DNA of 64,000 bases from Rhizobium sp. L1K21 (lineage in GTDB: Bacteria; Pseudomonadota; Alphaproteobacteria; Rhizobiales; Rhizobiaceae). Location: contig NZ_JAMXLE010000001.1 of NCBI RefSeq assembly GCF_024055895.1, forward strand, positions 1,116,001 to 1,180,000. The letters run 5' to 3'. Every line of letters begins with the position of its first letter. The first letter of the stretch is position 1. The position numbers were made by a program, and so were the translations under genes. Shown piece after piece: positions 1 to 64,000 of this stretch. The notes beneath the pieces were generated by a model. It did no database searches. It was not told the DNA's origin and worked only from the letters and a program-made list of their open reading frames with translations.

Positions 1-22
1 TATGGTGCAGAGAGGTGGGGAC

Positions 23-1036
23 ATGTCGGATCATGGCGGAAGTGTTTCTGAAGCCGTTAGCGGACCGGTCCGTCATATCCCTGTCCTCCTGCCTGAGGTC
101 CTGCAGGCTTTGTCGCCGAAGGCGGGGCAGGTGATCCTCGACGGTACGTTCGGCGCGGGTGGTTACACGTCGGCGATTATGGCGGCGGGTGCGGATGTGA
201 TTGCGCTTGATCGCGATCCGAGCGCGATTGCCGGTGGTCAGGCGCTTGTTGCATCATCTGGTGGCAAGCTGAGCCTTATTCATTCCAGGTTCTCCGATCT
301 CGCCGACCATGCGCCAGAGGGCGGGCTTGATGGTGTCGTGCTCGATATCGGTGTTTCCTCCATGCAGATCGATGAGGCCGAGCGCGGTTTTTCCTTCCAG
401 AAAAACGGGCCGCTCGACATGCGCATGTCGGTCGATGGGCCAACCGCGGCGGATGTCGTCAATCACATGAAGGTCGGTGATCTGATCCGCATCTTTTCCT
501 TTCTGGGGGAGGAGAAGCAGCCCGGCCGCATTGCGCACGCCATCGAGAAGCGGCGCGCCGAAAAGCCCTTCGAAACAACGCGTGATCTGGCCGGCTTGAT
601 CGAGGTGGTCACGCCGCGCAAGGCCAAGGACAAGATCCATCCGGCAACGCGGGTATTTCAGGGCTTGCGCATTTTCGTCAATGATGAGCTTGGCGAATTG
701 GCGCGTGCACTTTTTGCGGCCGAGCAGGTGCTCAAGCCGGGTGGTCGTCTCGTTGTGGTGACGTTTCACTCGCTGGAAGACCGGATCGTGAAGAAGTTTT
801 TCGCTGACCGGTCCGGCAAGACCGGTGGCTCGCGGCATCTGCCGCAGGCTCATGAAAAGCCGGTCATATTTGAAACTGTCGGCAAGAACGCTGTTGCTGC
901 AAGCGAAGCAGAGGCGGAGGCCAATCCGCGGGCGCGCTCTGCCAAATTGCGTGCGGGCATCCGCACGACGGCACCGGCGGGTCATGCCGATCTATCCATT
1001 TTCGATCTTCCCGATCTGGCAAAATTCAGGGGCTGA
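23..1036 (+). CDS. rsmH: 16S rRNA (cytosine-N4-)-methyltransferase RsmH
   Basis: Methylates N4 of C1402 in 16S rRNA using SAM (known for the RsmH/MraW family). The 337-residue protein shows the family N-terminus [10 protein letters not shown] (residues 18-27), the SAM-binding loop DGTFGAGG (40-47) and the late motif TFHSLEDR. An in-frame ATG exists at 2, but the ATG at 23 has GAGGTGGGG just upstream, so I start there. It is the first dcw gene in the window; mraZ would be expected upstream, outside the window. ftsL follows after 4 bases. Confidence 0.95.
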
Positions 1037-1040
1037 TTTC

Positions 1041-1397
1041 ATGTTGAGAACCTCCGATATCGTTATGGTCACAATCATGGTCGCGGCGGCGGCTGTGACC
1101 TATTCGATCAAGCACAGTGCTGAAAATGTGCTGGACGAGGTTCACAAACTCGATGCCCAGATCAAGCTGGAAGAGGACACCATCGATCTTCTGAAGGCCG
1201 ATTGGGCGCTGCTGACCCAGCCGAACCGGCTGGCGGGCCTGACACAAACCTTCAACAGCGATCTCGGCCTGGAGCCGACCGACCCCACACAGATTATCCA
1301 GCCCAGTGAATTGCCCATGATGCGGCCAGAGCCCGAAGTGCCGGTTACGGCGCAAAATGAAACGGACCTGACCACAACCGGATCGGTGAAGCCCTGA
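1041..1397 (+). CDS. ftsL: Cell division protein FtsL
   Basis: Small bitopic divisome protein of 118 residues. A single membrane segment lies at about residues 6-25 (IVMVTIMVAAAAV), followed by a periplasmic stretch with heptad-like Leu spacing (LDAQIKLEEDTIDLLKADW), as expected for the coiled coil that pairs with FtsB. Sequence similarity in this family is weak, so the call rests largely on topology, size and its place between rsmH and ftsI. The ATG at 1041 was chosen because it puts the membrane segment at the N-terminus; the frame is open further upstream inside rsmH. Its stop overlaps the ftsI start by one base (TGATG). Confidence 0.88.
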   Translation: MLRTSDIVMVTIMVAAAAVTYSIKHSAENVLDEVHKLDAQIKLEEDTIDLLKADWALLTQPNRLAGLTQTFNSDLGLEPTDPTQIIQPSELPMMRPEPEVPVTAQNETDLTTTGSVKP

Positions 1398-3148
1398 TGT
1401 CATTTCTTTCTCATGTCATGAATATGAAGAGCAGGTTGGATGTTTCGATAACGCCGGACGCGAACCTGCGGGAACGCAAGGTCTATTCCGAGTTCGACGG
1501 TCAGCGAAAACGCACGGGTTCCCAGGCCCGCAATCGTGTGGCTCTCGTTATGGTCGGGTTTGTGGGACTCTATGGCCTGGTTGGTGCGCGCATGGTGCAA
1601 TATGGCATGGCCGAGCCGGAAATCGTTTCCAGCATCGGGCCTGCCGATAGTCTTCTGGCCTCGCGCCCTGACCTGACCGACCGCAACGGACAGGTGCTGG
1701 CGACCGACATTCGCACTGTCTCGCTTTATGCCGAGCCGCACAAGATTGTTGATCCGGATGAAGCGGTCGAATTGCTGGTGTCGGTGTTGCCTGACCTCGA
1801 TCCCAAATCCGTTTATCGTAAACTCTCCTCAAAGAGCCGTTTCCAGTGGCTTCGCCGGCAACTGACGCCCAAGCAGCAGAGCCAAATTCTGGCGCTCGGC
1901 ATTCCCGGCATCGGTTTTCGGCCTGAGAAGCGCCGCTTCTATCCCGGTGGCCCGACGGCGTCACACGTGGTTGGCCTGGTCAATATCGATAACCGCGGCA
2001 TTGCCGGCATGGAGAAATATGTCGACGGGCAAGGGCTTGCCGATCTGGCAGCACTCGGCATGACCAATGATGCCAAGATGGCGCCGGTGAAGCTGTCGCT
2101 TGATCTGCGCGTTCAGAATATCCTGCGCGAAGAGCTGGTTGCCGGCAAGGAAAAGTTCAAGGCAATTGCTGCCGGCGGCGTCGTGCTGAATGTGCATACG
2201 GGCGAGGTGCTGGCGCTGTCATCCGTTCCCGACTATGACCCGAACGATCCTGTTGATGCCTTGCAGCCCGACCGCCTGAATCGGATGACGGCAGGCACCT
2301 ATGAAATGGGTTCCACCTTCAAGGCTTTCACTGTTGCCATGGGTCTGGACAGTGGTCTGGTTCATATGGGCGATACGTTTGATGCTCGTAAGCCGCTTTA
2401 TATCGGCGGCTTTACCATCCACGATTTTCACTCCACCCGCCGTATCCTGACGGTGACTGAAGTGTTTACCCATTCCTCCAATATCGGTTCGGCGAAAATG
2501 GCGGATGTTGTCGGGATTGATGGTCACAAAGAGTTTCTGACGCGCCTTGGTCTGTTGAGCCGGATGCAAACCGAGTTGCCGGAAGTGGCGACGCCGACGC
2601 AGCCGCGCGAGTGGAAGAAGATCAACTCCATGACGATCGCTTTCGGGCACGGGGTTTCAACGACACCGCTGCAGACGGCTGTGGCGGCGGCTGCGTTGAT
2701 GAACGGTGGAAAACTGATACCGCCGACCTTCCTGCCGCGCAGCGAGGCTGATGCGGATGCTCTGGCCAAACAGGTCGTAAGCCCGCAGACGTCGGAAGAA
2801 ATGCGCCAGCTTTTCCGTGCCAACGTGCTTGAGGGAAGTGGTAGTCATGCGGAAGTGGCTGGTTATGACGTGGGCGGAAAGACGGGAACGGCTGAAAAGG
2901 TTATCAATGGCCGCTATTCGAGTTCTGTGCGCTTCAATGCATTTCTGTCTGCGTTTCCGATCGACGATCCGCAATATGTGGTGCTCGTGGTTATCGACGA
3001 ACCGAAGCCGGCCGACGAAGGCGGTGGTGCGACTGCCGGCTGGAATGCTGCGCCGATGGTGGGCGAGGTTATCCGCCGTTGTGCACCGCTTTTGGGTGTG
3101 CAGCCGAAATTTGGCCACGATGGCTCAGCATTGCTCGTATCGTATTGA
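1397..3148 (+). CDS. ftsI: Septal peptidoglycan transpeptidase FtsI (PBP3)
   Basis: Class B penicillin-binding protein that cross-links septal peptidoglycan with FtsW. The protein has 583 residues: a basic cytoplasmic N-terminus, a membrane segment near residues 48-66, a pedestal domain, then the transpeptidase domain. All three active-site motifs are intact: STFK at 306-309 (nucleophile Ser306), SSN at 360-362 and KTG at 495-497. The start codon overlaps the ftsL stop, which suggests translational coupling. A 42-base gap, the longest in this part of the cluster, separates it from murE. Confidence 0.96.
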   Translation: MSFLSHVMNMKSRLDVSITPDANLRERKVYSEFDGQRKRTGSQARNRVALVMVGFVGLYGLVGARMVQYGMAEPEIVSSIGPADSLLASRPDLTDRNGQVLATDIRTVSLYAEPHKIVDPDEAVELLVSVLPDLDPKSVYRKLSSKSRFQWLRRQLTPKQQSQILALGIPGIGFRPEKRRFYPGGPTASHVVGLVNIDNRGIAGMEKYVDGQGLADLAALGMTNDAKMAPVKLSLDLRVQNILREELVAGKEKFKAIAAGGVVLNVHTGEVLALSSVPDYDPNDPVDALQPDRLNRMTAGTYEMGSTFKAFTVAMGLDSGLVHMGDTFDARKPLYIGGFTIHDFHSTRRILTVTEVFTHSSNIGSAKMADVVGIDGHKEFLTRLGLLSRMQTELPEVATPTQPREWKKINSMTIAFGHGVSTTPLQTAVAAAALMNGGKLIPPTFLPRSEADADALAKQVVSPQTSEEMRQLFRANVLEGSGSHAEVAGYDVGGKTGTAEKVINGRYSSSVRFNAFLSAFPIDDPQYVVLVVIDEPKPADEGGGATAGWNAAPMVGEVIRRCAPLLGVQPKFGHDGSALLVSY

Positions 3149-3190
3149 TGTCTTTAGTATCCAGACACATCCATCGATTCGCCGGTCAAT

Positions 3191-4681
3191 GTGGGGCTAT
3201 TGGAATTGGCAATAAAACTGAGTGATCTTTCCGGGACGGAATTTCCTGAACTGGACGCGCAGCTTTCCGGGGAGACCGGAGACATCGTGGTGACGTCACT
3301 GACGGCAGATAGCCGACAGGCAGCATTGGGCTCGCTTTTTGTTGCGCTGCATGGCAGCAAGGCGGATGGGGCGGCCTTCGTCAAGGATGCCGTCTCGAAG
3401 GGCGCTCGCGCTGTCGTCACCTCCGAGGACGTGGACGTTTCAGCTGATGTGCCTGTGCTGAAGGTCAAGAACCCCAGGCTCTTTCTTTCTAAAGGCGCTG
3501 CCCGCTTCTTCGGGCTTCAGCCTGAAGTGATGGTTGCGGTGACGGGTACGGCGGGAAAGACCTCCGTGGCTTCCTTCACGCGTCAGATCTGGGCGCATGC
3601 GGGGTTTGCCGCGGCGATGATCGGCACCACCGGGGTGGTATCACCGAGCCGCACCGAATATGGCTCGCTGACAACGCCCGATCCCGTGTCGCTGCACAAG
3701 CTGCTTGCAGAGCTTGCCCGCGAGGGTGTCACGCATGGCGCGATGGAGGCATCCAGCCATGGGCTTGATCAGTATCGGCTGGATGGCGTGAGGCTGAAGG
3801 CCGCCGCCTTTACCAATCTCGGGCGCGATCATATGGATTACCATCCGACGATCGAAAATTATCTTGATGCCAAGCTCAGGCTTTTCCGGGCGCTTTTGCC
3901 GAAAGGTGCACCGGCGGTCATTTTTGCCGACGACAAATATTCCGCGCGGGTGATTGCTGCGGCAAACGAGGCCGGCCTTGACGTTCGCACAGTGGGACGC
4001 AAGGGCGAATTCCTCACGCTGAAACGCGTGGAGCATTTCCGGCACAAGCAGACAGCGGAAATCCATTGCGAGGGTGAGATTTTTGAAGTCGATATTCCCC
4101 TGGCCGGCGATTTCCAGGTGGCCAATGCGCTTGTGGCTGCCGGCCTTGCCAAGGCCACGGGTGTGACGACACCCATGGTGATGGCAGCCCTGGAAAAGCT
4201 CACCGGTGCATCCGGGCGACTTCAATTGGTTGGACACACACAGGATGGTGCGCTCGCCTATGTGGATTATGCCCACAAGCCCGAAGCGCTGGAAAACGTT
4301 TTGACGTCCGTGCGCCCCTTTACGACGGGACGGGTGATTGTCGTTTTCGGCTGTGGTGGCGACCGTGACAAGGGTAAACGGCCGATCATGGGTGAAATTG
4401 CCTCGCGGCTTGCCGATATCGTGATTGTCACGGACGATAATCCGCGTTCGGAAGTGCCGGCGACGATCCGCGCGGAAATCATGGCTGCAGCGCCGGGTGC
4501 GCTCGAAATCGGAGACCGCGCAGAGGCCATCCGCCAGGCCTGTGAGATGCTGGAAACCGGTGACACGCTGATTGTTGCCGGCAAGGGCCACGAGGAAGGG
4601 CAGACGATTGGAGACAAGGTCTTGCCGTTCTCCGATCAAGCGGAAATCGAGAAGGCGCTGGCAACAGCAGGGGAGCATTGA
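3191..4681 (+). CDS. murE: UDP-MurNAc-L-Ala-D-Glu:meso-DAP ligase MurE
   Basis: Adds the third amino acid of the peptidoglycan stem. The Mur-ligase ATP loop GTAGKTS is near residue 120. The DNPR motif (416-419) is the known signature for meso-diaminopimelate rather than lysine. The central and C-terminal Mur ligase domains are complete (496 residues). The start is uncertain: GTG at 3191 gives the longest form, TTG codons at 3200 and 3206 are alternatives, and none has a strong ribosome binding site. The stop lies one base before the murF start. Confidence 0.94.
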
Positions 4682-4682
4682 G

Positions 4683-6113
4683 TTGAATTATCTGTGGGAG
4701 ACAGATGCATTTTTGGCAGCCGTCGAGGGGCGTCCAGTTGGTGGTTCGCCTGCCGGTATTACCGGCATTTCCATCGACAGCCGGTCGATTACCAAGGGCG
4801 AGGCTTTTTTCGCTATCAAGGGTGATCGCGTCGACGGGCATGATTATGCATCCGTTGCCGCAGCCAATGGCGCATCTGTTCTGGTCGTGAGCGAGGCAAG
4901 GTTGCCAGCGCTTGGCCGGCTGACAGTCCCGCTGATTGTCGTTGACGACGTGCTCACCGCTATGGAGCGTCTTGGCCGTGCTGCGCGGGCGCGCGTTCGC
5001 GGCAAGGTGATCGGCATTACCGGGTCTGTTGGCAAGACGACCACCAAGGAGATGATGCGCCGGGCGCTCGAACCATCCGGCAAGGTGCATGCGTCCGTGG
5101 CCTCGTTCAACAATCATTGGGGCGTGCCGCTGACCCTGTCGCGCATGCCCGCAGATACCGATTTCGGCATCTTCGAAATCGGCATGAATCATCCCGGTGA
5201 AATCCGTTCGCTCGTTTCCATGGTGCGTCCGGATGTGGCTGTGATCACCACAGTCGCAGGGGCGCATCTTGGCCATTTTTCCGGCCTGGACGAGATCGCC
5301 GCGGCGAAAGCCGAAATCCTCGAAGGCATTGAGGTGGATGGCACGGCAATCCTCAATCGGGATATTGCTCAGTATGGAATTCTGGAGAAGGCGGCGCAGG
5401 AAAACCGGGTTTCTCATGTGGTCACCTTTGGAGCCGATGCGCGCGCAGATGTTCGCCTGGCTGAATATGATGCTGCGCCCGACCATTGCACGGTATGGGC
5501 TGTGATCGGTGGCCATATGCGCGAATTTACCATCGGTGCACCGGGGCGGCATATTGCAGACAATGCGCTTGCCGTCATAGCTGCTGTGCAGGCAGCCGGT
5601 GGCGATGTGAAAGCGGCCATGACTGCGCTTGAAGGCTTCAGCGCAGGCAAGGGACGTGGCGAGCGCCACCATTTGTCGCTGGGTGCAGGTGAGGGGTCGT
5701 TTACGCTCATCGATGAAAGTTACAATGCCAATCCGGCGTCCATGCGCGCTGCCATTTCGCTATTGGCAGCATCGCCAGTTGCCGGAAAAGGTCGCAGGAT
5801 TGCCGTTCTTGGCGACATGCTGGAAATGGGTGACCATGCGCAGGCTGTGCATGCAGACCTTGCCGGGCCTTTGAAAGACGCCGGAATTGCCGATGTCTGG
5901 CTTGCAGGGCCTGACATGCGGGCGCTTGCCGAGGCTCTTGGCAACGACGCCAATGTAACATACAGAGCGGGCGCGCAGGAAATGGCCGAGTTCGCGATCA
6001 GCAATGTGCGCGATGGTGATGTGCTGGTTGTCAAATCATCGCTTGGAACCGGATTCGGCAAAATCACCGCGGCCTTGCTTGAAAAATACGCACCGGCGGA
6101 CACCGCTGCCTGA
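4683..6113 (+). CDS. murF: UDP-MurNAc-tripeptide:D-Ala-D-Ala ligase MurF
   Basis: Last cytoplasmic Mur ligase; joins D-Ala-D-Ala to the tripeptide. The ATP loop GSVGKTT and the ENxHP-like region FEIGMNHPGEI are visible, and all three Mur ligase domains are present in about 476 residues. The reading frame extends upstream into murE, but the TTG at 4683 follows the murE stop directly and has GGGAG at 4671-4675. It also begins the family-like N-terminus NYLWETD. The TTG start may keep its translation low or coupled to murE. Confidence 0.94.
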   Translation: MNYLWETDAFLAAVEGRPVGGSPAGITGISIDSRSITKGEAFFAIKGDRVDGHDYASVAAANGASVLVVSEARLPALGRLTVPLIVVDDVLTAMERLGRAARARVRGKVIGITGSVGKTTTKEMMRRALEPSGKVHASVASFNNHWGVPLTLSRMPADTDFGIFEIGMNHPGEIRSLVSMVRPDVAVITTVAGAHLGHFSGLDEIAAAKAEILEGIEVDGTAILNRDIAQYGILEKAAQENRVSHVVTFGADARADVRLAEYDAAPDHCTVWAVIGGHMREFTIGAPGRHIADNALAVIAAVQAAGGDVKAAMTALEGFSAGKGRGERHHLSLGAGEGSFTLIDESYNANPASMRAAISLLAASPVAGKGRRIAVLGDMLEMGDHAQAVHADLAGPLKDAGIADVWLAGPDMRALAEALGNDANVTYRAGAQEMAEFAISNVRDGDVLVVKSSLGTGFGKITAALLEKYAPADTAA

Positions 6114-6142
6114 GGCAGTGAAACGGATTGGGGATTGAATTT

Positions 6143-7231
6143 ATGTTGATATGGCTTGTGGAATTGTCCGACCAATTCCAGTTTTTCAATCTCTTCCGCT
6201 ATATCACGTTTCGAACGGGTGCTGCGCTCTTCACATCTGCGCTGTTTGTTTTTCTCTTCGGTCCGGCAATCATTTCCTCGCTGCGGGTGCGACAGGGCAA
6301 GGGCCAGCCAATCCGCGCCGATGGACCGCAGACCCATTTCAAGAAGGCGGGAACGCCCACAATGGGCGGGTTGATGATCTTGGCCGGCATGGTGGGCTCG
6401 GCCCTTCTCTGGGCCGATCTTTCCAACGTCTATGTGGTCGCGACGCTGTTGGTCACCCTCGGCTTCGGCGCAATCGGCTTTTACGATGATTATCTGAAAG
6501 TAACCAAGCAATCCGACAAGGGGTTTTCCAGCAAGGCGCGCCTTGGGATTGAATTCCTGATTGCTGCGATTGCCGTGTTTTTCATGATGCGGCATGCCGT
6601 CTCAACAGGCGCGCCGGGAACATCTATTGCCTTTCCCTTTTTCAAGGATTTTCTTGTCGACCTCGGCATCTTCTTCGCGCTGTTCGGCGCATTCGTGATT
6701 GTCGGTGCGGGAAATTCAGTGAATTTGACGGACGGGCTCGATGGATTGGCCATCGTGCCGGTGATGATTGCCGCAGGTTCCTTCGGCTTTATCTCCTATG
6801 TCGTCGGCAATGCGGTTTTTGCCAATTATCTGCAGATCAACTTCGTGCCTGGAACAGGTGAACTGGCTGTTGTGCTGGGTGCGGTTATCGGGGCGGGGCT
6901 TGGCTTCCTTTGGTTTAACGCACCGCCGGCTGCCATTTTCATGGGTGATACGGGCTCGCTTGCGCTGGGTGGTCTGATCGGCACGGTTGCTGTTGCGACA
7001 AAGCATGAAATCGTGATGGCCATTATCGGCGGTCTCTTCGTGATGGAGACACTCTCCGTCATCATCCAGGTTGGTTATTTCAAGCTGACCGGCAAGCGTG
7101 TGTTCCTGATGGCGCCGATCCACCACCATTTCGAGAAATTGGGTTGGACCGAGAGCCAGGTGGTGATCCGCTTCTGGATTATTGCCGTCGGCCTTGCACT
7201 GCTTGGCCTTTCAACGCTGAAACTGCGGTGA
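6143..7231 (+). CDS. mraY: Phospho-MurNAc-pentapeptide translocase MraY
   Basis: Integral membrane enzyme that makes lipid I by moving phospho-MurNAc-pentapeptide to undecaprenyl phosphate. It has about ten hydrophobic segments and the expected catalytic motifs: GTPTMGG, DDYLK, the [10 protein letters not shown] loop, FMGDTGS and the HHHFE loop near the C-terminus. The 362-residue length is typical. A TTG-initiated extension from 6128 exists, but the ATG at 6143 gives the normal N-terminus MLIWLVEL and has a GGGGAT sequence upstream. Confidence 0.96.
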
Positions 7232-7235
7232 GACC

Positions 7236-8648
7236 ATGATCCCGATTTCGACGCTTCAGGGAAAGCGCGTCGCGCTTTTCGGTCTCGGCGGGTCCGGTCT
7301 TGCGACAGCCAAAGCGCTGGTGGCTGGTGGTGCGATCGTGACTGCCTGGGATGATAATCCTGCAAGTGTTGAAAAGGCCAAGACAGAGGGTATCGATACC
7401 GCTGACTTGCGCGACATCGATTGGCAGGCACAGGATTGTTTCGTTCTTTCCCCCGGCGTTCCGCTAACGCATCCAAAGCCGCATTGGACGGTTGATCTGG
7501 CGCAAGAAGCCGGCGTTGAAATCATCGGGGACGTGGAGCTTTTCGTTCGGGAGCGCCGTGCGCTGGCACCTGACTGCCCCTTTATCGCGATCACCGGCAC
7601 GAACGGCAAATCAACGACCACGGCGCTGATTGCCCATATCCTGAAGAATGCAGGTCGCGACACGCAGCTCGGTGGCAATATCGGCACGGCTGTCCTGACG
7701 CTCGATCCGCCGCAGGCAGAGCGCTTCTATGTTGTGGAATGCTCCTCTTATCAGATCGATCTTGCCCCATCGATCAACCCGTCCGCCGGTATTTTGCTCA
7801 ACCTGACGCCGGATCACCTCGACCGGCATGGAACGATGCAGCATTACGCCGATGTGAAAGCGCGCCTGGTTGGTGGTGCCGACACGGCTATCATCGGCGC
7901 TGATGACAGTTATTGCGTCGAGATTGCCGAGCGCATTTCGCGTGGTGGCGGGACCGTTGTTCCAATTTCCCGCCGCAAGCGGCTTGAAAACGGCATTTAT
8001 GCCGATGGCAGCCGGATATTGAAGGCCGACAACGGCAGTGTTTCGGAGCTTGCTGATTTGGCCGGTATTGAGACACTGCGCGGTAGCCACAATGCACAAA
8101 ATGCCTGCGCAGCCATTGCGGCCTGCCTGTCGGTTGGCATCGACGTCGAAGATATCCGGGCAGGTTTGAAGAGCTTTCCGGGCCTCAAGCACCGCATGCA
8201 GCCGGTGGCGCGGCGTGGTGATGTGACCTTTGTGAATGATTCCAAGGCGACGAACGCGGAGGCTGCCGCGCCGGCGCTGTCGAGCTATGACCGTATCTAC
8301 TGGATTGCGGGTGGCCTGCCCAAGGAGGGCGGCATCACGGCTTTGCGCCCGCTTTTCAAGAAAATTGCCAAAGCCTATCTGATCGGCGAGGCGGCACCGC
8401 AATTTGCTGCCACGCTTGGCAATGATGTTCCCTTTGAAATTTCTGGCACAATGGATGTGGCCATCGAGCATGCGGCGGCGGATGCAAATTTAGACGAAAT
8501 TAAGCATGTTGTGGTTCTCTTATCTCCGTCTTGCGCAAGCTTCGACCAGTATAGAAACTTTGAGGTCAGGGGCGATGCATTCGTGAAGCGTGTGTCCATG
8601 CTGGAAGGCGTGACCATGCTGGTTGATACACCGAACGGAGAAAAATGA
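7236..8648 (+). CDS. murD: UDP-MurNAc-L-alanine:D-glutamate ligase MurD
   Basis: Adds D-Glu to UDP-MurNAc-L-Ala. The 470-residue protein has a Rossmann-like N-terminal nucleotide domain (GLGGSGLAT), the ATP loop GTNGKSTT near residue 120, [10 protein letters not shown] in the central domain, and HRMQPVA with NDSKATN leading into the C-terminal domain. It starts four bases after mraY and ends one base before ftsW, consistent with a single dcw transcript. Confidence 0.96.
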
Positions 8649-8649
8649 T

Positions 8650-9804
8650 ATGGTAAGCCGCGCGGAACGGGGCAGGGTTGCAGACTGGTTCTGGACCATA
8701 GACCGATATTTTCTCGTGGCTTTCGTGCTGCTTATGGGCATTGGCTTCATGCTCTCCTTTGCAGCCTCTCCGCCTGTCGCTGAACGGCTCGGGCTTGATA
8801 CGTTTCATTTTGTGAAGAAGCATGCCGAGTTCATTCCGCTTGCTCTGGTCGTTCTGATCGGCATTTCATTCATGGAGCCGCGGATGGTGCGGCGCGCTTC
8901 GCTGATTATCCTCATTGCCTCACTGGCGATGATGGTGTTTGCGCTTTTCTTCGGAGTGGAAGTCAAAGGGTCGCGCCGCTGGGTGTCGATTGCTGGCCTT
9001 TCGATACAGCCATCGGAGTTCATGAAGCCGGCCTTCATCGTGGTCAGTGCGTGGCTTTTTGCCGAGCGTGCCCGCCATCCGGAAATCCCGGGCAATTTCT
9101 TCTCCATTCTGCTTTACGCCATTGTTGCAGCCCTTCTGGTGGCGCAGCCGGACCTGGGGCAGACCATTTTGACCTCTGCGGTGTGGGCGGGCATGTTCTT
9201 CATGGCCGGCATGCCATGGTTCTGGATCGTCGTGCTGGGTGGCCTTGCCGTTGCCGGTCTTGCCGGTGCCTACATGACGCTGCCACACGTGGCCGGGCGT
9301 ATCGACCGGTTCCTGACCGGCGAGGGGGACACCTTCCAGGTGGATACGGCGCGTGAAGCGATCTTCCACGGCGGCTGGTTCGGTCAGGGTCCCGGAGAAG
9401 GCACGATCAAGCGCATCATTCCCGACAGCCATACCGACTTTATCTTTTCGGTTGCGGCGGAAGAATTCGGCATTCTCTTCTGCATGCTATTGGTAGCGAT
9501 CTTCGCCTTCATCGTCGTGCGCGGTCTCATGCATGCGCGGCGTGAACGTGACGATTTCATCCGTCTGGCCGTCGCTGGTCTGGTGCTGCAGGTCGGCGCG
9601 CAATCCTTCATCAATGTGGGGGTCAATCTCGAACTTCTGCCGGCAAAGGGCATGACGCTGCCCTTCATTTCCTATGGCGGATCGTCGATGATTGCCATGT
9701 GCGTGACGGCAGGCTTTATTCTCGCGCTCACCCGCCACAGACCGGAAAAGCGCGCACGGGACAGAACGCTGTTCCGATTCAGTGCCGGAATTCCGGCGGA
9801 GTAA
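8650..9804 (+). CDS. ftsW: Septal peptidoglycan glycosyltransferase FtsW (SEDS family)
   Basis: Polymerises lipid II into septal glycan strands with FtsI (known role of SEDS proteins). The 384-residue protein has about ten membrane segments. SEDS signatures are visible: SRRW...IQPSEFMK in the middle, AQPDLGQT, and the [13 protein letters not shown] loop near the C-terminus. The ATG at 8650 is chosen over an upstream start at 8623 because it follows the murD stop by one base and has GGAG at 8637-8640. Confidence 0.96.
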
Positions 9805-9808
9805 CGTC

Positions 9809-10936
9809 ATGAACGGCAAAGGTATTGTCATGTTGGCTGCGGGTGGAACCGGCGGCCATCTCTTTCCCGCAGAAGCTTTGTGCCACACATTGAAGGCGCG
9901 TGGTTACGAGGTTCATCTGGTGACGGATGAACGGGCGGAGCGCTATGCCGGCAAGTTTCCCGCCGATGCAATGCATATTGTTGCTTCCGCCACCATCGGC
10001 TCGAAAAGTCCGGTCAAAATTGCCCGCGCCTTGTGGACGCTGGGGCGTGGTATTTTGTCGGCCCGGCGGCTGATGAAGAGGATCAAGCCGGTCGGGGTGA
10101 TCGGTTTCGGCGGTTATCCAACTGTGCCGCCGCTGATGGCCGCAAGCAATCTTGGGATCCCGACTGCCATTCATGAGCAGAATGCTGTGATGGGGCGGGC
10201 AAACCGGATGCTCGCAGGCCGGGTTGACGCTATCGCTGGTGGATTTTTGCCCGAGCGGGAAGGCGAATTTGCTGCCAAGACCGTGACGACCGGAAACCCG
10301 GTTCGTCCGGCGGTCATAAAGGCGGCGGAGCAACCGTACGCGGCGGCTCCTGCCGAAGGACCTTTCAATCTCGTCGTTTTCGGTGGAAGCCAGGGCGCGC
10401 AGTTCTTTGCATCTGCCATACCATCAGCCATTTGCCTGTTGGACGATGCCGATGCCAAGCGGCTGAATGTCACCCAGCAGGCACGACCGGAAGATCGCGA
10501 GGATGTTGAAGCGGCCTATGGGCGGCTTGGGCTGAAAGCCGAGATATCACCTTTCTTCGCCGATATGGCCGAACGCATCGCGGCAGCGCATCTGGTCATT
10601 TGCCGCTCAGGTGCGTCCACGGTCTCTGAAATTTCGGTGATTGGCCGACCGGCGCTTTTCGTACCTTATCCTTTTGCGCTTGATCATGATCAGGCTGCCA
10701 ATGCGGCCATGCTGGTTGCCAAGGGTGGTGGCGAAGTGGTGGAGCAGAAGGCGCTTTCCAACGAGCGGCTTGCGGAGATCCTGCGGGCTGCTCTGCATGA
10801 GCCCGAGCGGCTTGCGGCCATGGCGGCGGCGGCCAAAACAGCGGGAAAACCCGATGCCGCCAGCTTGCTTGCAGACCTTGTTGAGGTTATTGCCTCCGGT
10901 CAATCCATACAAACATACAAAGGTGCGCGCACATGA
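9809..10936 (+). CDS. murG: Lipid II synthase MurG (UDP-GlcNAc transferase)
   Basis: Peripheral membrane GT28 glycosyltransferase that converts lipid I to lipid II. The N-terminal loop [10 protein letters not shown], the GFGGYP motif, [17 protein letters not shown] and the C-terminal donor-binding [10 protein letters not shown] are all present. Start at the ATG at 9809, four bases after the ftsW stop, with GCGGAG upstream. Length 375 residues. The stop overlaps the murC start by four bases (ATGA). Confidence 0.96.
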
Positions 10937-12345
10937 AAATGCCGCAGACCATCGGTCTTGTTCACTTCATCGGTATTGGCGGCATTGGCATGAGCGGCAT
11001 TGCCGAAGTGCTGCACAATCTTGGTTACAAGGTGCAGGGCTCCGACCAGGCCGACAGCGCCAATGTGCAGCGTCTGCGCGAAAAGGGCATTGAGGTTTTT
11101 GTTGGCCATAACGCGGATAATCTGGGCGATGCTGAAGTTGTTGTCGTCTCCACGGCCATCAAGAAGAACAATCCCGAACTGATTGCCGCGCGTGAGAAAT
11201 TCCTGCCGATCGTGCGTCGGGCCGAGATGCTCGCCGAACTCATGCGTTTCCGCAACGCCATTGCGATTGGCGGCACACATGGCAAGACAACGACCACCTC
11301 GATGGTTGGTACTTTGCTGGAAGCTGGGGGACTTGATCCAACTGTTATCAATGGCGGTATTATCAATGCCTATGGCACCAACGCGCGCATGGGCGAGGGC
11401 GAGTGGATGGTGGTGGAAGCCGATGAATCCGACGGCACCTTCCTGAAACTTCCCGCCGATATTGCCATCGTCACGAATATCGACCCCGAACATCTCGATC
11501 ATTACGGCAATTTTGACGCTGTGCGCGATGCATTCCGACAGTTCGTGCATAATGTGCCTTTCTATGGTTTTGGCGTGATGTGCCTTGATCATCCTGAAGT
11601 GCAGGCGCTTGTCAGCAGGATCGAAGACCGAAAGGTGATCACCTATGGCCAGAACCCGCAGGCAGACGTTCGATTTTCGAACGTGCGTCACGAGGGGGCT
11701 GTTTCGGTGTTTGATGTTGAAATACGCCGCCGCCGAACCGGTCAGCGCATTGCGATGAAGGACTTGCGACTGCCGATGCCTGGTCTGCATAACGTTTCGA
11801 ACGCCACGGCTGCTATCGCTGTGGCGCAGCGCCTTGGCATCTCGACGGATGATATCCGCAAGGGCCTGGCGTCGTTCGGTGGCGTGAAGCGTCGATTTAC
11901 CTTTGTCGGTGAATGGAACGGCGTGTCGGTTTACGACGATTACGGCCATCATCCGGTCGAAATCAAAGCGGTTTTGAAAGCGGCGCGCGAATCCTGCTCG
12001 GGCAAGGTGATCGCGGTTCATCAGCCGCATCGCTATACACGTCTCCACAGCCTCATGAGTGATTTTGCCGCCTGCTTCAACGACGCAGACACGATCATGA
12101 TTTCACCGGTCTATGCAGCCGGTGAAGACCCCATTGAGGATGCGAACGCGGAAACGCTGGTTTCCCGTATCAAGTCAGGCGGTCACCGTGATGCACGCGT
12201 GGTGTCGGGGCCGGATGAGATTGCTGCCAATATTGTGAAAATTGCAGCCCCAGGTGACTTTATTCTCATGCTGGGTGCCGGTAATATTACCAGTTGGGCC
12301 GCCGCTTTGCCGGATGAGCTCGCGAAGATTTCGGATAAGGCTTAA
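10933..12345 (+). CDS. murC: UDP-MurNAc:L-alanine ligase MurC
   Basis: First Mur ligase of the stem peptide. N-terminal nucleotide motif [15 protein letters not shown] loop [26 protein letters not shown], and [10 protein letters not shown] in the C-terminal domain. Length 470 residues, normal for the family. The ATGA overlap with murG and the TAATG overlap with murB place it firmly inside the operon. Confidence 0.97.
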
Positions 12346-13310
12346 TGAAAACGGTTGATGGTGAAGGTCTGCTTGCCTCTCTTGGTGAAGGTGTAGAAAA
12401 CATTCGGGGGCGGTTGACCCCCAATGCGCCGATGGACCGGGTAACTTGGTTTCGCGCAGGTGGACTTGCAGAGCTGATGTTTCAGCCGCATGACGTTGAT
12501 GATCTTGTAACGTTTCTGGCCCTTGTGCCGGCAGAGGTGCCAATTACCGTCGTTGGTGTTGGTTCCAACCTGCTTGTGCGGGATGGCGGTATTCCGGGTG
12601 TGGTCATCCGTCCTTCCGCCAAGGGTTTTGGCGATGTCGAACTCATTGGCGAAAACCGGATTCGTGCCGGTGCGGTCTGCCCAGACAAGAATGTTGCGGC
12701 CATGGCGCTGGACCATGGGATCGGCGGTTTTGCGTTTTTCTACGGTATTCCAGGCTCCATCGGCGGTGCTATGCGCATGAATGCGGGTGCTAATGGAACC
12801 GAAACGAAGGATCGCCTTATTGAGGTCCATGCGGTCGACCGCAAGGGCGAGAAACACGTCCTCCGCAATTCGGATATGGGATACGGATACCGTCATTCCG
12901 AAGCCCCGGAGGGATTGATCTTTACCCATGGCGTCTTTGAAGGTTTCGCTCAGGACAAGGCGGACATCCGTGCGGAAATGGATGCCGTTCGCCAGCATCG
13001 AGAGACTGTGCAACCGATTCGGGAAAAGACCGGTGGTTCGACCTTCAAGAATCCCGAGGGTCATTCGGCATGGAAGCTGATTGATGAAGCAGGCGGCCGG
13101 GGGCTGATGAACGGTGGTGCGCAGATGTCGCCACTCCATTGCAATTTCATGATCAATACAGGGCAGGCAACCGCGCACGATCTCGAGTATCTCGGTGAAA
13201 TGGTTCGTTCGCGTGTGCTCGACCACTCAGGCGTTCGGCTTGAGTGGGAAATCAAGCGCATTGGCAAGTTCATGCCAGGGCTGGAGATCAACCCATTTCT
13301 CGGGCGCTGA
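12345..13310 (+). CDS. murB: UDP-N-acetylenolpyruvoylglucosamine reductase MurB
   Basis: FAD-dependent enzyme that reduces UDP-GlcNAc-enolpyruvate to UDP-MurNAc. FAD-binding motifs are visible: [41 protein letters not shown] and GSTFKNPEG (containing the proton-donor Ser). Length 321 residues; the short type I-like form without a large insertion. The start overlaps the murC stop. It is the last gene of the first dcw block; an AT-rich gap and a chemoreceptor gene follow. Confidence 0.96.
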
Positions 13311-13559
13311 AATACAGTTTTCCCATTTTGTTTGTAGACCTACACTTTTTGAGGTTTTCTGTTGTTCAAAGAGCTATGAATAGAAGAATAGCGCTATTTT
13401 ATAACGCCTTGAATTTGCACAGGTGTTTTTCTATTCAATATGTGTCGAATATAAGAGACTCGTCATTTGCATTACTAGATCTGGCACAGTCTATTAATGT
13501 TTCATTAGCGTTGACTGCAAGATAGTCACCTCGGGTTTCCCTTCGGTTGAGGGAATAGA
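13311..13559 (+). other. AT-rich intergenic leader before the chemoreceptor gene
   Basis: About 250 bases with no supported gene and clearly more A/T than the flanking genes. It contains the perfect 12-base palindrome AATAGCGCTATT near 13388. A short hairpin at 13537-13555 (TTCCCT / AGGGAA, 7-base loop) includes the GAGGG sequence that would serve as ribosome binding site of the next gene. It probably carries the promoter of that gene, but I cannot mark -35/-10 boxes with confidence. Confidence 0.5.
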
Positions 13560-15359
13560 TTGGGTGATTGGAACATGTTTGGAATTAAGAACAGCACGCT
13601 AAGCGCCAAGGCGTCAGCGGTCGATGGGCTCAGTGCTCGCGTCATGATTGCTGATGCGAAATTGAACATTCTCTACATGAACGCTTCAGTGCGTGAACTT
13701 CTTGAAGATGCGGAGGCTGACCTCAAGAAGGAGCTCCCGAGCTTCAATGTGAAGACGCTGATCGGTAGCAATATTGATATCTTTCACAAGAATCCAAGCT
13801 ATCAGCGCGGAATGCTGGCAAAGCTTACCACGCAACACAAGGCGACCATTCAGGTTGGAAAGTACAAATTCGACCTGATCGTGAACCCGATTTTCGAAGG
13901 TGGCAAGGTCACCGGCTTTGCGGTCGAATGGGCCAATGCTGAAGAACGGCTGCTGAACCTCGACTATCAGCACAAGATGGAAGCCATCTCACGTGTACAG
14001 GCGATTATCGAATTCACGCCGGACGGCACGATTGTCGACGCCAATGATAACTTCCTCAAATCAACTGGCTATACACGGGACGAGATTGTCGGCAAGCATC
14101 ATAGCTTGTTTGTCGATCCCGCTTACGCGAAGACCCGCGACTACGAAGATTTTTGGACCGACCTTCGTTCCGGCGCCTTCCGGGCAGACGAATTTGAGCG
14201 TGTCGGCAAAGGCGGCCGAAAAGTCGTCCTCAATGCCTCCTACAATCCTATCCTGGATGAAAAGGGCAAGGTGGCAAAGGTCATCAAGTTCGCCACAGAT
14301 GTCACCGAGCGCGTGTGGGCAGTGGAGCAGTTGGCGACCGGCCTGCGGGAGCTTGCTGACGGAAACCTGATCCAGGAGATCAAGGAGCGTTTTCCTGAAA
14401 ACCTTGAACAGCTTCGAGGCGACTTCAACCTGTCAATCCAGCAGCTTCGTGAAGCTCTGAGTTCGGTTTCCGAAAATGCTGCCGCCATTGAATCCGGTGC
14501 GTCTGAAATTCGCAACGGGGCCAATGACCTGTCCAAGCGGACAGAGCAGCAGGCTGCTTCTGTGGAAGAAACGGCAGCGGCTGTGGAAGAGATCACAGCG
14601 ACGGTCAAGGATTCAGCCCGCCGTGCCGAAGAAGCAGGCACCCTGGTTGAGCGCACCCGCAAGAACGCCGAACGTTCTGGCGAGATTGTCCATCAGGCCG
14701 TGTCGGCCATGGGTGCGATTGAAGAATCCTCCAGGCAGATTTCAAATATTATCGGCGTTATCGACGACATCGCCTTCCAGACCAACCTGTTGGCGCTAAA
14801 TGCCGGTGTCGAGGCCGCGCGCGCCGGAGAGGCGGGTAAGGGCTTTGCGGTTGTGGCGCAAGAAGTTCGTGAACTGGCGCAGCGCTCAGCCAATGCGGCC
14901 AAGGAAATCAAGGATCTGATTTCCCATTCCGGTGAACAGGTCAAAGGCGGCGTTGCGCTCGTCGACCAGACCGGTGATGCCCTCAGGGAGATCGTCGAGC
15001 AGGTTCAGGAGGTCAGCGCCAATGTGGAAGCCATCGTCAAGGCTTCGCGTGAGCAGTCGACTGGCTTGAGTGAGGTCAATGCGGCGGTCAACAGCATGGA
15101 TCAGGGTACGCAACAGAATGCGGCGCTTGTTGAGCAATCAACGGCTGCGAGCAATGCTCTGGCCGATGAGGTCGCCGCCTTGAACCAGCTTCTCTCGCGG
15201 TTCAAAACCGGTGCCACACATTCTGCCGGGCGGGTCAGGGTTGCTTCGCCTTCCGCCGATGTGTCGCGTGCGTCGCCGGCAAAGAAGATGATGGCGAAGG
15301 TTGCAAACGCATTTGGCAGCAGTGCGGCGGCGGCTTCAGACGATTGGCAGGAATTCTGA
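13560..15359 (+). CDS. Soluble methyl-accepting chemotaxis protein with two PAS domains
   Basis: Chemoreceptor without membrane segments, so presumably a cytoplasmic sensor. Order: a first PAS-like domain (about 20-135), a second PAS domain (about 145-255, ending FATDVTER), a short HAMP-like linker and the MCP signalling domain. The hairpin tip that contacts CheA/CheW is at about 404-445 ([18 protein letters not shown], then VRELAQRSA). The C-terminus DWQEF after a flexible linker fits the xWxxF tether for CheR/CheB. TTG at 13560 has GAGGG six bases upstream; ATG at 13575 is the alternative start but lacks a good site. It sits between murB and ddl, unusual company for a chemoreceptor, and has its own terminator. 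Confidence 0.9.
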
Positions 15360-15382
15360 TCAAAGCAATCATACGACTTGAG

Positions 15383-15409
15383 AGGCCGTTCGTTTGGGCG
15401 GCCTTTTTT
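15383..15409 (+). terminator. Rho-independent terminator after the chemoreceptor gene
   Basis: Perfect 6-bp stem AGGCCG / CGGCCT with a 10-base loop, followed directly by a run of six T. It lies 24 bases after the stop codon and separates the chemoreceptor from ddl-ftsQAZ. Confidence 0.8.
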
Positions 15410-15755
15410 GTTCGGCGGCTGTGGCTCAGGGTTTCTTTGCCGTTTCTGCAGTCATGGTTAATTCTGCTAGTGACAAGCCATGCGAAAATATTGCGTCAGA
15501 ACGTTGATTTTAAAGCGTTAAATCCGATTTCTGCCGGTGTGTCTGTTTTGTATTCGATAAAATTTTGGGTGAAAGGTTAATAAAAGTAAACGCTTCATTA
15601 ACTATTCCCGGTCCAATTTCAGTGTGTGCGTACGAAGCACGCGCCTCTACCGGAAGCCGCAGCTGAAAGCCATGAACAGGAGGGCTTGAGCGGTCGCTGG
15701 TATCAGTTCCGGGCAAGCTCGACGTGTCAGAATTTTCGAGAGTTTGGAGTTGTCA
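15410..15755 (+). promoter_or_regulatory. Upstream region of ddl-ftsQAZ with CtrA-like sites
   Basis: About 345 bases without a supported gene between the terminator and ddl. At 15587-15602 lies TAAA-N7-TTAAC, one mismatch from the CtrA consensus TTAA-N7-TTAAC. An overlapping half site TTAA (15577-15580) sits seven bases before an AAAC. Since the preceding gene has its own terminator, this region very likely carries a promoter for ddl-ftsQ-ftsA-ftsZ. The CtrA link is inference. Confidence 0.4.
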
Positions 15756-16682
15756 ATGAAAGCAAAACACGTCGCTGTTCTTATGGGTGGGTTCTCCTCC
15801 GAACGCCCGGTCAGCCTTGCCTCGGGCAAGCCATGCGCGGATGCGCTGGAAGCCGAGGGCTATCAGGTGACCCGTGTGGATGTCGGCCGTGACGTGGCGC
15901 AGGTTCTGGCTGATTTGAAGCCGGACGTGGCCTTCAACGCCTTGCATGGTCCGTTTGGCGAAGATGGAAAGATTCAGGGCATTCTCGAATATCTGCAGAT
16001 TCCCTACACGCATTCCGGCGTTCTGGCCTCTGCTCTTGCGATGGACAAGCAGCAGGCGAAAGCCGTTGCCAAAGCGGCGGGTGTTCCCGTCGCTGAAGCA
16101 AAGGTGATGAACCGTTTTGCCATAGGCAACGATCATCCGATGAAGCCGCCTTATGTGATCAAGCCGGTGGACGAGGGGTCGAGCTTTGGCGTTGTTCTGG
16201 TGAAGGAGGATCAGCCGGCGCCGCCGCAGATCGTTGGTTCGTCCGAGTGGGTTTACGGCGATCGGGTGATGGTTGAGCGCTTCATTCACGGGCGCGAGCT
16301 GACCTGCGCCGTGATGGGCGATGTCGCGCTTGGTGTGACTGAGGTCATCCCGCAAGGTCACGTATTTTACGACTATGATTCAAAATACGTCGAAGGCGGT
16401 TCAAAACACGTTTTGCCAGCGGAAATTTCACCAAATATTTACCATAAAATACAACAATTGGCCCTTAAGGCGCATCAAGCGATTGGGTGCCGTGGCGTGA
16501 GTCGGTCGGACTTTCGCTACGACGACCGTTTTTCCGAAAACGGTGAGATTGTCTGGCTCGAGGTGAACACTCAGCCCGGAATGACTCCAACCTCCTTGGT
16601 GCCTGAAATGGCTGCTCATGCAGGCCATACGTTTGGTGAGTTTGTGACCTGGATGGTGGAGGATGCCTCGTGTTTGCGTTGA
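15756..16682 (+). CDS. ddl: D-alanine--D-alanine ligase
   Basis: ATP-grasp enzyme that makes D-Ala-D-Ala for MurF. N-terminal [24 protein letters not shown], the ATP-grasp segment [10 protein letters not shown], and the C-terminal catalytic motif [13 protein letters not shown] are present. Length 308 residues, like DdlB. The ATG at 15756 is preferred over a TTG at 15744 because TTGGAG lies six bases upstream. The last 13 bases overlap ftsQ. Confidence 0.95.
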
Positions 16683-17593
16683 AGGGCAATCGTAACAACG
16701 GTGCGGGAGAGGGCGGCTTTGCCGGCTCCGCCGGGCGCGTTGTGCTGCCCTGGCCGATGCGTCGGGCCGTCCGTGCGTTGGCGGCGCTTGCCAGTGGACG
16801 TGTCACGCTTCCTCGCTATTGCGGCACCGTTGCACTTGTCTCTTTTTTTGCCGCGACTGGCGTCTATGGCATGGTGCTTGGCGGTCATACTGCGAACACG
16901 GCAGAGGCGGTGACGTCTGCTGCGGGCTTTGGTTTGAACAATGTCAAGGTTTCGGGGAATCTCCAGACGTCTGAAATTGACATTCTGCAGCAGCTTGGCC
17001 TGAGTGGTTCATCTTCCACGCTCGGTTTGAGTGTAAGTGAAGCGCGTAGCCGCCTTCTCGGTCTTCCCTGGGTTCGCGACGCGGAAGTGCGCAAGGTTTA
17101 TCCCGATACAATCGAGGTGAAGCTCGATGAGCGCACGGCATTCGCCATCTGGCAGCATGGCAGCGATCTTTCGCTGATCGAGGAAAATGGCAGCGTGATT
17201 GCGCCGCTGCATGACAGCAAGTTTTCGGTTTTGCCGCTCTTCGTTGGTCAGGATGCGGAAACGGATGCCGCGGAATTCGAGCGGCAGATTTCCAACTGGC
17301 CTGAGATCAAGTCGCGGGTGAAGGCCTTTATTCGGGTTTCCAGCCGTCGTTGGGACCTGAAGCTGGACAATGGCGTGCTGATCAAGCTGCCGGAAGACAA
17401 TCTGGCGCGTGCCATGCATGTGCTTTCGACCCTGGAAGACGATCAGCAGCTTCTCGAGCGTGACATTGCCGCAGTTGATTTACGCCTGGAAGATCGCACC
17501 ACCATTGAGTTGACCCCGGACGCTGCCGAGCGGCGCACGAAGGCCGTGGCTGAGCGGGCCAAAATGCTGAAGAATGCGGAGCGGAACATATGA
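16670..17593 (+). CDS. ftsQ: Cell division protein FtsQ
   Basis: Bitopic divisome protein linking early and late division proteins. The 307-residue chain has a basic cytoplasmic N-terminus, one membrane segment at about 45-67 ([18 protein letters not shown]), a POTRA domain starting near [20 protein letters not shown], and a FtsQ C-terminal beta domain. The GTG start at 16670 lies inside ddl and has GGTGGAGG upstream. The stop overlaps ftsA (ATGA). Confidence 0.92.
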
Positions 17594-18921
17594 GTATTTT
17601 CGGCTCCTCCCATTTCGGTCTGCCGCGGCTGAAGCCTCTCTCTTCAAAACGTTCTCAGGTTGTTTCGATTCTCGATATCGGCTCGACCAAGGTCGTGTGC
17701 ATGATCGGACGTTTGACGCCGCGCGCCGAAAGCGAAATTCTCCCCGGCCGCACGCACAATATCGAGATCATCGGTATCGGCCATCACAGGTCACGCGGCG
17801 TCAAAGGCGGCGTGATCACGGATCTGGATGCTGCCGAAAGCGTGGTGCGCCTGGCCGTCGATACGGCTGAGCGCATGGCCGGGCTGACAATTGACAGCAT
17901 GATCGTGAATGTTTCCTGCGGGCGGATCGGCAGCGACATTTACACGGCTACGATCGATCTTGGCGGCCAGGAAGTGGCTGAAGCCGATATCAACAAGGTT
18001 CTGATTGCAGCGTCTGAGCGCTCCATGATGCAGGATCGCGCGATCCTGCATTCGCTGCCGACGAGCTTCACACTGGACGGCGAAAAGGGCGTTCAGGACC
18101 CGATTTCCATGTTCGGCGAGATCTTGGGCGTGGACATGCATGTGGTCACGGCAGAGCGCCCGGCGCTGAAGAACCTGGAGCTTGCCATCAACCGCGCCCA
18201 TCTTTCAGTCGAGGGCATGGTGGCAACGCCTTATGCGTCCGGTCTTGCTGTTCTGGTGGATGACGAAGCAGAGCTTGGGTGCGCTGCGATCGATATGGGC
18301 GGTGGAACGACCTCTATTTCGGTCTTTGCCGAAGGCAAGCTGGTTCACACCGATTCGATCGCACTTGGCGGACACCACATCACGACTGACCTGGCACGTG
18401 GACTTTCGACCCGCATCGAGGATGCCGAACGGCTGAAAGCGCTGCATGGGTCTGCCATGCCGGTATCTGATGATGACCGTGAGATGGTTTCTGTGCCCGG
18501 TATGGGTGCGGACGAGCATTCGCAGCCGGCACAGGTGCCGCGTGCGCTTTTGAACCGCATCGTTCGTGCACGCGCCGAAGAGACGCTGGAAATGATCCGC
18601 GACCGCATTCAGCGCTCCGGCTTCTCGCCGGTTGTTGGAAAACGAGTGGTGCTGACGGGTGGGGCAAGCCAGTTGACCGGCATGCAGGAAACGGCCCGCC
18701 GCATTCTTGCCCGCAATGTTCGGGTAGGGCGGCCTTTGGGTGTGTCGGGACTTTCGGCGGCTGCCAAGAGCCCGGCATTTGCCGCAGCGGTGGGATTGTT
18801 GATCTATCCGCAGGTGGCGGAATTGGAAACACATGCCTCACAGGGCGGGCTGTTGACGGCATTTGCAGGAAATTCAAGCCGGATGGCCCGTGTTGGCCAA
18901 TGGCTGAAAGAGAGTTTTTGA
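17590..18921 (+). CDS. ftsA: Cell division protein FtsA
   Basis: Actin-like protein that anchors FtsZ to the membrane. Actin-family ATP-binding segments are visible: ILDIGSTKV (about 26-34), AAIDMGGGTTSISVF and VLTGGASQLTGM. The C-terminus GQWLKESF is an amphipathic membrane-targeting helix of the expected type. Length 443 residues. The start overlaps ftsQ by four bases; an 89-base gap precedes ftsZ. Confidence 0.95.
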   Translation: MSIFGSSHFGLPRLKPLSSKRSQVVSILDIGSTKVVCMIGRLTPRAESEILPGRTHNIEIIGIGHHRSRGVKGGVITDLDAAESVVRLAVDTAERMAGLTIDSMIVNVSCGRIGSDIYTATIDLGGQEVAEADINKVLIAASERSMMQDRAILHSLPTSFTLDGEKGVQDPISMFGEILGVDMHVVTAERPALKNLELAINRAHLSVEGMVATPYASGLAVLVDDEAELGCAAIDMGGGTTSISVFAEGKLVHTDSIALGGHHITTDLARGLSTRIEDAERLKALHGSAMPVSDDDREMVSVPGMGADEHSQPAQVPRALLNRIVRARAEETLEMIRDRIQRSGFSPVVGKRVVLTGGASQLTGMQETARRILARNVRVGRPLGVSGLSAAAKSPAFAAAVGLLIYPQVAELETHASQGGLLTAFAGNSSRMARVGQWLKESF

Positions 18922-19010
18922 GCGTCGCCAACGAACGATTGGGGCGCTCATAAGAGACAACAGAATTGGCCGGGTGGCGAAGCGGCCTGAACCAGGAAGG
19001 AACGAGTAAA

Positions 19011-20807
19011 ATGACGATCAACTTGCAGAAGCCGGATATTACTGAGCTGAAGCCGCGCATCACCGTTTTCGGTGTCGGTGGCGGTGGCGGCAACGCTGTC
19101 AACAACATGATCACAGCCGGCTTGCAGGGTGTGGATTTCGTTGTTGCCAACACAGACGCCCAGGCGCTGACCATGACCAAGGCCGAGCGCATCATCCAGA
19201 TGGGCGTGCAGGTCACCGAAGGTCTCGGCGCCGGTTCGCAGCCGGAAGTTGGCCGTGCAGCCGCTGAAGAGTGCCTTGACGAGATTATTGATCATCTGAA
19301 CGGAACGCATATGTGCTTCGTGACGGCTGGCATGGGCGGTGGCACCGGCACGGGTGCAGCTCCCGTCGTTGCTCAGGCTGCTCGCAACAAGGGTATACTG
19401 ACCGTCGGTGTCGTTACCAAGCCGTTCCACTTCGAAGGTCAGCGCCGCATGCGCCTTGCAGAGCAGGGTATTGAAGAACTGCAGAAATCCGTGGACACGC
19501 TGATCGTCATCCCCAACCAGAACCTCTTCCGCATCGCCAATGACAAGACCACCTTCGCCGACGCCTTTGCCATGGCTGACCAGGTTCTTTATTCCGGTGT
19601 TGCCTGCATCACCGACCTGATGGTCAAGGAAGGTCTGATCAACCTCGACTTCGCCGACGTTCGCTCCGTGATGCGCGAGATGGGTCGTGCCATGATGGGG
19701 ACGGGCGAGGCTTCCGGCGAGGGCCGTGCAATGGCTGCTGCTGAAGCTGCAATTGCCAACCCGCTGCTCGACGAGACCTCCATGAAGGGCGCACAGGGCC
19801 TGTTGATCTCCATCACCGGTGGCCGCGACCTGACGCTGTTCGAAGTCGACGAAGCGGCAACCCGTATTCGCGAAGAAGTCGATCCGGATGCCAACATCAT
19901 TCTCGGCGCGACCTTCGACGAAGAACTCGAAGGCATCATCCGCGTCTCCGTTGTTGCAACGGGCATCGACAAGGAACTCAATGGAGAGTTTGCCAGTCCA
20001 GCACCCAGCAGACCGGTAACGACCCGCCCTGTTTCCATCTCAACCAGCGCGCCTTCCACATCCGCGCCGGCAGCACCTGCTGCTTCACCGGCTGTTGCAC
20101 CTTCGATGGCCGCACCTGTTGCCGCGCCGAAGATGGCTGCACCCGCAGCGCCTGCTGCTGCACCGGTTGCCAAGGCTGCCGATCCGGTCGCTGAAACCAT
20201 CCGTACGGCTGAGGCAGAGTTGGAAAAGGAATTGGAAATCTCGCTCTCTCGACCGGCTGCTCCTGCAGAGGACGCCGTGACGGAGACATTCCGTCCGCAG
20301 AGCAAGATCTTTTCTGCTCCCGAACCCAAGATGGTACGCCCTGCAGCCGCTCCGGCGGCACCTATGGCTGCCCCGCGCGCAGAAGCACCCGCACCGCAGG
20401 CGCAGGCAAAGGTTCGCGAAGACATGGATGCTTCCATCAGCCTTGATCCGGAGCCCGTTCGCATGCCGCGTGTGGAAGATTTCCCGCCGGTTGTTCGTGC
20501 GGAAATCGAAAGCCGGGCGGCTGATCTTCATGGCGCCAATGACGAGCGTGGCCCCATGGGCCTTCTGAAGCGTCTGACCACCTCGCTTGGCCGCAAGGAC
20601 GAAGAAGAGGCTGCCGCTTCCGACATGACCGGCTCCGCACCGCAGTCGCCGTCCACCCAGCGCCGTGCACTGTCGCCGGAAGCAAGCCTTTATGCGCCGC
20701 GCCGCGGCCAGCTTGACGACCATGGCCGTCAGCCGGTTTCGGTACGCTCCGCACAGGTTGAAGACGAGCTTGAAATCCCGGCCTTCCTGCGCCGCCAGAC
20801 AAGCTAA
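19011..20807 (+). CDS. ftsZ: Cell division GTPase FtsZ (long-linker form)
   Basis: Tubulin homologue that forms the Z ring. The GTPase core (about 1-325) has GGGTGTG at 109-115. An unusually long, Ala/Pro-rich disordered linker of roughly 220 residues follows, then the conserved C-terminal peptide EIPAFLRRQ that binds FtsA and other partners. The total of 598 residues matches the large FtsZ of rhizobia rather than the ~385-residue form of enterics. The ATG at 19011 has AGGAAGGA upstream; the frame opens earlier but those residues do not resemble FtsZ. A strong terminator follows. Confidence 0.96.
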
Positions 20808-20832
20808 ATTTCAACGTTACAAAACGTGTGAG

Positions 20833-20869
20833 GATGCCCCGGAGAAATCCGGGGCATCTTTTTGTTTTT
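20833..20869 (+). terminator. Strong rho-independent terminator after ftsZ
   Basis: A perfect 11-bp stem (GATGCCCCGGA / TCCGGGGCATC) is closed by a GAAA tetraloop and followed by TTTTTGTTTTT. It lies 26 bases after the ftsZ stop and ends the dcw transcript. Confidence 0.95.
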
Positions 20870-21139
20870 AAAGAATAAAGTGACTTGTAATAAAGATGAG
20901 CGATTCCGTTACAAAGCGTAAGAAACAGTGATTTGGATTGTGGGGGCGGGGCTTATATCTTGCAATCAATCGATTCAGCATCGGGCGGACAGGCCACGGA
21001 TATCATATCGGATGCTGATGATTTCCAAGAACCCGGCTCGCCGGGTTCACATGTTGGCGGGGACGCTGACGAAATGTTTACAGCGTGCGGCCTGCTTGTT
21101 GCGGGTCAAAGCGTTTTAAATGAGATTGCAGGCGGATTT
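20870..21139 (+). promoter_or_regulatory. lpxC upstream region with a leader hairpin
   Basis: This 270-base stretch follows the ftsZ terminator, so it must hold the lpxC promoter. At 21029-21048 there is a perfect 8-bp hairpin (GAACCCGG, CTCG loop, CCGGGTTC) with no T-run after it, about 90 bases before the lpxC start. The lpxC reading frame is open through most of this region, but the translation does not look like LpxC, so I treat it as non-coding. Confidence 0.4.
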
Positions 21140-22096
21140 ATGACTGTTGATTTTCTTGGGTTTCAGAACACGATTGCCAGACCTTTCACCTTGCATGGTG
21201 TTGGTGTGCATAGCGGCAGCGATGTGAGTGTAACCCTTTATCCGGCGGAAGCGGGCAGTGGCGTGGTTTTTCGCCGCGTTTATGAAGACGGTTCTCATAC
21301 GGAGATGAAGGCTGCTGTTTCCGAAGTCGGTGGTACGGATCACTGCACGATGCTCGGCTTTTCTCCCGACACCTCCATTGCGATGATCGAGCATTTGATG
21401 GCTGCGCTTTATGCGCTTGCTATCGACAATGTTCTCGTTGAGGTAACAGGTGAGGAAGTGCCGGTTCTGGACGGCAGTTCGGCAGTCTATATTGATGAAA
21501 TCGAAGCTGTTGGCATCCGTTCGCTCGGCGTCAAGCGCCGTTACATCCGTGTGAAACAGCGCGTGCGTGTTTCCGAAGGTGATTCCTGGGCGGAATTCCT
21601 ACCCTATGATGGAACCCGCTTTGAGGTGGATGTCGATTACAAGACCCCGCTCATTGGACATCAGCACTGGGAAGGCAATCTCACCCCTTCGGTTTTCAAG
21701 CGTGAACTGTCGCGGGCCCGTACATTCGGTTTCATGGCGGATGTGGAGCGGCTCTGGGCTGCCGGTCTGGCGCTCGGTTCGTCACTGGAAAATTCCGTGG
21801 TCATTTCCGTCGATCACAAGGTCATCAATGTGGAAGGGCTGCGTTATCCCGGTGACGAATTTGTTCGCCACAAGGCACTCGACGCCGTTGGCGATCTGGC
21901 GCTTGCCGGCTCACAGTTTATCGGTTGCTTCCGCTCCTATCGCGGTGGGCATCGGATGAATGCGATGGCTCTGAAAGCGCTTTTGAACAACCGTTCTGCC
22001 TATGAAGTCGTGGAAGCGCCGGCTGCCAGCCCGAAGGTTGCCCCGCGTGAATTCATTGCGGTCAACGCGCCCGAATTTGCTCCCTGGATGGCCTGA
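21140..22096 (+). CDS. lpxC: UDP-3-O-acyl-N-acetylglucosamine deacetylase LpxC
   Basis: Zinc enzyme for the committed step of lipid A synthesis. Family motifs: TLHGVGVHSG near the N-terminus, the zinc site MIEHLMAALYAL, ENSVV, and the C-terminal RYPGDEFVRHKALDAVGDLAL with the second zinc His and Asp, followed by GHRMNA. Length 318 residues from the ATG at 21140, which starts the typical N-terminus MTVDFLGFQNTIA. Separated from ftsZ by a terminator, so it has its own promoter. Confidence 0.95.
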   Translation: MTVDFLGFQNTIARPFTLHGVGVHSGSDVSVTLYPAEAGSGVVFRRVYEDGSHTEMKAAVSEVGGTDHCTMLGFSPDTSIAMIEHLMAALYALAIDNVLVEVTGEEVPVLDGSSAVYIDEIEAVGIRSLGVKRRYIRVKQRVRVSEGDSWAEFLPYDGTRFEVDVDYKTPLIGHQHWEGNLTPSVFKRELSRARTFGFMADVERLWAAGLALGSSLENSVVISVDHKVINVEGLRYPGDEFVRHKALDAVGDLALAGSQFIGCFRSYRGGHRMNAMALKALLNNRSAYEVVEAPAASPKVAPREFIAVNAPEFAPWMA

Positions 22097-22251
22097 GCGG
22101 CAACCCGGGGAGGTTTTTCCGCCTCAATTCTTCTTTATGTGCCATAAATTTGCGCCATTACGGCTCCATGGCGTTGCTCTCTGACATGGTTTAGAGATAG
22201 AAACGCCAACCGATCAGGTGCCGCAAAGGGCCTGAAGAACTGGAAAAGTTT

Positions 22252-23130
22252 ATGGAATCAGCGCGGATGTTTGTCATGGGTAACGGAGTTCGGTCTATCT
22301 GCGTCGCGATTGTACTGGGCCTTATGGGGCTGACGCTGGCGGCGTGTAACTCTGATCCTGATCTCGATATCACCAAGCTCGGGTTGGATACGGATCCGCC
22401 GGACACGCTTTATAATCAGGGTCTTGCCAATTTGAATGCAGGAAAGCTCGGGGAGGCGGACGCCAAGTTTCAGGCGATCGACAAATACCACCCGTTTTCC
22501 GAATATTCGCGCAAGGGCCTGGTGATGAGCGCGTTCGTTCGTTACCGGATGGGACGTTATGACGATGCCATCAGTGCTTCGAAGCGGTATATGTCGCTTT
22601 ATCCGCAGGCTGAAGACGCTGACTATGCGCTCTATCTGCAGGGACTTTCCTATTACAAGAAAATCCCCGATGTGACGCAGGATCAGGCCTATTCAGGCGA
22701 GACGATCCGGGCGATGTCCGAGCTTATCAAGGATTACCCCGATTCCGAGTATGTGCCGGATGCACGCGAGAAGATGCGTGCTGCGCGTGACCAGCTGGCC
22801 GGAAAGGAAATGCAGGTCGGGCGCTATTATCAGGAGCGCAAGGAATATCTGGCTGCCATTGCCCGTTACCGCAATGTGGTTGAGCATTATCAGCAGACAA
22901 ACCAGATCGAAGAGGCTTTGGCCCGGCTGGTTGAATCTTACTATGCTCTCGGCCTCAACTCGGAGGCGCAGACGGCTGCGGCGGTTCTCGGTGCCAACTA
23001 TCCCGACAGCCAGTGGTATGCTGATTCTTATAAGCTTCTGCAGAGCGGCGGTCTGGAGCCGCGTGAAAATCGCGGTTCGTGGATATCACGCGTGGCCAAG
23101 CAGTTGGTTCTTGGCGAAAAAACGCCCTGA
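22252..23130 (+). CDS. bamD: Outer membrane assembly lipoprotein BamD
   Basis: Lipoprotein of the BAM complex that inserts outer membrane proteins. The N-terminus has a signal peptide ending in the lipobox LAAC (lipidated Cys32), followed by tetratricopeptide-like repeats ([25 protein letters not shown]-type helices) over about 60-250. Length 292 residues. In-frame ATGs at 22267 and 22276 are alternative starts and would give a shorter signal peptide. It lies between lpxC and recN, an arrangement typical of alphaproteobacteria. Confidence 0.92.
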
Positions 23131-23163
23131 TTTTGAAATCGAACACTATTTGACCGTTGAAAA

Positions 23164-23193
23164 TACACCCGGAATCTCCAAGTTCCGGGTGTA
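23164..23193. other. Perfect inverted repeat between bamD and recN
   Basis: An 11-bp perfect stem (TACACCCGGAA / TTCCGGGTGTA) with an 8-base loop lies 34 bases after the bamD stop. No T-run follows on either strand, so it is not a normal intrinsic terminator. It could protect the bamD mRNA 3' end or act as a protein site. Confidence 0.5.
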
Positions 23194-23303
23194 AGCCGTC
23201 TTCGGGCATGTTAAAGCAGGAATCATCTGCGTGCGGGCCGGGCTTGGAGGCGTTGGTGGTTCGCGCGGCAGTTTGTTGAACTCGTCATCTTGGTAGAACA
23301 CTC

Positions 23304-24971
23304 ATGCTCGCCCAGTTGTCGATCCGCGATATCGTTCTGATCGAGCGGCTTGACCTTGAATTCAGTCCAGGCCTTGCGGTGCTCACCGGTGAAACCGGTG
23401 CCGGCAAATCCATTCTGCTGGACAGCTTGTCGCTGGCGCTCGGCGGACGCGGCGATGGCGGTCTTGTGCGGCATGGGCAGGACAAGGGGCAGGTGACGGC
23501 GGTTTTCGATTTGCCGATGAACCATCCCGCGCGTGAACAGCTGCGGGAAAACGGCATTGACGACGATGGCGACCTCATTCTGCGCCGCGTGCAATCTGCC
23601 GATGGGCGCACCAAGGCTTATGTGAATGACCAGCCGGTGAGCGTGCAGATGATGCGCGCGCTCGGCAATCTGCTTGTGGAAATTCATGGGCAGCATGATG
23701 ATCGCGCGCTTGTCGATCAGCATGCACACAGAATGCTGCTCGATGCATTTGCCGGCTTGACGGGCGAGGCAGAGGCTGTCTCCGCCGACTGGCGCGGCTG
23801 GAAGGATGCCGAACGAAAGCTCAAGGCGCATCGCGAAAAGGTTGAAGCGGCAGCACGCGAGGCTGATTTCCTGCGCTCGTCCGTGGAAGAACTTGAAATT
23901 CTCTCTCCCAGGGACGGCGAGGAAGAGGAACTCGCGGAGCGGCGCGTGACGATGCAGAAGGCCGAGCGGATTGCGGGTGATATTTCCGAAGCCTCCGATT
24001 ATCTGAACGGCCAGAATTCGCCGGTTCCGGAGCTTGCCTCGCTGATGCGCCGGCTGGAGCGCAAGAGTGCCGAGGCACCGGGTCTTCTGGAGACGGTTGT
24101 CGAGCTGATTGATGGTGCCTTGAACCAGCTTTCCGACGCCCAGATGGAGGTTGAGGCTGCCCTTCGGCGTACCGAGTTCGACCCCCGCGAACTGGAGCAG
24201 ACGGAAGAGCGGCTCTTTGCTTTGCGGGCGGCGTCTCGCAAATACAATGTCCCCGTTTCGGGCCTGCCGGCGCTGGCCGAGCGCATGATATCGGATCTTG
24301 CCGACCTTGATGCCGGGGAGGAGAAACTCGGCCTTCTGGAAAAGCAGGCCGAGGCTGCCAGGAAGACCTATTTTGACGCCGCGCGCGCGCTGTCTGAAAA
24401 GCGGCACAACGCGGCGGAAGCACTTTCGGATGCCGTGATGGCGGAATTGCCGGCGCTGAAGCTCGAGCGGGCGCGCTTCTTCGTCCATATTGAAAGCGAC
24501 GAGGCCGGGGCTGCGGCAAGCGGGCTGGATGCGGTGGAATTTCACGTTCAGACCAACCCCGGAACGCGGCCGGGTTCCATCATGAAAGTGGCATCCGGTG
24601 GTGAGCTTTCGCGCTTCCTGTTGGCCCTGAAAGTGGCGTTGGCGGATCGCGGTTCGGCACCGACACTGGTGTTCGACGAGATCGATACAGGGGTGGGTGG
24701 GGCTGTGGCCGATGCGATCGGTCAGCGCTTGAAGCGCCTTTCGGAGACTGTGCAGGTTCTCTCCGTCACCCATGCGCCGCAGGTGGCTGCCCGTGCTTCC
24801 ACCCATTTCCTGATTTCCAAGGGCCCGAGCGCCGACGACGACGGCAAAATTGCCACGCAGGTGACCACCATGAATGATGGTGACCGCCGCGAGGAGATTG
24901 CCCGGATGCTGGCCGGTGCGAAAGTGACCGAAGAGGCCAGGGCGGCGGCTGCCAGCCTGCTTGGCGGTTGA
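23304..24971 (+). CDS. recN: DNA repair protein RecN
   Basis: SMC-like ATPase that acts at double-strand breaks. Walker A GETGAGKS is at residues 28-35. A long coiled-coil middle contains many Glu/Arg/Ala heptads, and the C-terminal half carries the ABC signature (ASGGELSRF), Walker B (LVFDEIDTGVGG) and the SVTHAPQVAA switch. The 555-residue length is normal. It starts at the ATG at 23304, 173 bases after bamD, with only a weak ribosome binding site. No LexA-type box was recognised upstream. Confidence 0.95.
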   Translation: MLAQLSIRDIVLIERLDLEFSPGLAVLTGETGAGKSILLDSLSLALGGRGDGGLVRHGQDKGQVTAVFDLPMNHPAREQLRENGIDDDGDLILRRVQSADGRTKAYVNDQPVSVQMMRALGNLLVEIHGQHDDRALVDQHAHRMLLDAFAGLTGEAEAVSADWRGWKDAERKLKAHREKVEAAAREADFLRSSVEELEILSPRDGEEEELAERRVTMQKAERIAGDISEASDYLNGQNSPVPELASLMRRLERKSAEAPGLLETVVELIDGALNQLSDAQMEVEAALRRTEFDPRELEQTEERLFALRAASRKYNVPVSGLPALAERMISDLADLDAGEEKLGLLEKQAEAARKTYFDAARALSEKRHNAAEALSDAVMAELPALKLERARFFVHIESDEAGAAASGLDAVEFHVQTNPGTRPGSIMKVASGGELSRFLLALKVALADRGSAPTLVFDEIDTGVGGAVADAIGQRLKRLSETVQVLSVTHAPQVAARASTHFLISKGPSADDDGKIATQVTTMNDGDRREEIARMLAGAKVTEEARAAAASLLGG

Positions 24972-25040
24972 AAATCGCATTCTCGCATTGCCGGGGCTGC
25001 GATTGCGGTCTAAAAATCTGGTCTCATCTCATCGGATTAA

Positions 25041-28307
<3,267 letters not shown>

Positions 28308-28898
28308 TTGAAAGCAATTGCTATCGACTTTGAAACCGCGAGTGAGGAGCGGGGGAGTGCCTGCTCCATCGGGCTCGCCTTCATCGAAAACGGTGAGGTC
28401 ATTCGTGTTGAAGAGCGGTTGATCCGGCCGAAATCCATGCGCTTTTCGCCGATGAATATATCCATCCATGGTATTCGGCCTGAACATGTGGAGCATGCGC
28501 CGGAATTTCCCGAGATTCTCGACGAGTTTATCGATGATTTCCGCGGCGGGCTTTTGCTGGCGCACAATGCCGCATTCGATATGAGTGTCTTGCGCGGTGC
28601 CTGTGATACCTATCGCATGAGCTATCCCGAGCTTGGCTATCTGTGCACGGTGAAAATGTCGCAGAAAGTCTGGCCGCATCTGATATCGCACAAGCTGAAT
28701 GTGCTGGCTGAACATATGCAATTGCGCTTCGTGCATCACAATGCGAAAGAAGACGCCATCGTTTGCGGGCTTGCGGCAATTTCGATGGCGCGTGAAATCG
28801 GGGCTCTTTCCTTTGCAGATGTTCCACCAAAGATCGGCATGCGGGTCGGGCGTCTGACCAAGCGGGGTTACGAGCCCTGTTCGATTGCGCGCTTTTGA
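28308..28898 (+). CDS. DEDDh-type 3'-5' exonuclease
   Basis: DnaQ-like exonuclease of 196 residues. The Exo I motif DFETA (residues 6-10) gives the first two acidic residues, ISIHGI is typical of the family, LLLAHNAAFDMSVL is Exo II, and HNAKEDA provides the catalytic His and Asp of Exo III. The only possible start is TTG at 28308, because an in-frame stop lies 12 bases upstream and Exo I begins at once. No good ribosome binding site is visible. The gene starts exactly where the AT-rich block ends, so its natural 5' region may have been lost or replaced. Confidence 0.88.
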   Translation: MKAIAIDFETASEERGSACSIGLAFIENGEVIRVEERLIRPKSMRFSPMNISIHGIRPEHVEHAPEFPEILDEFIDDFRGGLLLAHNAAFDMSVLRGACDTYRMSYPELGYLCTVKMSQKVWPHLISHKLNVLAEHMQLRFVHHNAKEDAIVCGLAAISMAREIGALSFADVPPKIGMRVGRLTKRGYEPCSIARF

Positions 28899-29170
28899 AC
28901 GGCATACGTTGTTCCCGCGGTAACAATGCGGCCTCGATCCGTATGCCATAAGACCTGTGCCGGTGGGCGGTGCTGACTTCAAAAGGGGCGCGGCGGATCG
29001 GCGACGCGGCCGGTTCTTGGCGGGGTATCGTCCCACTCCTGTCATGTCCGGTCGCGTTTTGAACTGCGCTGACGATCAATTCGTTCAAGACGCGATCGAT
29101 CCGATGAGATTATTGTTGCTTCAAAGAAATTGAATTGTGCATTGCGGTGAGGCCGTTCTATTGAACATTC
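28899..29170. other. Intergenic region with nested inverted repeat
   Basis: About 270 bases without a supported gene. Right after the exonuclease stop lie GGCATACG (28901-28908) and its complement CGTATGCC (28940-28947). Inside them is a near-perfect 18-base palindrome TTGTTCCCGCGGTAACAA (28909-28926) with a central CG, the shape of a LacI-family operator. No regulator gene of that family is in the window. The rest shows nothing recognisable and presumably includes the azlC promoter. Confidence 0.4.
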
Positions 29171-29902
29171 ATGAGTGGACGAATGAGTGAATTCTGGCGC
29201 GGCGCGCGCCATTCGGTACCGATTGTGCTTTCAACGGCGCCTTTTGGCGCGCTGTTTGGCGCTATTGCAGTCGATAATGGTTTGACTGTGGGCGAAGCGA
29301 CGCTGATGAGCATGAGCGTTTTCGCCGGCGCCAGCCAGATCGTGGGTATGGACCTATTCGGCAAGCACGTTCCGGGCTGGCTGATCGTCCTGTCGATTTT
29401 TGCAGTCAATTTTCGCCACGTGCTCTATTCTGCAGCTCTTGTTCGCTATGTGAGCCATTTCAGTGCGTTGCAGAGATATGTCTCCTTCTTCTTCATGACC
29501 GATCCGCAATTTGCGGAAACCGCTCGGGAAAGCCGTTCCAACCCGCCAGTCAGTTTCTGGTGGTATATGGGGATGGCTTTGACCATCTATATTCTTTGGG
29601 CGCTTTTCAGCTTCGTTGGCGCTTATCTCGGCGGCCTCATCGGCGATCCCAAGGCCATTGCACTCGACGTTCTGCTGCCGGTCTATTTCCTCGGTCTCGT
29701 TATGGGGTTTCGCAAGCAGCATGGCTGGCTGCCGATTGTCATTGCCAGCGCGGTGGGTTCCATGGTTGGCATGTATCTCTTCGGTTCGCCCTGGCATGTC
29801 ACCTCCGGCGCACTTGTCGGTGTCGTGGTGGGCGCGCTTCTGCCACCTAAAAATCATGTCAAGCCTGTTGATCCGGCTGACCTGGCGGGCGAGGAGGTAT
29901 GA
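29171..29902 (+). CDS. azlC: AzlC family branched-chain amino acid exporter, large subunit
   Basis: Inner-membrane subunit of the AzlCD exporter (known for leucine analogues and branched-chain amino acids). The 243-residue protein has about five to six hydrophobic segments and family stretches STAPFGALFGA and SVFAGASQIVGMD. Start at ATG 29171; ATG 29183 is a possible alternative. The stop overlaps the azlD start, so the two subunits are translated together. Confidence 0.9.
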   Translation: MSGRMSEFWRGARHSVPIVLSTAPFGALFGAIAVDNGLTVGEATLMSMSVFAGASQIVGMDLFGKHVPGWLIVLSIFAVNFRHVLYSAALVRYVSHFSALQRYVSFFFMTDPQFAETARESRSNPPVSFWWYMGMALTIYILWALFSFVGAYLGGLIGDPKAIALDVLLPVYFLGLVMGFRKQHGWLPIVIASAVGSMVGMYLFGSPWHVTSGALVGVVVGALLPPKNHVKPVDPADLAGEEV

Positions 29903-30210
29903 TGGAGCTTTTCCGCACCGATATCATCCTCATTATCCTGGCTGCCGGTGTGGCAACCTACCTGACCCGCATTGGCGGTTATCTGGTTCTGGCGCGGTTC
30001 AAGAATATTCCGCCGCGTGTGGAAGCGGCCCTGGATGCCGTGCCCGCAGCGGTCCTGACCTCCATCGTCGCCCCGGCTGCCATGACCGGCGGGTGGGAAG
30101 TGTCGGTGGTCATCCTGGCTGCCTTCGTGCTCGGTTTCAAGCTTTCCGGTTTGCGGCTGCTTTTCTTCGGCTGGGCGCTCGCCATGGTCTTGCGGCACGC
30201 GCCATTCTAA
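29899..30210 (+). CDS. azlD: AzlD family branched-chain amino acid exporter, small subunit
   Basis: Small membrane partner of AzlC, 103 residues and three hydrophobic segments, with the family motif TYLTRIGGYL near the N-terminus. Two ATGs occur in tandem (29899 and 29902). The second has better spacing from GAGGAGG at 29891-29897 and may be the real start. The 3' end overlaps the convergent aminopeptidase gene by four bases. Confidence 0.9.
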   Translation: MMELFRTDIILIILAAGVATYLTRIGGYLVLARFKNIPPRVEAALDAVPAAVLTSIVAPAAMTGGWEVSVVILAAFVLGFKLSGLRLLFFGWALAMVLRHAPF

Positions 30211-32039
30211 TCAAATGATGCCGTTGCGCTTTCGAGCCAGGCTCTGATCTCCGGCGCATCGATAAAGGGCAGGAGATTTTCACGCGTTTGTGCGTGGTAG
30301 CTGTCCAGCCATTGCAATTCCTCGCGTGTGAGCAACTCCGTCATTACCAGACGGCGATCAATGGGGCACCAGGTCAGCGTTTCAAACCCGTGCATGGCAG
30401 TTTCGCCGCCTTCGATGGCTTCGGCCTCTGTCACCACGATCAGATTTTCAATGCGGATGCCGAAGGCACCGGGTCGATAATAGCCGGGCTCATTGGAGAG
30501 GATCATACCCGGATGCAGGATCTGCATCGCAGCCCTTGATATGCGCTGGGGGCCTTCGTGGACGGAGAGATAGGAACCCACGCCGTGGCCGGTTCCGTGG
30601 CCATAATCCGCACCGGCTTTCCACAGCGCAATGCGGGCGAGGGGATCGAGATCGACGCCGCGCGTGCCGACTGGAAAACGGGCCATGGAAATCGCGATCA
30701 TGCCTTTCAGCACCAGTGTGAAGAAACGGCGCTCGTCTTCGCCCACTGCACCGATTGCTACCGTTCGGGTAATGTCGGTCGTGCCGTTCTGATATTGCCC
30801 GCCGGAATCAACAAGGTAGAGGCTGCCCGGTTCAAGCTTGCGGTTGGTGGCGGTGGTTACCCGGTAGTGGATGATTGCCCCGTTGCTGCCCGCGCCAGAA
30901 ATCGTGTCGAAGGATATGTCCTTGAGCGGATTTTGGGCGCGCTCACCGACCGACTTGCGGCAGGCTTCCAGCTTTTGTGCGGCTTCAATCTCCGTAATGG
31001 TCGTGGGTGCCTGTTGATCCAGCCAATAGAGAAACTCGACCATCGCGGCCCCGTCCTGCAGATGCGCGCGGCGCGAACCTTCCTGTTCGGCCTTGGTCTT
31101 GATGGCGCGGGGCAGGGCGCAGGGGTCGTTGCCTTCCTTCAGTTTGCCACCGTTCTTCTCGATTTCTTCAACCAGCGCGTAGGGCGTGATGGCCGGATCG
31201 ATCAGAATGGCTGCGCCGTTTTTCGCAAGGTTCTGCAGCGTCTCTTCGAGCGCTGAGGGCGGCAGGAGCGTTGCAATCTGGGTGAGGTATGCTTCTTCCT
31301 CTATGCCGAGTTTTGCCCTGTCGATGAAGAGTTCGGCGCTGCCATCGACGTTGACGATGGCGCGGGCCAGCGGATGAGGCGTGTGCGGCACATCGCTGCC
31401 GCGAATGTTGAATGCCCAGGCAACAGAGGAGGGATCGCAGATCAGCACGGCATCGAGCTTTTTCTCATGCAGATCGGCTGCGAGTTTGGCCAGCTTCTTT
31501 GTGGCCAGTTCACCGGCGAGATCGCTGGGCTGGATGGAGATGGCACCATTTGGAGGTGCCGGGCGGTCGTGCCAGATAAGATCAATCGGATTGTCCTTCA
31601 GGAGGATGACTTCGCCGCCTTTCTCTTCCAGAGCTTTCGAAAGTTTGCGGATTTCATCGGGCGTGTGCAGCCACGGATCAAGCCCCAGCCGGAAACCGCT
31701 CCGCGCATTGTCCTCCAGCCATTTGGCGGGGGGCTGATTTATCAGGTCACCCGCGGAGAAAATGGCGGGGTCGGTCTGTGCTGCAACCTGTGTCGTATAG
31801 CGTCCGTCAACAAAGACGATCGCCTGATCCTGGCAGATCAGCGCCACGCCCGCGGAACCGGTAAAGCCGGTGATCCAGGCCAGCCGTTCTGATGATGCCG
31901 GCACATATTCGCCCTGAAACTCATCGGCGCGTGGCACGAGAAGGCCATCAATGCCGAGGTCAGGCATGACCGCACGCAGGACTTTGATCCGCGGCGCAGC
32001 ATTTTCAGGGGAGGCGGTCACATCATAGGACTGGAACAT
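30207..32039 (-). CDS. Xaa-Pro aminopeptidase (M24B family)
   Basis: Metallopeptidase that removes an N-terminal residue before proline. The 610-residue form has two creatinase-like N-terminal domains and a C-terminal pita-bread domain, like eukaryotic-type aminopeptidase P1. The metal ligands are visible in order: Asp in LYLVDSGGQY, Asp in TTDITRT, His in GHGVGSYLSVHEGP, Glu in SNEPGYY and Glu in IRIENL. Cytoplasmic (no signal peptide). It is transcribed away from the small DUF1127-like gene and shares the 32040-32263 promoter region with it. Confidence 0.93.
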   Translation of the reverse strand: MFQSYDVTASPENAAPRIKVLRAVMPDLGIDGLLVPRADEFQGEYVPASSERLAWITGFTGSAGVALICQDQAIVFVDGRYTTQVAAQTDPAIFSAGDLINQPPAKWLEDNARSGFRLGLDPWLHTPDEIRKLSKALEEKGGEVILLKDNPIDLIWHDRPAPPNGAISIQPSDLAGELATKKLAKLAADLHEKKLDAVLICDPSSVAWAFNIRGSDVPHTPHPLARAIVNVDGSAELFIDRAKLGIEEEAYLTQIATLLPPSALEETLQNLAKNGAAILIDPAITPYALVEEIEKNGGKLKEGNDPCALPRAIKTKAEQEGSRRAHLQDGAAMVEFLYWLDQQAPTTITEIEAAQKLEACRKSVGERAQNPLKDISFDTISGAGSNGAIIHYRVTTATNRKLEPGSLYLVDSGGQYQNGTTDITRTVAIGAVGEDERRFFTLVLKGMIAISMARFPVGTRGVDLDPLARIALWKAGADYGHGTGHGVGSYLSVHEGPQRISRAAMQILHPGMILSNEPGYYRPGAFGIRIENLIVVTEAEAIEGGETAMHGFETLTWCPIDRRLVMTELLTREELQWLDSYHAQTRENLLPFIDAPEIRAWLESATASFD

Positions 32040-32263
32040 GGGCTTCTCTGCTGATCGAATATGTGTGATTCCTGTTTTAATGCGCTTAGGCCAACAGGCA
32101 AGCGCTGCCTGCAGAAATCCGATTCGCGATTTTTATCAGCCGGTCAATTATGCAAATGCTGCATAGCACATATGTTCAATGGGCGCTTTCGCACTGCAGC
32201 ATATGTACCTATATTCAAATCAACACAACGGAACAGCGAATTTTAACCGAAAGGAATGAAGAG
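32040..32263. promoter_or_regulatory. Divergent promoter region with an ATGCTGCA/TGCAGCAT dyad
   Basis: About 220 AT-rich bases between divergent genes. An 8-bp inverted repeat ATGCTGCA (32156-32163) / TGCAGCAT (32195-32202) frames a 31-base spacer that includes ACATATGT, and a second ATATGTA follows the right arm. This could be an operator for either gene. A plausible but unproven -10 lies in TATATT near 32210. Confidence 0.35.
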
Positions 32264-32413
32264 ATGTCTCTCCTCGGTAACGCAATGAAGAACATTATCG
32301 CAGCTCGCGAACGTCAGGCACAGCGCTATGTAGCGCGCGTGATGCAGGAAATGGGCCAGGAAGACGCCCGCGTCATGGGCCGCACCCGCTCCGACATTCT
32401 CGGCGGCCGTTAA
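32264..32413 (+). CDS. Small Arg-rich protein, DUF1127-like
   Basis: A 49-residue basic protein with nine Arg, starting at the ATG at 32264 behind AAAGGAATGAAGAG. An amphipathic helix (NAMKNIIAARERQAQRYVARVM) is followed by GRTRSDI near the C-terminus, which resembles the end of DUF1127 proteins (typically GLTRSDI). Assignment to that family is probable, not certain. Directly downstream is a structured RNA with three CCTCCTCCC-type sequences. In Rhodobacter sphaeroides a DUF1127 gene (ccaF1) is co-transcribed with the CcsR RNAs that carry the same motif, and its product binds RNA. The same arrangement here supports both calls. Confidence 0.7.
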   Translation: MSLLGNAMKNIIAARERQAQRYVARVMQEMGQEDARVMGRTRSDILGGR

Positions 32414-32420
32414 TATATAA

Positions 32421-32583
32421 GAATTCGTTTCCGGAATTCTCGCGCCCTTCTCCTCCTCCCATGGGCCTTGGATTTCGGGTTCGGAGCATCTGCCTATCCT
32501 CCTCCTCCCGATGGCAGATGCGATCAGCCAAGCTGATCCAAGGGCGACGCTACCTCCTCCCAGCGTCGCCCTTAATTTTTTTC
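32421..32583 (+). ncRNA. CcsR/cuckoo-like small RNA with three anti-Shine-Dalgarno loops
   Basis: Eight bases after the small gene comes a chain of hairpins. Three pyrimidine motifs complementary to Shine-Dalgarno sequences occur at 32450-32460 (CTCCTCCTCCC), 32498-32509 (CCTCCTCCTCCC) and 32553-32561 (CCTCCTCCC). The second lies in the 18-base loop of a perfect 9-bp stem (GCATCTGCC / GGCAGATGC, 32486-32521), and the third in the loop of the terminator. The first is in a weaker GCCC/GGGC loop. Loop-exposed CCUCCUCCC is the defining feature of the CcsR RNAs of Rhodobacter and the related cuckoo family of Rhizobiales. Probably processed from the small-gene transcript. Confidence 0.75.
32541..32582 (+). 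terminator. Terminator of the small gene/sRNA transcript
   Basis: A perfect 11-bp stem AGGGCGACGCT / AGCGTCGCCCT with a 10-base loop (ACCTCCTCCC) is followed by TAATTTTTTT. The loop holds the third anti-SD motif, so the terminator is part of the functional RNA. A further hairpin GATCAGC / GCTGATC (32522-32538) lies just before it. Confidence 0.9.
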
Positions 32584-32618
32584 TCAAATCGAAATAAATT
32601 TGATGACAGTTCCGAGGC

Positions 32619-33509
32619 TCAGCCCTGCAGAACGATCGTTACCCAGCCGTTGCGCCAGATCGTTTTCACGTGTGCGAGTTTCTGCCCGTTATATGCTGAC
32701 AGAACCTTCCAGCGCTGGCTTGCCAGGATGCCGGAGAGAATCACGGTTCCGCCGGGCGCGAGGTTCTGCACCAGCGCCGGTGCGAGCTTCATCAGCGGTT
32801 TTGCAAGGATGTTGGCGATAATGAGGTCAAAGGGGCCGTGTTGGGCAAATGAGCGGTGGTGAAAGCCGGGGGCTGCCGCGAAGGTGATTCCTGAAACAAC
32901 GTGGTTTTTTCTGGCGTTTTCGCGGGCTACGCGGACGGCAACCGGGTCGATATCTGTTGCCAGAACCGGTATGCGCGCGACCTTGTGTGCGGCAATGGCC
33001 AGCACGCCGCTGCCGGTTCCGAGATCCAGTGCATTGCGTACCGTGCGCTTGCGCAATGTCAGGTCGATCATTTCCAGGCAGCCTGCGGTCGTGCCGTGGT
33101 GTCCGGTACCGAATGCCTGACCGGCATCGATTTCGATGGCGATATCGCCTGTCTTGCGCTCGTCTCTATCATGCGAGCCGTGGACGAGAAAACGCCCGGC
33201 GCGCACCGGCTTCAGGCCTTCAAGCGATTTGGCGACCCAGTCTATATCCGGCAGCTCTTCGCGCTCGATTTTCAGATCGGGGAAATCCGCATCGACAATT
33301 GCCTGAAAGGTGGCTCTGGCGGCCTCTTCGTCGGCCCGGGTGGTGTAGACCGAGGCTTCCCAGATATCCCGGTCCTCATCAATTTCCTGCGTGGCGATAG
33401 CATATTCGCTGTCCTCGAATGCAATCGTCAGGTGGTCGAGGATGGTTTCGCAGAGCCTTTCGCCGGCTTGCACATAGAGGCGGATTTCACTCAAAAACTT
33501 GCTCCCCAT
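32619..33509 (-). CDS. prmA: Ribosomal protein L11 methyltransferase PrmA
   Basis: SAM-dependent methyltransferase that trimethylates ribosomal protein L11. The N-terminal substrate domain is followed by GQAFGTGHHGTT, the SAM loop LDLGTGSGVLAIAA and NILAKPL, all typical of PrmA. I prefer the ATG at 33509 (296 residues); a GTG at 33524 would add five residues. Neither has a clear ribosome binding site. It lies upstream of nothing it clearly depends on; the Sco-family gene follows on the same strand upstream. Confidence 0.93.
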   Translation of the reverse strand: MGSKFLSEIRLYVQAGERLCETILDHLTIAFEDSEYAIATQEIDEDRDIWEASVYTTRADEEAARATFQAIVDADFPDLKIEREELPDIDWVAKSLEGLKPVRAGRFLVHGSHDRDERKTGDIAIEIDAGQAFGTGHHGTTAGCLEMIDLTLRKRTVRNALDLGTGSGVLAIAAHKVARIPVLATDIDPVAVRVARENARKNHVVSGITFAAAPGFHHRSFAQHGPFDLIIANILAKPLMKLAPALVQNLAPGGTVILSGILASQRWKVLSAYNGQKLAHVKTIWRNGWVTIVLQG

Positions 33510-33566
33510 ATGAGCGGGCGTCACGGGTTTTCGCGCCGCCCTTCAATATGAACAGCTCAGGCTCTA

Positions 33567-34166
33567 CTATCCCTTGATCAGGTTTTCCAGCTTTTTCACC
33601 GCAACATCGGGGTCTTCGCCATAGGCAATCGTGCCCTTGAAACGGCCGCCGCGATTCAAAAGAAAGACCGAGGCCGTGTGGTCCATCGTGTAATCGCCAT
33701 TCGGATCATTCTCGTCGATCGGCACCTTCTTGGCATAGATGCGGAAGCCTTTCACCATCTCCATGACCTTGTCTGGTTCGCCGGAAATGCCGGTGATGCG
33801 GTTTGAAACATTGGCAATGTACTGACCGAGAATTTCGGGTGTGTCGCGCTCGGGATCGACGGTCACAAAGAAGGCTTTCATCTTGGTGCCATCCGGGTCC
33901 ACTTTCTTCAGCCAGCCGTCCAGCTCGAAAAGCGTCGTCGGGCAGACGTCCGGGCAGTGGGTGTAGCCGAAGAATAGGGCTGTCGGTTGTTCCTGCAAAG
34001 CGGCCTGCGTGATCTCCTGACCCGACTGATCCGTCAGCGCGAAGGGCACGCCGAAAGGCGCCTCGTCCAGCGATTCGCGGTTCTTGGTGAATTCGATTGT
34101 CAGCCATCCGGCCAACAGAGCCATCACAAATACGGCTCCCCAGATGATCAAGTTGCGGCTTTTCAT
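33567..34166 (-). CDS. SCO1/SenC family copper chaperone
   Basis: Membrane-anchored thioredoxin-fold protein linked to CuA assembly of cytochrome c oxidase. One N-terminal membrane segment (residues 8-24), the metal/redox motif CPDVC (Cys71 and Cys75) in FFGYTHCPDVCPTTL, VDPERDTPE, and the third ligand His in DYTMDHTASVF. Length 199 residues. It sits between prmA and a divergent cheW; no copper genes adjoin it. Confidence 0.92.
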   Translation of the reverse strand: MKSRNLIIWGAVFVMALLAGWLTIEFTKNRESLDEAPFGVPFALTDQSGQEITQAALQEQPTALFFGYTHCPDVCPTTLFELDGWLKKVDPDGTKMKAFFVTVDPERDTPEILGQYIANVSNRITGISGEPDKVMEMVKGFRIYAKKVPIDENDPNGDYTMDHTASVFLLNRGGRFKGTIAYGEDPDVAVKKLENLIKG

Positions 34167-34315
34167 GGATTTTCTTCTTTCTGCGAGCAGTTGCCCCAGT
34201 GTTGGGGCGTCTTTTTAGGGCTTCATTAATGTATTCGGCGCAATTTATAGCGAACAATGCGGCAAATCGCATCAACCGCGATCTGCTTTCAACACGTGGA
34301 CGGGAAGTTCTGAAG

Positions 34316-34777
34316 ATGACAGTGGCCAGCAGTCAGGGCGCATATCTTGAAATCGTCTCCTTTCATCTTGGTGATCAGGAGTTTTGTATCGATATCATGG
34401 CGATCCGCGAAATTCGCGGTTGGGCACCGGTGACGCCGATGCCGCATACGCCGGATTATGTTCTTGGCCTTATCAACCTGCGCGGTGCCGTGATCCCGGT
34501 TATCGACATGGCCTGCCGCCTTGGCATGAGCATGACCGAACCGTCCGAGCGTTCCGCCATTATCGTTACCGACATCAACGGCAAGCTTGTCGGTCTGCTG
34601 GTCGAGCAGGTTTCCGACATGATGACCATCAAATCCGAAGAGCTGCAGCCGCCGCCGGAAATTATTCCTGAAGAGCAGCGCGGGTTCTGCCGCGGCATCG
34701 TCGCGCTCGACAAGAACATGGTCTGCTTCCTCAATCTCGATACGGTCATTGCAGACGAGCTGGCCCAAGCCGCCTAA
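34316..34777 (+). CDS. cheW: CheW-like chemotaxis coupling protein
   Basis: Adaptor that couples chemoreceptors to CheA. The 153-residue protein is a single CheW domain: EIVSFHLGDQEFCIDIMAIREIRG, PDYVLGLINLRGAVIPVIDMACRLG, LVGLLVEQVSDM and GFCRGIVALDKNMVCFLNLD. The ATG at 34316 is chosen because it starts just before the domain; the frame is open back to 34199 without family similarity. It is an orphan here, as no cheA is nearby, but the window also has a soluble chemoreceptor at 13560-15359. Confidence 0.92.
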   Translation: MTVASSQGAYLEIVSFHLGDQEFCIDIMAIREIRGWAPVTPMPHTPDYVLGLINLRGAVIPVIDMACRLGMSMTEPSERSAIIVTDINGKLVGLLVEQVSDMMTIKSEELQPPPEIIPEEQRGFCRGIVALDKNMVCFLNLDTVIADELAQAA

Positions 34778-34812
34778 TTCTTGGCCGCTCAATTTTCGAG
34801 ACAGACAATTTC

Positions 34813-34846
34813 AAAACCCGTCTGCTGCAGGGCCGGCGGGTTTTTT
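34813..34846. terminator. Bidirectional terminator between cheW and creA
   Basis: An 8-bp stem AAAACCCG / CGGGTTTT with a 16-base loop is followed by T on the plus strand and preceded by TTTCAAAA, which gives a T-rich tail on the minus strand. It lies between the convergent ends of cheW and creA. Confidence 0.8.
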
Positions 34847-34869
34847 CGTATGTGACGGTCGCGCGTCTT

Positions 34870-35358
34870 CTATTTTGGTGCGCCGTTTTTCCAGGTCACA
34901 TCCTGATTGTAGAGCGGCACGGTGGAAATGGCCATCTTCGCCGATCCGTCGACAATCTCGCGGGAGTGGACAACGTAGATGAGCGTATTGTTCGGCTTGT
35001 CATAGACGCGGTTGACTACCAGCTTTTTCCAGATGAGCGAAAGTCCGGACTTGAAGACCTCTTCCCCGCCTTCGCCAAGGTCAATGTCGCCAATGGTAAT
35101 CGGTCCTGTCTGGCGGCAGGCGATGGAACTGTTCGAGGGATCTTCAAACCAGTTGCCGTTTTTCAAACGGTCAATCACCGAGCGATCAAAATAGGTGATG
35201 TGGCAGGTAACGCCGTCCACTTCCGGATCCGCCACAGCATCGACCATGATATCGTTACCGATCCAGTCGACGCCGATCTTGCCGACGGTTTCAGCACCTG
35301 CCACGCCGGCAGAAAGCGACAGGGTGAGGGCGGCGAGCCCAACAAGCAGATTTTTCAT
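34870..35358 (-). CDS. creA: CreA family periplasmic protein
   Basis: The 162-residue protein has a signal peptide (MKNLLVGLAALTLSLSAGVAGA, cut near residue 22). The CreA family body follows: VDWIGNDIMVDAVADPEVDGVTCHITYFDR and then SLIWKKLVVNRVYDKPNNTLIYVVHSR. Two Cys in the mature part (in TCHI and IACRQ) could form a disulfide. The function of CreA is not established. Confidence 0.9.
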   Translation of the reverse strand: MKNLLVGLAALTLSLSAGVAGAETVGKIGVDWIGNDIMVDAVADPEVDGVTCHITYFDRSVIDRLKNGNWFEDPSNSSIACRQTGPITIGDIDLGEGGEEVFKSGLSLIWKKLVVNRVYDKPNNTLIYVVHSREIVDGSAKMAISTVPLYNQDVTWKNGAPK

Positions 35359-35517
35359 TTGGACCTCATATGCGTTTTTACTGAGATAGGAGAGGCACGG
35401 AAATAAACAAGCCGCTCTCTATAGATATAAAAAACGCGATCTGTTTGTTCCAGATCAATGCCGATAAGGCGCACGAGCATAACCTCCAACTGAAACAGAC
35501 ACGTGATGGAGGTTTCC

Positions 35518-35718
35518 ATGTTTCGTCTTGCAGCAGTTCTATGGGTTCTGGTTTCAACGGCTTTGGCTGGCGCGATCGTGACAGCGCTCTTGAGCCTGAA
35601 CATGTTCGAGGGGACGAAGATTGCAGGCGGTGCACTCATTGGTGCCATCGTGGCGCTGCCGATTGCGTGGTTGCTCGGTAAAAAGCTCTACAACACGCTG
35701 AACGGAAGACCGGTCTAA
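35518..35718 (+). CDS. Small two-segment membrane protein of unknown function
   Basis: 66 residues, almost all in two hydrophobic stretches (about 3-24 and 38-56) joined by a short loop, with Gly/Ala spacing suited to helix packing (GGALIGAIVALPIAWLLG). The ATG at 35518 has GGAGG five bases upstream, far better than the GTG/ATG at 35503/35506. I do not recognise a family. It is divergent from creA and precedes the L,D-transpeptidase. Confidence 0.7.
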   Translation: MFRLAAVLWVLVSTALAGAIVTALLSLNMFEGTKIAGGALIGAIVALPIAWLLGKKLYNTLNGRPV

Positions 35719-35822
35719 AGCATTGCCCGGTGCCCTAAGCGGGCATCTGACAGGCTTGGCAGGATTCCAGCCCCGCGCCAGCCGCGCTTGGCATATTCCG
35801 CCTGTTCATTGGGGAAAGTGTC

Positions 35823-36659
35823 ATGTCAGCATCGGCGGTCGGAAGCCGTTTACGATCCTTCTTTCTTGCGGCTATCGCCTTGTCAGCTTTGGCGGGTTGC
35901 ACCGAGCATAAAGGGCCGGTGCTGGGCAATGCGCGCTATGAGCCCTGGATCCCGATCTTTCCCGACACAGGCTCCATGAACGCGCAGCGCTTTGGTGATG
36001 AGACCTATCCAGAGTTCTGGCGTGAGCCGGAGCCTGTGATACCCGAGCAGGATATCAAGACCTCGACCAAGCTCAAGACTGCGTTGTTCGGCTATCCGGT
36101 CAAGCAGGAAGAAGGGCTTGTGAGCCGTTATGCCGCCATGCTGGACGATGGACGGGCGGTCAATGCTATTCCTGCCGGGCGGGTGGACGCGCGTTTTTTT
36201 CGCCAGACCGTTGATTATCCAACGAATGAGAAGCCCGGCACGCTGGTCATCGATCGCGCGCGGAATTTTCTCTATCTGGTGGAGCCAGGTGGCAAGGCAT
36301 TGCGCTACGGTGTGGGGCTCGGTCGGCAGGGTGTTTCCTGGAGCGGGCGCGGCGTTATCAAGTTCAAACGCAAATGGCCGCATTGGACGCCATCCGACAA
36401 TATGGTGGACAATGATCCGGCGTTGAAAACCTTCTCGGCTGCCCGTGGCGGCCTTGTGGCCGGCACATACAATCCGCTTGGTGCGCGAGCGCTTTATATC
36501 TATCGCGACGGCAAGGACACGCTCTATCGTGTTCACGGCACGCCGGACTGGCAGTCCGTTGGAAAGAAGACCTCGTCGGGCTGTGTGCGCATGTTCAATC
36601 AGGATGTGATCGATCTTTATGATCGCGTGCGCGACGGCGCTGAAATTGTGGTGCTCTGA
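35823..36659 (+). CDS. L,D-transpeptidase (YkuD) lipoprotein
   Basis: Envelope enzyme of the YkuD fold, which forms 3-3 cross-links in peptidoglycan or attaches proteins to it. The signal peptide ends in the lipobox LAGC (Cys26). The catalytic domain (about 135-278) has His238 in HGTPDW and the nucleophile Cys254 in the SSGCVRM motif. Length 278 residues. The ATG at 35823 has TTGGGGAAA upstream. Rhizobiales use many L,D-transpeptidases in polar growth, so such a paralogue is expected. Confidence 0.92.
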   Translation: MSASAVGSRLRSFFLAAIALSALAGCTEHKGPVLGNARYEPWIPIFPDTGSMNAQRFGDETYPEFWREPEPVIPEQDIKTSTKLKTALFGYPVKQEEGLVSRYAAMLDDGRAVNAIPAGRVDARFFRQTVDYPTNEKPGTLVIDRARNFLYLVEPGGKALRYGVGLGRQGVSWSGRGVIKFKRKWPHWTPSDNMVDNDPALKTFSAARGGLVAGTYNPLGARALYIYRDGKDTLYRVHGTPDWQSVGKKTSSGCVRMFNQDVIDLYDRVRDGAEIVVL

Positions 36660-36725
36660 AGCACGGCATTCAGGAACGTTTTCACAGATGAAACGTTAGG
36701 TGGACGTCTCGAAGAGGAGTTTGCC

Positions 36726-37013
36726 ATGACATTTCGCTATCGCCGATGGTCAATGCCCGTCATTGTTCTTTCTGATGAAGGTGTCGAATACTACATTCAG
36801 TCGCCCGAAGAGGCGCTGGAGCACATGCAGCGCGGCTGGACATTCAGGCCGGGCTCGCAATATCAGAAGGCCCGCCGGGCTCTGCTTTCAGCGATGCACG
36901 GCCAGATCGGTGCAGAAGAGGCGCGGGAAGCCTTTCTGGCCGCTGCCATCGAAGCCGGGAGAATTGTGATGTATCCTGCCTATGTCGACCGGCTGACTGC
37001 CGTCAGCGCTTGA
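36726..37013 (+). CDS. DUF982 family protein
   Basis: 95 residues resembling DUF982, a family found almost only in rhizobia and relatives with unknown function. Typical features are an N-terminal beta stretch (PVIVLSDEGVEYYIQSPEEALEHM), a W followed by basic residues (GWTFRPGSQYQKARRAL) and a helical C-terminal half. Good GAGGAG site before the ATG. It converges on ohrR with a 12-base gap. Confidence 0.8.
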   Translation: MTFRYRRWSMPVIVLSDEGVEYYIQSPEEALEHMQRGWTFRPGSQYQKARRALLSAMHGQIGAEEAREAFLAAAIEAGRIVMYPAYVDRLTAVSA

Positions 37014-37025
37014 TCCATGCAGGCT

Positions 37026-37475
37026 CTACGCCGCGGCGTTGCTATCGTCCGCGGCGTTTTCAAGCGATTGGCGAAGTCGGATGAGCTCGTCGCGGAGTTC
37101 TCCGGCTTCCTCTGCAGTGCAGCCGGTTGCGGAATAAATGGCAGGGGCCACAAATTTTTCTGCCTCGCTCTGCAGGGCTTTCCCTTTTTCCGTCAGTGCA
37201 ACGATGACTTTGCGTTCATCGTCCTCATCCCGCGACCGGCTGACGAGCTTTTGTTTTTCCAACCGTTTCAGCAGCGGGGAGAGCGTCCCCGAATCCAGGT
37301 GCAGGCGAGCCCCGAGCGATTTGACCGGCTGGCGATCGTCTTCCCATAAGGTCAACAACACGAGATATTGCGGGTAGGTGAGCTCAAGCCGGCTGAGCAA
37401 CGGCTTATAAGCACGCGAAAAGGCATGCGAGGCCGAATAAATGGCAAAGCAAAGATGCTTGTCGAGGCTGAGCAT
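37026..37475 (-). CDS. ohrR: Organic hydroperoxide sensor/repressor OhrR (MarR family)
   Basis: Represses ohr until oxidised by organic peroxides. The 149-residue MarR-type winged helix protein has the N-terminal sensing Cys at residue 9 in the OhrR context LCFAIYSASHAF. The conserved Tyr in LTYPQYLVLLTLWE, HLDSGTLSPLLKRLE (recognition helix) and the wing SRDEDDERKV follow. It is divergent from ohr with a clear dyad between them, which confirms the pairing. Confidence 0.94.
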   Translation of the reverse strand: MLSLDKHLCFAIYSASHAFSRAYKPLLSRLELTYPQYLVLLTLWEDDRQPVKSLGARLHLDSGTLSPLLKRLEKQKLVSRSRDEDDERKVIVALTEKGKALQSEAEKFVAPAIYSATGCTAEEAGELRDELIRLRQSLENAADDSNAAA

Positions 37476-37531
37476 AGGTAAACTCCTTCAATGACCCGCA
37501 TGATAGACGATCGTGAAGAATTTTGCAAAAT

Positions 37532-37564
37532 TATATTGTGCGCAAACTAATTGCGCGCTATATA
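37532..37564. promoter_or_regulatory. OhrR operator between ohrR and ohr
   Basis: Inverted repeat TATATTGTGCGCAA (arm 37532-37545) / TTGCGCGCTATATA (37551-37564) with a 5-base spacer and only two mismatched pairs. Its place between divergent ohrR and ohr makes it the obvious OhrR binding site, controlling both genes. Confidence 0.8.
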
Positions 37565-37602
37565 GACAATGAACCAAACACCCACCACCAAGGAGAAAAT
37601 CA

Positions 37603-38019
37603 ATGTCCGTTCTTTACACTGCAAATGCGAAGGCTTTCGGTGGCCGTGCCGGTACCGCGAAATCCGATGACGGCAATCTGGAAGTGACGCTGACCATGCC
37701 CAAGGCACTCGGCGGCGATGGTGCACCCGGCACCAATCCCGAGCAGCTTTTTGCGGCCGGTTATGCGGCTTGCTTTCTCAGCGCGTTGAAATTCATTGCC
37801 GGGCAGGCGAAGGTGAAGCTGCCGGAAGATACGACCGTTTCAGCCAAGGTTGGCATTGGTCCGCGCGACGGCGGTTTTGAAATTCATCCGGAAATCTCTG
37901 TGTCTATCCCGGGGCTGGATCGCGAAGTGGGAGAAGATCTCGTTGCCAAGGCGCATCAGGTTTGCCCCTACAGCCATGCCCTGCGCACGACCAAGGAAGT
38001 TTCCGCGGTTCTCGCCTGA
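37603..38019 (+). CDS. ohr: Organic hydroperoxide resistance protein Ohr
   Basis: Thiol peroxidase of the Ohr/OsmC fold that reduces organic hydroperoxides. The catalytic Cys pair is Cys57 in AAGYAACFLSAL and Cys121 in QVCPYSHA; NPEQLFAAGYAACF is the family signature. Length 138 residues, normal. AAGGAG precedes the ATG. A terminator follows at 38050. Confidence 0.96.
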   Translation: MSVLYTANAKAFGGRAGTAKSDDGNLEVTLTMPKALGGDGAPGTNPEQLFAAGYAACFLSALKFIAGQAKVKLPEDTTVSAKVGIGPRDGGFEIHPEISVSIPGLDREVGEDLVAKAHQVCPYSHALRTTKEVSAVLA

Positions 38020-38049
38020 GGCATCGACAGTCTTCAGCGTTTCCTTAGA

Positions 38050-38077
38050 AAGGGGCAGTCTCCGGCTGCTCCTTTTT
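38050..38077 (+). terminator. Terminator after ohr
   Basis: A 9-bp stem AAGGGGCAG / CTGCTCCTT with one G-T pair and a 7-base loop runs into TTTTTCTTTT. It lies 30 bases after the ohr stop. Confidence 0.8.
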
Positions 38078-38094
38078 CTTTTCAGGTCTTGGCA

Positions 38095-38541
38095 TCAGGC
38101 AATCGCGCGCAGGCCGGTTCGCAATATCTCGGCCATGTTGTCGGGCAGCTCGGCCTCCAGCTTTTCATGTTCTTCGATCCAGATCGGTAGCGCCTTTGAA
38201 AGAAGTGCCTTGCCGTCCTCTGTCAGGTGAAGCCGCCGGCTGCGTCGGTCTTTCTCGTCAGGTTTGATCGCCACAAGCCCATTCTTTTCCAAGGGCTTCA
38301 GTGCCGCCGTCAGTGTTGTGCGATCCATGGCCAGCAATTCGGCGACAGGCGCAATTGTTGGAGCCTCGGGGCGGTTTAGCGCCATCAGCAGGGAAAACTG
38401 CCCGTTATTGATGTTCAAGTGCCGGAAGGCGTTGTCGAACCGTCGTGCCAGCGCGCGTGCTGCACGCTGCGCATGGAGGCACAGGCAGTGGTCTTTGACG
38501 TGAAGCGTATCCGAATATTGAATTTTCGACTCGTTTGACAT
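38095..38541 (-). CDS. MarR family transcriptional regulator
   Basis: 148-residue winged-helix repressor. Helix-turn-helix segment LLAMDRTTLTAALKPLEKNGLV and wing KPDEKDRRSRRLHLTEDG. The N-terminus has a CLCLHAQRAAR stretch whose two Cys might be redox-active, as in other thiol-based MarR proteins (inference). The ATG at 38541 is preferred over TTG at 38550. It is divergent from the glyoxalase-fold gene, with a perfect palindrome between them, so it probably controls that gene and itself. Confidence 0.9.
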   Translation of the reverse strand: MSNESKIQYSDTLHVKDHCLCLHAQRAARALARRFDNAFRHLNINNGQFSLLMALNRPEAPTIAPVAELLAMDRTTLTAALKPLEKNGLVAIKPDEKDRRSRRLHLTEDGKALLSKALPIWIEEHEKLEAELPDNMAEILRTGLRAIA

Positions 38542-38555
38542 GAATCCCAATATAT

Positions 38556-38567
38556 GTTGATATCAAC
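38556..38567. promoter_or_regulatory. Putative MarR operator upstream of the VOC gene
   Basis: Perfect 12-base palindrome GTTGATATCAAC flanked on both sides by TATAT runs, 14 bases upstream of the marR start and about 40 bases before the VOC gene. Position and symmetry fit a MarR-family site. Confidence 0.6.
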
Positions 38568-38608
38568 TATATAGTCAAAACTGATTATGTGTCTTACGGG
38601 AGGAAGAT

Positions 38609-39400
38609 ATGGAAGGCGAGGGGAATTTCATCTGGTACGAGTTGATGACCGCCGACCCCGAAGCCGCCGGTGCTTTCTACGAGGCGGTTGTCGGCTGGAC
38701 GTTGAGGCGCTCTGACAACACCACTGCCGGTGGTGAACCTTACTATCTCTTCAATATTCCCGGCTTCGAAATGCCGGCTGCCGGTATGATGAAGCTGACG
38801 CCGGAGATGATGTCCGGCGGTGCAAGGCCGGCCTGGATGGGCTATGTCTTCGTTGCCGATGTGGATGCAAAAGCTCAGGCCTTTGCGGACGCTGGCGGTT
38901 CGGTTCACATGCCGCCGACTGATGTTCCGCAAATCGGGCGTTTTGCCGTCGTTGCCGATCCTCATGGCGCGATCATCTACATTTTCCAGCCCAACATGCC
39001 TGATGGTCCGATGCCTGACATGCCGCAGCCCGGATCACCGGGAACCGTCGGCTGGAACGAGCTTTATGCGGGCGACGAGAAGGAGGCGACAGCCTTCTAC
39101 ACCAAGCTCTTCGGCTGGAAGACGTCTCAGGGCATGGATATGGGGCCGATGGGCACTTATCAGCTCTTTGCCAATGAAGAACGGGACATCGGCGGGATCA
39201 TGACCAAGATGCCTGAGATGCCGGCCCCATTCTGGAACTTCTATTTTGTTGTGGACGCGCTGGATGCGGCCATCGACGAAGCCAAAGAGCGCGGCGCAAC
39301 GGTTATCAACGGACCCATGGAAGTGCCTGGTGGCGCATGGGCCGTTTCCGCCATGGACCCGCAGGGTGCCGTCTTTTCACTCACCGCCGCAAAGCGCTGA
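38609..39400 (+). CDS. Two-domain VOC (glyoxalase/dioxygenase fold) protein
   Basis: 263 residues with two similar vicinal-oxygen-chelate domains. Domain 1 (about 5-125) starts GNFIWYELMTADPEAAGAFYEAVVGW and domain 2 (about 140-260) starts GTVGWNELYAGDEKEATAFYTKLFGW. Each ends in a strand pair with PxGAxFxL-like residues (DPHGAIIYIF and DPQGAVFSL). Proteins of this kind are annotated as glyoxalase-like or bleomycin-resistance-like; the substrate is unknown. GGGAGGA precedes the ATG. The divergent MarR gene suggests induction by a small molecule or thiol stress. Confidence 0.88.
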   Translation: MEGEGNFIWYELMTADPEAAGAFYEAVVGWTLRRSDNTTAGGEPYYLFNIPGFEMPAAGMMKLTPEMMSGGARPAWMGYVFVADVDAKAQAFADAGGSVHMPPTDVPQIGRFAVVADPHGAIIYIFQPNMPDGPMPDMPQPGSPGTVGWNELYAGDEKEATAFYTKLFGWKTSQGMDMGPMGTYQLFANEERDIGGIMTKMPEMPAPFWNFYFVVDALDAAIDEAKERGATVINGPMEVPGGAWAVSAMDPQGAVFSLTAAKR

Positions 39401-39406
39401 TCGTCT

Positions 39407-40969
39407 TTATCGGCGCAGGCTTCCCAATATGCCGCGCACGATCGCGCGACCGAGCGAGCTTGCAACGGAACGCGCTGCCGACTTCATGGCAGCCTCCAAC
39501 ACCGTCTGCCGCCCGGAACTGCGTGAGGATGTACGCCGCGTGGAGGTGCGGCGATCATCGTCGTCAGGCTCATCGCCAAAGCCGGGCAGGGTCCAGCGGG
39601 TTTCTTTCTCCTGCTCTTCAAGTTCGCGTTTTTCTTCGGCTTTCTGGCGCTCTTCCAGCTCCTTGGCTTTCTGGTTGAGGATTTCATAGGCCGATTGGCG
39701 ATCGACATCCTCGTCGTAAATGCCGGCAACCGGGCTGAGTGCCAGAAGCTTCTGCCGTTCGCTGTCGGTGATCGGGCCGATGCGGGACGAGGGCGGGCGC
39801 ATGAGTGTGCGTTCCACGACGGAGGGAATGCCCTTGCCTTCCAGCGTGGAGACAAGTGCTTCGCCGGTGCCGAGATTGGTAATCGTTTCTGCGGCGCTGA
39901 AGTCTGGATTGGGGCGGAACGTATCTGCGGCGGTGCGAACGGCCTTCTGCTCGCGCGGCGTATAGGCGCGCAGCGCATGCTGCACGCGATTGCCGAGCTG
40001 GGAAAGAACCGTTTCGGGTACATCCATCGGGTTCTGCGTGACGAAGAAGACACCGACGCCCTTGGAACGGATGAGGCGGACGACCTGTTCAACCCGCTCG
40101 ACCAAGACGCGCGGCGCATCATTGAAGAGAAGGTGCGCTTCGTCGAAGAAGAACACGAGGCGCGGCTTTTCCGGGTCACCCACTTCGGGGAGCTCTTCGA
40201 AGAGCTCCGACAGGAGCCAGAGAAGGAAGGTGCCATAAAGGCGCGGGTTCATCATCAGCTTGTCGGCGGCCAGAACGGAAATCGCCCCGCGCCCATCGTT
40301 GGTGGTGCGCATCAGGTCGGAAATCTTCAGTGCCGGTTCGCCGAAAAATTGTTCCGCGCCCTGCTGCTCCAGCACCAGAAGATCGCGCTGAATGGCGGCA
40401 ATGGAGGCGCTGGAAATGAGACCGAACTGCTTGGAAAGCTCCGAAGCGTTCTGCGCCATGTAATTCAGCATGGCTCTGAGGTCTTTGAGGTCCAGAAGCG
40501 GCAGGCCGCCTTCATCGGCGATCTTGAAGGCGATGTTGATGACGCCTTCCTGCGCATCGGTCGCATCCATCAGACGGGCGAGCAGAAGCGGTCCCATTTC
40601 GGTGATCGTGGTGCGCACGCGGTGACCCTTTTCACCAAAGAGGTCCCAGAAGATGACCGGAAATTCCTGGAAATCGTAATCGTCAAAGCCGATCGTCTTG
40701 GCCCGCTTTTCCAGAAAGTCCTTATATTCGCCCATCGCCGCGATGCCTGAGAGGTCGCCTTTGACATCGGCGCAGAACACCGGAACGCCGGCATTGGAGA
40801 AGCTTTCAGCGAGGATCTGCAGGCTGATGGTCTTGCCGGTTCCGGTTGCGCCTGTGATCAATCCGTGGCGGTTGCCGAATTTGAGTTCGAGATATTCCGG
40901 CTTGTTGATCGTGTCGTCCGGTTTGCGGCTGGTCCCAAGATAGAGTTTTCCATCGCTCAGCATGTTCAT
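39407..40969 (-). CDS. HerA/FtsK-like ATPase, DUF853 family
   Basis: A 520-residue RecA-fold ATPase. Walker A GATGTGKT lies near residue 40, Walker [13 protein letters not shown] in the middle, then a sensor-like FVTQNP and an arginine-rich region [16 protein letters not shown]. The C-terminus is a charged coiled coil ([18 protein letters not shown]) and a basic tail. This is the DUF853 family, usually called HerA-like helicase; its role is not established. The ATG at 40969 with GAGGGG upstream is preferred over a GTG at 41026. Its stop is six bases from the convergent VOC gene. Confidence 0.9.
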
Positions 40970-41149
40970 TGAGACTGCCCCCTCAAACTTTGATGTTTTC
41001 AGCGCCACGATCTTGCGCCGCTTCACTGAATCGTCTTCTCTTTGTTATACGGTCGGTTGCGGAAGGCGGCAACAACGCTTCTGTGCAGGCAGGAGCGTGT
41101 TTGTGTCGGCGTTTCAAATCACTTGAGTTTGGTTTTTGCATGTATTACG

Positions 41150-41165
41150 TTGACGTTCACGTCAA
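41150..41165. promoter_or_regulatory. TTGACGT-TC-ACGTCAA inverted repeat upstream of the 41192 gene
   Basis: Perfect 7-bp arms separated by two bases, 26 bases before the ATG at 41192. The shape recalls sites of LiuR-type MerR regulators (ACGTnnACGT-centred repeats), but no such regulator is in the window. It may be an operator overlapping the promoter. Confidence 0.45.
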
Positions 41166-41191
41166 TCAACGCGAGCGGGAGAGAAGACCCC

Positions 41192-41563
41192 ATGAATGAA
41201 CTGGTTTCCAAGGTTGCTGATAATGTCGGCATTGCGCCCGATGTGGCCGAAAAGGCTGTGGGCATGATGCTTGCCTTTCTACAGAAGGAGGGGGATGACG
41301 AAGCGGTTTCAGCAATGATTTCGTCTATTCCCGGAGCAGAAGAGCTTGTCGCTCAGCATTCCGGCGGTGGCGGCGGGTTCCTCAGCGGCCTGATGGGCGG
41401 TGGCGTGATGGCTCTTGGCCAGCAGCTGATGAGCCTTGGCCTTGGCATGGGCGAGATTACCGGTCTTGCACGCGAGACGATTGCTGTTGCCAAGCAATAT
41501 GCCGGCGAAGACGTCGTCGACCAGGTGGTTGCATCCGTTCCCGGTCTCAGCCAGTTCGTTTAA
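41192..41563 (+). CDS. Small Gly-rich helical protein (DUF2267/DUF2780-like)
   Basis: 123 residues, no signal peptide. The N-terminal half is helical (VSKVADNVGIAPDVAEKAVGMMLAFLQKEG) with a DxxxxAVSAMISSIPGAEEL segment. A Gly-rich loop follows (GGGGGFLSGLMGGG), then a second helical part. The pattern resembles DUF2267/DUF2780 proteins; the function is unknown. The ATG at 41192 is chosen over upstream in-frame starts because GCGGGAGAGAAG precedes it. It has its own terminator, and an inverted repeat in front. Confidence 0.72.
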   Translation: MNELVSKVADNVGIAPDVAEKAVGMMLAFLQKEGDDEAVSAMISSIPGAEELVAQHSGGGGGFLSGLMGGGVMALGQQLMSLGLGMGEITGLARETIAVAKQYAGEDVVDQVVASVPGLSQFV

Positions 41564-41590
41564 GCGATCCGCATAAAATGCATTTATCCA

Positions 41591-41621
41591 AGGCCTGCCG
41601 GTTCCGGCGGGCCTATTTTTT
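41591..41621 (+). terminator. Terminator after the 41192 gene
   Basis: An 11-bp stem AGGCCTGCCGG / CCGGCGGGCCT (one T-G pair) with a TT loop, followed by ATTTTTT. The end of the hairpin overlaps the last codons of the convergent tam gene. Confidence 0.85.
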
Positions 41622-42383
41622 GACCCCAACGACAAAGAGGCGGGGGAACTTCAGAAGCACGGAGCCGTCTTTCAATGGTCGGTATGCGTCTGCCACCCGT
41701 GCCGTATAATCGGCGATATAGGCGGGTCGGTCGGCCTCGTCGAGACGGTTGAGCCAGGGGCGAAGTCCTGTTCCCTTGACCCACTCGACAATTGCCTCGG
41801 CATTGGCGAGACGGTGATAATAAATCGTATGCCAGATATTGATCTTGTCGCTCTGCGGTGACAATGCCTCCATATAGGCCTCTGGCGGCGGCAGTGTGGC
41901 GCGCTTCACATCACCCTTTGAGAACCTGTCCTTCCAGGGGCCGGCAAGCGCGGTTTCTTCCATCAGGCGATGGGTTGGCTCCGTCAGGTTATCGGGCATC
42001 TGGATGGCCAGAACGCCGCCTGATCTGAGTTTTGTCATCAGATTTGAAATGAGGCTCAAATGATCGGGGAGCCACTGGAAAACCGCGTTCGAAAACAGAA
42101 GGTCAACGGGCTCTTCTGGCACCCAGCTTGTGAGGTCGGCTTTGAAAAAGGGAATGTGGGGCAGGCGCTTGCGTGCCGCTGCCAGCATGTCCTCATCCAT
42201 ATCCATGCCGGAAATCTGGGCACCGGGAAATCTTGCGTCCAGCAATTCGGTGGAGTTGCCGGGGCCACAGCCGAGGTCATAGACCGTTTCGGCCTGCGAA
42301 AGCGGAATTTGCGCCAGGAGATCGCGCGCGGGCCTCGTGCGTTCGTCTTCAAAGCGGAGATATTGGCTTGCGGACCATTCCAT
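41613..42383 (-). CDS. tam: Trans-aconitate 2-methyltransferase
   Basis: SAM-dependent enzyme that methylates trans-aconitate, a by-product inhibitor of aconitase. The Tam N-terminus MEWSASQYLRFEDERTRPARDLL is clear, as is the SAM loop VYDLGCGPGNST (about 34-45) and FSNAVFQWLPDH. Length 256 residues. Two tandem ATGs (42386 and 42383) follow GAGGAG; the second has better spacing. The longer frame up to 42491 adds basic residues unlike the family. Confidence 0.92.
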   Translation of the reverse strand: MEWSASQYLRFEDERTRPARDLLAQIPLSQAETVYDLGCGPGNSTELLDARFPGAQISGMDMDEDMLAAARKRLPHIPFFKADLTSWVPEEPVDLLFSNAVFQWLPDHLSLISNLMTKLRSGGVLAIQMPDNLTEPTHRLMEETALAGPWKDRFSKGDVKRATLPPPEAYMEALSPQSDKINIWHTIYYHRLANAEAIVEWVKGTGLRPWLNRLDEADRPAYIADYTARVADAYRPLKDGSVLLKFPRLFVVGVKK

Positions 42384-42497
42384 CATTGTGCTCCTCGGGC
42401 GTCGATATTGGACCATTGAGCGCTGCTTTTGTCGAGTGACATTACGGCGAAGAATAAGCCTCCATGAAGGCTGTATCCGCCCAAAAGGCATTATTCT

Positions 42498-43412
42498 ATG
42501 GAAAAAGTCCTCGTTGAATTTGCGATTGCGCGCGCACGTGCTTTCGTGCAGTCAGTCTTTCGAGACCGAGCAAAAAAGGAGACGGCCATGTTGCCACGGG
42601 TTGACCTCATCAGAACGGGTGAGCTTGATTGGTTGCTGTTGAATTCACCGGACTTCATTTCGGCTTCGATCCGCAAGGACGGCTCATGGGGCGCTCTTGA
42701 AGGCCTGTTGGGAAAGGCATTCGTCAACGGTCGCAAAAACTGTGTGGTTATTGACGCAGGTGCCAATATCGGTGGTTTCACCCTGCCTGTTGCCAAGGCG
42801 CTGAGTGCTGCGGGGGGCAAGATATTTTCCTTCGAGCCGCAGCGGATTGCCTTTCAGCAGCTCTGTGCAAACGCGTTTTTGAACCGGCTGGACAATGTCT
42901 ATTCCTACAATTTCGCGCTCGGCAATGCGTGCAAGACCATATCCATTCCGGAGCTGGATTTCAGCAGAAGCCAGAACATTGGCGGCTTTTCCATTGACGA
43001 AACCATCCGCAAGAATATGCGCGAGGAAGCAGAGCGCGGCCGCAACTTTTTCAATTATGAAACCGAGGCGCAGGCGCTGATCGAGGTCGAACAGAGAACG
43101 CTGGACAGTTTCAAAATCGGTGAAAACATCGCCTTCATGAAAATTGATGTAGAGGGCAACGAATTGGAGGTGTTTCAAGGCGCGGTCGAAACCATCGCGC
43201 GAAACTACTTCCCGCCCATTCTCTTCGAGGTCTGGCACGGAATGGAGTGGTTTGGAGAAAAGGCGAAGAAGACGACCGACTTCATCGGCCAGCTTGGCTA
43301 CAAACTCGAGACATTTGGCGACGATATTCTGGCCCAGCACCCCAGACACCCGTTTCGCTGCGATATTCAGCGCGACGGCGACCGCATCGGCTTTGCGATC
43401 CGCTCAAACTGA
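42498..43412 (+). CDS. FkbM family methyltransferase
   Basis: 304 residues. The central domain has the SAM loop VIDAGANIGGFTLPVAK (about 88-104), the acidic ribose-binding segment SFEPQ, and the FkbM motif FMKIDVEGNELEVFQGA. FkbM enzymes O-methylate sugars or secondary metabolites, including polysaccharide and Nod-factor-like substrates. There is no polysaccharide cluster around it, so the substrate cannot be guessed. Divergent from tam, convergent with the dehalogenase gene. Confidence 0.88.
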   Translation: MEKVLVEFAIARARAFVQSVFRDRAKKETAMLPRVDLIRTGELDWLLLNSPDFISASIRKDGSWGALEGLLGKAFVNGRKNCVVIDAGANIGGFTLPVAKALSAAGGKIFSFEPQRIAFQQLCANAFLNRLDNVYSYNFALGNACKTISIPELDFSRSQNIGGFSIDETIRKNMREEAERGRNFFNYETEAQALIEVEQRTLDSFKIGENIAFMKIDVEGNELEVFQGAVETIARNYFPPILFEVWHGMEWFGEKAKKTTDFIGQLGYKLETFGDDILAQHPRHPFRCDIQRDGDRIGFAIRSN

Positions 43413-43431
43413 TGCGCAGAGGAAATCGCTT

Positions 43432-44085
43432 CTATTCAAGACCGTTCAATGTCGGAAGGATCATTGAGGGGCCGAGATCGGAATATTCGTCGGGCAGGCC
43501 GTTGCGGTTGATCCACACCGTGCGGAAGCCGAATTTTGTGGCGCCCGCCACATCCCAACGGTTTGACGACTGGAAAGAGACCGCGTCAGGATAGAGACGG
43601 TAGTTCGTGGTCACCAGGTCGTAGGTTTCCGGAGAGGTTTTGAACGTTTTCAACGCATCAACGGAGAATATGTCGTCCACAATCGTTTCGAGGGCAGAGT
43701 TCTTGACCGCCGATTGCAGCATCGCGGGCGAGCCGTTGGACAGGATGGCGATCTTTGCGCCGCCAGCCTTCAGGTTGCGAAGCACCATGGGAACTTCCGC
43801 ATAACAGTCCAGCTTCCAATAGCTTTCAAGCAGCCGCTCACGAAGGGCGGGGTTTACATCGGGAAAACGGCGAAACGCATAATCGAGAGCCTGTTCCGTG
43901 AGCTGCCAGAAATCCTGATACGCACCCATCAGGGAACGCGTCCAGGAATATTCAAGTTGTTTCGCACGCCAAAGGTCCGAGAAAAGCTGCCCCTGTGGTC
44001 CGACATCGCCCGCATGGCGCCGCACGGCCGCGTGGACATCGAACAGGGTGCCGTAAGCATCGAAAACATAAGCTGCGTAGGACAT
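43432..44085 (-). CDS. Haloacid dehalogenase, type II (HAD superfamily)
   Basis: 217 residues with all HAD motifs: nucleophile Asp9 in VFDAYGTLFD, LSNGSP (motif II), the Lys in FKTSPETY (motif III) and SSNRWDVAGATKFG (motif IV). FDAYGTLFDV and SSNRWDVAGA are typical of L-2-haloacid dehalogenases, though natural substrates in this clade are often unknown. Divergent from the aminotransferase gene; a 7-bp inverted repeat (44138-44158) lies between them. Confidence 0.9.
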   Translation of the reverse strand: MSYAAYVFDAYGTLFDVHAAVRRHAGDVGPQGQLFSDLWRAKQLEYSWTRSLMGAYQDFWQLTEQALDYAFRRFPDVNPALRERLLESYWKLDCYAEVPMVLRNLKAGGAKIAILSNGSPAMLQSAVKNSALETIVDDIFSVDALKTFKTSPETYDLVTTNYRLYPDAVSFQSSNRWDVAGATKFGFRTVWINRNGLPDEYSDLGPSMILPTLNGLE

Positions 44086-44137
44086 CTAAAAAGCTTCCCG
44101 TTTCAAGGCGTTCGTCTGCGCCTTCTTCTTGTTTTTT

Positions 44138-44158
44138 GTGCGGCGCACAATGCCGCAC
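44138..44158. promoter_or_regulatory. GTGCGGC/GCCGCAC inverted repeat between divergent genes
   Basis: Perfect 7-bp arms with a 7-base centre (GCACAAT), located midway between the divergent dehalogenase and aminotransferase starts. Preceded by a T-run on the plus strand, so not a terminator for either. Possibly an operator. Confidence 0.35.
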
Positions 44159-44264
44159 CGGTTTCCCAAGGTCAATATGACAGCGACGCGCTTTTTGCGC
44201 CGATATTGCCTTGACCTTCCTTGCCCCTGCGGATTGACTGCGCCGCGCAAGGGAGAAGCAAGAC

Positions 44265-45143
44265 ATGGCACATGACAAAAAGCAAACGGCGCAAACATGG
44301 AATTTCATAGATGGTGAATGGCTGACGGGAAATCCGCCGGTTGCCGGGCCTTCGACCCATGCCATGTGGCTCGGCTCTTCGGTATTCGACGGCGCACGCT
44401 GGTTTGACGGATTGACGCCGGATCTCAACCTGCATTGTCAACGCGTCAATCGCTCCGCCGAGGCGATGGGAATGAAGCCCACCAAAACGCCTGAAGAGAT
44501 CATGGAACTGGCGCTCGAGGGGATCGGCAAATTCAGCAATCCGGGTGCGCTCTATATCAAGCCGATGTATTGGGCAGAAGAGGGCGGTCTGGGTCTGGTA
44601 CCCGTCGATGCTGATTCGACGCGGTTTGCGCTCGTTCTTTTTGAGGCTGCCATGCCGGAAAAGGATGCACCGGGCGTGACGCTGACGGTGTCGCCGTACC
44701 GTCGTCCAACGATTGAATCCATGCCAACGAACGCGAAAGCGGGCTGCCTTTATCCCAACAACAGCCGGATCATGCTGGAGGCGCGCTCGCGCGGATTTGC
44801 GAATGCTCTGGTGCGCGATATGCTCGGCAACGTTGCCGAGACCGGCTCTACGAACATTTTCATGGTCAAGGATGGCGTCGCCTTTACGCCCGCACCAAAT
44901 CACACGTTTCTGGCTGGCATTACCCGCAACCGCGTCGCCGGATTGTTGCGCGCCGACGGTATTGAAGTGCGGGAGGAGACGCTGACCGTGGACGATTTCA
45001 TGGCCGCTGATGAGGTGTTCATGACGGGGAACTATTCCAAGGTTCAACCCGTTTCCAAGCTCGATGAGCGCGAGTTTGAAAAGGGTGCTGTCACAAAGAA
45101 GGCATATGAACTCTATATGGATTGGGCTCTGAGCAACCGTTGA
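44265..45143 (+). CDS. ilvE: Branched-chain amino acid aminotransferase (class IV PLP)
   Basis: PLP enzyme that transfers amino groups to and from Val, Leu and Ile keto acids. The 292-residue protein follows fold type IV: SVFDGARWF near residue 40, the PLP Lys in TNAKAGCLYPN, VRDMLGNVAETGSTNIF (Glu and phosphate-binding residues) and TGNYSKVQPVS at the C-terminal part. It belongs to the COG0115 group and could also act on other amino acids. AAGGGAG precedes the ATG. Confidence 0.88.
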   Translation: MAHDKKQTAQTWNFIDGEWLTGNPPVAGPSTHAMWLGSSVFDGARWFDGLTPDLNLHCQRVNRSAEAMGMKPTKTPEEIMELALEGIGKFSNPGALYIKPMYWAEEGGLGLVPVDADSTRFALVLFEAAMPEKDAPGVTLTVSPYRRPTIESMPTNAKAGCLYPNNSRIMLEARSRGFANALVRDMLGNVAETGSTNIFMVKDGVAFTPAPNHTFLAGITRNRVAGLLRADGIEVREETLTVDDFMAADEVFMTGNYSKVQPVSKLDEREFEKGAVTKKAYELYMDWALSNR

Positions 45144-45271
45144 TGGCGCAGGCCGCGCCATTGGTATAATTGGGAAAATTATGTCTGCGACCCGTTGCCA
45201 GCCCAGCAGGCGGCACCTATGTTCAGTTTGACGTACTATTCCCCACGAGGATACGAAAAGGAGAGAACACA

Positions 45272-45871
45272 ATGGCTTTTGAACTTCCTGCATTGCCCTA
45301 TGATTATGATGCGCTTGCGCCTTACATGTCGCGCGAGACGCTCGAATTTCACCATGACAAGCACCACAATGCCTATGTGACGACCGGCAACAAGCTGGCC
45401 GAAGAAGCGGGCATGAGTGACCTGTCTCTCGAGGAAATCGTCAAGAAGTCGCATGGCACGCATGCCGGTCTCTTCAACAATGCTGCCCAGCACTACAACC
45501 ACGTTCACTTCTGGAACTGGATGAAGAAGGGCGGCGGCGGAACCTCGCTTCCTTCCAAGCTGCAGGCCGCTTTCGATTCTGATCTCGGCGGTTACGACAA
45601 GTTCAAGGCTGATTTTGTCAATGCCGGCATGACGCAGTTCGGTTCTGGCTGGGCATGGGTTGCTGTCAAGAACGGCAAGCTCGAAATCATGAAGACACCG
45701 AATGGTGAAAACCCGCTCGTACACGGTGCGTCTCCAATCCTGGGCGTCGACGTATGGGAACATTCCTACTACATCGATTATCGCAACCTGCGCCCGAAAT
45801 ATCTGGAAGCATTTGTCGATAACCTCATCAACTGGGACTATGTTCTGGAAATGTATGAGGCTGCTGCCTGA
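45272..45871 (+). CDS. sodB: Superoxide dismutase, Fe/Mn type
   Basis: Converts superoxide to peroxide and oxygen in the cytoplasm. The metal ligands are His27 (FHHDKHH), His77 (YNHVHFW), Asp160 and His164 (DVWEHSYYIDYRN). QFGSGWAW is the family signature. The 199-residue length is typical. The GGGG segment at 87-90 and Gln73 in the second-sphere region leave Fe versus Mn preference open; the Fe form is common in this group. The ATG at 45272 has AAAAGGAGAG upstream; the upstream in-frame extension is not SOD-like. Confidence 0.96.
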   Translation: MAFELPALPYDYDALAPYMSRETLEFHHDKHHNAYVTTGNKLAEEAGMSDLSLEEIVKKSHGTHAGLFNNAAQHYNHVHFWNWMKKGGGGTSLPSKLQAAFDSDLGGYDKFKADFVNAGMTQFGSGWAWVAVKNGKLEIMKTPNGENPLVHGASPILGVDVWEHSYYIDYRNLRPKYLEAFVDNLINWDYVLEMYEAAA

Positions 45872-45900
45872 TCGGTTGCCGCAAAGGCTTTTGAAGAAAC

Positions 45901-45930
45901 AGGCGCTTCGTTTTTCGGAGCGCCTTTTTT
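45901..45930 (+). terminator. Terminator after sodB
   Basis: A stem of 7 perfect pairs (AGGCGCT / AGCGCCT) extended by three more including one wobble pair, with a TTTTT loop, followed by six T. Thirty bases after the sodB stop. Confidence 0.92.
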
Positions 45931-46078
45931 GTCGCGAATCTGCCTTGTTTTCTTTGAAGATTTGCCCGGTCGCCATCCGGTCTTCACGGGAATGTTATTT
46001 TGAAAATTCCGGGGACTGTTTACGCTCCTGTGTGGTGGTGAAAACTGTCGTCCAATCCAAGTTCAAAAGGAGGTATTC

Positions 46079-46516
46079 ATGAAATTGAGGCTCGCAGTGA
46101 CAGCGTTGGCGCTGACGGCTTTCGGCTTTTCGGCCTTTGCAAACGAAACGTCTGAAATGCGTGAAAAGCTGATGAAGCAGGCCGGCGGTGCAATGGGAAC
46201 GATCGGCGCGATGGCCAAGGGCGAAAAGCCGTTTGACCAGGACGCGGTCAAGACGGCGCTCGAAGCCATTGCTGAAACCGGACACAAATTCCCGGACTAT
46301 TTCGGCGAGGGCACAGAGAATCTCGGCGATGAAGCAAGCCCGGCCATCTGGGAAAACATGGATGACTTCAAGGCAAGATCGGCAAAGCTTGCAGCCGACG
46401 CTGAAGCCCAGCTCGCTCAGCTTCCCGCTGACGCAGCAGGTCTCGGCGCTGTGATGGGTGCGATTGGACCCAATTGCAGCGGCTGTCATGAGAAATACCG
46501 CCTGAAAAAGCAGTAA
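46079..46516 (+). CDS. Cytochrome c' (class II cytochrome c)
   Basis: Periplasmic four-helix haem protein. Signal peptide of 21 residues ending in SAFA. The haem site is at the far C-terminus, Cys133-x-x-Cys136-His137 in NCSGCHEKYRLKKQ, as in all class II cytochromes. Length 145 residues. Known roles include binding of nitric oxide and small-scale electron transfer. AAAGGAGG precedes the ATG. The dihaem cytochrome follows 145 bases later on the same strand, so they may work together. Confidence 0.92.
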   Translation: MKLRLAVTALALTAFGFSAFANETSEMREKLMKQAGGAMGTIGAMAKGEKPFDQDAVKTALEAIAETGHKFPDYFGEGTENLGDEASPAIWENMDDFKARSAKLAADAEAQLAQLPADAAGLGAVMGAIGPNCSGCHEKYRLKKQ

Positions 46517-46557
46517 ATGCTGCGGTTGCGCTTTCCGCTCTAGCGCTTAACCTTGAT

Positions 46558-46588
46558 AGGCCGCGCCATATGTCGTGGCGGGGCCTTT
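46558..46588 (+). terminator. Hairpin between the two cytochrome genes
   Basis: Two stem blocks AGGCC / GGCCT and CGCCA / TGGCG separated by a single G-G mismatch, with a 7-base loop, followed by only three T. It may be a weak terminator or an mRNA-stabilising hairpin. Confidence 0.5.
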
Positions 46589-46660
46589 CATGCGAAGGGA
46601 CAGGATAGACGCAGGTCAATAAAGACCGCATTCCCAAATCATATCGCGAGGAGTATTCCC

Positions 46661-47572
46661 ATGGGCCGCTTTGGACGCGCATTGACAACGCTGGTAGTGA
46701 TCGGAGCTGTTGGTGCTGGCGCATATTTGTATCTGACGCGGCCACAACCGTACACGGAGAGCGATTTCGCAGAGGCAGGCGAGCCGGATATCAAGAATGG
46801 CGAGATGATGTTCTGGGCCGGTGGGTGCGTGAGCTGTCATGCGTCTCCCGATGCGGAAGGGGATGCGCAACTGGTATTGTCCGGCGGGCTGGCGCTGAAG
46901 AGTCCCTTTGGAACCTTTTATCCGCCCAATATTTCGCCTGATCCCGATGCGGGGATCGGCAACTGGACATTGGCCGAATTCGCCTCAGCGATGAAGCGCG
47001 GCGTCGGACGCAATGGAGAGCACCTTTATCCCTCCTTGCCCTATACGTCCTATGTTCATATGTCTGACGCCGACATTCGCGATCTCTTTGCCTATATGAA
47101 GACCTTGCCGAAAAGCAGCAATGTCACCGCAGAACACGATCTGCCGTTTCCTTTCAACATCCGCCTTGCGTTGGGCGGCTGGAAATTCCTGTATTTCAAC
47201 GACAATCCGCGTGTTGTGCTTTCGGATGCCAGCGAAGCGGTCAAACGCGGACAATATCTGGTCGAGGGGCCGGGACATTGCGGCGAATGTCATACGCCGC
47301 GCGATTTCCTGGGCGGCTGGAAGACTTCCGAGTGGCTGGCCGGCGCGCCCAATCCTGAAGGCGAGGGCGTGGTGCCGAACATCACGCCTGGAGGCGCAGA
47401 GGTCGGTGACTGGAGCGCCAAGGACATCGCCTACTATCTGGAAAGCGGCTTCACGCCCGATTTCGATTCCGTCGGTGGTTCGATGGTGGAGGTGCAGCGC
47501 AACATGGCGCACCTCACCGCAGAGGACCGTGAAGCGATCGCAGCCTATCTCAAAGCCATTCCGGCGCATTAG
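46661..47572 (+). CDS. Membrane-anchored dihaem cytochrome c
   Basis: 303 residues. An uncleaved N-terminal membrane segment (about 8-25) anchors two class I cytochrome c domains with haem motifs Cys56-x-x-Cys59-His60 (CVSCH) and Cys207-x-x-Cys210-His211 (CGECH). The spacing and the segments FGTFYPPNISPDP, NGEHLYPSLPYTSY and VPNITP resemble the cytochrome subunit of alcohol/aldehyde or gluconate dehydrogenases, but no dehydrogenase gene is adjacent. ATG at 46661 with CGAGGAG upstream; the upstream extension is not used. Confidence 0.9.
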   Translation: MGRFGRALTTLVVIGAVGAGAYLYLTRPQPYTESDFAEAGEPDIKNGEMMFWAGGCVSCHASPDAEGDAQLVLSGGLALKSPFGTFYPPNISPDPDAGIGNWTLAEFASAMKRGVGRNGEHLYPSLPYTSYVHMSDADIRDLFAYMKTLPKSSNVTAEHDLPFPFNIRLALGGWKFLYFNDNPRVVLSDASEAVKRGQYLVEGPGHCGECHTPRDFLGGWKTSEWLAGAPNPEGEGVVPNITPGGAEVGDWSAKDIAYYLESGFTPDFDSVGGSMVEVQRNMAHLTAEDREAIAAYLKAIPAH

Positions 47573-47713
47573 AGTGCCATTCGGCCTGATTGAATCAGGT
47601 CGGCACTCTAACCGTTTATTTGTAAAGCATAATCTTATCGATCCTCGTTTCACTCCGGTCGGATTATACTCGGAGTGGATTTGCCCGAAGCTTGGAGTCG
47701 ATCTTCGGGCAAT
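47571..47713. repeat. Cluster of three strong hairpins between convergent genes
   Basis: Starts inside the stop codon of the cytochrome gene. Hairpin 1 (47571-47609): AGAGTGCC / GGCACTCT outside and CCTGATT / AATCAGG inside. Hairpin 2 (47651-47677): CACTCCG / CGGAGTG. Hairpin 3 (47681-47712): TTGCCCGAAG / CTTCGGGCAA. No long T-run follows. It may serve as a bidirectional terminator, but three stems in 143 bases look more like a dispersed palindromic element or a structured RNA. Confidence 0.5.
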
Positions 47714-47728
47714 ACGTGCTTTCGGCGA

Positions 47729-48229
47729 TCACAGTGCTGCGTTGAATCGCATACCGGTGACAGGGCGGGCCTTGAAGCCGTGGCCCTCATAGAACTTGTA
47801 GGCCGCGAAGTTGCCTGTTGCCGCGCTGACGGACACATGAGCGCAGCCGGAGGCTGAGGCGAAGGCTTTCACTTTTGCCAGCAGATGGCGGCCGACGCCC
47901 GCCCCGCGATGTTGGGGCATCACATAGAGCTGGTGCAGGTCTATGCCGCGTTCGCCCTCTGTTGCGCGATAAACGGGATAGATGAGCGCATAACCGACGA
48001 TTTCACCGGCCGTTTCGGCGACAAATGCCGTTGCCCACGGCATTTCGCCGAAAAGGTCGTTTTCGAGGCGTGCAGGATTGTTTGTGGCAGTATCGCCGTG
48101 ATGCGCTGCGAGCGCGTTGATCAGTGCGTTGAGGGATTCGATGTCATGCCTGCGCGCCTTGCGCACAACCAGACGCACCGGCGCGGAAACGGGCACTGCG
48201 ATGGTGAGTGCATTGTCGGGGTTCAACAT
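47729..48229 (-). CDS. GNAT family N-acetyltransferase
   Basis: 166 residues with the acetyl-CoA binding motif A QLYVMPQHRGAGVGRHLL and motif B ending NFAAYKFYEGHGF. VGYALIYPVYRATEGERGIDL is the usual central strand. Substrate unknown; it could act on proteins, amino acids or amines. It converges on the cytochrome gene. Confidence 0.88.
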   Translation of the reverse strand: MLNPDNALTIAVPVSAPVRLVVRKARRHDIESLNALINALAAHHGDTATNNPARLENDLFGEMPWATAFVAETAGEIVGYALIYPVYRATEGERGIDLHQLYVMPQHRGAGVGRHLLAKVKAFASASGCAHVSVSAATGNFAAYKFYEGHGFKARPVTGMRFNAAL

Positions 48230-48275
48230 TGGCTTCTTCCTTCTCCTTTGGAGCCTTCGGGAAGAGCCTGAAACA

Positions 48276-48298
48276 ACAAAGCCGCCCCGAAGGCGGCT
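48276..48298 (-). terminator. Terminator upstream of the GNAT gene
   Basis: Perfect 9-bp stem AAAGCCGCC / GGCGGCTTT with loop CCGAA and a T-rich flank on both strands. It most likely ends the minus-strand merR-DUF3445 transcript before the GNAT gene. Confidence 0.7.
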
Positions 48299-48412
48299 TT
48301 TGTCGATATGATCTATCGAAGGCCGCCCGTTACCGGTAGGCCCAAAAATAAACAGCAGTCATGTGCGTGTCCTTGATCATGAAAATCGCATTACGCCCAA
48401 CCATAAAACCTG

Positions 48413-49321
48413 TCAAGCGGCTTTCTGCGCCTGTTGAAGCAGAAACAGGCGCAAGGGTTCGCGCACCGTGGTCAGCAGCCCCTTATAGGCCAGCTGCTCT
48501 GTCGTCATGTCGGCGAGCAAATCGGCCATGCTTTGAAACAGCTTTGCAGCATCGGGTTGCTGAGCAATCGCGGTTATCGGGTCTGCATAAACGCGGATGG
48601 TGAAGAGGATGTCGCCGGATCGGGGGAGGCGGCGCAATGTCTGGCGCTCCACGCGGACGAAGTTCTTCATGGCCTCGGCAGAGGCTGTCGCCGGGTCATC
48701 GTCGATATGTTTCGAGATCGGCTGGGGCAGGTTGCCATTGCCCTTGATCGACCAGTTGAGCCGGGTCACCATGCGGTCGGCGGCCAGCTTGTCGAACATG
48801 CGGTTGATCAGTTCGGCATTGCGGGTGCCGCCCTCAAAGCCAGGAACCTGCGCGTGAATGCCTTCCATCGCCTGACCAAACTTTTCCTGCACAGACCAGG
48901 ACGAGGGAAAGGCAACGAAACCGGCGCTGAAATGCCATCCATCCGGCTTGCGCCGCATGATGACAAGATCGTCCTGGATCAGTAGACCGGCGCGGATAAG
49001 CGCGGGCATTGCGCCATCTTTGAGATCGACTGTTCGCCCGGCCATGTGCATCGCATCGCCACTGCGCTGATACTGACCGCCATGAAATCTCGGCAGATAT
49101 TCCGACAGCAGGGAGAGAACCTCCTGTTGTGCATCCTCAGTGCCGGCTTCAGCCTGAAATGCGCCGTCGTGGTCGGCTTCCAAAATCTGTCGTTTCAGGT
49201 CGAGATAAAGACCGAGCTGGTCATCGGGTTCGATCCATTTTTCAAAATCGAGCTGGCTCAATCCGATGGTGAACGGCTTGGCTGATCCGTCATAGGGCGT
49301 ATAGGCGATTTTTGTCGGCAC
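48413..49321 (-). CDS. DUF3445 protein (haem-dependent oxidative N-demethylase alpha-like)
   Basis: 302 residues of the DUF3445 family, related to the haem-binding alpha subunit of the dimethylamine oxidative demethylase. Family features: IGLSQLDFEKWIEPDDQLGLYLDLKRQIL near the N-terminus, LLIQDDLVIMRR, AGFVAFPSSWSVQEKFGQAM, IHAQVPG and RLNWSIKG. The other demethylase subunits are not nearby, so it may have a different role. It starts with GTG only three bases after the merR stop, so its translation is probably coupled to that regulator, an unexpected pairing. Confidence 0.85.
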   Translation of the reverse strand: MPTKIAYTPYDGSAKPFTIGLSQLDFEKWIEPDDQLGLYLDLKRQILEADHDGAFQAEAGTEDAQQEVLSLLSEYLPRFHGGQYQRSGDAMHMAGRTVDLKDGAMPALIRAGLLIQDDLVIMRRKPDGWHFSAGFVAFPSSWSVQEKFGQAMEGIHAQVPGFEGGTRNAELINRMFDKLAADRMVTRLNWSIKGNGNLPQPISKHIDDDPATASAEAMKNFVRVERQTLRRLPRSGDILFTIRVYADPITAIAQQPDAAKLFQSMADLLADMTTEQLAYKGLLTTVREPLRLFLLQQAQKAA

Positions 49322-49324
49322 GTC

Positions 49325-49738
49325 TTAATGCTCGCTTTCGCAAAGGGCATGATCGCTCAGCGCATGAAGCACGTTGCAATCGCGTACAGTCTCCGAGTCG
49401 TGAGGCTGTGTAATCCGCAGAAGTTCCTGTTCGAGTCGTTTCAGCTTTTCAATGCGAAACCGGATGTCGTCAAGCCGGCGCTCGGCGATCTCGTCGGCGG
49501 CGGCGCATGGCGCATCCGGGTCGGCTTGAAGGGAGAGCAGTTCGTGGACGGCGTCGACTGAAAATCCAAGCTCGCGCGCATGACGAATGAAGGTCAGCCG
49601 GTCGAGGTGAGCCTGCACGTAGCGACGCTGGTTTCCTTCGGTGCGCTCCGGCTCCGGCATAAGCCCGGTTTCTTCGTAGTAACGGATCGTCGGCACCTTG
49701 ACGCCGGATTGCTCCGAAAGTCTCCCAATCGTCATCAT
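49325..49738 (-). CDS. MerR family metal-responsive regulator
   Basis: 137-residue MerR protein. The DNA-binding part MTIGRLSEQSGVKVPTIRYYEETGLMPEPERTEGNQRRY is typical, followed by the long dimer helix. Metal-site residues Cys78, Cys121, Cys133 and His137 match the pattern of ZntR/CadR-type sensors of Zn, Cd, Pb or Co. It is divergent from a cation exporter gene, with a 19-base-spacer promoter carrying a perfect dyad between them. It therefore most likely switches that exporter on in response to metal. Confidence 0.92.
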   Translation of the reverse strand: MMTIGRLSEQSGVKVPTIRYYEETGLMPEPERTEGNQRRYVQAHLDRLTFIRHARELGFSVDAVHELLSLQADPDAPCAAADEIAERRLDDIRFRIEKLKRLEQELLRITQPHDSETVRDCNVLHALSDHALCESEH

Positions 49739-49754
49739 TTTTGAAAGTAACCTC

Positions 49755-49785
49755 TTGAACCTCTAGCGACTAGAGGAAGTAGGGT
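49755..49785 (+). promoter_or_regulatory. MerR-type promoter of the cation exporter
   Basis: -35 TTGAAC (49755-49760) and -10 TAGGGT (49780-49785) are separated by 19 bases, the long spacer of MerR-activated promoters. The spacer region carries the perfect dyad CCTCTAG-CGA-CTAGAGG (49760-49776). This is the expected site for the divergent MerR protein. Confidence 0.85.
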
Positions 49786-49819
49786 GTCACCAATGACGCA
49801 AAAAAACAAGGAGAATCAT

Positions 49820-50485
49820 ATGAGTGCGGGATGCGGACATAGTCATGATTTTGATGGCGCTTCTCGGGATTACAAGAGACGGCTGATTGCGGTGATCGTT
49901 ATCAACGCGGCCATGTTCGCCGTCGAAATGACGGCTGGCGAGGCGGCTGGATCACAAGCGTTGAAGGCCGATGCATTGGACTTCTTCGCCGATGCGCTGA
50001 CCTACGGGATTTCGCTTGCCGTGATTGGTGCCAGTTTGAAACTGCGCGCCACGGCAGCGGCGGCGAAGGGGCTCAGCCTCTTGCTGATGGGGCTGTGGGT
50101 TGCGGGTTCAACCATCTACCAGTTCTTTGGGCCGGGTCTGCCGGAGGCGCCGGTTATGGGCGTCGTCGGTCTGATGGCGCTGTCGGCCAATATTGCCAGT
50201 GTGGTCATCCTCATGCGCTACAAGGATGGAGACGCCAACGTGCGTTCCGTGTGGCTTTGCTCCCGTAACGATGCGATCGGCAATATTGCCGTCATGGGCG
50301 CTTCTGCCGCCGTATGGCTGACGGCGACGCCATGGTCGGACCTGGCTGTTGCCGCTGTCATGGCCGGGCTGTTTTTGAGTTCTTCGGCGCAGATCCTGTG
50401 GCAATCCCTGAGGGAGTGGCGTCAGGGTGAGCCGGGCAAGCACCATGAAGAGCATCATGATCACGCCCACGGGCACACACACTGA
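49820..50485 (+). CDS. Short cation diffusion facilitator-like metal exporter
   Basis: 221-residue membrane protein. The N-terminus GCGHSHDF and the C-terminal His-rich tail (EEHHDHAHGHTH) suit metal binding. The segment KADALDFFADALTYG carries the acidic residues of CDF transporters, and RNDAIGN resembles the second metal site. It is shorter than typical CDF proteins (about 300) and lacks the C-terminal cytoplasmic domain. AAGGAG precedes the ATG at 49820. Controlled by the divergent MerR protein; the metal is probably Zn, Cd or Co. Confidence 0.85.
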   Translation: MSAGCGHSHDFDGASRDYKRRLIAVIVINAAMFAVEMTAGEAAGSQALKADALDFFADALTYGISLAVIGASLKLRATAAAAKGLSLLLMGLWVAGSTIYQFFGPGLPEAPVMGVVGLMALSANIASVVILMRYKDGDANVRSVWLCSRNDAIGNIAVMGASAAVWLTATPWSDLAVAAVMAGLFLSSSAQILWQSLREWRQGEPGKHHEEHHDHAHGHTH

Positions 50486-50492
50486 TTGCGCA

Positions 50493-51965
50493 TCACGTGC
50501 CGCAAAATGTTCGCGGCACTTCCTCATGCGGCAAGGGTGCGGCCTGATAGCGCTCAAACTCCGGCCGGTCCGAATAAGGGTCGGCCAGAGCGGCATGCAG
50601 TGCCCCGAACAGTGAGAAATCGCCATCATCCTCGGCTGCACGAATGGCTTCTTCAATGCGGTGGTTGCGCGGTATGATGGCGGGGTTGGTATTTCGCATC
50701 TGTTCAGCGCGAACTGTGGGCTCGATGCTGTCTTCGGCGGTGCGGTCGCGCCAATCGTTCAGCCAGCTTTGGGCCTTCTGAGGATCGGCGAATTCGCTGC
50801 GGAATGCCGCATCCGCTGCGTCGGATTGCGCGACAGTGTAGAGCGCGCGGAACGTGCGCGTGAAGTCTGCCTGTCCTTCCTCCATCATGGAAAGGAGCGA
50901 TTGGATGAGCGTGAGGTCGCTCTCCCTGGCCTCGCCAAGTCCGAGCTTCGCACGCATGACGGTCATCCATTCGTCCTGGAAGATTTCGCCGTAACCGGTG
51001 ATCGCTGTATTGGCGGCGGCAACGGCTGCTTCCTGATCCTCGTTGATCAGCGGCAGCAATGCTTCTGCCAGACGCGCAAGATTCCATTGGCCGATGGCGG
51101 GCTGGTTTGCATAGGCATAGCGTCCGTTGCGGTCGATGGAGGAAAAGACTTTCCTGGCGCTGTAAACGTCCAGAAAGGCGCAGGGGCCGAAATCGATCGT
51201 CTCGCCGGAGATCGCCATATTGTCGGTGTTCATGACACCGTGGATGAAGCCGATGCCCATCCACTTGGCAATCAGCGCCGCCTGACGGCGAATAACGGCC
51301 TGCAGCAGACCAAGATAGGGATGTTCACGCCCTTCAAGCTCCGGATAATGGCGGGCAATGGCGTGATCGGCGAGCGCCTTGACGGCTTCGACATCTTGGC
51401 GCGCTGCAAAATACTGAAAGGTGCCGACGCGGATGTGGCTTGTTGCCACGCGCGTCACCACTGCGCCGGGCAGGGCGGTCTCGCGGTAGACGGCGTCGCC
51501 GGTCGCCACAGCTGCCAGTGACCGGGTTGTCGGTACGCCCAGAGCATGCATGGCCTCGGACACGATATATTCACGCATCACAGGCCCGAGTGCTGCCCGC
51601 CCGTCGCCGTTTCTGGAAAACAGGGTGGGGCCAGATCCTTTCAGCTGAATGTCGTATCGTCTGCCTTGGGGACTGACGACCTCGCCCAAGAGCATGGCGC
51701 GCCCATCACCCAGTTGCGGATTGAACTGGCCGAACTGATGGCCGGCATAGACCATCGCGATATTGGCCGCCCCTTCAGGCGATGTGCTCCCGGAAAAGAT
51801 TGCCGCACCATTCTGTTCCAGCCAGGAAACATCAAGGCCAAGGTCTTCGGCTAGCTGACTGTTGAAGGCGAACATAAAGGGTTCGGACGCGCCAGCCGGT
51901 CTTGCCGGCGCAAAAAGCCGCTCTGGCAGGCGTGTATAGGAATTGTCGAATGCGAATGCAGGCAT
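50493..51965 (-). CDS. selO: Protein adenylyltransferase SelO (YdiU family)
   Basis: Pseudokinase-fold enzyme that transfers AMP from ATP to proteins (known for SelO). The 490-residue protein has MVYAGHQFGQFNPQLGDGRAMLLGEV, QLKGSGPTLFSRNGDGRAALGPVMREYI, HGVMNTDNMAISGETIDFGPCAF and the C-terminal FCGT. In many eukaryotes selenocysteine stands near that C-terminal Cys. It converges on the cation exporter gene with a 7-base gap. Confidence 0.95.
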   Translation of the reverse strand: MPAFAFDNSYTRLPERLFAPARPAGASEPFMFAFNSQLAEDLGLDVSWLEQNGAAIFSGSTSPEGAANIAMVYAGHQFGQFNPQLGDGRAMLLGEVVSPQGRRYDIQLKGSGPTLFSRNGDGRAALGPVMREYIVSEAMHALGVPTTRSLAAVATGDAVYRETALPGAVVTRVATSHIRVGTFQYFAARQDVEAVKALADHAIARHYPELEGREHPYLGLLQAVIRRQAALIAKWMGIGFIHGVMNTDNMAISGETIDFGPCAFLDVYSARKVFSSIDRNGRYAYANQPAIGQWNLARLAEALLPLINEDQEAAVAAANTAITGYGEIFQDEWMTVMRAKLGLGEARESDLTLIQSLLSMMEEGQADFTRTFRALYTVAQSDAADAAFRSEFADPQKAQSWLNDWRDRTAEDSIEPTVRAEQMRNTNPAIIPRNHRIEEAIRAAEDDGDFSLFGALHAALADPYSDRPEFERYQAAPLPHEEVPRTFCGT

Positions 51966-52068
51966 GAGAGGGGGCCCTTTCTTGCCTGAAAGGTAGGGAC
52001 GATGGCCTGTAGGCGCAAGCGTTTCGCCTTGCCTTTGCTAGGGCGTTTCGCATTGCGGCTGCAAAATA

Positions 52069-54003
52069 CTAGGGATTCGATGTGCGTGATTGTCTGCCGC
52101 TGCGCATCTTTTCGAAGTAAGCTGGCAGGTCGCTCTTAACCATTGGCCTTCCGAAATAGAACCCTTGAAAATTGTCGACGCCGAGATCCTTCAGGATTTC
52201 AACCTGTTCTGCCGTTTCGACACCCTCGACGATGACGGGAATGCCGAGGCGGTGGCTCAACAGAATCATTGAATCCAGGATTTTGATCGTCCGCGCGCGA
52301 TTTTCCATCATGCCGATGACAAATGAGCGATCTATCTTGATTTTGTCGAAGCCGAAACGCCAGAGATAGCCAAGGCTGGAATAACCCGTGCCGAAGTCGT
52401 CGATGCTGATCGACACGCCCAGTTTGCGCAGTTGCGCAAGCTCGCGTTCGGCAGCTTCAGGCGCTTCGATAAGTTGGCTTTCCGTCACCTCCAGCACCAG
52501 TCTTGAGGCTGGCAACCCCACTTGAGCGAGTATTGTTGAGACGGTATCGACCAGAGCGTCGGTGTTGAATTGGCGGGCCGACAGATTGACTGAAACCGCA
52601 ATGTCGTCAGACCACTGCTTTGCGGCCAGTGCTGCATTTCGCAAAACCCATTCACCGACTTTTTCGGCCAGGCCCATTTCTTCTACCAGCGGAATGAATT
52701 CGGCTGGCGAGATGATTTCGCCATGCGGCAGTTTCATCCGCAGGAGCGCTTCGAAGGCGATGCATTCAAGTGTCTGGGCGCTGACCAGGGGTTGGTACGT
52801 GAGGTAAAAATAGTCGTTTGCGAGCGCTCTAGTGAGTGCGTTTTCAATTTTCTTCCGACGCTGGGCCTTGGTCGCAAGTTCTGCGGAGAAATTGCGATAG
52901 GTTGAGCGACCGGATGTCTTGGCCTGGTAAAGCGCAAAATCCGCCATCTTCATGCGGTCTTCGAGGGATGGCGCATTTCCGGCTGAGAAATGGATGCCGA
53001 TGCTCAGCGAGCCCGTAATATGGATACCCTGGACCATGGCCGGCTTCGTTGCCAATGTACAAAGCTTCGCCGCCATTTTCTCGGCGGCTTCTATGGTGTT
53101 GCAACGCATTGCCAGTGCGAACTCATCGCCGCCAAGCCGTCCGGCAAAGTCCTGTGGCCCGAGGCTGTTTGCGATCATATTGCCGACATGTTTGATAAAC
53201 GCGTCTCCGGTGGAGTGGCTGTAGGCATCGTTTATCTGCTTGAAGTGATCGATATCGATGAAGAGAAGTGCACTTCCCGCCTCTTTGGGAATGTCGCGCC
53301 AGGCGTCGTTAAAGCCGTTTCGGTTGTAGAGGCTGGTCAATGGGTCATGGCGGGCGAGAAAATTCAGGCGCTCATGCGATACTTCCTCGCGCCGGTTGCT
53401 TCGCAACATCCGGACGAGAAAAAATGTCAGCATGGCCGTGAAAAGCAGTGTCAGGGCGATTGAGAGCTTCTGCGACTGATCTTTCAGGGTGGTGGCAAAA
53501 CCGCCCTGGTCGATGAAGATTTTGCCAATTGTCGCGTCGTCGTTCTCGGAAACATTGAGTGTTCTGATGATTACCGCATAGCTGCTGGGATGCGTGCGGG
53601 CACTGACTTGATTGCCGAGTGTAATAACCTGTTCGCCCGCACGTGCCCGGGCCCATTCCTCTTTGGAAGGGGGGGCGTCGGTAGATGGGCTGACAATGCC
53701 GTTTTCATCGAATGTTGCGCTTTGCCGACCGTCGGCAGAGTAAATCGAGAAGCGAAACGTGTCGGTTTCATGCAGCAGTTCCTGCATGATCGCAAGCTGC
53801 GTCGGTGACGGTTTTCCAGACAACAACGCATCGCCGAATGCAGGCACCTGTTCTTGCAAGAGGTGAACCCAGCGTTCGGATTTCAGCCTGGCATCGGCTT
53901 CGACAGCGTGGTCGACAATCCAGAAGAAGCTGACATTGGCGCCGACCACCAACAGGATGATCGCGCCGAAAGCCGATATCGTCGAAATAAGCCGCCGCCG
54001 CAA
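52069..54003 (-). CDS. Membrane GGDEF-EAL cyclic di-GMP enzyme
   Basis: 644 residues. A periplasmic sensor region lies between two membrane segments (about 8-28 and 180-200). The GGDEF domain has the active-site GGDEF at 291-295, and the EAL domain has the motif EALLRM plus DDFGTGYSSLGYL and VEGVET. Both catalytic signatures look intact, so it may make or degrade c-di-GMP. The start is TTG at 54003 with GAGGGA upstream. It shares no operon with its neighbours. Confidence 0.93.
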   Translation of the reverse strand: MRRRLISTISAFGAIILLVVGANVSFFWIVDHAVEADARLKSERWVHLLQEQVPAFGDALLSGKPSPTQLAIMQELLHETDTFRFSIYSADGRQSATFDENGIVSPSTDAPPSKEEWARARAGEQVITLGNQVSARTHPSSYAVIIRTLNVSENDDATIGKIFIDQGGFATTLKDQSQKLSIALTLLFTAMLTFFLVRMLRSNRREEVSHERLNFLARHDPLTSLYNRNGFNDAWRDIPKEAGSALLFIDIDHFKQINDAYSHSTGDAFIKHVGNMIANSLGPQDFAGRLGGDEFALAMRCNTIEAAEKMAAKLCTLATKPAMVQGIHITGSLSIGIHFSAGNAPSLEDRMKMADFALYQAKTSGRSTYRNFSAELATKAQRRKKIENALTRALANDYFYLTYQPLVSAQTLECIAFEALLRMKLPHGEIISPAEFIPLVEEMGLAEKVGEWVLRNAALAAKQWSDDIAVSVNLSARQFNTDALVDTVSTILAQVGLPASRLVLEVTESQLIEAPEAAERELAQLRKLGVSISIDDFGTGYSSLGYLWRFGFDKIKIDRSFVIGMMENRARTIKILDSMILLSHRLGIPVIVEGVETAEQVEILKDLGVDNFQGFYFGRPMVKSDLPAYFEKMRSGRQSRTSNP

Positions 54004-54146
54004 TTTAATCCCTCGCTTGTGCCGTCAGTACTTTCCTAGCTTTCTGCCGTAAAAGAAATATTACTTTTGTATTGAGCGACTTCTCCGAAGCCGATTTTCT
54101 TGACTGCGGTTAGCAAAGGATTACTCAAAGACACTTGTGCTTTATC

Positions 54147-56246
54147 TTACATCTTTCCTGCGATTTTGATAGCGAAAGCATATTCGAGTGCTATTTCCTC
54201 AAGCCGCTGGAAGCGGCCTGATGCGCCGCCGTGACCCGCCCCCATGTTGGTTTTGAGCAGTATTGGGGCCTTTCCGGTTGTCTTTTCCCGCAATTTGGCG
54301 ACCCATTTGGCTGGCTCCCAATAGGTCACACGCGGGTCGGTCAGACCAGCAAGCGCGAGGATCGGCGGGTAGGGTTTCGCATCGACATTGTCATAGGGTG
54401 AATAGTCGGCGATGCGTGCGTAATCGGCCTGCGAGGTGATGGGGTTGCCCCATTCGGGCCATTCGGGCGGGGTCAAGGGAAGAGTGTCGTCGAGCATGGT
54501 TGTCAGCACGTCCACGAAGGGGACGGCGGCGATGAAACCGGCAAATTTTTCAGGTGCCATATTGGCGACAGCGCCCATCAGCATGCCGCCGGCTGAGCCG
54601 CCTTCGGCGACGATCTTGCCGTAGGATGTGAAGCCTTCCTTGACCAGGTGATCTGCGGAGGCGACAAAATCCTTGAATGTGTTGGTCTTGCCTTCCAGCT
54701 TGCCCGTTTCATACCAGTGATAACCCTTGTCCTTGCCGCCGCGAATGTGGGCAATGGCGTAGATGAAGCCGCGGTCAACGAGCGACAGCGCGTTGGTGGA
54801 GAAGCTGGCCGGAATGGTGACGCCGTAAGACCCATAGCCATAAAGAAGGCACGGCGCGGATCCATCGAGCGGCGTATCCTTGCGATAAAGGATGGAGACG
54901 GGAACAAGTTCACCGTCGGGTGCGGGTGCATGCAACCGGCGGGTGACATAATCATCCGGATTGTGGCCTGAGGGAACTTCCTGCGTCTTCAAAAGCGTCC
55001 GTTCGCGGGTTGCCATGTTATAGTCGAAGAGCTGGTTGGGTGTGGTCATGGAGGAATAGGAAAAGCGGATGACATCGGTGTCATATTCGGCAGCGCCGTA
55101 CAGACCGAGAGAGTAGGCTTCCTCGGCAAATGCAATCGTGTGCTCTTCGCCGGAGGCGCGGTCGCGGATCATGATACGCGGCAGGCCGTCAAGGCGTTCG
55201 AGCCAGACAAGATGGCGGGCAAATGCCATGTGGGAGAGGATGAGACGGCCTTCTTGATGCGGCACGACTTCGCGCCAGTTTTCCTTTTCGGGAGCGTCGA
55301 CCGGCGCGGACATGATCTTGAAATCCTTCGCGCCATCGGCATTGGTGAGGATGTAGAATATGTCGCCGCCTTCGCTCAGATCGTATTGAACCGTTGCCTC
55401 GCGCGGATGAACGATCTTCGGTTCGGCCATCAGATCGTCTGTCGGGATCAGCCGCACCTCTGTCGTATCGTGGTCGTGGATGGAAACGTAGATGAAATCG
55501 TCGAGAAGCGAGCCGCCGACACCCATGAACATACCGGTATCGGTTTCTTCATAAACGAGACGGTCCTGTGATTGCGGTTCACCCACGATGTGATGGAAAA
55601 GCTTGGACGGGCGATGGTTTTCGTCCTGTAATGTATAGAAGAAGCTCTTGCCATCGGGTGCCCAAACGCCACCGCCGGATGTCTTTTCAACAATGTCGTC
55701 GAGGTCTTCACCTGTCTCCAGATTGCGCACTTTCAGCGTGAAGAACTCGGACCCCTTGTCGTCGTATCCCCAGATTCCCCATTTGTGGTCCGACGAGTGG
55801 CTGAGACCGGCCATCCGGAAATAGTCCTTGCCTTCATTCTCTTTGTCGCCATCGAGAAGAACCGTTTTTTCGCCGCCCTCACGCGGGGTGCGGAAATAAT
55901 GCGCCTGCTCGCCGCCGATGACATACATCGTGCCGTAGGCGAATGGCCCATCGGGCATGGGAACCGACGAATCGTCTTCCTTGATCCGTCCCTTCATTTC
56001 GACAAAGAGCGCCTTTTGCAGCTCTTCCGTATCGGCCATTGCAGCCTTCATATAGTCGTTTTCCGCCTCCAGATGCGCGCGCACTTCGGGGTCGAGAACA
56101 GACGTGTCGTGAAAGACGTCCTGCCAGTTGTCTACACGCAGCCAAGCATAGTCATCTGTGCGCGTAATACCGTGCCGGGTATCCAAAACCGGCTTCTTGG
56201 TGGCCACAGGTGCTTCAGGCAGGTCTTTGAAATAGGTCAAAGTCAT
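54147..56246 (-). CDS. ptrB: Oligopeptidase B (S9A prolyl oligopeptidase family)
   Basis: Cytoplasmic serine peptidase that cuts short peptides after Arg or Lys. 699 residues: N-terminal beta-propeller followed by the hydrolase domain. The nucleophile Ser551 is in GGSAGG, and the C-terminal His lies in NMGAGHGGASGRF. ATG at 56246 with GGAG upstream. It is single and stands divergent from the sulfide:quinone oxidoreductase gene. Confidence 0.94.
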   Translation of the reverse strand: MTLTYFKDLPEAPVATKKPVLDTRHGITRTDDYAWLRVDNWQDVFHDTSVLDPEVRAHLEAENDYMKAAMADTEELQKALFVEMKGRIKEDDSSVPMPDGPFAYGTMYVIGGEQAHYFRTPREGGEKTVLLDGDKENEGKDYFRMAGLSHSSDHKWGIWGYDDKGSEFFTLKVRNLETGEDLDDIVEKTSGGGVWAPDGKSFFYTLQDENHRPSKLFHHIVGEPQSQDRLVYEETDTGMFMGVGGSLLDDFIYVSIHDHDTTEVRLIPTDDLMAEPKIVHPREATVQYDLSEGGDIFYILTNADGAKDFKIMSAPVDAPEKENWREVVPHQEGRLILSHMAFARHLVWLERLDGLPRIMIRDRASGEEHTIAFAEEAYSLGLYGAAEYDTDVIRFSYSSMTTPNQLFDYNMATRERTLLKTQEVPSGHNPDDYVTRRLHAPAPDGELVPVSILYRKDTPLDGSAPCLLYGYGSYGVTIPASFSTNALSLVDRGFIYAIAHIRGGKDKGYHWYETGKLEGKTNTFKDFVASADHLVKEGFTSYGKIVAEGGSAGGMLMGAVANMAPEKFAGFIAAVPFVDVLTTMLDDTLPLTPPEWPEWGNPITSQADYARIADYSPYDNVDAKPYPPILALAGLTDPRVTYWEPAKWVAKLREKTTGKAPILLKTNMGAGHGGASGRFQRLEEIALEYAFAIKIAGKM

Positions 56247-56364
56247 CGTCTCCGGACAGTCATATAATGAAACTCAAGACATAGATTTGGAAAGGCGGCA
56301 CCGCAAGCCGACATCCTTTCAAATTCGACTATCGTTCCATTTAAAAATATATTTCCTTTTATAT

Positions 56365-56380
56365 ATATAATATATTATAT
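56365..56380. promoter_or_regulatory. 16-base AT palindrome upstream of the sqr-like gene
   Basis: Perfect palindrome ATATAATATATTATAT about 50 bases before the start of the oxidoreductase gene, in a very AT-rich stretch (56341-56395). Sulfide-responsive repressors such as BigR/SqrR use AT-rich palindromes in this position; no repressor gene is adjacent, so the link is inference. Confidence 0.45.
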
Positions 56381-56431
56381 GTGAATTATAGCAGCCGCTA
56401 CTTGGTTGTGCGGCTAACAGGAGGAGTGGAA

Positions 56432-57715
56432 ATGGTGCATGTGGTGGTATTGGGTGCCGGTTTGGGCGGCACAATCATGGCGTACGAATTGAGAGACAAT
56501 CTCTCTCGGCAGGACAAGGTGACCGTCATCAATCTGGGTGACAAATATTCCTTCGTACCCTCCAATCCGTGGGTTGCTGTTGGCTGGCGTGACCGGGCGG
56601 AAATTGAAATCGACTTGAAACCGGCTTTTGCAAAGCGGGACATTGTTTTGCGCCCCGAGGGAGCCGCGCGCGTGCATCCGGCGGAAAACCGGGTTGAGCT
56701 TACCACTGGTGAAAGCGTGTCTTATGATTATCTGGTCATCGCCACCGGGCCTGAACTCGCCTTCGATGAGATTGAGGGTTTTGGGCCTGAGGCCAATACG
56801 CAGTCCGTATGCCATATCGATCATGCGCTGGGTGCAAAGGGCGCTTTTGAAGCGCTGGTGAAGAATCCGGGGCCGGTTGTCGTTGGAGCCGTGCAGGGTG
56901 CGTCTTGCTTTGGACCCGCCTATGAGTTTGCCTTCATTCTGGAGAAGGCGCTGCGCGATGCGAAGGTGCGCGACAAGGTGCCGATGACCTTCGTGACATC
57001 GGAGCCCTATATCGGTCATCTCGGCCTCGACGGGGTTGGCGATACCAAGGGGCTTCTGGAAAGCGAGATGCGCGAGCATCACATCAAATGGATCACCAAC
57101 GCCAAGGTCGAAAAATTCGAGCCCGGAAAGCTCTTTGTCGAAGAGGTCAATGATGATGGTTCGACAAAGAAGAAGCATGAGATTGATTTCGCGTATACGA
57201 TGATGCTGCCGGCCTTCCGCGGCGTGGCCGCCGTGCGCGGGATCGAGGGTCTGACAAACCCGCGCGGTTTCGTGATCGTCGACAAGCATCAGCGCAATCC
57301 GACTTATCCCAATGTCTTTGGTATCGGTGTGGGGATTGCCATTCCGCCGACCGGGCCTACGCCGGTGCCGGTGGGTGTGCCGAAAACCGGTTTCATGATC
57401 GAATCCATGGTGACGGCAACCGCGCACAATATCGCTAACCTGGTGCGTGGCCAGAATCCCGATGCACAGGGTTCGTGGAACGCGGTCTGCCTTGCCGATT
57501 TTGGCGATGGCGGCATTGCCTTTGTGGCGCAGCCGCAGATACCGCCTCGCAACGTCAACTGGTCGTCGTCCGGCAAGTGGGTTCATCTTGCAAAAATCGG
57601 ATTTGAGAAATATTTCCTGCGCAAAGTGAAGCAGGGCAAATCTGAACCGTTCTATGAAAAGCTTGCCTTGCAGGTCCTTGGCATCGATAAGCTCAAGGAG
57701 ATCAAGTTTGACTGA
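56432..57715 (+). CDS. Sulfide:quinone oxidoreductase-like flavoprotein
   Basis: 427-residue FAD protein of the disulfide-oxidoreductase fold. N-terminal VVLGAGLGGTIMAYEL (FAD), NPWVAVGW, YDYLVIATGP, GAVQGASCFGPAYEF (a conserved Cys of SQR), and GVGIAIPPTGPTPVPVGVPKTGFMIE. Together these suggest oxidation of sulfide to polysulfide with quinone reduction. Only Cys in ASCFGP and in AVCLAD are obvious redox candidates, so a variant activity is possible. ATG at 56432 with GGAGGAG upstream. Confidence 0.85.
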   Translation: MVHVVVLGAGLGGTIMAYELRDNLSRQDKVTVINLGDKYSFVPSNPWVAVGWRDRAEIEIDLKPAFAKRDIVLRPEGAARVHPAENRVELTTGESVSYDYLVIATGPELAFDEIEGFGPEANTQSVCHIDHALGAKGAFEALVKNPGPVVVGAVQGASCFGPAYEFAFILEKALRDAKVRDKVPMTFVTSEPYIGHLGLDGVGDTKGLLESEMREHHIKWITNAKVEKFEPGKLFVEEVNDDGSTKKKHEIDFAYTMMLPAFRGVAAVRGIEGLTNPRGFVIVDKHQRNPTYPNVFGIGVGIAIPPTGPTPVPVGVPKTGFMIESMVTATAHNIANLVRGQNPDAQGSWNAVCLADFGDGGIAFVAQPQIPPRNVNWSSSGKWVHLAKIGFEKYFLRKVKQGKSEPFYEKLALQVLGIDKLKEIKFD

Positions 57716-57748
57716 GGTTTGCTCCCTTTAGAGCAGGTCCCCGGTCGG

Positions 57749-57779
57749 GGGTGCCGTGTACGAGGATGCGGCACCCTTT
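57749..57779 (+). terminator. Weak terminator after the sqr-like gene
   Basis: An 8-bp stem GGGTGCCG / CGGCACCC with a 12-base loop, followed by only TTT. Just before it another small stem CCCCG / CGGGG overlaps. Likely the transcript end of the oxidoreductase gene. Confidence 0.6.
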
Positions 57780-57919
57780 CGCGAAACGTACCAACGACCC
57801 GCCATCCAGGCGAATGTCAAAGGTCGTTGGCATAAGAATCTCGTCAATTTTTCCTCCCAAGGTGTATGATCTTTGCTCAGTGTGTGCTTCTTGATCACAT
57901 AGAGTTGGGGGAGCGGAAT

Positions 57920-59125
57920 ATGCTGACTGTATCCAGCCTTGCCGAGGTGGAGCAGTGTTTGGCCGAAAAAGCCTGGCGTGGAAAATTCCCGCCAGCCATT
58001 GAAGCTGCCTACATGCAGCATAGTCGCAACCGACGCGCGCGGGGTTTCCGTCGTTTGTTGTTGCCTATTCTGGTAACCTATAACCTGTTTTTGATTGCCG
58101 ACATCGTTATCCTGCCCGACACTTGGCATGTGGCAGCCTTGCTGCATTTTCTTGTCGTCAGCCCTGCGATGTTACTGTTTTGGCGCTTTTATGGCGGTAT
58201 CAGAAGCAGCTTCTTGAGCGGTGTTGCCGAGGCCATGGTGCCGACCCTTATGTTTGCTCAGATCATGCTGATTTATATCCTCAATCCGAAGGCGGCTGAC
58301 GGGCACTATCAATATTTTGCAATCGCAGTTCTCATGTTTGCGAATGTCAATATGCGACCGCGGCATATAGTTTCTCAGTGGATGACACTGTTGCTGGTCG
58401 GCAGTTTTTTTATCATCACTGCGCTGGCACCCAGTTCACTCGAAGCCAGGCTGGCCAGTCTGTCAATGATGCTTGCCACGGCCTATGTTTCACTGATGGC
58501 CAATCAGAGTTTCAATTGGGATAGCCGGCTTAATTTTCTAAGATCGCTGCAGGATCAACTTCGCTATGAAAACGTAGAAGCTGAGGCCCAGGTTGATCCG
58601 TTGACGGGCATGAAGAACCGCAGATTTCTCGATGAATTTGTCGCGAACGGTTTGACGCAAATCGCCGCGCGCTATTCCTGCAGTGGCATCATTATGGTGG
58701 ATGTCGATAACTTCAAGATCTTCAACGACACTTACGGGCATCAGGCGGGCGACATCTGTCTGGCAAGCGTTGCAAGAGCCATCGCCGTTTCCGTGCGCGA
58801 CGAAGCCGATCAGGTGGTTCGGTATGGGGGCGAGGAGTTTCTGGTGATCCTGCCTGGTGCCAACGAGATGGGCGCAATGAAGGTCGCCGAACGCATTCGT
58901 CGCGCAGTCATGGTGATGCAGCTGCCGCACGAGAAAAACGGTGCGCTCAATATTGTGACTGTCAGCCAAGGGGTGCGCTCAGCCTCCTTCAGCCGGGAGG
59001 GTTTCCAAGGGCTGATCGCACAGGCTGATACCGCACTCTATGAGGCCAAGTCACATGGAAAAAACTGTGTCTGTCTCTTCGACGATAAGCCGCAAGGGTC
59101 GAGTTCAGGTGCTGATCAGTCCTGA
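57920..59125 (+). CDS. Membrane diguanylate cyclase (GGDEF domain)
   Basis: 401 residues. About six hydrophobic segments (48-205) form a membrane sensor module, followed by a GGDEF domain with the active-site variant GGEEF in RYGGEEFLVILPG. The preceding VDPLTGMKNRRFLDE and VDNFKIFNDTYGHQAGD are standard. GGEEF is a fully active form in known cyclases. The ATG at 57920 has GGGGGAG upstream. Converges on marC. Confidence 0.9.
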   Translation: MLTVSSLAEVEQCLAEKAWRGKFPPAIEAAYMQHSRNRRARGFRRLLLPILVTYNLFLIADIVILPDTWHVAALLHFLVVSPAMLLFWRFYGGIRSSFLSGVAEAMVPTLMFAQIMLIYILNPKAADGHYQYFAIAVLMFANVNMRPRHIVSQWMTLLLVGSFFIITALAPSSLEARLASLSMMLATAYVSLMANQSFNWDSRLNFLRSLQDQLRYENVEAEAQVDPLTGMKNRRFLDEFVANGLTQIAARYSCSGIIMVDVDNFKIFNDTYGHQAGDICLASVARAIAVSVRDEADQVVRYGGEEFLVILPGANEMGAMKVAERIRRAVMVMQLPHEKNGALNIVTVSQGVRSASFSREGFQGLIAQADTALYEAKSHGKNCVCLFDDKPQGSSSGADQS

Positions 59126-59128
59126 TCG

Positions 59129-59755
59129 TCAGTGAATGTTGAGGATTCCAAGTCCTTCGAGGCCGCCCAGTACCGCATCGACAGCGATGGTGGAAAGAAC
59201 GATACCCATTACACGGCTGACGACGCTGACGCCGCTATTGCCAATCAAGCGATAAATGTAGGTTGCTGCGAGCAGGGTGGCGAGTGTCACCAGAAGAACA
59301 AGAAACAGCAGAGCAGCGGTGATGGACTGTTCACCCACGGAATGACGATGGTTGTCGGTCAGAACCACGATGGCCAACATTGCACCGGGAGAGGCGATGG
59401 AGGGAATGGCCAGCGGAAAAACCGCGCCTTCCAGGTGGTCGCGTTCGGCCTCCTCGATCTCCCGGGCGGGTTTGGATTCGCCGAATATCATTGTGATCGC
59501 GAACATGAAGAGGATGATGCCGCCGGCGATCTGAAAGGACCCGAGGCGCAGCCCCAGCGTTTCCAGCAAATACTGACCGCCGATGAGAAAAATGAGAAGG
59601 ACAATGCCTGCGATGGCAACCGCTCTGATGACGAAGATGCGGTGTAAATTGGCCGGCACGCGTGAAACGGCGAAAAGCATGACGGGAATGGAGCCGATTG
59701 GATCAATGACGACCAGTAGCGTTATGAATTCGCGGATCAGGCTGGTCCAATTCAT
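59129..59755 (-). CDS. MarC family integral membrane protein
   Basis: 208 residues with six hydrophobic segments. Family motifs are FITLLVVIDPIGSIPVML near the N-terminus, GGIILFMFAITMIFG and FPLAIPSIASPGAM in the middle. MarC proteins have no established transport substrate; an early link to multidrug resistance was not confirmed. It ends three bases from the convergent diguanylate cyclase gene. Confidence 0.92.
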   Translation of the reverse strand: MNWTSLIREFITLLVVIDPIGSIPVMLFAVSRVPANLHRIFVIRAVAIAGIVLLIFLIGGQYLLETLGLRLGSFQIAGGIILFMFAITMIFGESKPAREIEEAERDHLEGAVFPLAIPSIASPGAMLAIVVLTDNHRHSVGEQSITAALLFLVLLVTLATLLAATYIYRLIGNSGVSVVSRVMGIVLSTIAVDAVLGGLEGLGILNIH

Positions 59756-59827
59756 CGAAGGCGTTTTCCTCTATGCAGTGCATTACGGATCAGTTGCAGG
59801 CGGATCAAAACAATATCAGAATAACAT

Positions 59828-62278
59828 CTAGGCGCGTTCCACAAAGCCGTCCAGCACGCGTTTCTGTCCAGCCTTGTCGAAGTTCACCGTCAGCTTGTTG
59901 CCGTCGATGACCGCGATGTTGCCATTGCCGAATTTCAGATGAAAGACACGATCGCCGACGGCGAATTTCGATGGTGTATCGGTTGAGGATTTGGCAACAA
60001 GCTCGCCTTCGATCGTGCTGCCGCGTGGCCCGCTCTCTCCGTAACCAATACGTTCGACCGCGTGGCCGGAGCGGGTGCCCCAATTGTTGCGGGTGGCGTC
60101 GGATTTGTTAGCTTGCGCTCGTTTCCAGCCGGGCGTTGAATAGGTATTCTGGAACGGATCGGCGCGGTCGAAGCGGCTCTGGCCATATTGGTTGCGGCCA
60201 TAGCCGCCATAATCGTTCGTGGCCTCGGCCACCTCCACATGCGCTTCCGGCAGTTCCTCGAGAAAACGCGAGGGCAAGGTGGATTGCCAAAGGCCGTGAA
60301 TGCGGCGGTTCGAGACGAACCAGATATGGGCGTTGCGCTTGGCGCGGGTGAGGCCGACATAGGCGAGGCGGCGTTCCTCCTCAAGGCCTGAGCGTCCGCC
60401 TTCATCAAGCGCGCGCTGATGGGGGAAGAGGCCTTCCTCCCAGCCGGGTAAGAAAACGGTCTCGAATTCAAGGCCTTTGGCGGAGTGAAGCGTCATGATG
60501 TTCACGGCGTCGAGCTCCGCATTCTGCTCTGCATCCATGACCAGCGAAACGTGCTCGAGGAAATCGCGCATGGAGGCGTATTCCTCCATGGACCTGATGA
60601 GCTCCTTGAGGTTTTCCAGCCGTCCCGGCGCTTCGGCAGACTTGTCATTCTGCCACATGGCGGTATAGCCGCTTTCATCCAGTATCTGCTCGGCAAGTTC
60701 CGTGTGCGGCGTGTTTTCCAGCAGCGACTGCCAGCGATGGAAGTCGTTGACGACATCGCTCAGAGATTTCCGGGCCTTTGCCTTCAACTCTTCCGTATCG
60801 ATAATCTCCGCTGCTGCGGCGAGCATGGGAATATCCCGGCTGCGGGCATGATCAATCACCGTTCGCACACTGGTGTCACCCAAACCGCGCTTCGGCGTAT
60901 TGATAATACGCTCCAGCGCCAGATCGTCCGCCGGTTGGCAGACAAGGCGAAAATAAGCCAGCGCATCGCGGATTTCCATGCGCTCATAAAAGCGTGGGCC
61001 GCCGATGACGCGGTAGTTGAGGCCAAGCGTAACGAAGCGGTCTTCGAATTCGCGCATCTGGAAAGAGGCGCGAACCAGGATCGCCATGTCGTTCAGATTG
61101 TGCTTTTCCCGCTGAAGCTGTTCGATTTCCTCGCCAACCGCGCGGGCTTCTTCTTCCGAATCCCAGGCAGCATGTACCTGTACTTTGCCATCACCGGGAT
61201 CGAGGCGATCAGTGAAGAGCGTCTTGCCGAGGCGACCTTCGTTATGAGCAATCAGATGGCCGGCGGCACCGAGAATATGGCCGGTCGAACGATAATTGCG
61301 TTCCAGCTTGATAACTTTTGCGCCTGGAAAGTCCTTCTCGAAGCGCAGAATGTTGTCAACTTCGGCACCACGCCAGCCGTAGATCGACTGGTCGTCATCG
61401 CCAACGCAGCAGATGTTGACTGCGGATTTGTTCTTCTCGCTGCCCGGACGCTGCGCCAGAAGCCGCAGCCACATATACTGCGCGGTGTTGGTGTCCTGAT
61501 ACTCGTCCACGAGAATGTAGCGGAAACGGTTGTGGTAGTCGGCCAGGATGTCCGGGTTGGTCTTGAACATGCGGATCGGGTGCAAGAGAAGGTCGCCGAA
61601 ATCACAGGCATTCAGTGTCTTCAGGCGGTTCTGATAGGCGGCGTAAAGCTCGCGGCCCTTGCCGTTGGCGAATGCGCGGGCATCGCCTTCGGGGATTTGC
61701 GCGGGGTCAAGCCCCTTGTTCTTCCAGCCGTCGATCATGGCGGCGAACTGGCGGGCAGGCCAACGCTTGTCGTCGATGCTTTCGGCCTGCATCAACTGCT
61801 TGATCAGGCGAATGACGTCGTCGGTATCGAGAATGGTGAAGTCTGATTTCAGGCCCACCAGTTCGGCGTGACGGCGAAGGATCTTCACGCCGATGGAATG
61901 AAACGTGCCCAGCCATGGCATGCCTTCCACCGCGCCGCCGACCAGCATGCCGATGCGCTCTTTCATTTCGCGCGCGGCCTTGTTGGTGAAGGTCACGGCG
62001 AGGATTTGGCTTGGATAAGCCCGGCCTGTTGCCAGGATATGGGCAATGCGGGTCGTCAAGACGCGTGTTTTGCCTGTTCCGGCACCCGCCAGCACGAGAA
62101 CGGGACCGTCCACGGTTTCAACGGCTTCGCGTTGCTCAGGGTTCAACCCGTCCAGATAGTCCGGCGCTCGCGCACTTTCGCGCGCGGCCATGGCCCGCGC
62201 GGCCAAACCTGCGGACGGTTGGGATGGGGCGCTTTCGGGCTCCTCATCGAAAAAGGGCATGTCTTTTACATTGGTCAT
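59828..62278 (-). CDS. uvrD: ATP-dependent DNA helicase UvrD/PcrA
   Basis: SF1A 3'-5' helicase for excision and mismatch repair. 816 residues: Walker A AGAGTGKT (about 67-74), motif II VDEYQDTN, motif III DDDQSIYGWRGA, motif VI VGLTRAKRNAHI. The C-terminal end is a Tudor-like domain (FAVGDRVFHLKFGNGNIAVI) as in PcrA, which binds RNA polymerase. The N-terminus before the helicase has an acidic extension. ATG at 62278. Confidence 0.95.
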   Translation of the reverse strand: MTNVKDMPFFDEEPESAPSQPSAGLAARAMAARESARAPDYLDGLNPEQREAVETVDGPVLVLAGAGTGKTRVLTTRIAHILATGRAYPSQILAVTFTNKAAREMKERIGMLVGGAVEGMPWLGTFHSIGVKILRRHAELVGLKSDFTILDTDDVIRLIKQLMQAESIDDKRWPARQFAAMIDGWKNKGLDPAQIPEGDARAFANGKGRELYAAYQNRLKTLNACDFGDLLLHPIRMFKTNPDILADYHNRFRYILVDEYQDTNTAQYMWLRLLAQRPGSEKNKSAVNICCVGDDDQSIYGWRGAEVDNILRFEKDFPGAKVIKLERNYRSTGHILGAAGHLIAHNEGRLGKTLFTDRLDPGDGKVQVHAAWDSEEEARAVGEEIEQLQREKHNLNDMAILVRASFQMREFEDRFVTLGLNYRVIGGPRFYERMEIRDALAYFRLVCQPADDLALERIINTPKRGLGDTSVRTVIDHARSRDIPMLAAAAEIIDTEELKAKARKSLSDVVNDFHRWQSLLENTPHTELAEQILDESGYTAMWQNDKSAEAPGRLENLKELIRSMEEYASMRDFLEHVSLVMDAEQNAELDAVNIMTLHSAKGLEFETVFLPGWEEGLFPHQRALDEGGRSGLEEERRLAYVGLTRAKRNAHIWFVSNRRIHGLWQSTLPSRFLEELPEAHVEVAEATNDYGGYGRNQYGQSRFDRADPFQNTYSTPGWKRAQANKSDATRNNWGTRSGHAVERIGYGESGPRGSTIEGELVAKSSTDTPSKFAVGDRVFHLKFGNGNIAVIDGNKLTVNFDKAGQKRVLDGFVERA

Positions 62279-62373
62279 TGTTGCTCAATGTAGTGATTCG
62301 GGTATGAAAGGCAAAATAAAGCGGAACAAAAAGGGGGTATAGTACCCATTTGGCGGCCTTATTGTCGCCTAAT

Positions 62374-62405
62374 ATGCCCATGATTACAAAATTGTAATTC
62401 GGCAT
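62374..62405. promoter_or_regulatory. Compound dyad (TetR-type operator) before the RND efflux operon
   Basis: ATTACAA / TTGTAAT (62383-62398, two-base centre) is nested inside ATGCC / GGCAT outer arms (62374-62378 and 62401-62405). A second small dyad GGGTA / TACCC lies at 62335-62347. The position, about 85-115 bases before the adaptor start, fits an efflux operon operator. No TetR gene is in the window. Confidence 0.5.
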
Positions 62406-62491
62406 TATGCGATTGCCAGCGCTGATCGCTTTCTAGATAATCGCAGCCAAGTTTTTCAGTAGGCATTTCCTACCAAAGATTCGGAGATCAT

Positions 62492-63685
62492 ATGCGCTTT
62501 TGGAAGCAGCTGTTTCTCAGCCTTGTCGTCGTCATCGTGGCCCTTGTTATTTGGGCCCGATTTGTCCCGGGATCGCGTGAGACGCTTGCAACTGTCGGAA
62601 TGCCGGAATTTGTCGTCGGTCTGCTTACCCCGGAAGGCGCGGATACTGCCTCTGGCGAAAAGCCCTCCCGTGGCGGATTTGGTGGGATGCGCGGTTTTGG
62701 CGGTCCTGCGCAGGTGGTTGCGCAGCCTGTTGAATCTGCAGTTGCAAACGACAGGCTTGTTGCCATTGGCAATGGCGCTGCCATCCGTTCGGTCTCTGTA
62801 TCTCCTGACGAATCCGGAAAGCTCGCTGAAATCCTCGTCCGTTCGGGTCAAAAGGTGGAGGCCGGCGATGTTCTTGCGCGTCTCGACAATCGCGAGCAGG
62901 TGATAGCGCGTGATCGCGCGCAGCTTGAATATCAGACCGCACAGGAGAAGGTGCAGCGTTATACAAGCCTGAAAGGTAACCTTTCCAAGGTCGAACTGGA
63001 CGATGCTGTTGCCGCTGAAAAGACGGCCAAGCTGGCCTTGGAATCCGCAGAGCTGGCGCTGGAAAAGCGTGATATCGTCGCGCCTATTGATGGCGTTGCC
63101 GGCATTGTGGATGTCAATCTCGGAGATAACCTCACATCATCATCCACCGTGGTGACGATTGATGATCGCTCCTCCATCCTCATCGAGTTCTGGGCGCCGG
63201 AGCGCTTTTCCGGTTCGATTGAAACCGGCATGCCGATATCGGCCATTGCAATCGCGCAGCCGGGTGTCGTCCATGAAGGCAAGATCGCAGCAGTGGATTC
63301 GCGCGTCGATGAGGCCAGCAGGACCGTTCGCGTGCGCGCCGAGGTTCCCAATCAGGACGACACGTTGCGCGCGGGGATGTCTTTCAGGGTAACCCTGCAT
63401 TTTGATGGTCAGAACTATGCGGCGGTCAATCCTGTCTCCATCCAGTGGGATTCTAAGGGCTCTTATGTATGGAAGGTTGTCGACGGCAAGGCGAACCGCA
63501 GCGGCGTGCGGATCATTCAGCGCAACCCCGAGAATGTTCTGGTCGAAGGCGAAGTCGAGCCAGGCGATATGATTGTCACCGAAGGTGTTCAGCGTGTTCG
63601 TCAGGGCGGCGATGTCAAATTGATTGGCGATGACGGTGCTGGCGATGGCAAAAGCGAGTCGAAGTCCGATGGAGCCACGTCATGA
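62492..63685 (+). CDS. RND efflux periplasmic adaptor (membrane fusion protein)
   Basis: 397 residues. An N-terminal membrane segment (about 8-24) anchors a barrel-sandwich/coiled-coil adaptor: GKLAEILVRSGQKVEAGDVLARLDNREQ (lipoyl-like half), a helical hairpin (VQRYTSLKGNLSKVELDDAV), KRDIVAPIDGVAGIVDVNLGD (second half) and a beta-barrel/MP domain. It starts an RND operon: its stop overlaps the transporter start by four bases. The substrate is unknown. Confidence 0.93.
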   Translation: MRFWKQLFLSLVVVIVALVIWARFVPGSRETLATVGMPEFVVGLLTPEGADTASGEKPSRGGFGGMRGFGGPAQVVAQPVESAVANDRLVAIGNGAAIRSVSVSPDESGKLAEILVRSGQKVEAGDVLARLDNREQVIARDRAQLEYQTAQEKVQRYTSLKGNLSKVELDDAVAAEKTAKLALESAELALEKRDIVAPIDGVAGIVDVNLGDNLTSSSTVVTIDDRSSILIEFWAPERFSGSIETGMPISAIAIAQPGVVHEGKIAAVDSRVDEASRTVRVRAEVPNQDDTLRAGMSFRVTLHFDGQNYAAVNPVSIQWDSKGSYVWKVVDGKANRSGVRIIQRNPENVLVEGEVEPGDMIVTEGVQRVRQGGDVKLIGDDGAGDGKSESKSDGATS

Positions 63686-64000
63686 GTGCGCATTCCGAGG
63701 ATGATCACCTTTCGGCGAGCGCGAGCTTTACGGCCATCTTCGTTCGCCGGCCCATTCTGGCGCTGGTGCTCAATGCGCTGATCGTGGTTGCCGGGCTTGC
63801 GGCCTATTATGGTGTCGAAGTGCGAGAGTTGCCGCAGGTGGACCGGCCGGTCGTCACCGTGCGCGCTGAATTTGCCGGTGCGTCGCCGGAAACCATGGAC
63901 CGCGAGGTCACATCCATCATCGAGGGGGCGGTGGCGCGGGTGTCGGGCATTGCCGATGTTTCCTCGCGCTCCACCCAGGGCAACAGCCGGGTGACGATCG
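63682..64000 (+). CDS. RND efflux transporter permease (N-terminal part, cut by window)
   Basis: The first 106 residues of an RND-family pump. The first membrane segment follows the typical FVRRPILALVLNALIVVAGLAA, and the start of the porter domain (VRELPQVDRPVVTVRAEF, ETMDREVTSIIE) is clear. ATG at 63682 overlaps the adaptor stop (ATGA). The rest lies beyond the window, so class (HAE1 or HME) cannot be settled, though ELPQVDRP and the ASPETM motif favour HAE1-type. Confidence 0.92.
   Translation, partial: MSAHSEDDHLSASASFTAIFVRRPILALVLNALIVVAGLAAYYGVEVRELPQVDRPVVTVRAEFAGASPETMDREVTSIIEGAVARVSGIADVSSRSTQGNSRVTI

Follow-up and report, generated by a model that had tools for sequence, protein, structure and literature searches.

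The window analysed here is a 64 kb stretch (G000:C7:1116001-1180000) of a 4.34 Mb genome. Within it, a pepP-type aminopeptidase gene (30207-32039, minus strand) and prmA (32619-33524, minus strand) enclose a series of plus-strand features. These comprise a LysR-type, LsrB-like box of the exact form TGCA-N6-GCAT (32151-32164), a candidate -10 element, CTATAT (32209-32214), placed 44 nt past the box, an ORF for a small basic protein of 49 residues (32264-32413) whose ATG is preceded by AAAGGAATGAAGAG, and an RNA of about 165 nt (32418-32583) with anti-Shine-Dalgarno loops, assigned to the alpha-r14/cuckoo type through the Rfam ar14 model, the covariance model R1, and its predicted fold. An earlier sequence-only reading of this stretch had called the protein gene, and ORF and translation confirm that call.

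The protein gene is conserved and syntenic. It occurs as a single copy in the source genome, and its frame, on whose conservation the sequence-only reading had staked its case, is uninterrupted in 6/6 genus genomes. Synonymous divergence exceeds nonsynonymous divergence (pS > pN) in all 76 pairs counted for the family. Among the five congeners of the window, dN/dS ranges from 0.22 to 0.62 (10 pairs; the window's copy excluded), and near relatives beyond the genus, with pS/pN values of 0.22/0.02 and 0.17/0.02, point to tighter constraint than among the congeners. Among named loci of the protein family, pepP lies upstream in 47/47 and prmA downstream in 43/47. The comparison covers a genome family of 394 genomes that includes Hoeflea, Martelella, Aquamicrobium, and Mesorhizobium; the protein profile matches 258 of these at E 0.01, some of them away from pepP-prmA. 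Three genomes (L281, L282, L284) carry a paralogue of the small protein at other sites, with the shared pattern QERRMRP...LSRLDDQTLI.LGHDP, and their pepP-prmA locus is RNA-only or gives an RNA match.

Likeness of the protein to DUF1127 is remote. Against Pfam DUF1127 (PF06568, gathering score 23.3) it has no match at E 1, so the profile search that the sequence-only reading had proposed returned nothing. For 20 family members at E 5, DUF1127 is absent among the matched Pfam and NCBIfam families, the scans yielding a few weak matches to unrelated families, and the 49-residue ORF is missing from the matches of a DUF1127 search of the source genome at E 10. Local hhalign comparison of the protein family with 29 DUF1127 proteins of the genus gives a score of 33.9 (probability 89.9). 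None of 150 column-shuffled controls scores above 14.3, and the reversed alignment scores 13.0. However, the local alignment spans only 28-36 C-terminal residues, global alignment lowers the probability to 46-56, and hmmsearch with the family profile reaches at most 12.9 bits. The C-terminal half of the protein may thus be remotely related to DUF1127 or be a look-alike. The label "DUF1127-like" thus survives as remote profile similarity and fails as membership in a Pfam or NCBIfam DUF1127 model.

The RNA folds into a chain of four hairpins. Hairpin 1 (32430-32479) and hairpin 2 (32486-32521) display the loop motif CCUCCUCCC at 32450-32460 and 32499-32509, a short motif-less hairpin of the form GATCAG...CTGATC follows at 32522-32538, and a terminator hairpin with a T run (32540-32583) carries the third motif at 32553-32561. 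The first two copies read CTCCTCCTCCC and the last CCTCCTCCC; these are the sole three copies across 64 kb, CCTCCTCCC being found three times on the plus strand, all within the RNA, and zero times on the minus strand. The sequence-only reading had placed the three motifs correctly within one base, the middle one being the copy at 32499-32509, and was right that the terminator hairpin itself bears a motif. Its claim that two motifs sit in the loops of perfect stems needs correction on two points: hairpin 2 contains a bulge, and the stem right around motif 1 amounts in the window to five pairs plus a bulge. The last hairpin is not listed by a simple terminator scan because its 10-base loop exceeds the scan's loop limit of 8. 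The region 32414-32585 has a folding energy of -73 kcal/mol; 200 shuffled versions average -44.35 (sd 3.99), which puts the region at z -7.18. Conservation of the loop motifs, likewise expected from the earlier reading, is complete across six genus genomes (18/18 motifs present), with a predicted unpaired probability of at least 0.99 for 17/18 and 0.64 for the remaining one. The possibility that the RNA masks the start site of the upstream ORF was considered and rejected: predicted accessibility of the start region in the window is 0.60 with and without the RNA, and the change is at most 0.03 across the six genus genomes.

Covariation is evident in the genus and beyond it. In six genus sequences, 95.4% of cells pair and 10/47 pairs show double changes (shuffled mean 2.1, 0/500 as high), while sliding the partners reduces pairing to 30-44%. 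In 20 sequences from several genera, limited to hairpin 2 and the terminator, 95.3% of cells pair, 11/15 pairs are double-changed (shuffled mean 7.7), and 56 double-change cells contrast with 21.4 in shuffles and at most 9 in slid versions. Further pair types in the 20 sequences show no excess (21 vs 21.2 in shuffles, 356/500 as high). The alignments are sequence-based and the structures were derived from these same alignments, which favours the structures over their slid versions in such a test. The GATCAG hairpin has no covariation test because its pairs are invariant in the genus. The terminator-loop motif is present in the window's genus, in G061, G084, G278, and G163, and perhaps in G009, and is missing in most relatives read at pepP-prmA, a distribution that might stem from gain, loss, or copying out of other ar14 copies.

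The RNA belongs to a recognizable kind. Rfam ar14 (RF02344) aligns to 32432-32577 over the complete model (1-123) with 49.9 bits and E 5.1e-8, below the gathering score of 58.8, as do all six genus copies at the locus (49.9-55.5 bits). CcsR1 (RF02791) aligns one motif hairpin with 22.3 bits against a gathering score of 65.3. The covariance search suggested by the sequence-only reading is accordingly a full-length ar14 match without passing either cut-off, and its proposal of a cuckoo/CcsR-type RNA is borne out for the alpha-r14/cuckoo kind. Model R1, built from 20 ORF-downstream RNAs, aligns to 32418-32576 with 88.9 bits, the window sequence being itself among its members. Sequence comparison supports the assignment of the window RNA to the alpha-r14/cuckoo kind, a known RNA type. 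Cuckoo RNAs carry two to four motif hairpins. The idea that three motifs in one transcript are exceptional is rejected: the ar14 consensus carries three motif loops, alpha-r14 members are described with three hairpins and CCUCCUCCC in each (accessible part of PMC10746234), and SmelA075 has three hairpins and SmelA099 four (accessible part of PMC3927594).

Copies of this RNA kind abound: ar14 matches 386/394 family genomes at E 0.01 and passes the cut-off in 370. The source genome holds three ar14 matches, the best of which (G000:C7:1652070-1653189) adjoins the trigger-factor gene tig, with two DUF1127 genes after it. NfeR1, the founder of alpha-r14, adjoins tig, and the tig-side copy at C7:1652070 is the likelier NfeR1 counterpart in the source genome. 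Because the best ar14 copy stands beside the trigger-factor gene, the pepP-prmA RNA is a separate copy, and its identification with NfeR1 itself is rejected. Agrobacterium PmaR was also rejected, being described in the accessible part of the source as a single spoon-like hairpin between two hypothetical ORFs (PMC6234868), as were the Rfam families STnc320, BASRCI337, and sR23 (E 0.59 to 3.5). Five of the six genus genomes (L201-L204, L206), the window's not among them, carry elsewhere a separate CIN1-type locus, where the box of a DUF1127 gene has one mismatch (TGCA-N6-GCAC) and four CCTCCTCCC motifs follow at +182 to +303.

The promoter region links the locus to other RNAs of its kind. The box is exact in 6/6 genus genomes, and five congeners have CTATAA at equal spacing. 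The protein family offers 64 distinct upstream regions, of which 20 contain the exact box and 29 a box with one mismatch (49/64; shuffles 0.6% and 5.9%); L033, in which neither pepP nor prmA was found, and L085 are excluded from these counts and from the downstream motif count given below. The box also precedes all 17 other ar14 copies of the genus that pass the cut-off, at a distance of no more than 160 nt; it is exact in 10 of them and has one mismatch in 7. The sole sigma-70-like site in 32050-32620 lies at 32188-32215 and overlaps CTATAT (1 found; shuffles 0.4), with none within the ORF or in the gap between ORF and RNA. Transcription is predicted to start near 32221. LsrB is reported to act on TGCA-N6-GCAT at about -72 to -57 of NfeR1, an RNA raised by salt and nitrogen stress (both from the accessible part of PMC10746234), and the window box matches that position if the -10 hexamer is set at -12 to -7. 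For VtlR, the LsrB counterpart, the accessible text proposes GCAT-N3-TG-N3-T (PMC7486931), a form that fits Hoeflea copies such as L069; the window box has the LsrB form exactly and the VtlR form in part. VtlR is described as the primary regulator of DUF1127 proteins and as an activator of AbcR2 in Brucella (PMC12595884, as far as accessible). These likenesses suggest that LsrB might bind the window box.

Across relatives, the pepP-prmA locus takes one of three forms: the protein alone, the protein together with the RNA as in the window, or the RNA alone. The 133 distinct regions 3' of the ORF include 25 with at least one motif loop and 16 with at least two (shuffles 11% for one, 1.3% for two), leaving 117 with fewer than two; the 6/133 with at least three are the six genus members, and G061 has three by sequence. 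Model R1 at E 0.001 matches 116/394 genomes, 19 of which supplied model members. From these 116 genomes, 40 loci outside the model, 19 in it, and a few more were read. The 40 divide into 33 with pepP or prmA and a motif RNA, two at the locus with a different small ORF (L234, L262), and five elsewhere. Among the 33, the profile finds an ORF in L229 (21 bits), L237, and L261, and a diverged ORF is seen by eye in L228 and L232; in the other 28, the protein profile and reading found no recognizable ORF before the RNA.

The 28 RNA-only loci keep the promoter signature at much shorter range. Their box is exact in 11, has one mismatch in 16, and two mismatches in 1 (shuffles 0.3%, 11.6%, and 64%); in 24/28, the box has no more than one mismatch and AGC or GGC comes after it. 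The -10 fit is poor (4/6 or less) in several, and L246 and L258 have doubtful boxes. Leaders from promoter to RNA have a median of 61 nt and measure 31-112 nt in 27/28, the exception being L258 (266 nt, no good box). In 22 protein-plus-RNA loci, leaders run to 190-293 nt, with 19/22 at 190-221. Leader counts exclude L256, L259, L260, L263, and L264, which lie off pepP-prmA, and L234 and L262, which have a different ORF and a weak RNA. The short RNA-only leaders have no room for a 49-codon ORF with a ribosome site. In five RNA-only loci (L230, L231, L235, L236, L253), the stretch from promoter to hairpins is repeat-rich, of the GAAGCGAACG / AACGAA type.

Remnants and substitutes of the ORF occur as well. 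A protein search in 23 RNA-bearing genomes gives 9 with a match at E 0.01: the three genomes noted above with the distinct paralogue elsewhere, G163 at the locus, and five with matches of about 20 bits. In G163 (L283), a shortened ORF of 45 codons stands directly before the RNA, and the congeners G084 and G278 have no ORF there. The G163 ORF retains the N-terminal half without the DUF1127-like half, and looks like an intermediate. L234 and L262 carry a mutually alike, different small ORF (MTSPIRTS... / MTSQIRTT...) that ends just before the RNA, so ORF replacement also occurs.

The states were placed on a tree of 89 loci, inferred from PrmA and the N-terminal part of PepP with careful IQ-TREE settings and full flanks; L066, L077, L082, L089, L025, L035, L030, L246, L258, and L265 were left out, and L277 and L278 were added. 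The RNA-bearing clade has support of 100/98 and holds 56 rows (29 protein plus RNA, 25 RNA only, 2 protein only). All 33 rows outside it have the protein and are coded RNA-less, L049 and L062 carrying one motif; that every outside row has the protein is partly a result of choosing rows for presence of protein or RNA, genomes with neither lying outside the sample. The tree requires 2 changes in RNA presence and 6 in protein presence, counts that are independent of the root and give no direction. The ORF-less group requires 6 changes, at least 5 on starred branches (bootstrap 5-7). The tree program warned of long branches meeting among the outer rows.

Recoding of doubtful rows puts RNA at 2-3 changes and protein at 4-6. 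A third RNA change is needed if RNA-less coding is given to the four Martelella-like rows or to L261 and L271, or RNA-bearing coding to the one-motif rows L049 and L062; treating the diverged ORFs in L228, L232, and L229 as absent lowers the protein changes to 5 or 4. L051, L277, and L278, with at most one motif, are coded protein-plus-RNA via R1 matches, L058 via kinship and one motif, and L228 and L232 by eye; the R1 scores behind doubtful protein-plus-RNA coding are 54.8 bits for G161, 33.4 for G353, and 33.1 for G317. Protein and RNA are separable, given the three locus states, the changes on the tree, and the short RNA-only leaders. Most simply read, the RNA would have been gained once and lost again in Rhizobium lemnae and a relative, while the ORF was lost repeatedly, the protein probably being the older part of the locus.

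Our main reading, to which we assign a probability of roughly 0.7, is that the locus yields an LsrB/VtlR-type-promoter mRNA for a DUF1127-like protein that ends in a ribosome-binding-site-pairing RNA of the alpha-r14/cuckoo type, and that these parts are separable. Transcription would start at the LsrB/VtlR-type promoter between pepP and prmA, and the transcript would encode the small Arg-rich DUF1127-like protein before ending in the RNA. The RNA is probably freed by cleavage near the stop codon, or might act inside the full transcript; processing at this point is proposed by analogy with CcsR1-4, which are cut from the ccaF1 3' UTR with RNase E (accessible part of PMC8625941). Any of the three CCUCCUCCC loops might pair with purine-rich ribosome-binding sites of other mRNAs and lower their translation, as for NfeR1, which represses ntrB and for which equal competence of all three motifs is predicted (accessible part of PMC10746234). 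Because protein and RNA would share a promoter, they would also share a signal. The sequence-only reading had proposed a stress-linked protein-RNA regulator; the NfeR1-type promoter box speaks for the stress link, but a dedicated unit is disfavoured by the 117/133 regions with fewer than two motif loops and the 28 ORF-less RNA loci.

Two rival accounts retain the anatomy and change its meaning. The locus might be a CcaF1/CcsR-like module (CIN1) in which the protein binds the co-transcribed RNA, steers its maturation, and forms one functional unit with it. The remote DUF1127 likeness of the protein, the DUF1127 gene before a four-motif RNA elsewhere in 5/6 genus genomes, and the joint retention of protein and RNA in 6/6 are all as this account would have it, yet protein without RNA and RNA without protein are both widespread at the locus, the protein fails the Pfam DUF1127 model, and it diverges fast among the five congeners while all 18 motifs are retained. 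Partnerships with other proteins have also been reported for DUF1127 proteins (accessible part of PMC12501420). We regard a single functional unit as unlikely; protein-RNA binding is possible in the source genome, and the family comparison does not favour it. Alternatively, the role of the hairpins might be confined to cis: they would terminate and stabilise the mRNA of the small protein and leave other messages untouched. A terminator-like last hairpin and strong folding would suit that role, which is nonetheless hard to reconcile with loop motifs that stay constant while stems vary, with RNAs that remain at loci without a recognizable ORF, and with start-region accessibility that is nearly equal with and without the RNA; we consider it quite improbable.

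A third rival reverses the order of events. In it, a stand-alone RNA gene would be the older state and would have captured a small ORF on several occasions, a course compatible with root-independent change counts and with the different small ORF before the RNA in L234 and L262. It is made very improbable by the 33 outside rows (including Stappia, Ahrensia, and Phyllobacteriaceae), protein-bearing and coded RNA-less though preselected, by the one protein family found in most protein-plus-RNA rows, and by the shortened copy in G163 beside two congeners that have none. We consider it on balance probable that a small-protein mRNA with an LsrB-type promoter acquired a 3' end with anti-Shine-Dalgarno loops and that the ORF was then lost four to six times with promoter and RNA kept. 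In this mRNA-first order, the RNA would have been added at the 3' end of an older protein gene, and ORF loss in several later lineages would have left promoter and RNA as a stand-alone sRNA. The odds of such a conversion of mRNA into regulatory RNA do not rest on the number of ORF losses.

A literature search on the pepP-prmA locus found no paper, although it may be listed in the 2015 paper on the cuckoo family or in the 2012 survey of alpha-proteobacterial sRNAs. Within the literature searched, the locus series and the shared LsrB-type promoter are new, and the RNA kind is known. To our knowledge, few worked series exist for the origin of bacterial sRNA genes, and this locus may be an example of an mRNA turning into a regulatory RNA. 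If so, a lineage of alpha-r14-type sRNAs was born as mRNA tails. Because protein-only, protein-plus-RNA, shortened-ORF, and RNA-only forms coexist at one syntenic locus with a recognizable promoter, each step of the conversion is open to reporter tests. The candidates for LsrB/VtlR control would also gain a family of small proteins that has no model in Pfam or NCBIfam, and, as a caution, a small protein paired with a cuckoo RNA need not mean a protein-RNA partnership.

Among known systems, the closest in RNA anatomy are alpha-r14 (RF02344; founder NfeR1 of Sinorhizobium meliloti) and the SmelA075-type cuckoo RNAs, which share with the window three CCUCCUCCC hairpins on variable stems. They further share a terminator as the last hairpin and an LsrB-type box ahead of the -10; the window RNA differs in its sub-cut-off score, its additional GATCAG hairpin, and its pepP-prmA site behind a small ORF. 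The ccaF1-CcsR1-4 system of Rhodobacter sphaeroides (CIN1 locus) likewise has an Arg-rich small-protein gene followed directly by an RNA with the same loop motif, and its gene order and spacing fit the window locus. The window departs from it in a CcsR1 score of 22.3 against 65.3 bits, in a protein outside Pfam DUF1127, in an LsrB-type box where the accessible text gives ccaF1-CcsR1-4 an RpoHI/RpoHII promoter, and in a protein and RNA that come apart in relatives. Finally, the VtlR/LsrB systems of Rhizobiales resemble the window locus in placing DUF1127 proteins and AbcR sRNAs under one LysR-type regulator (PMC7486931, PMC12595884); in the accessible parts of these sources protein and sRNA are separate genes, whereas in the window they would form one predicted transcript.
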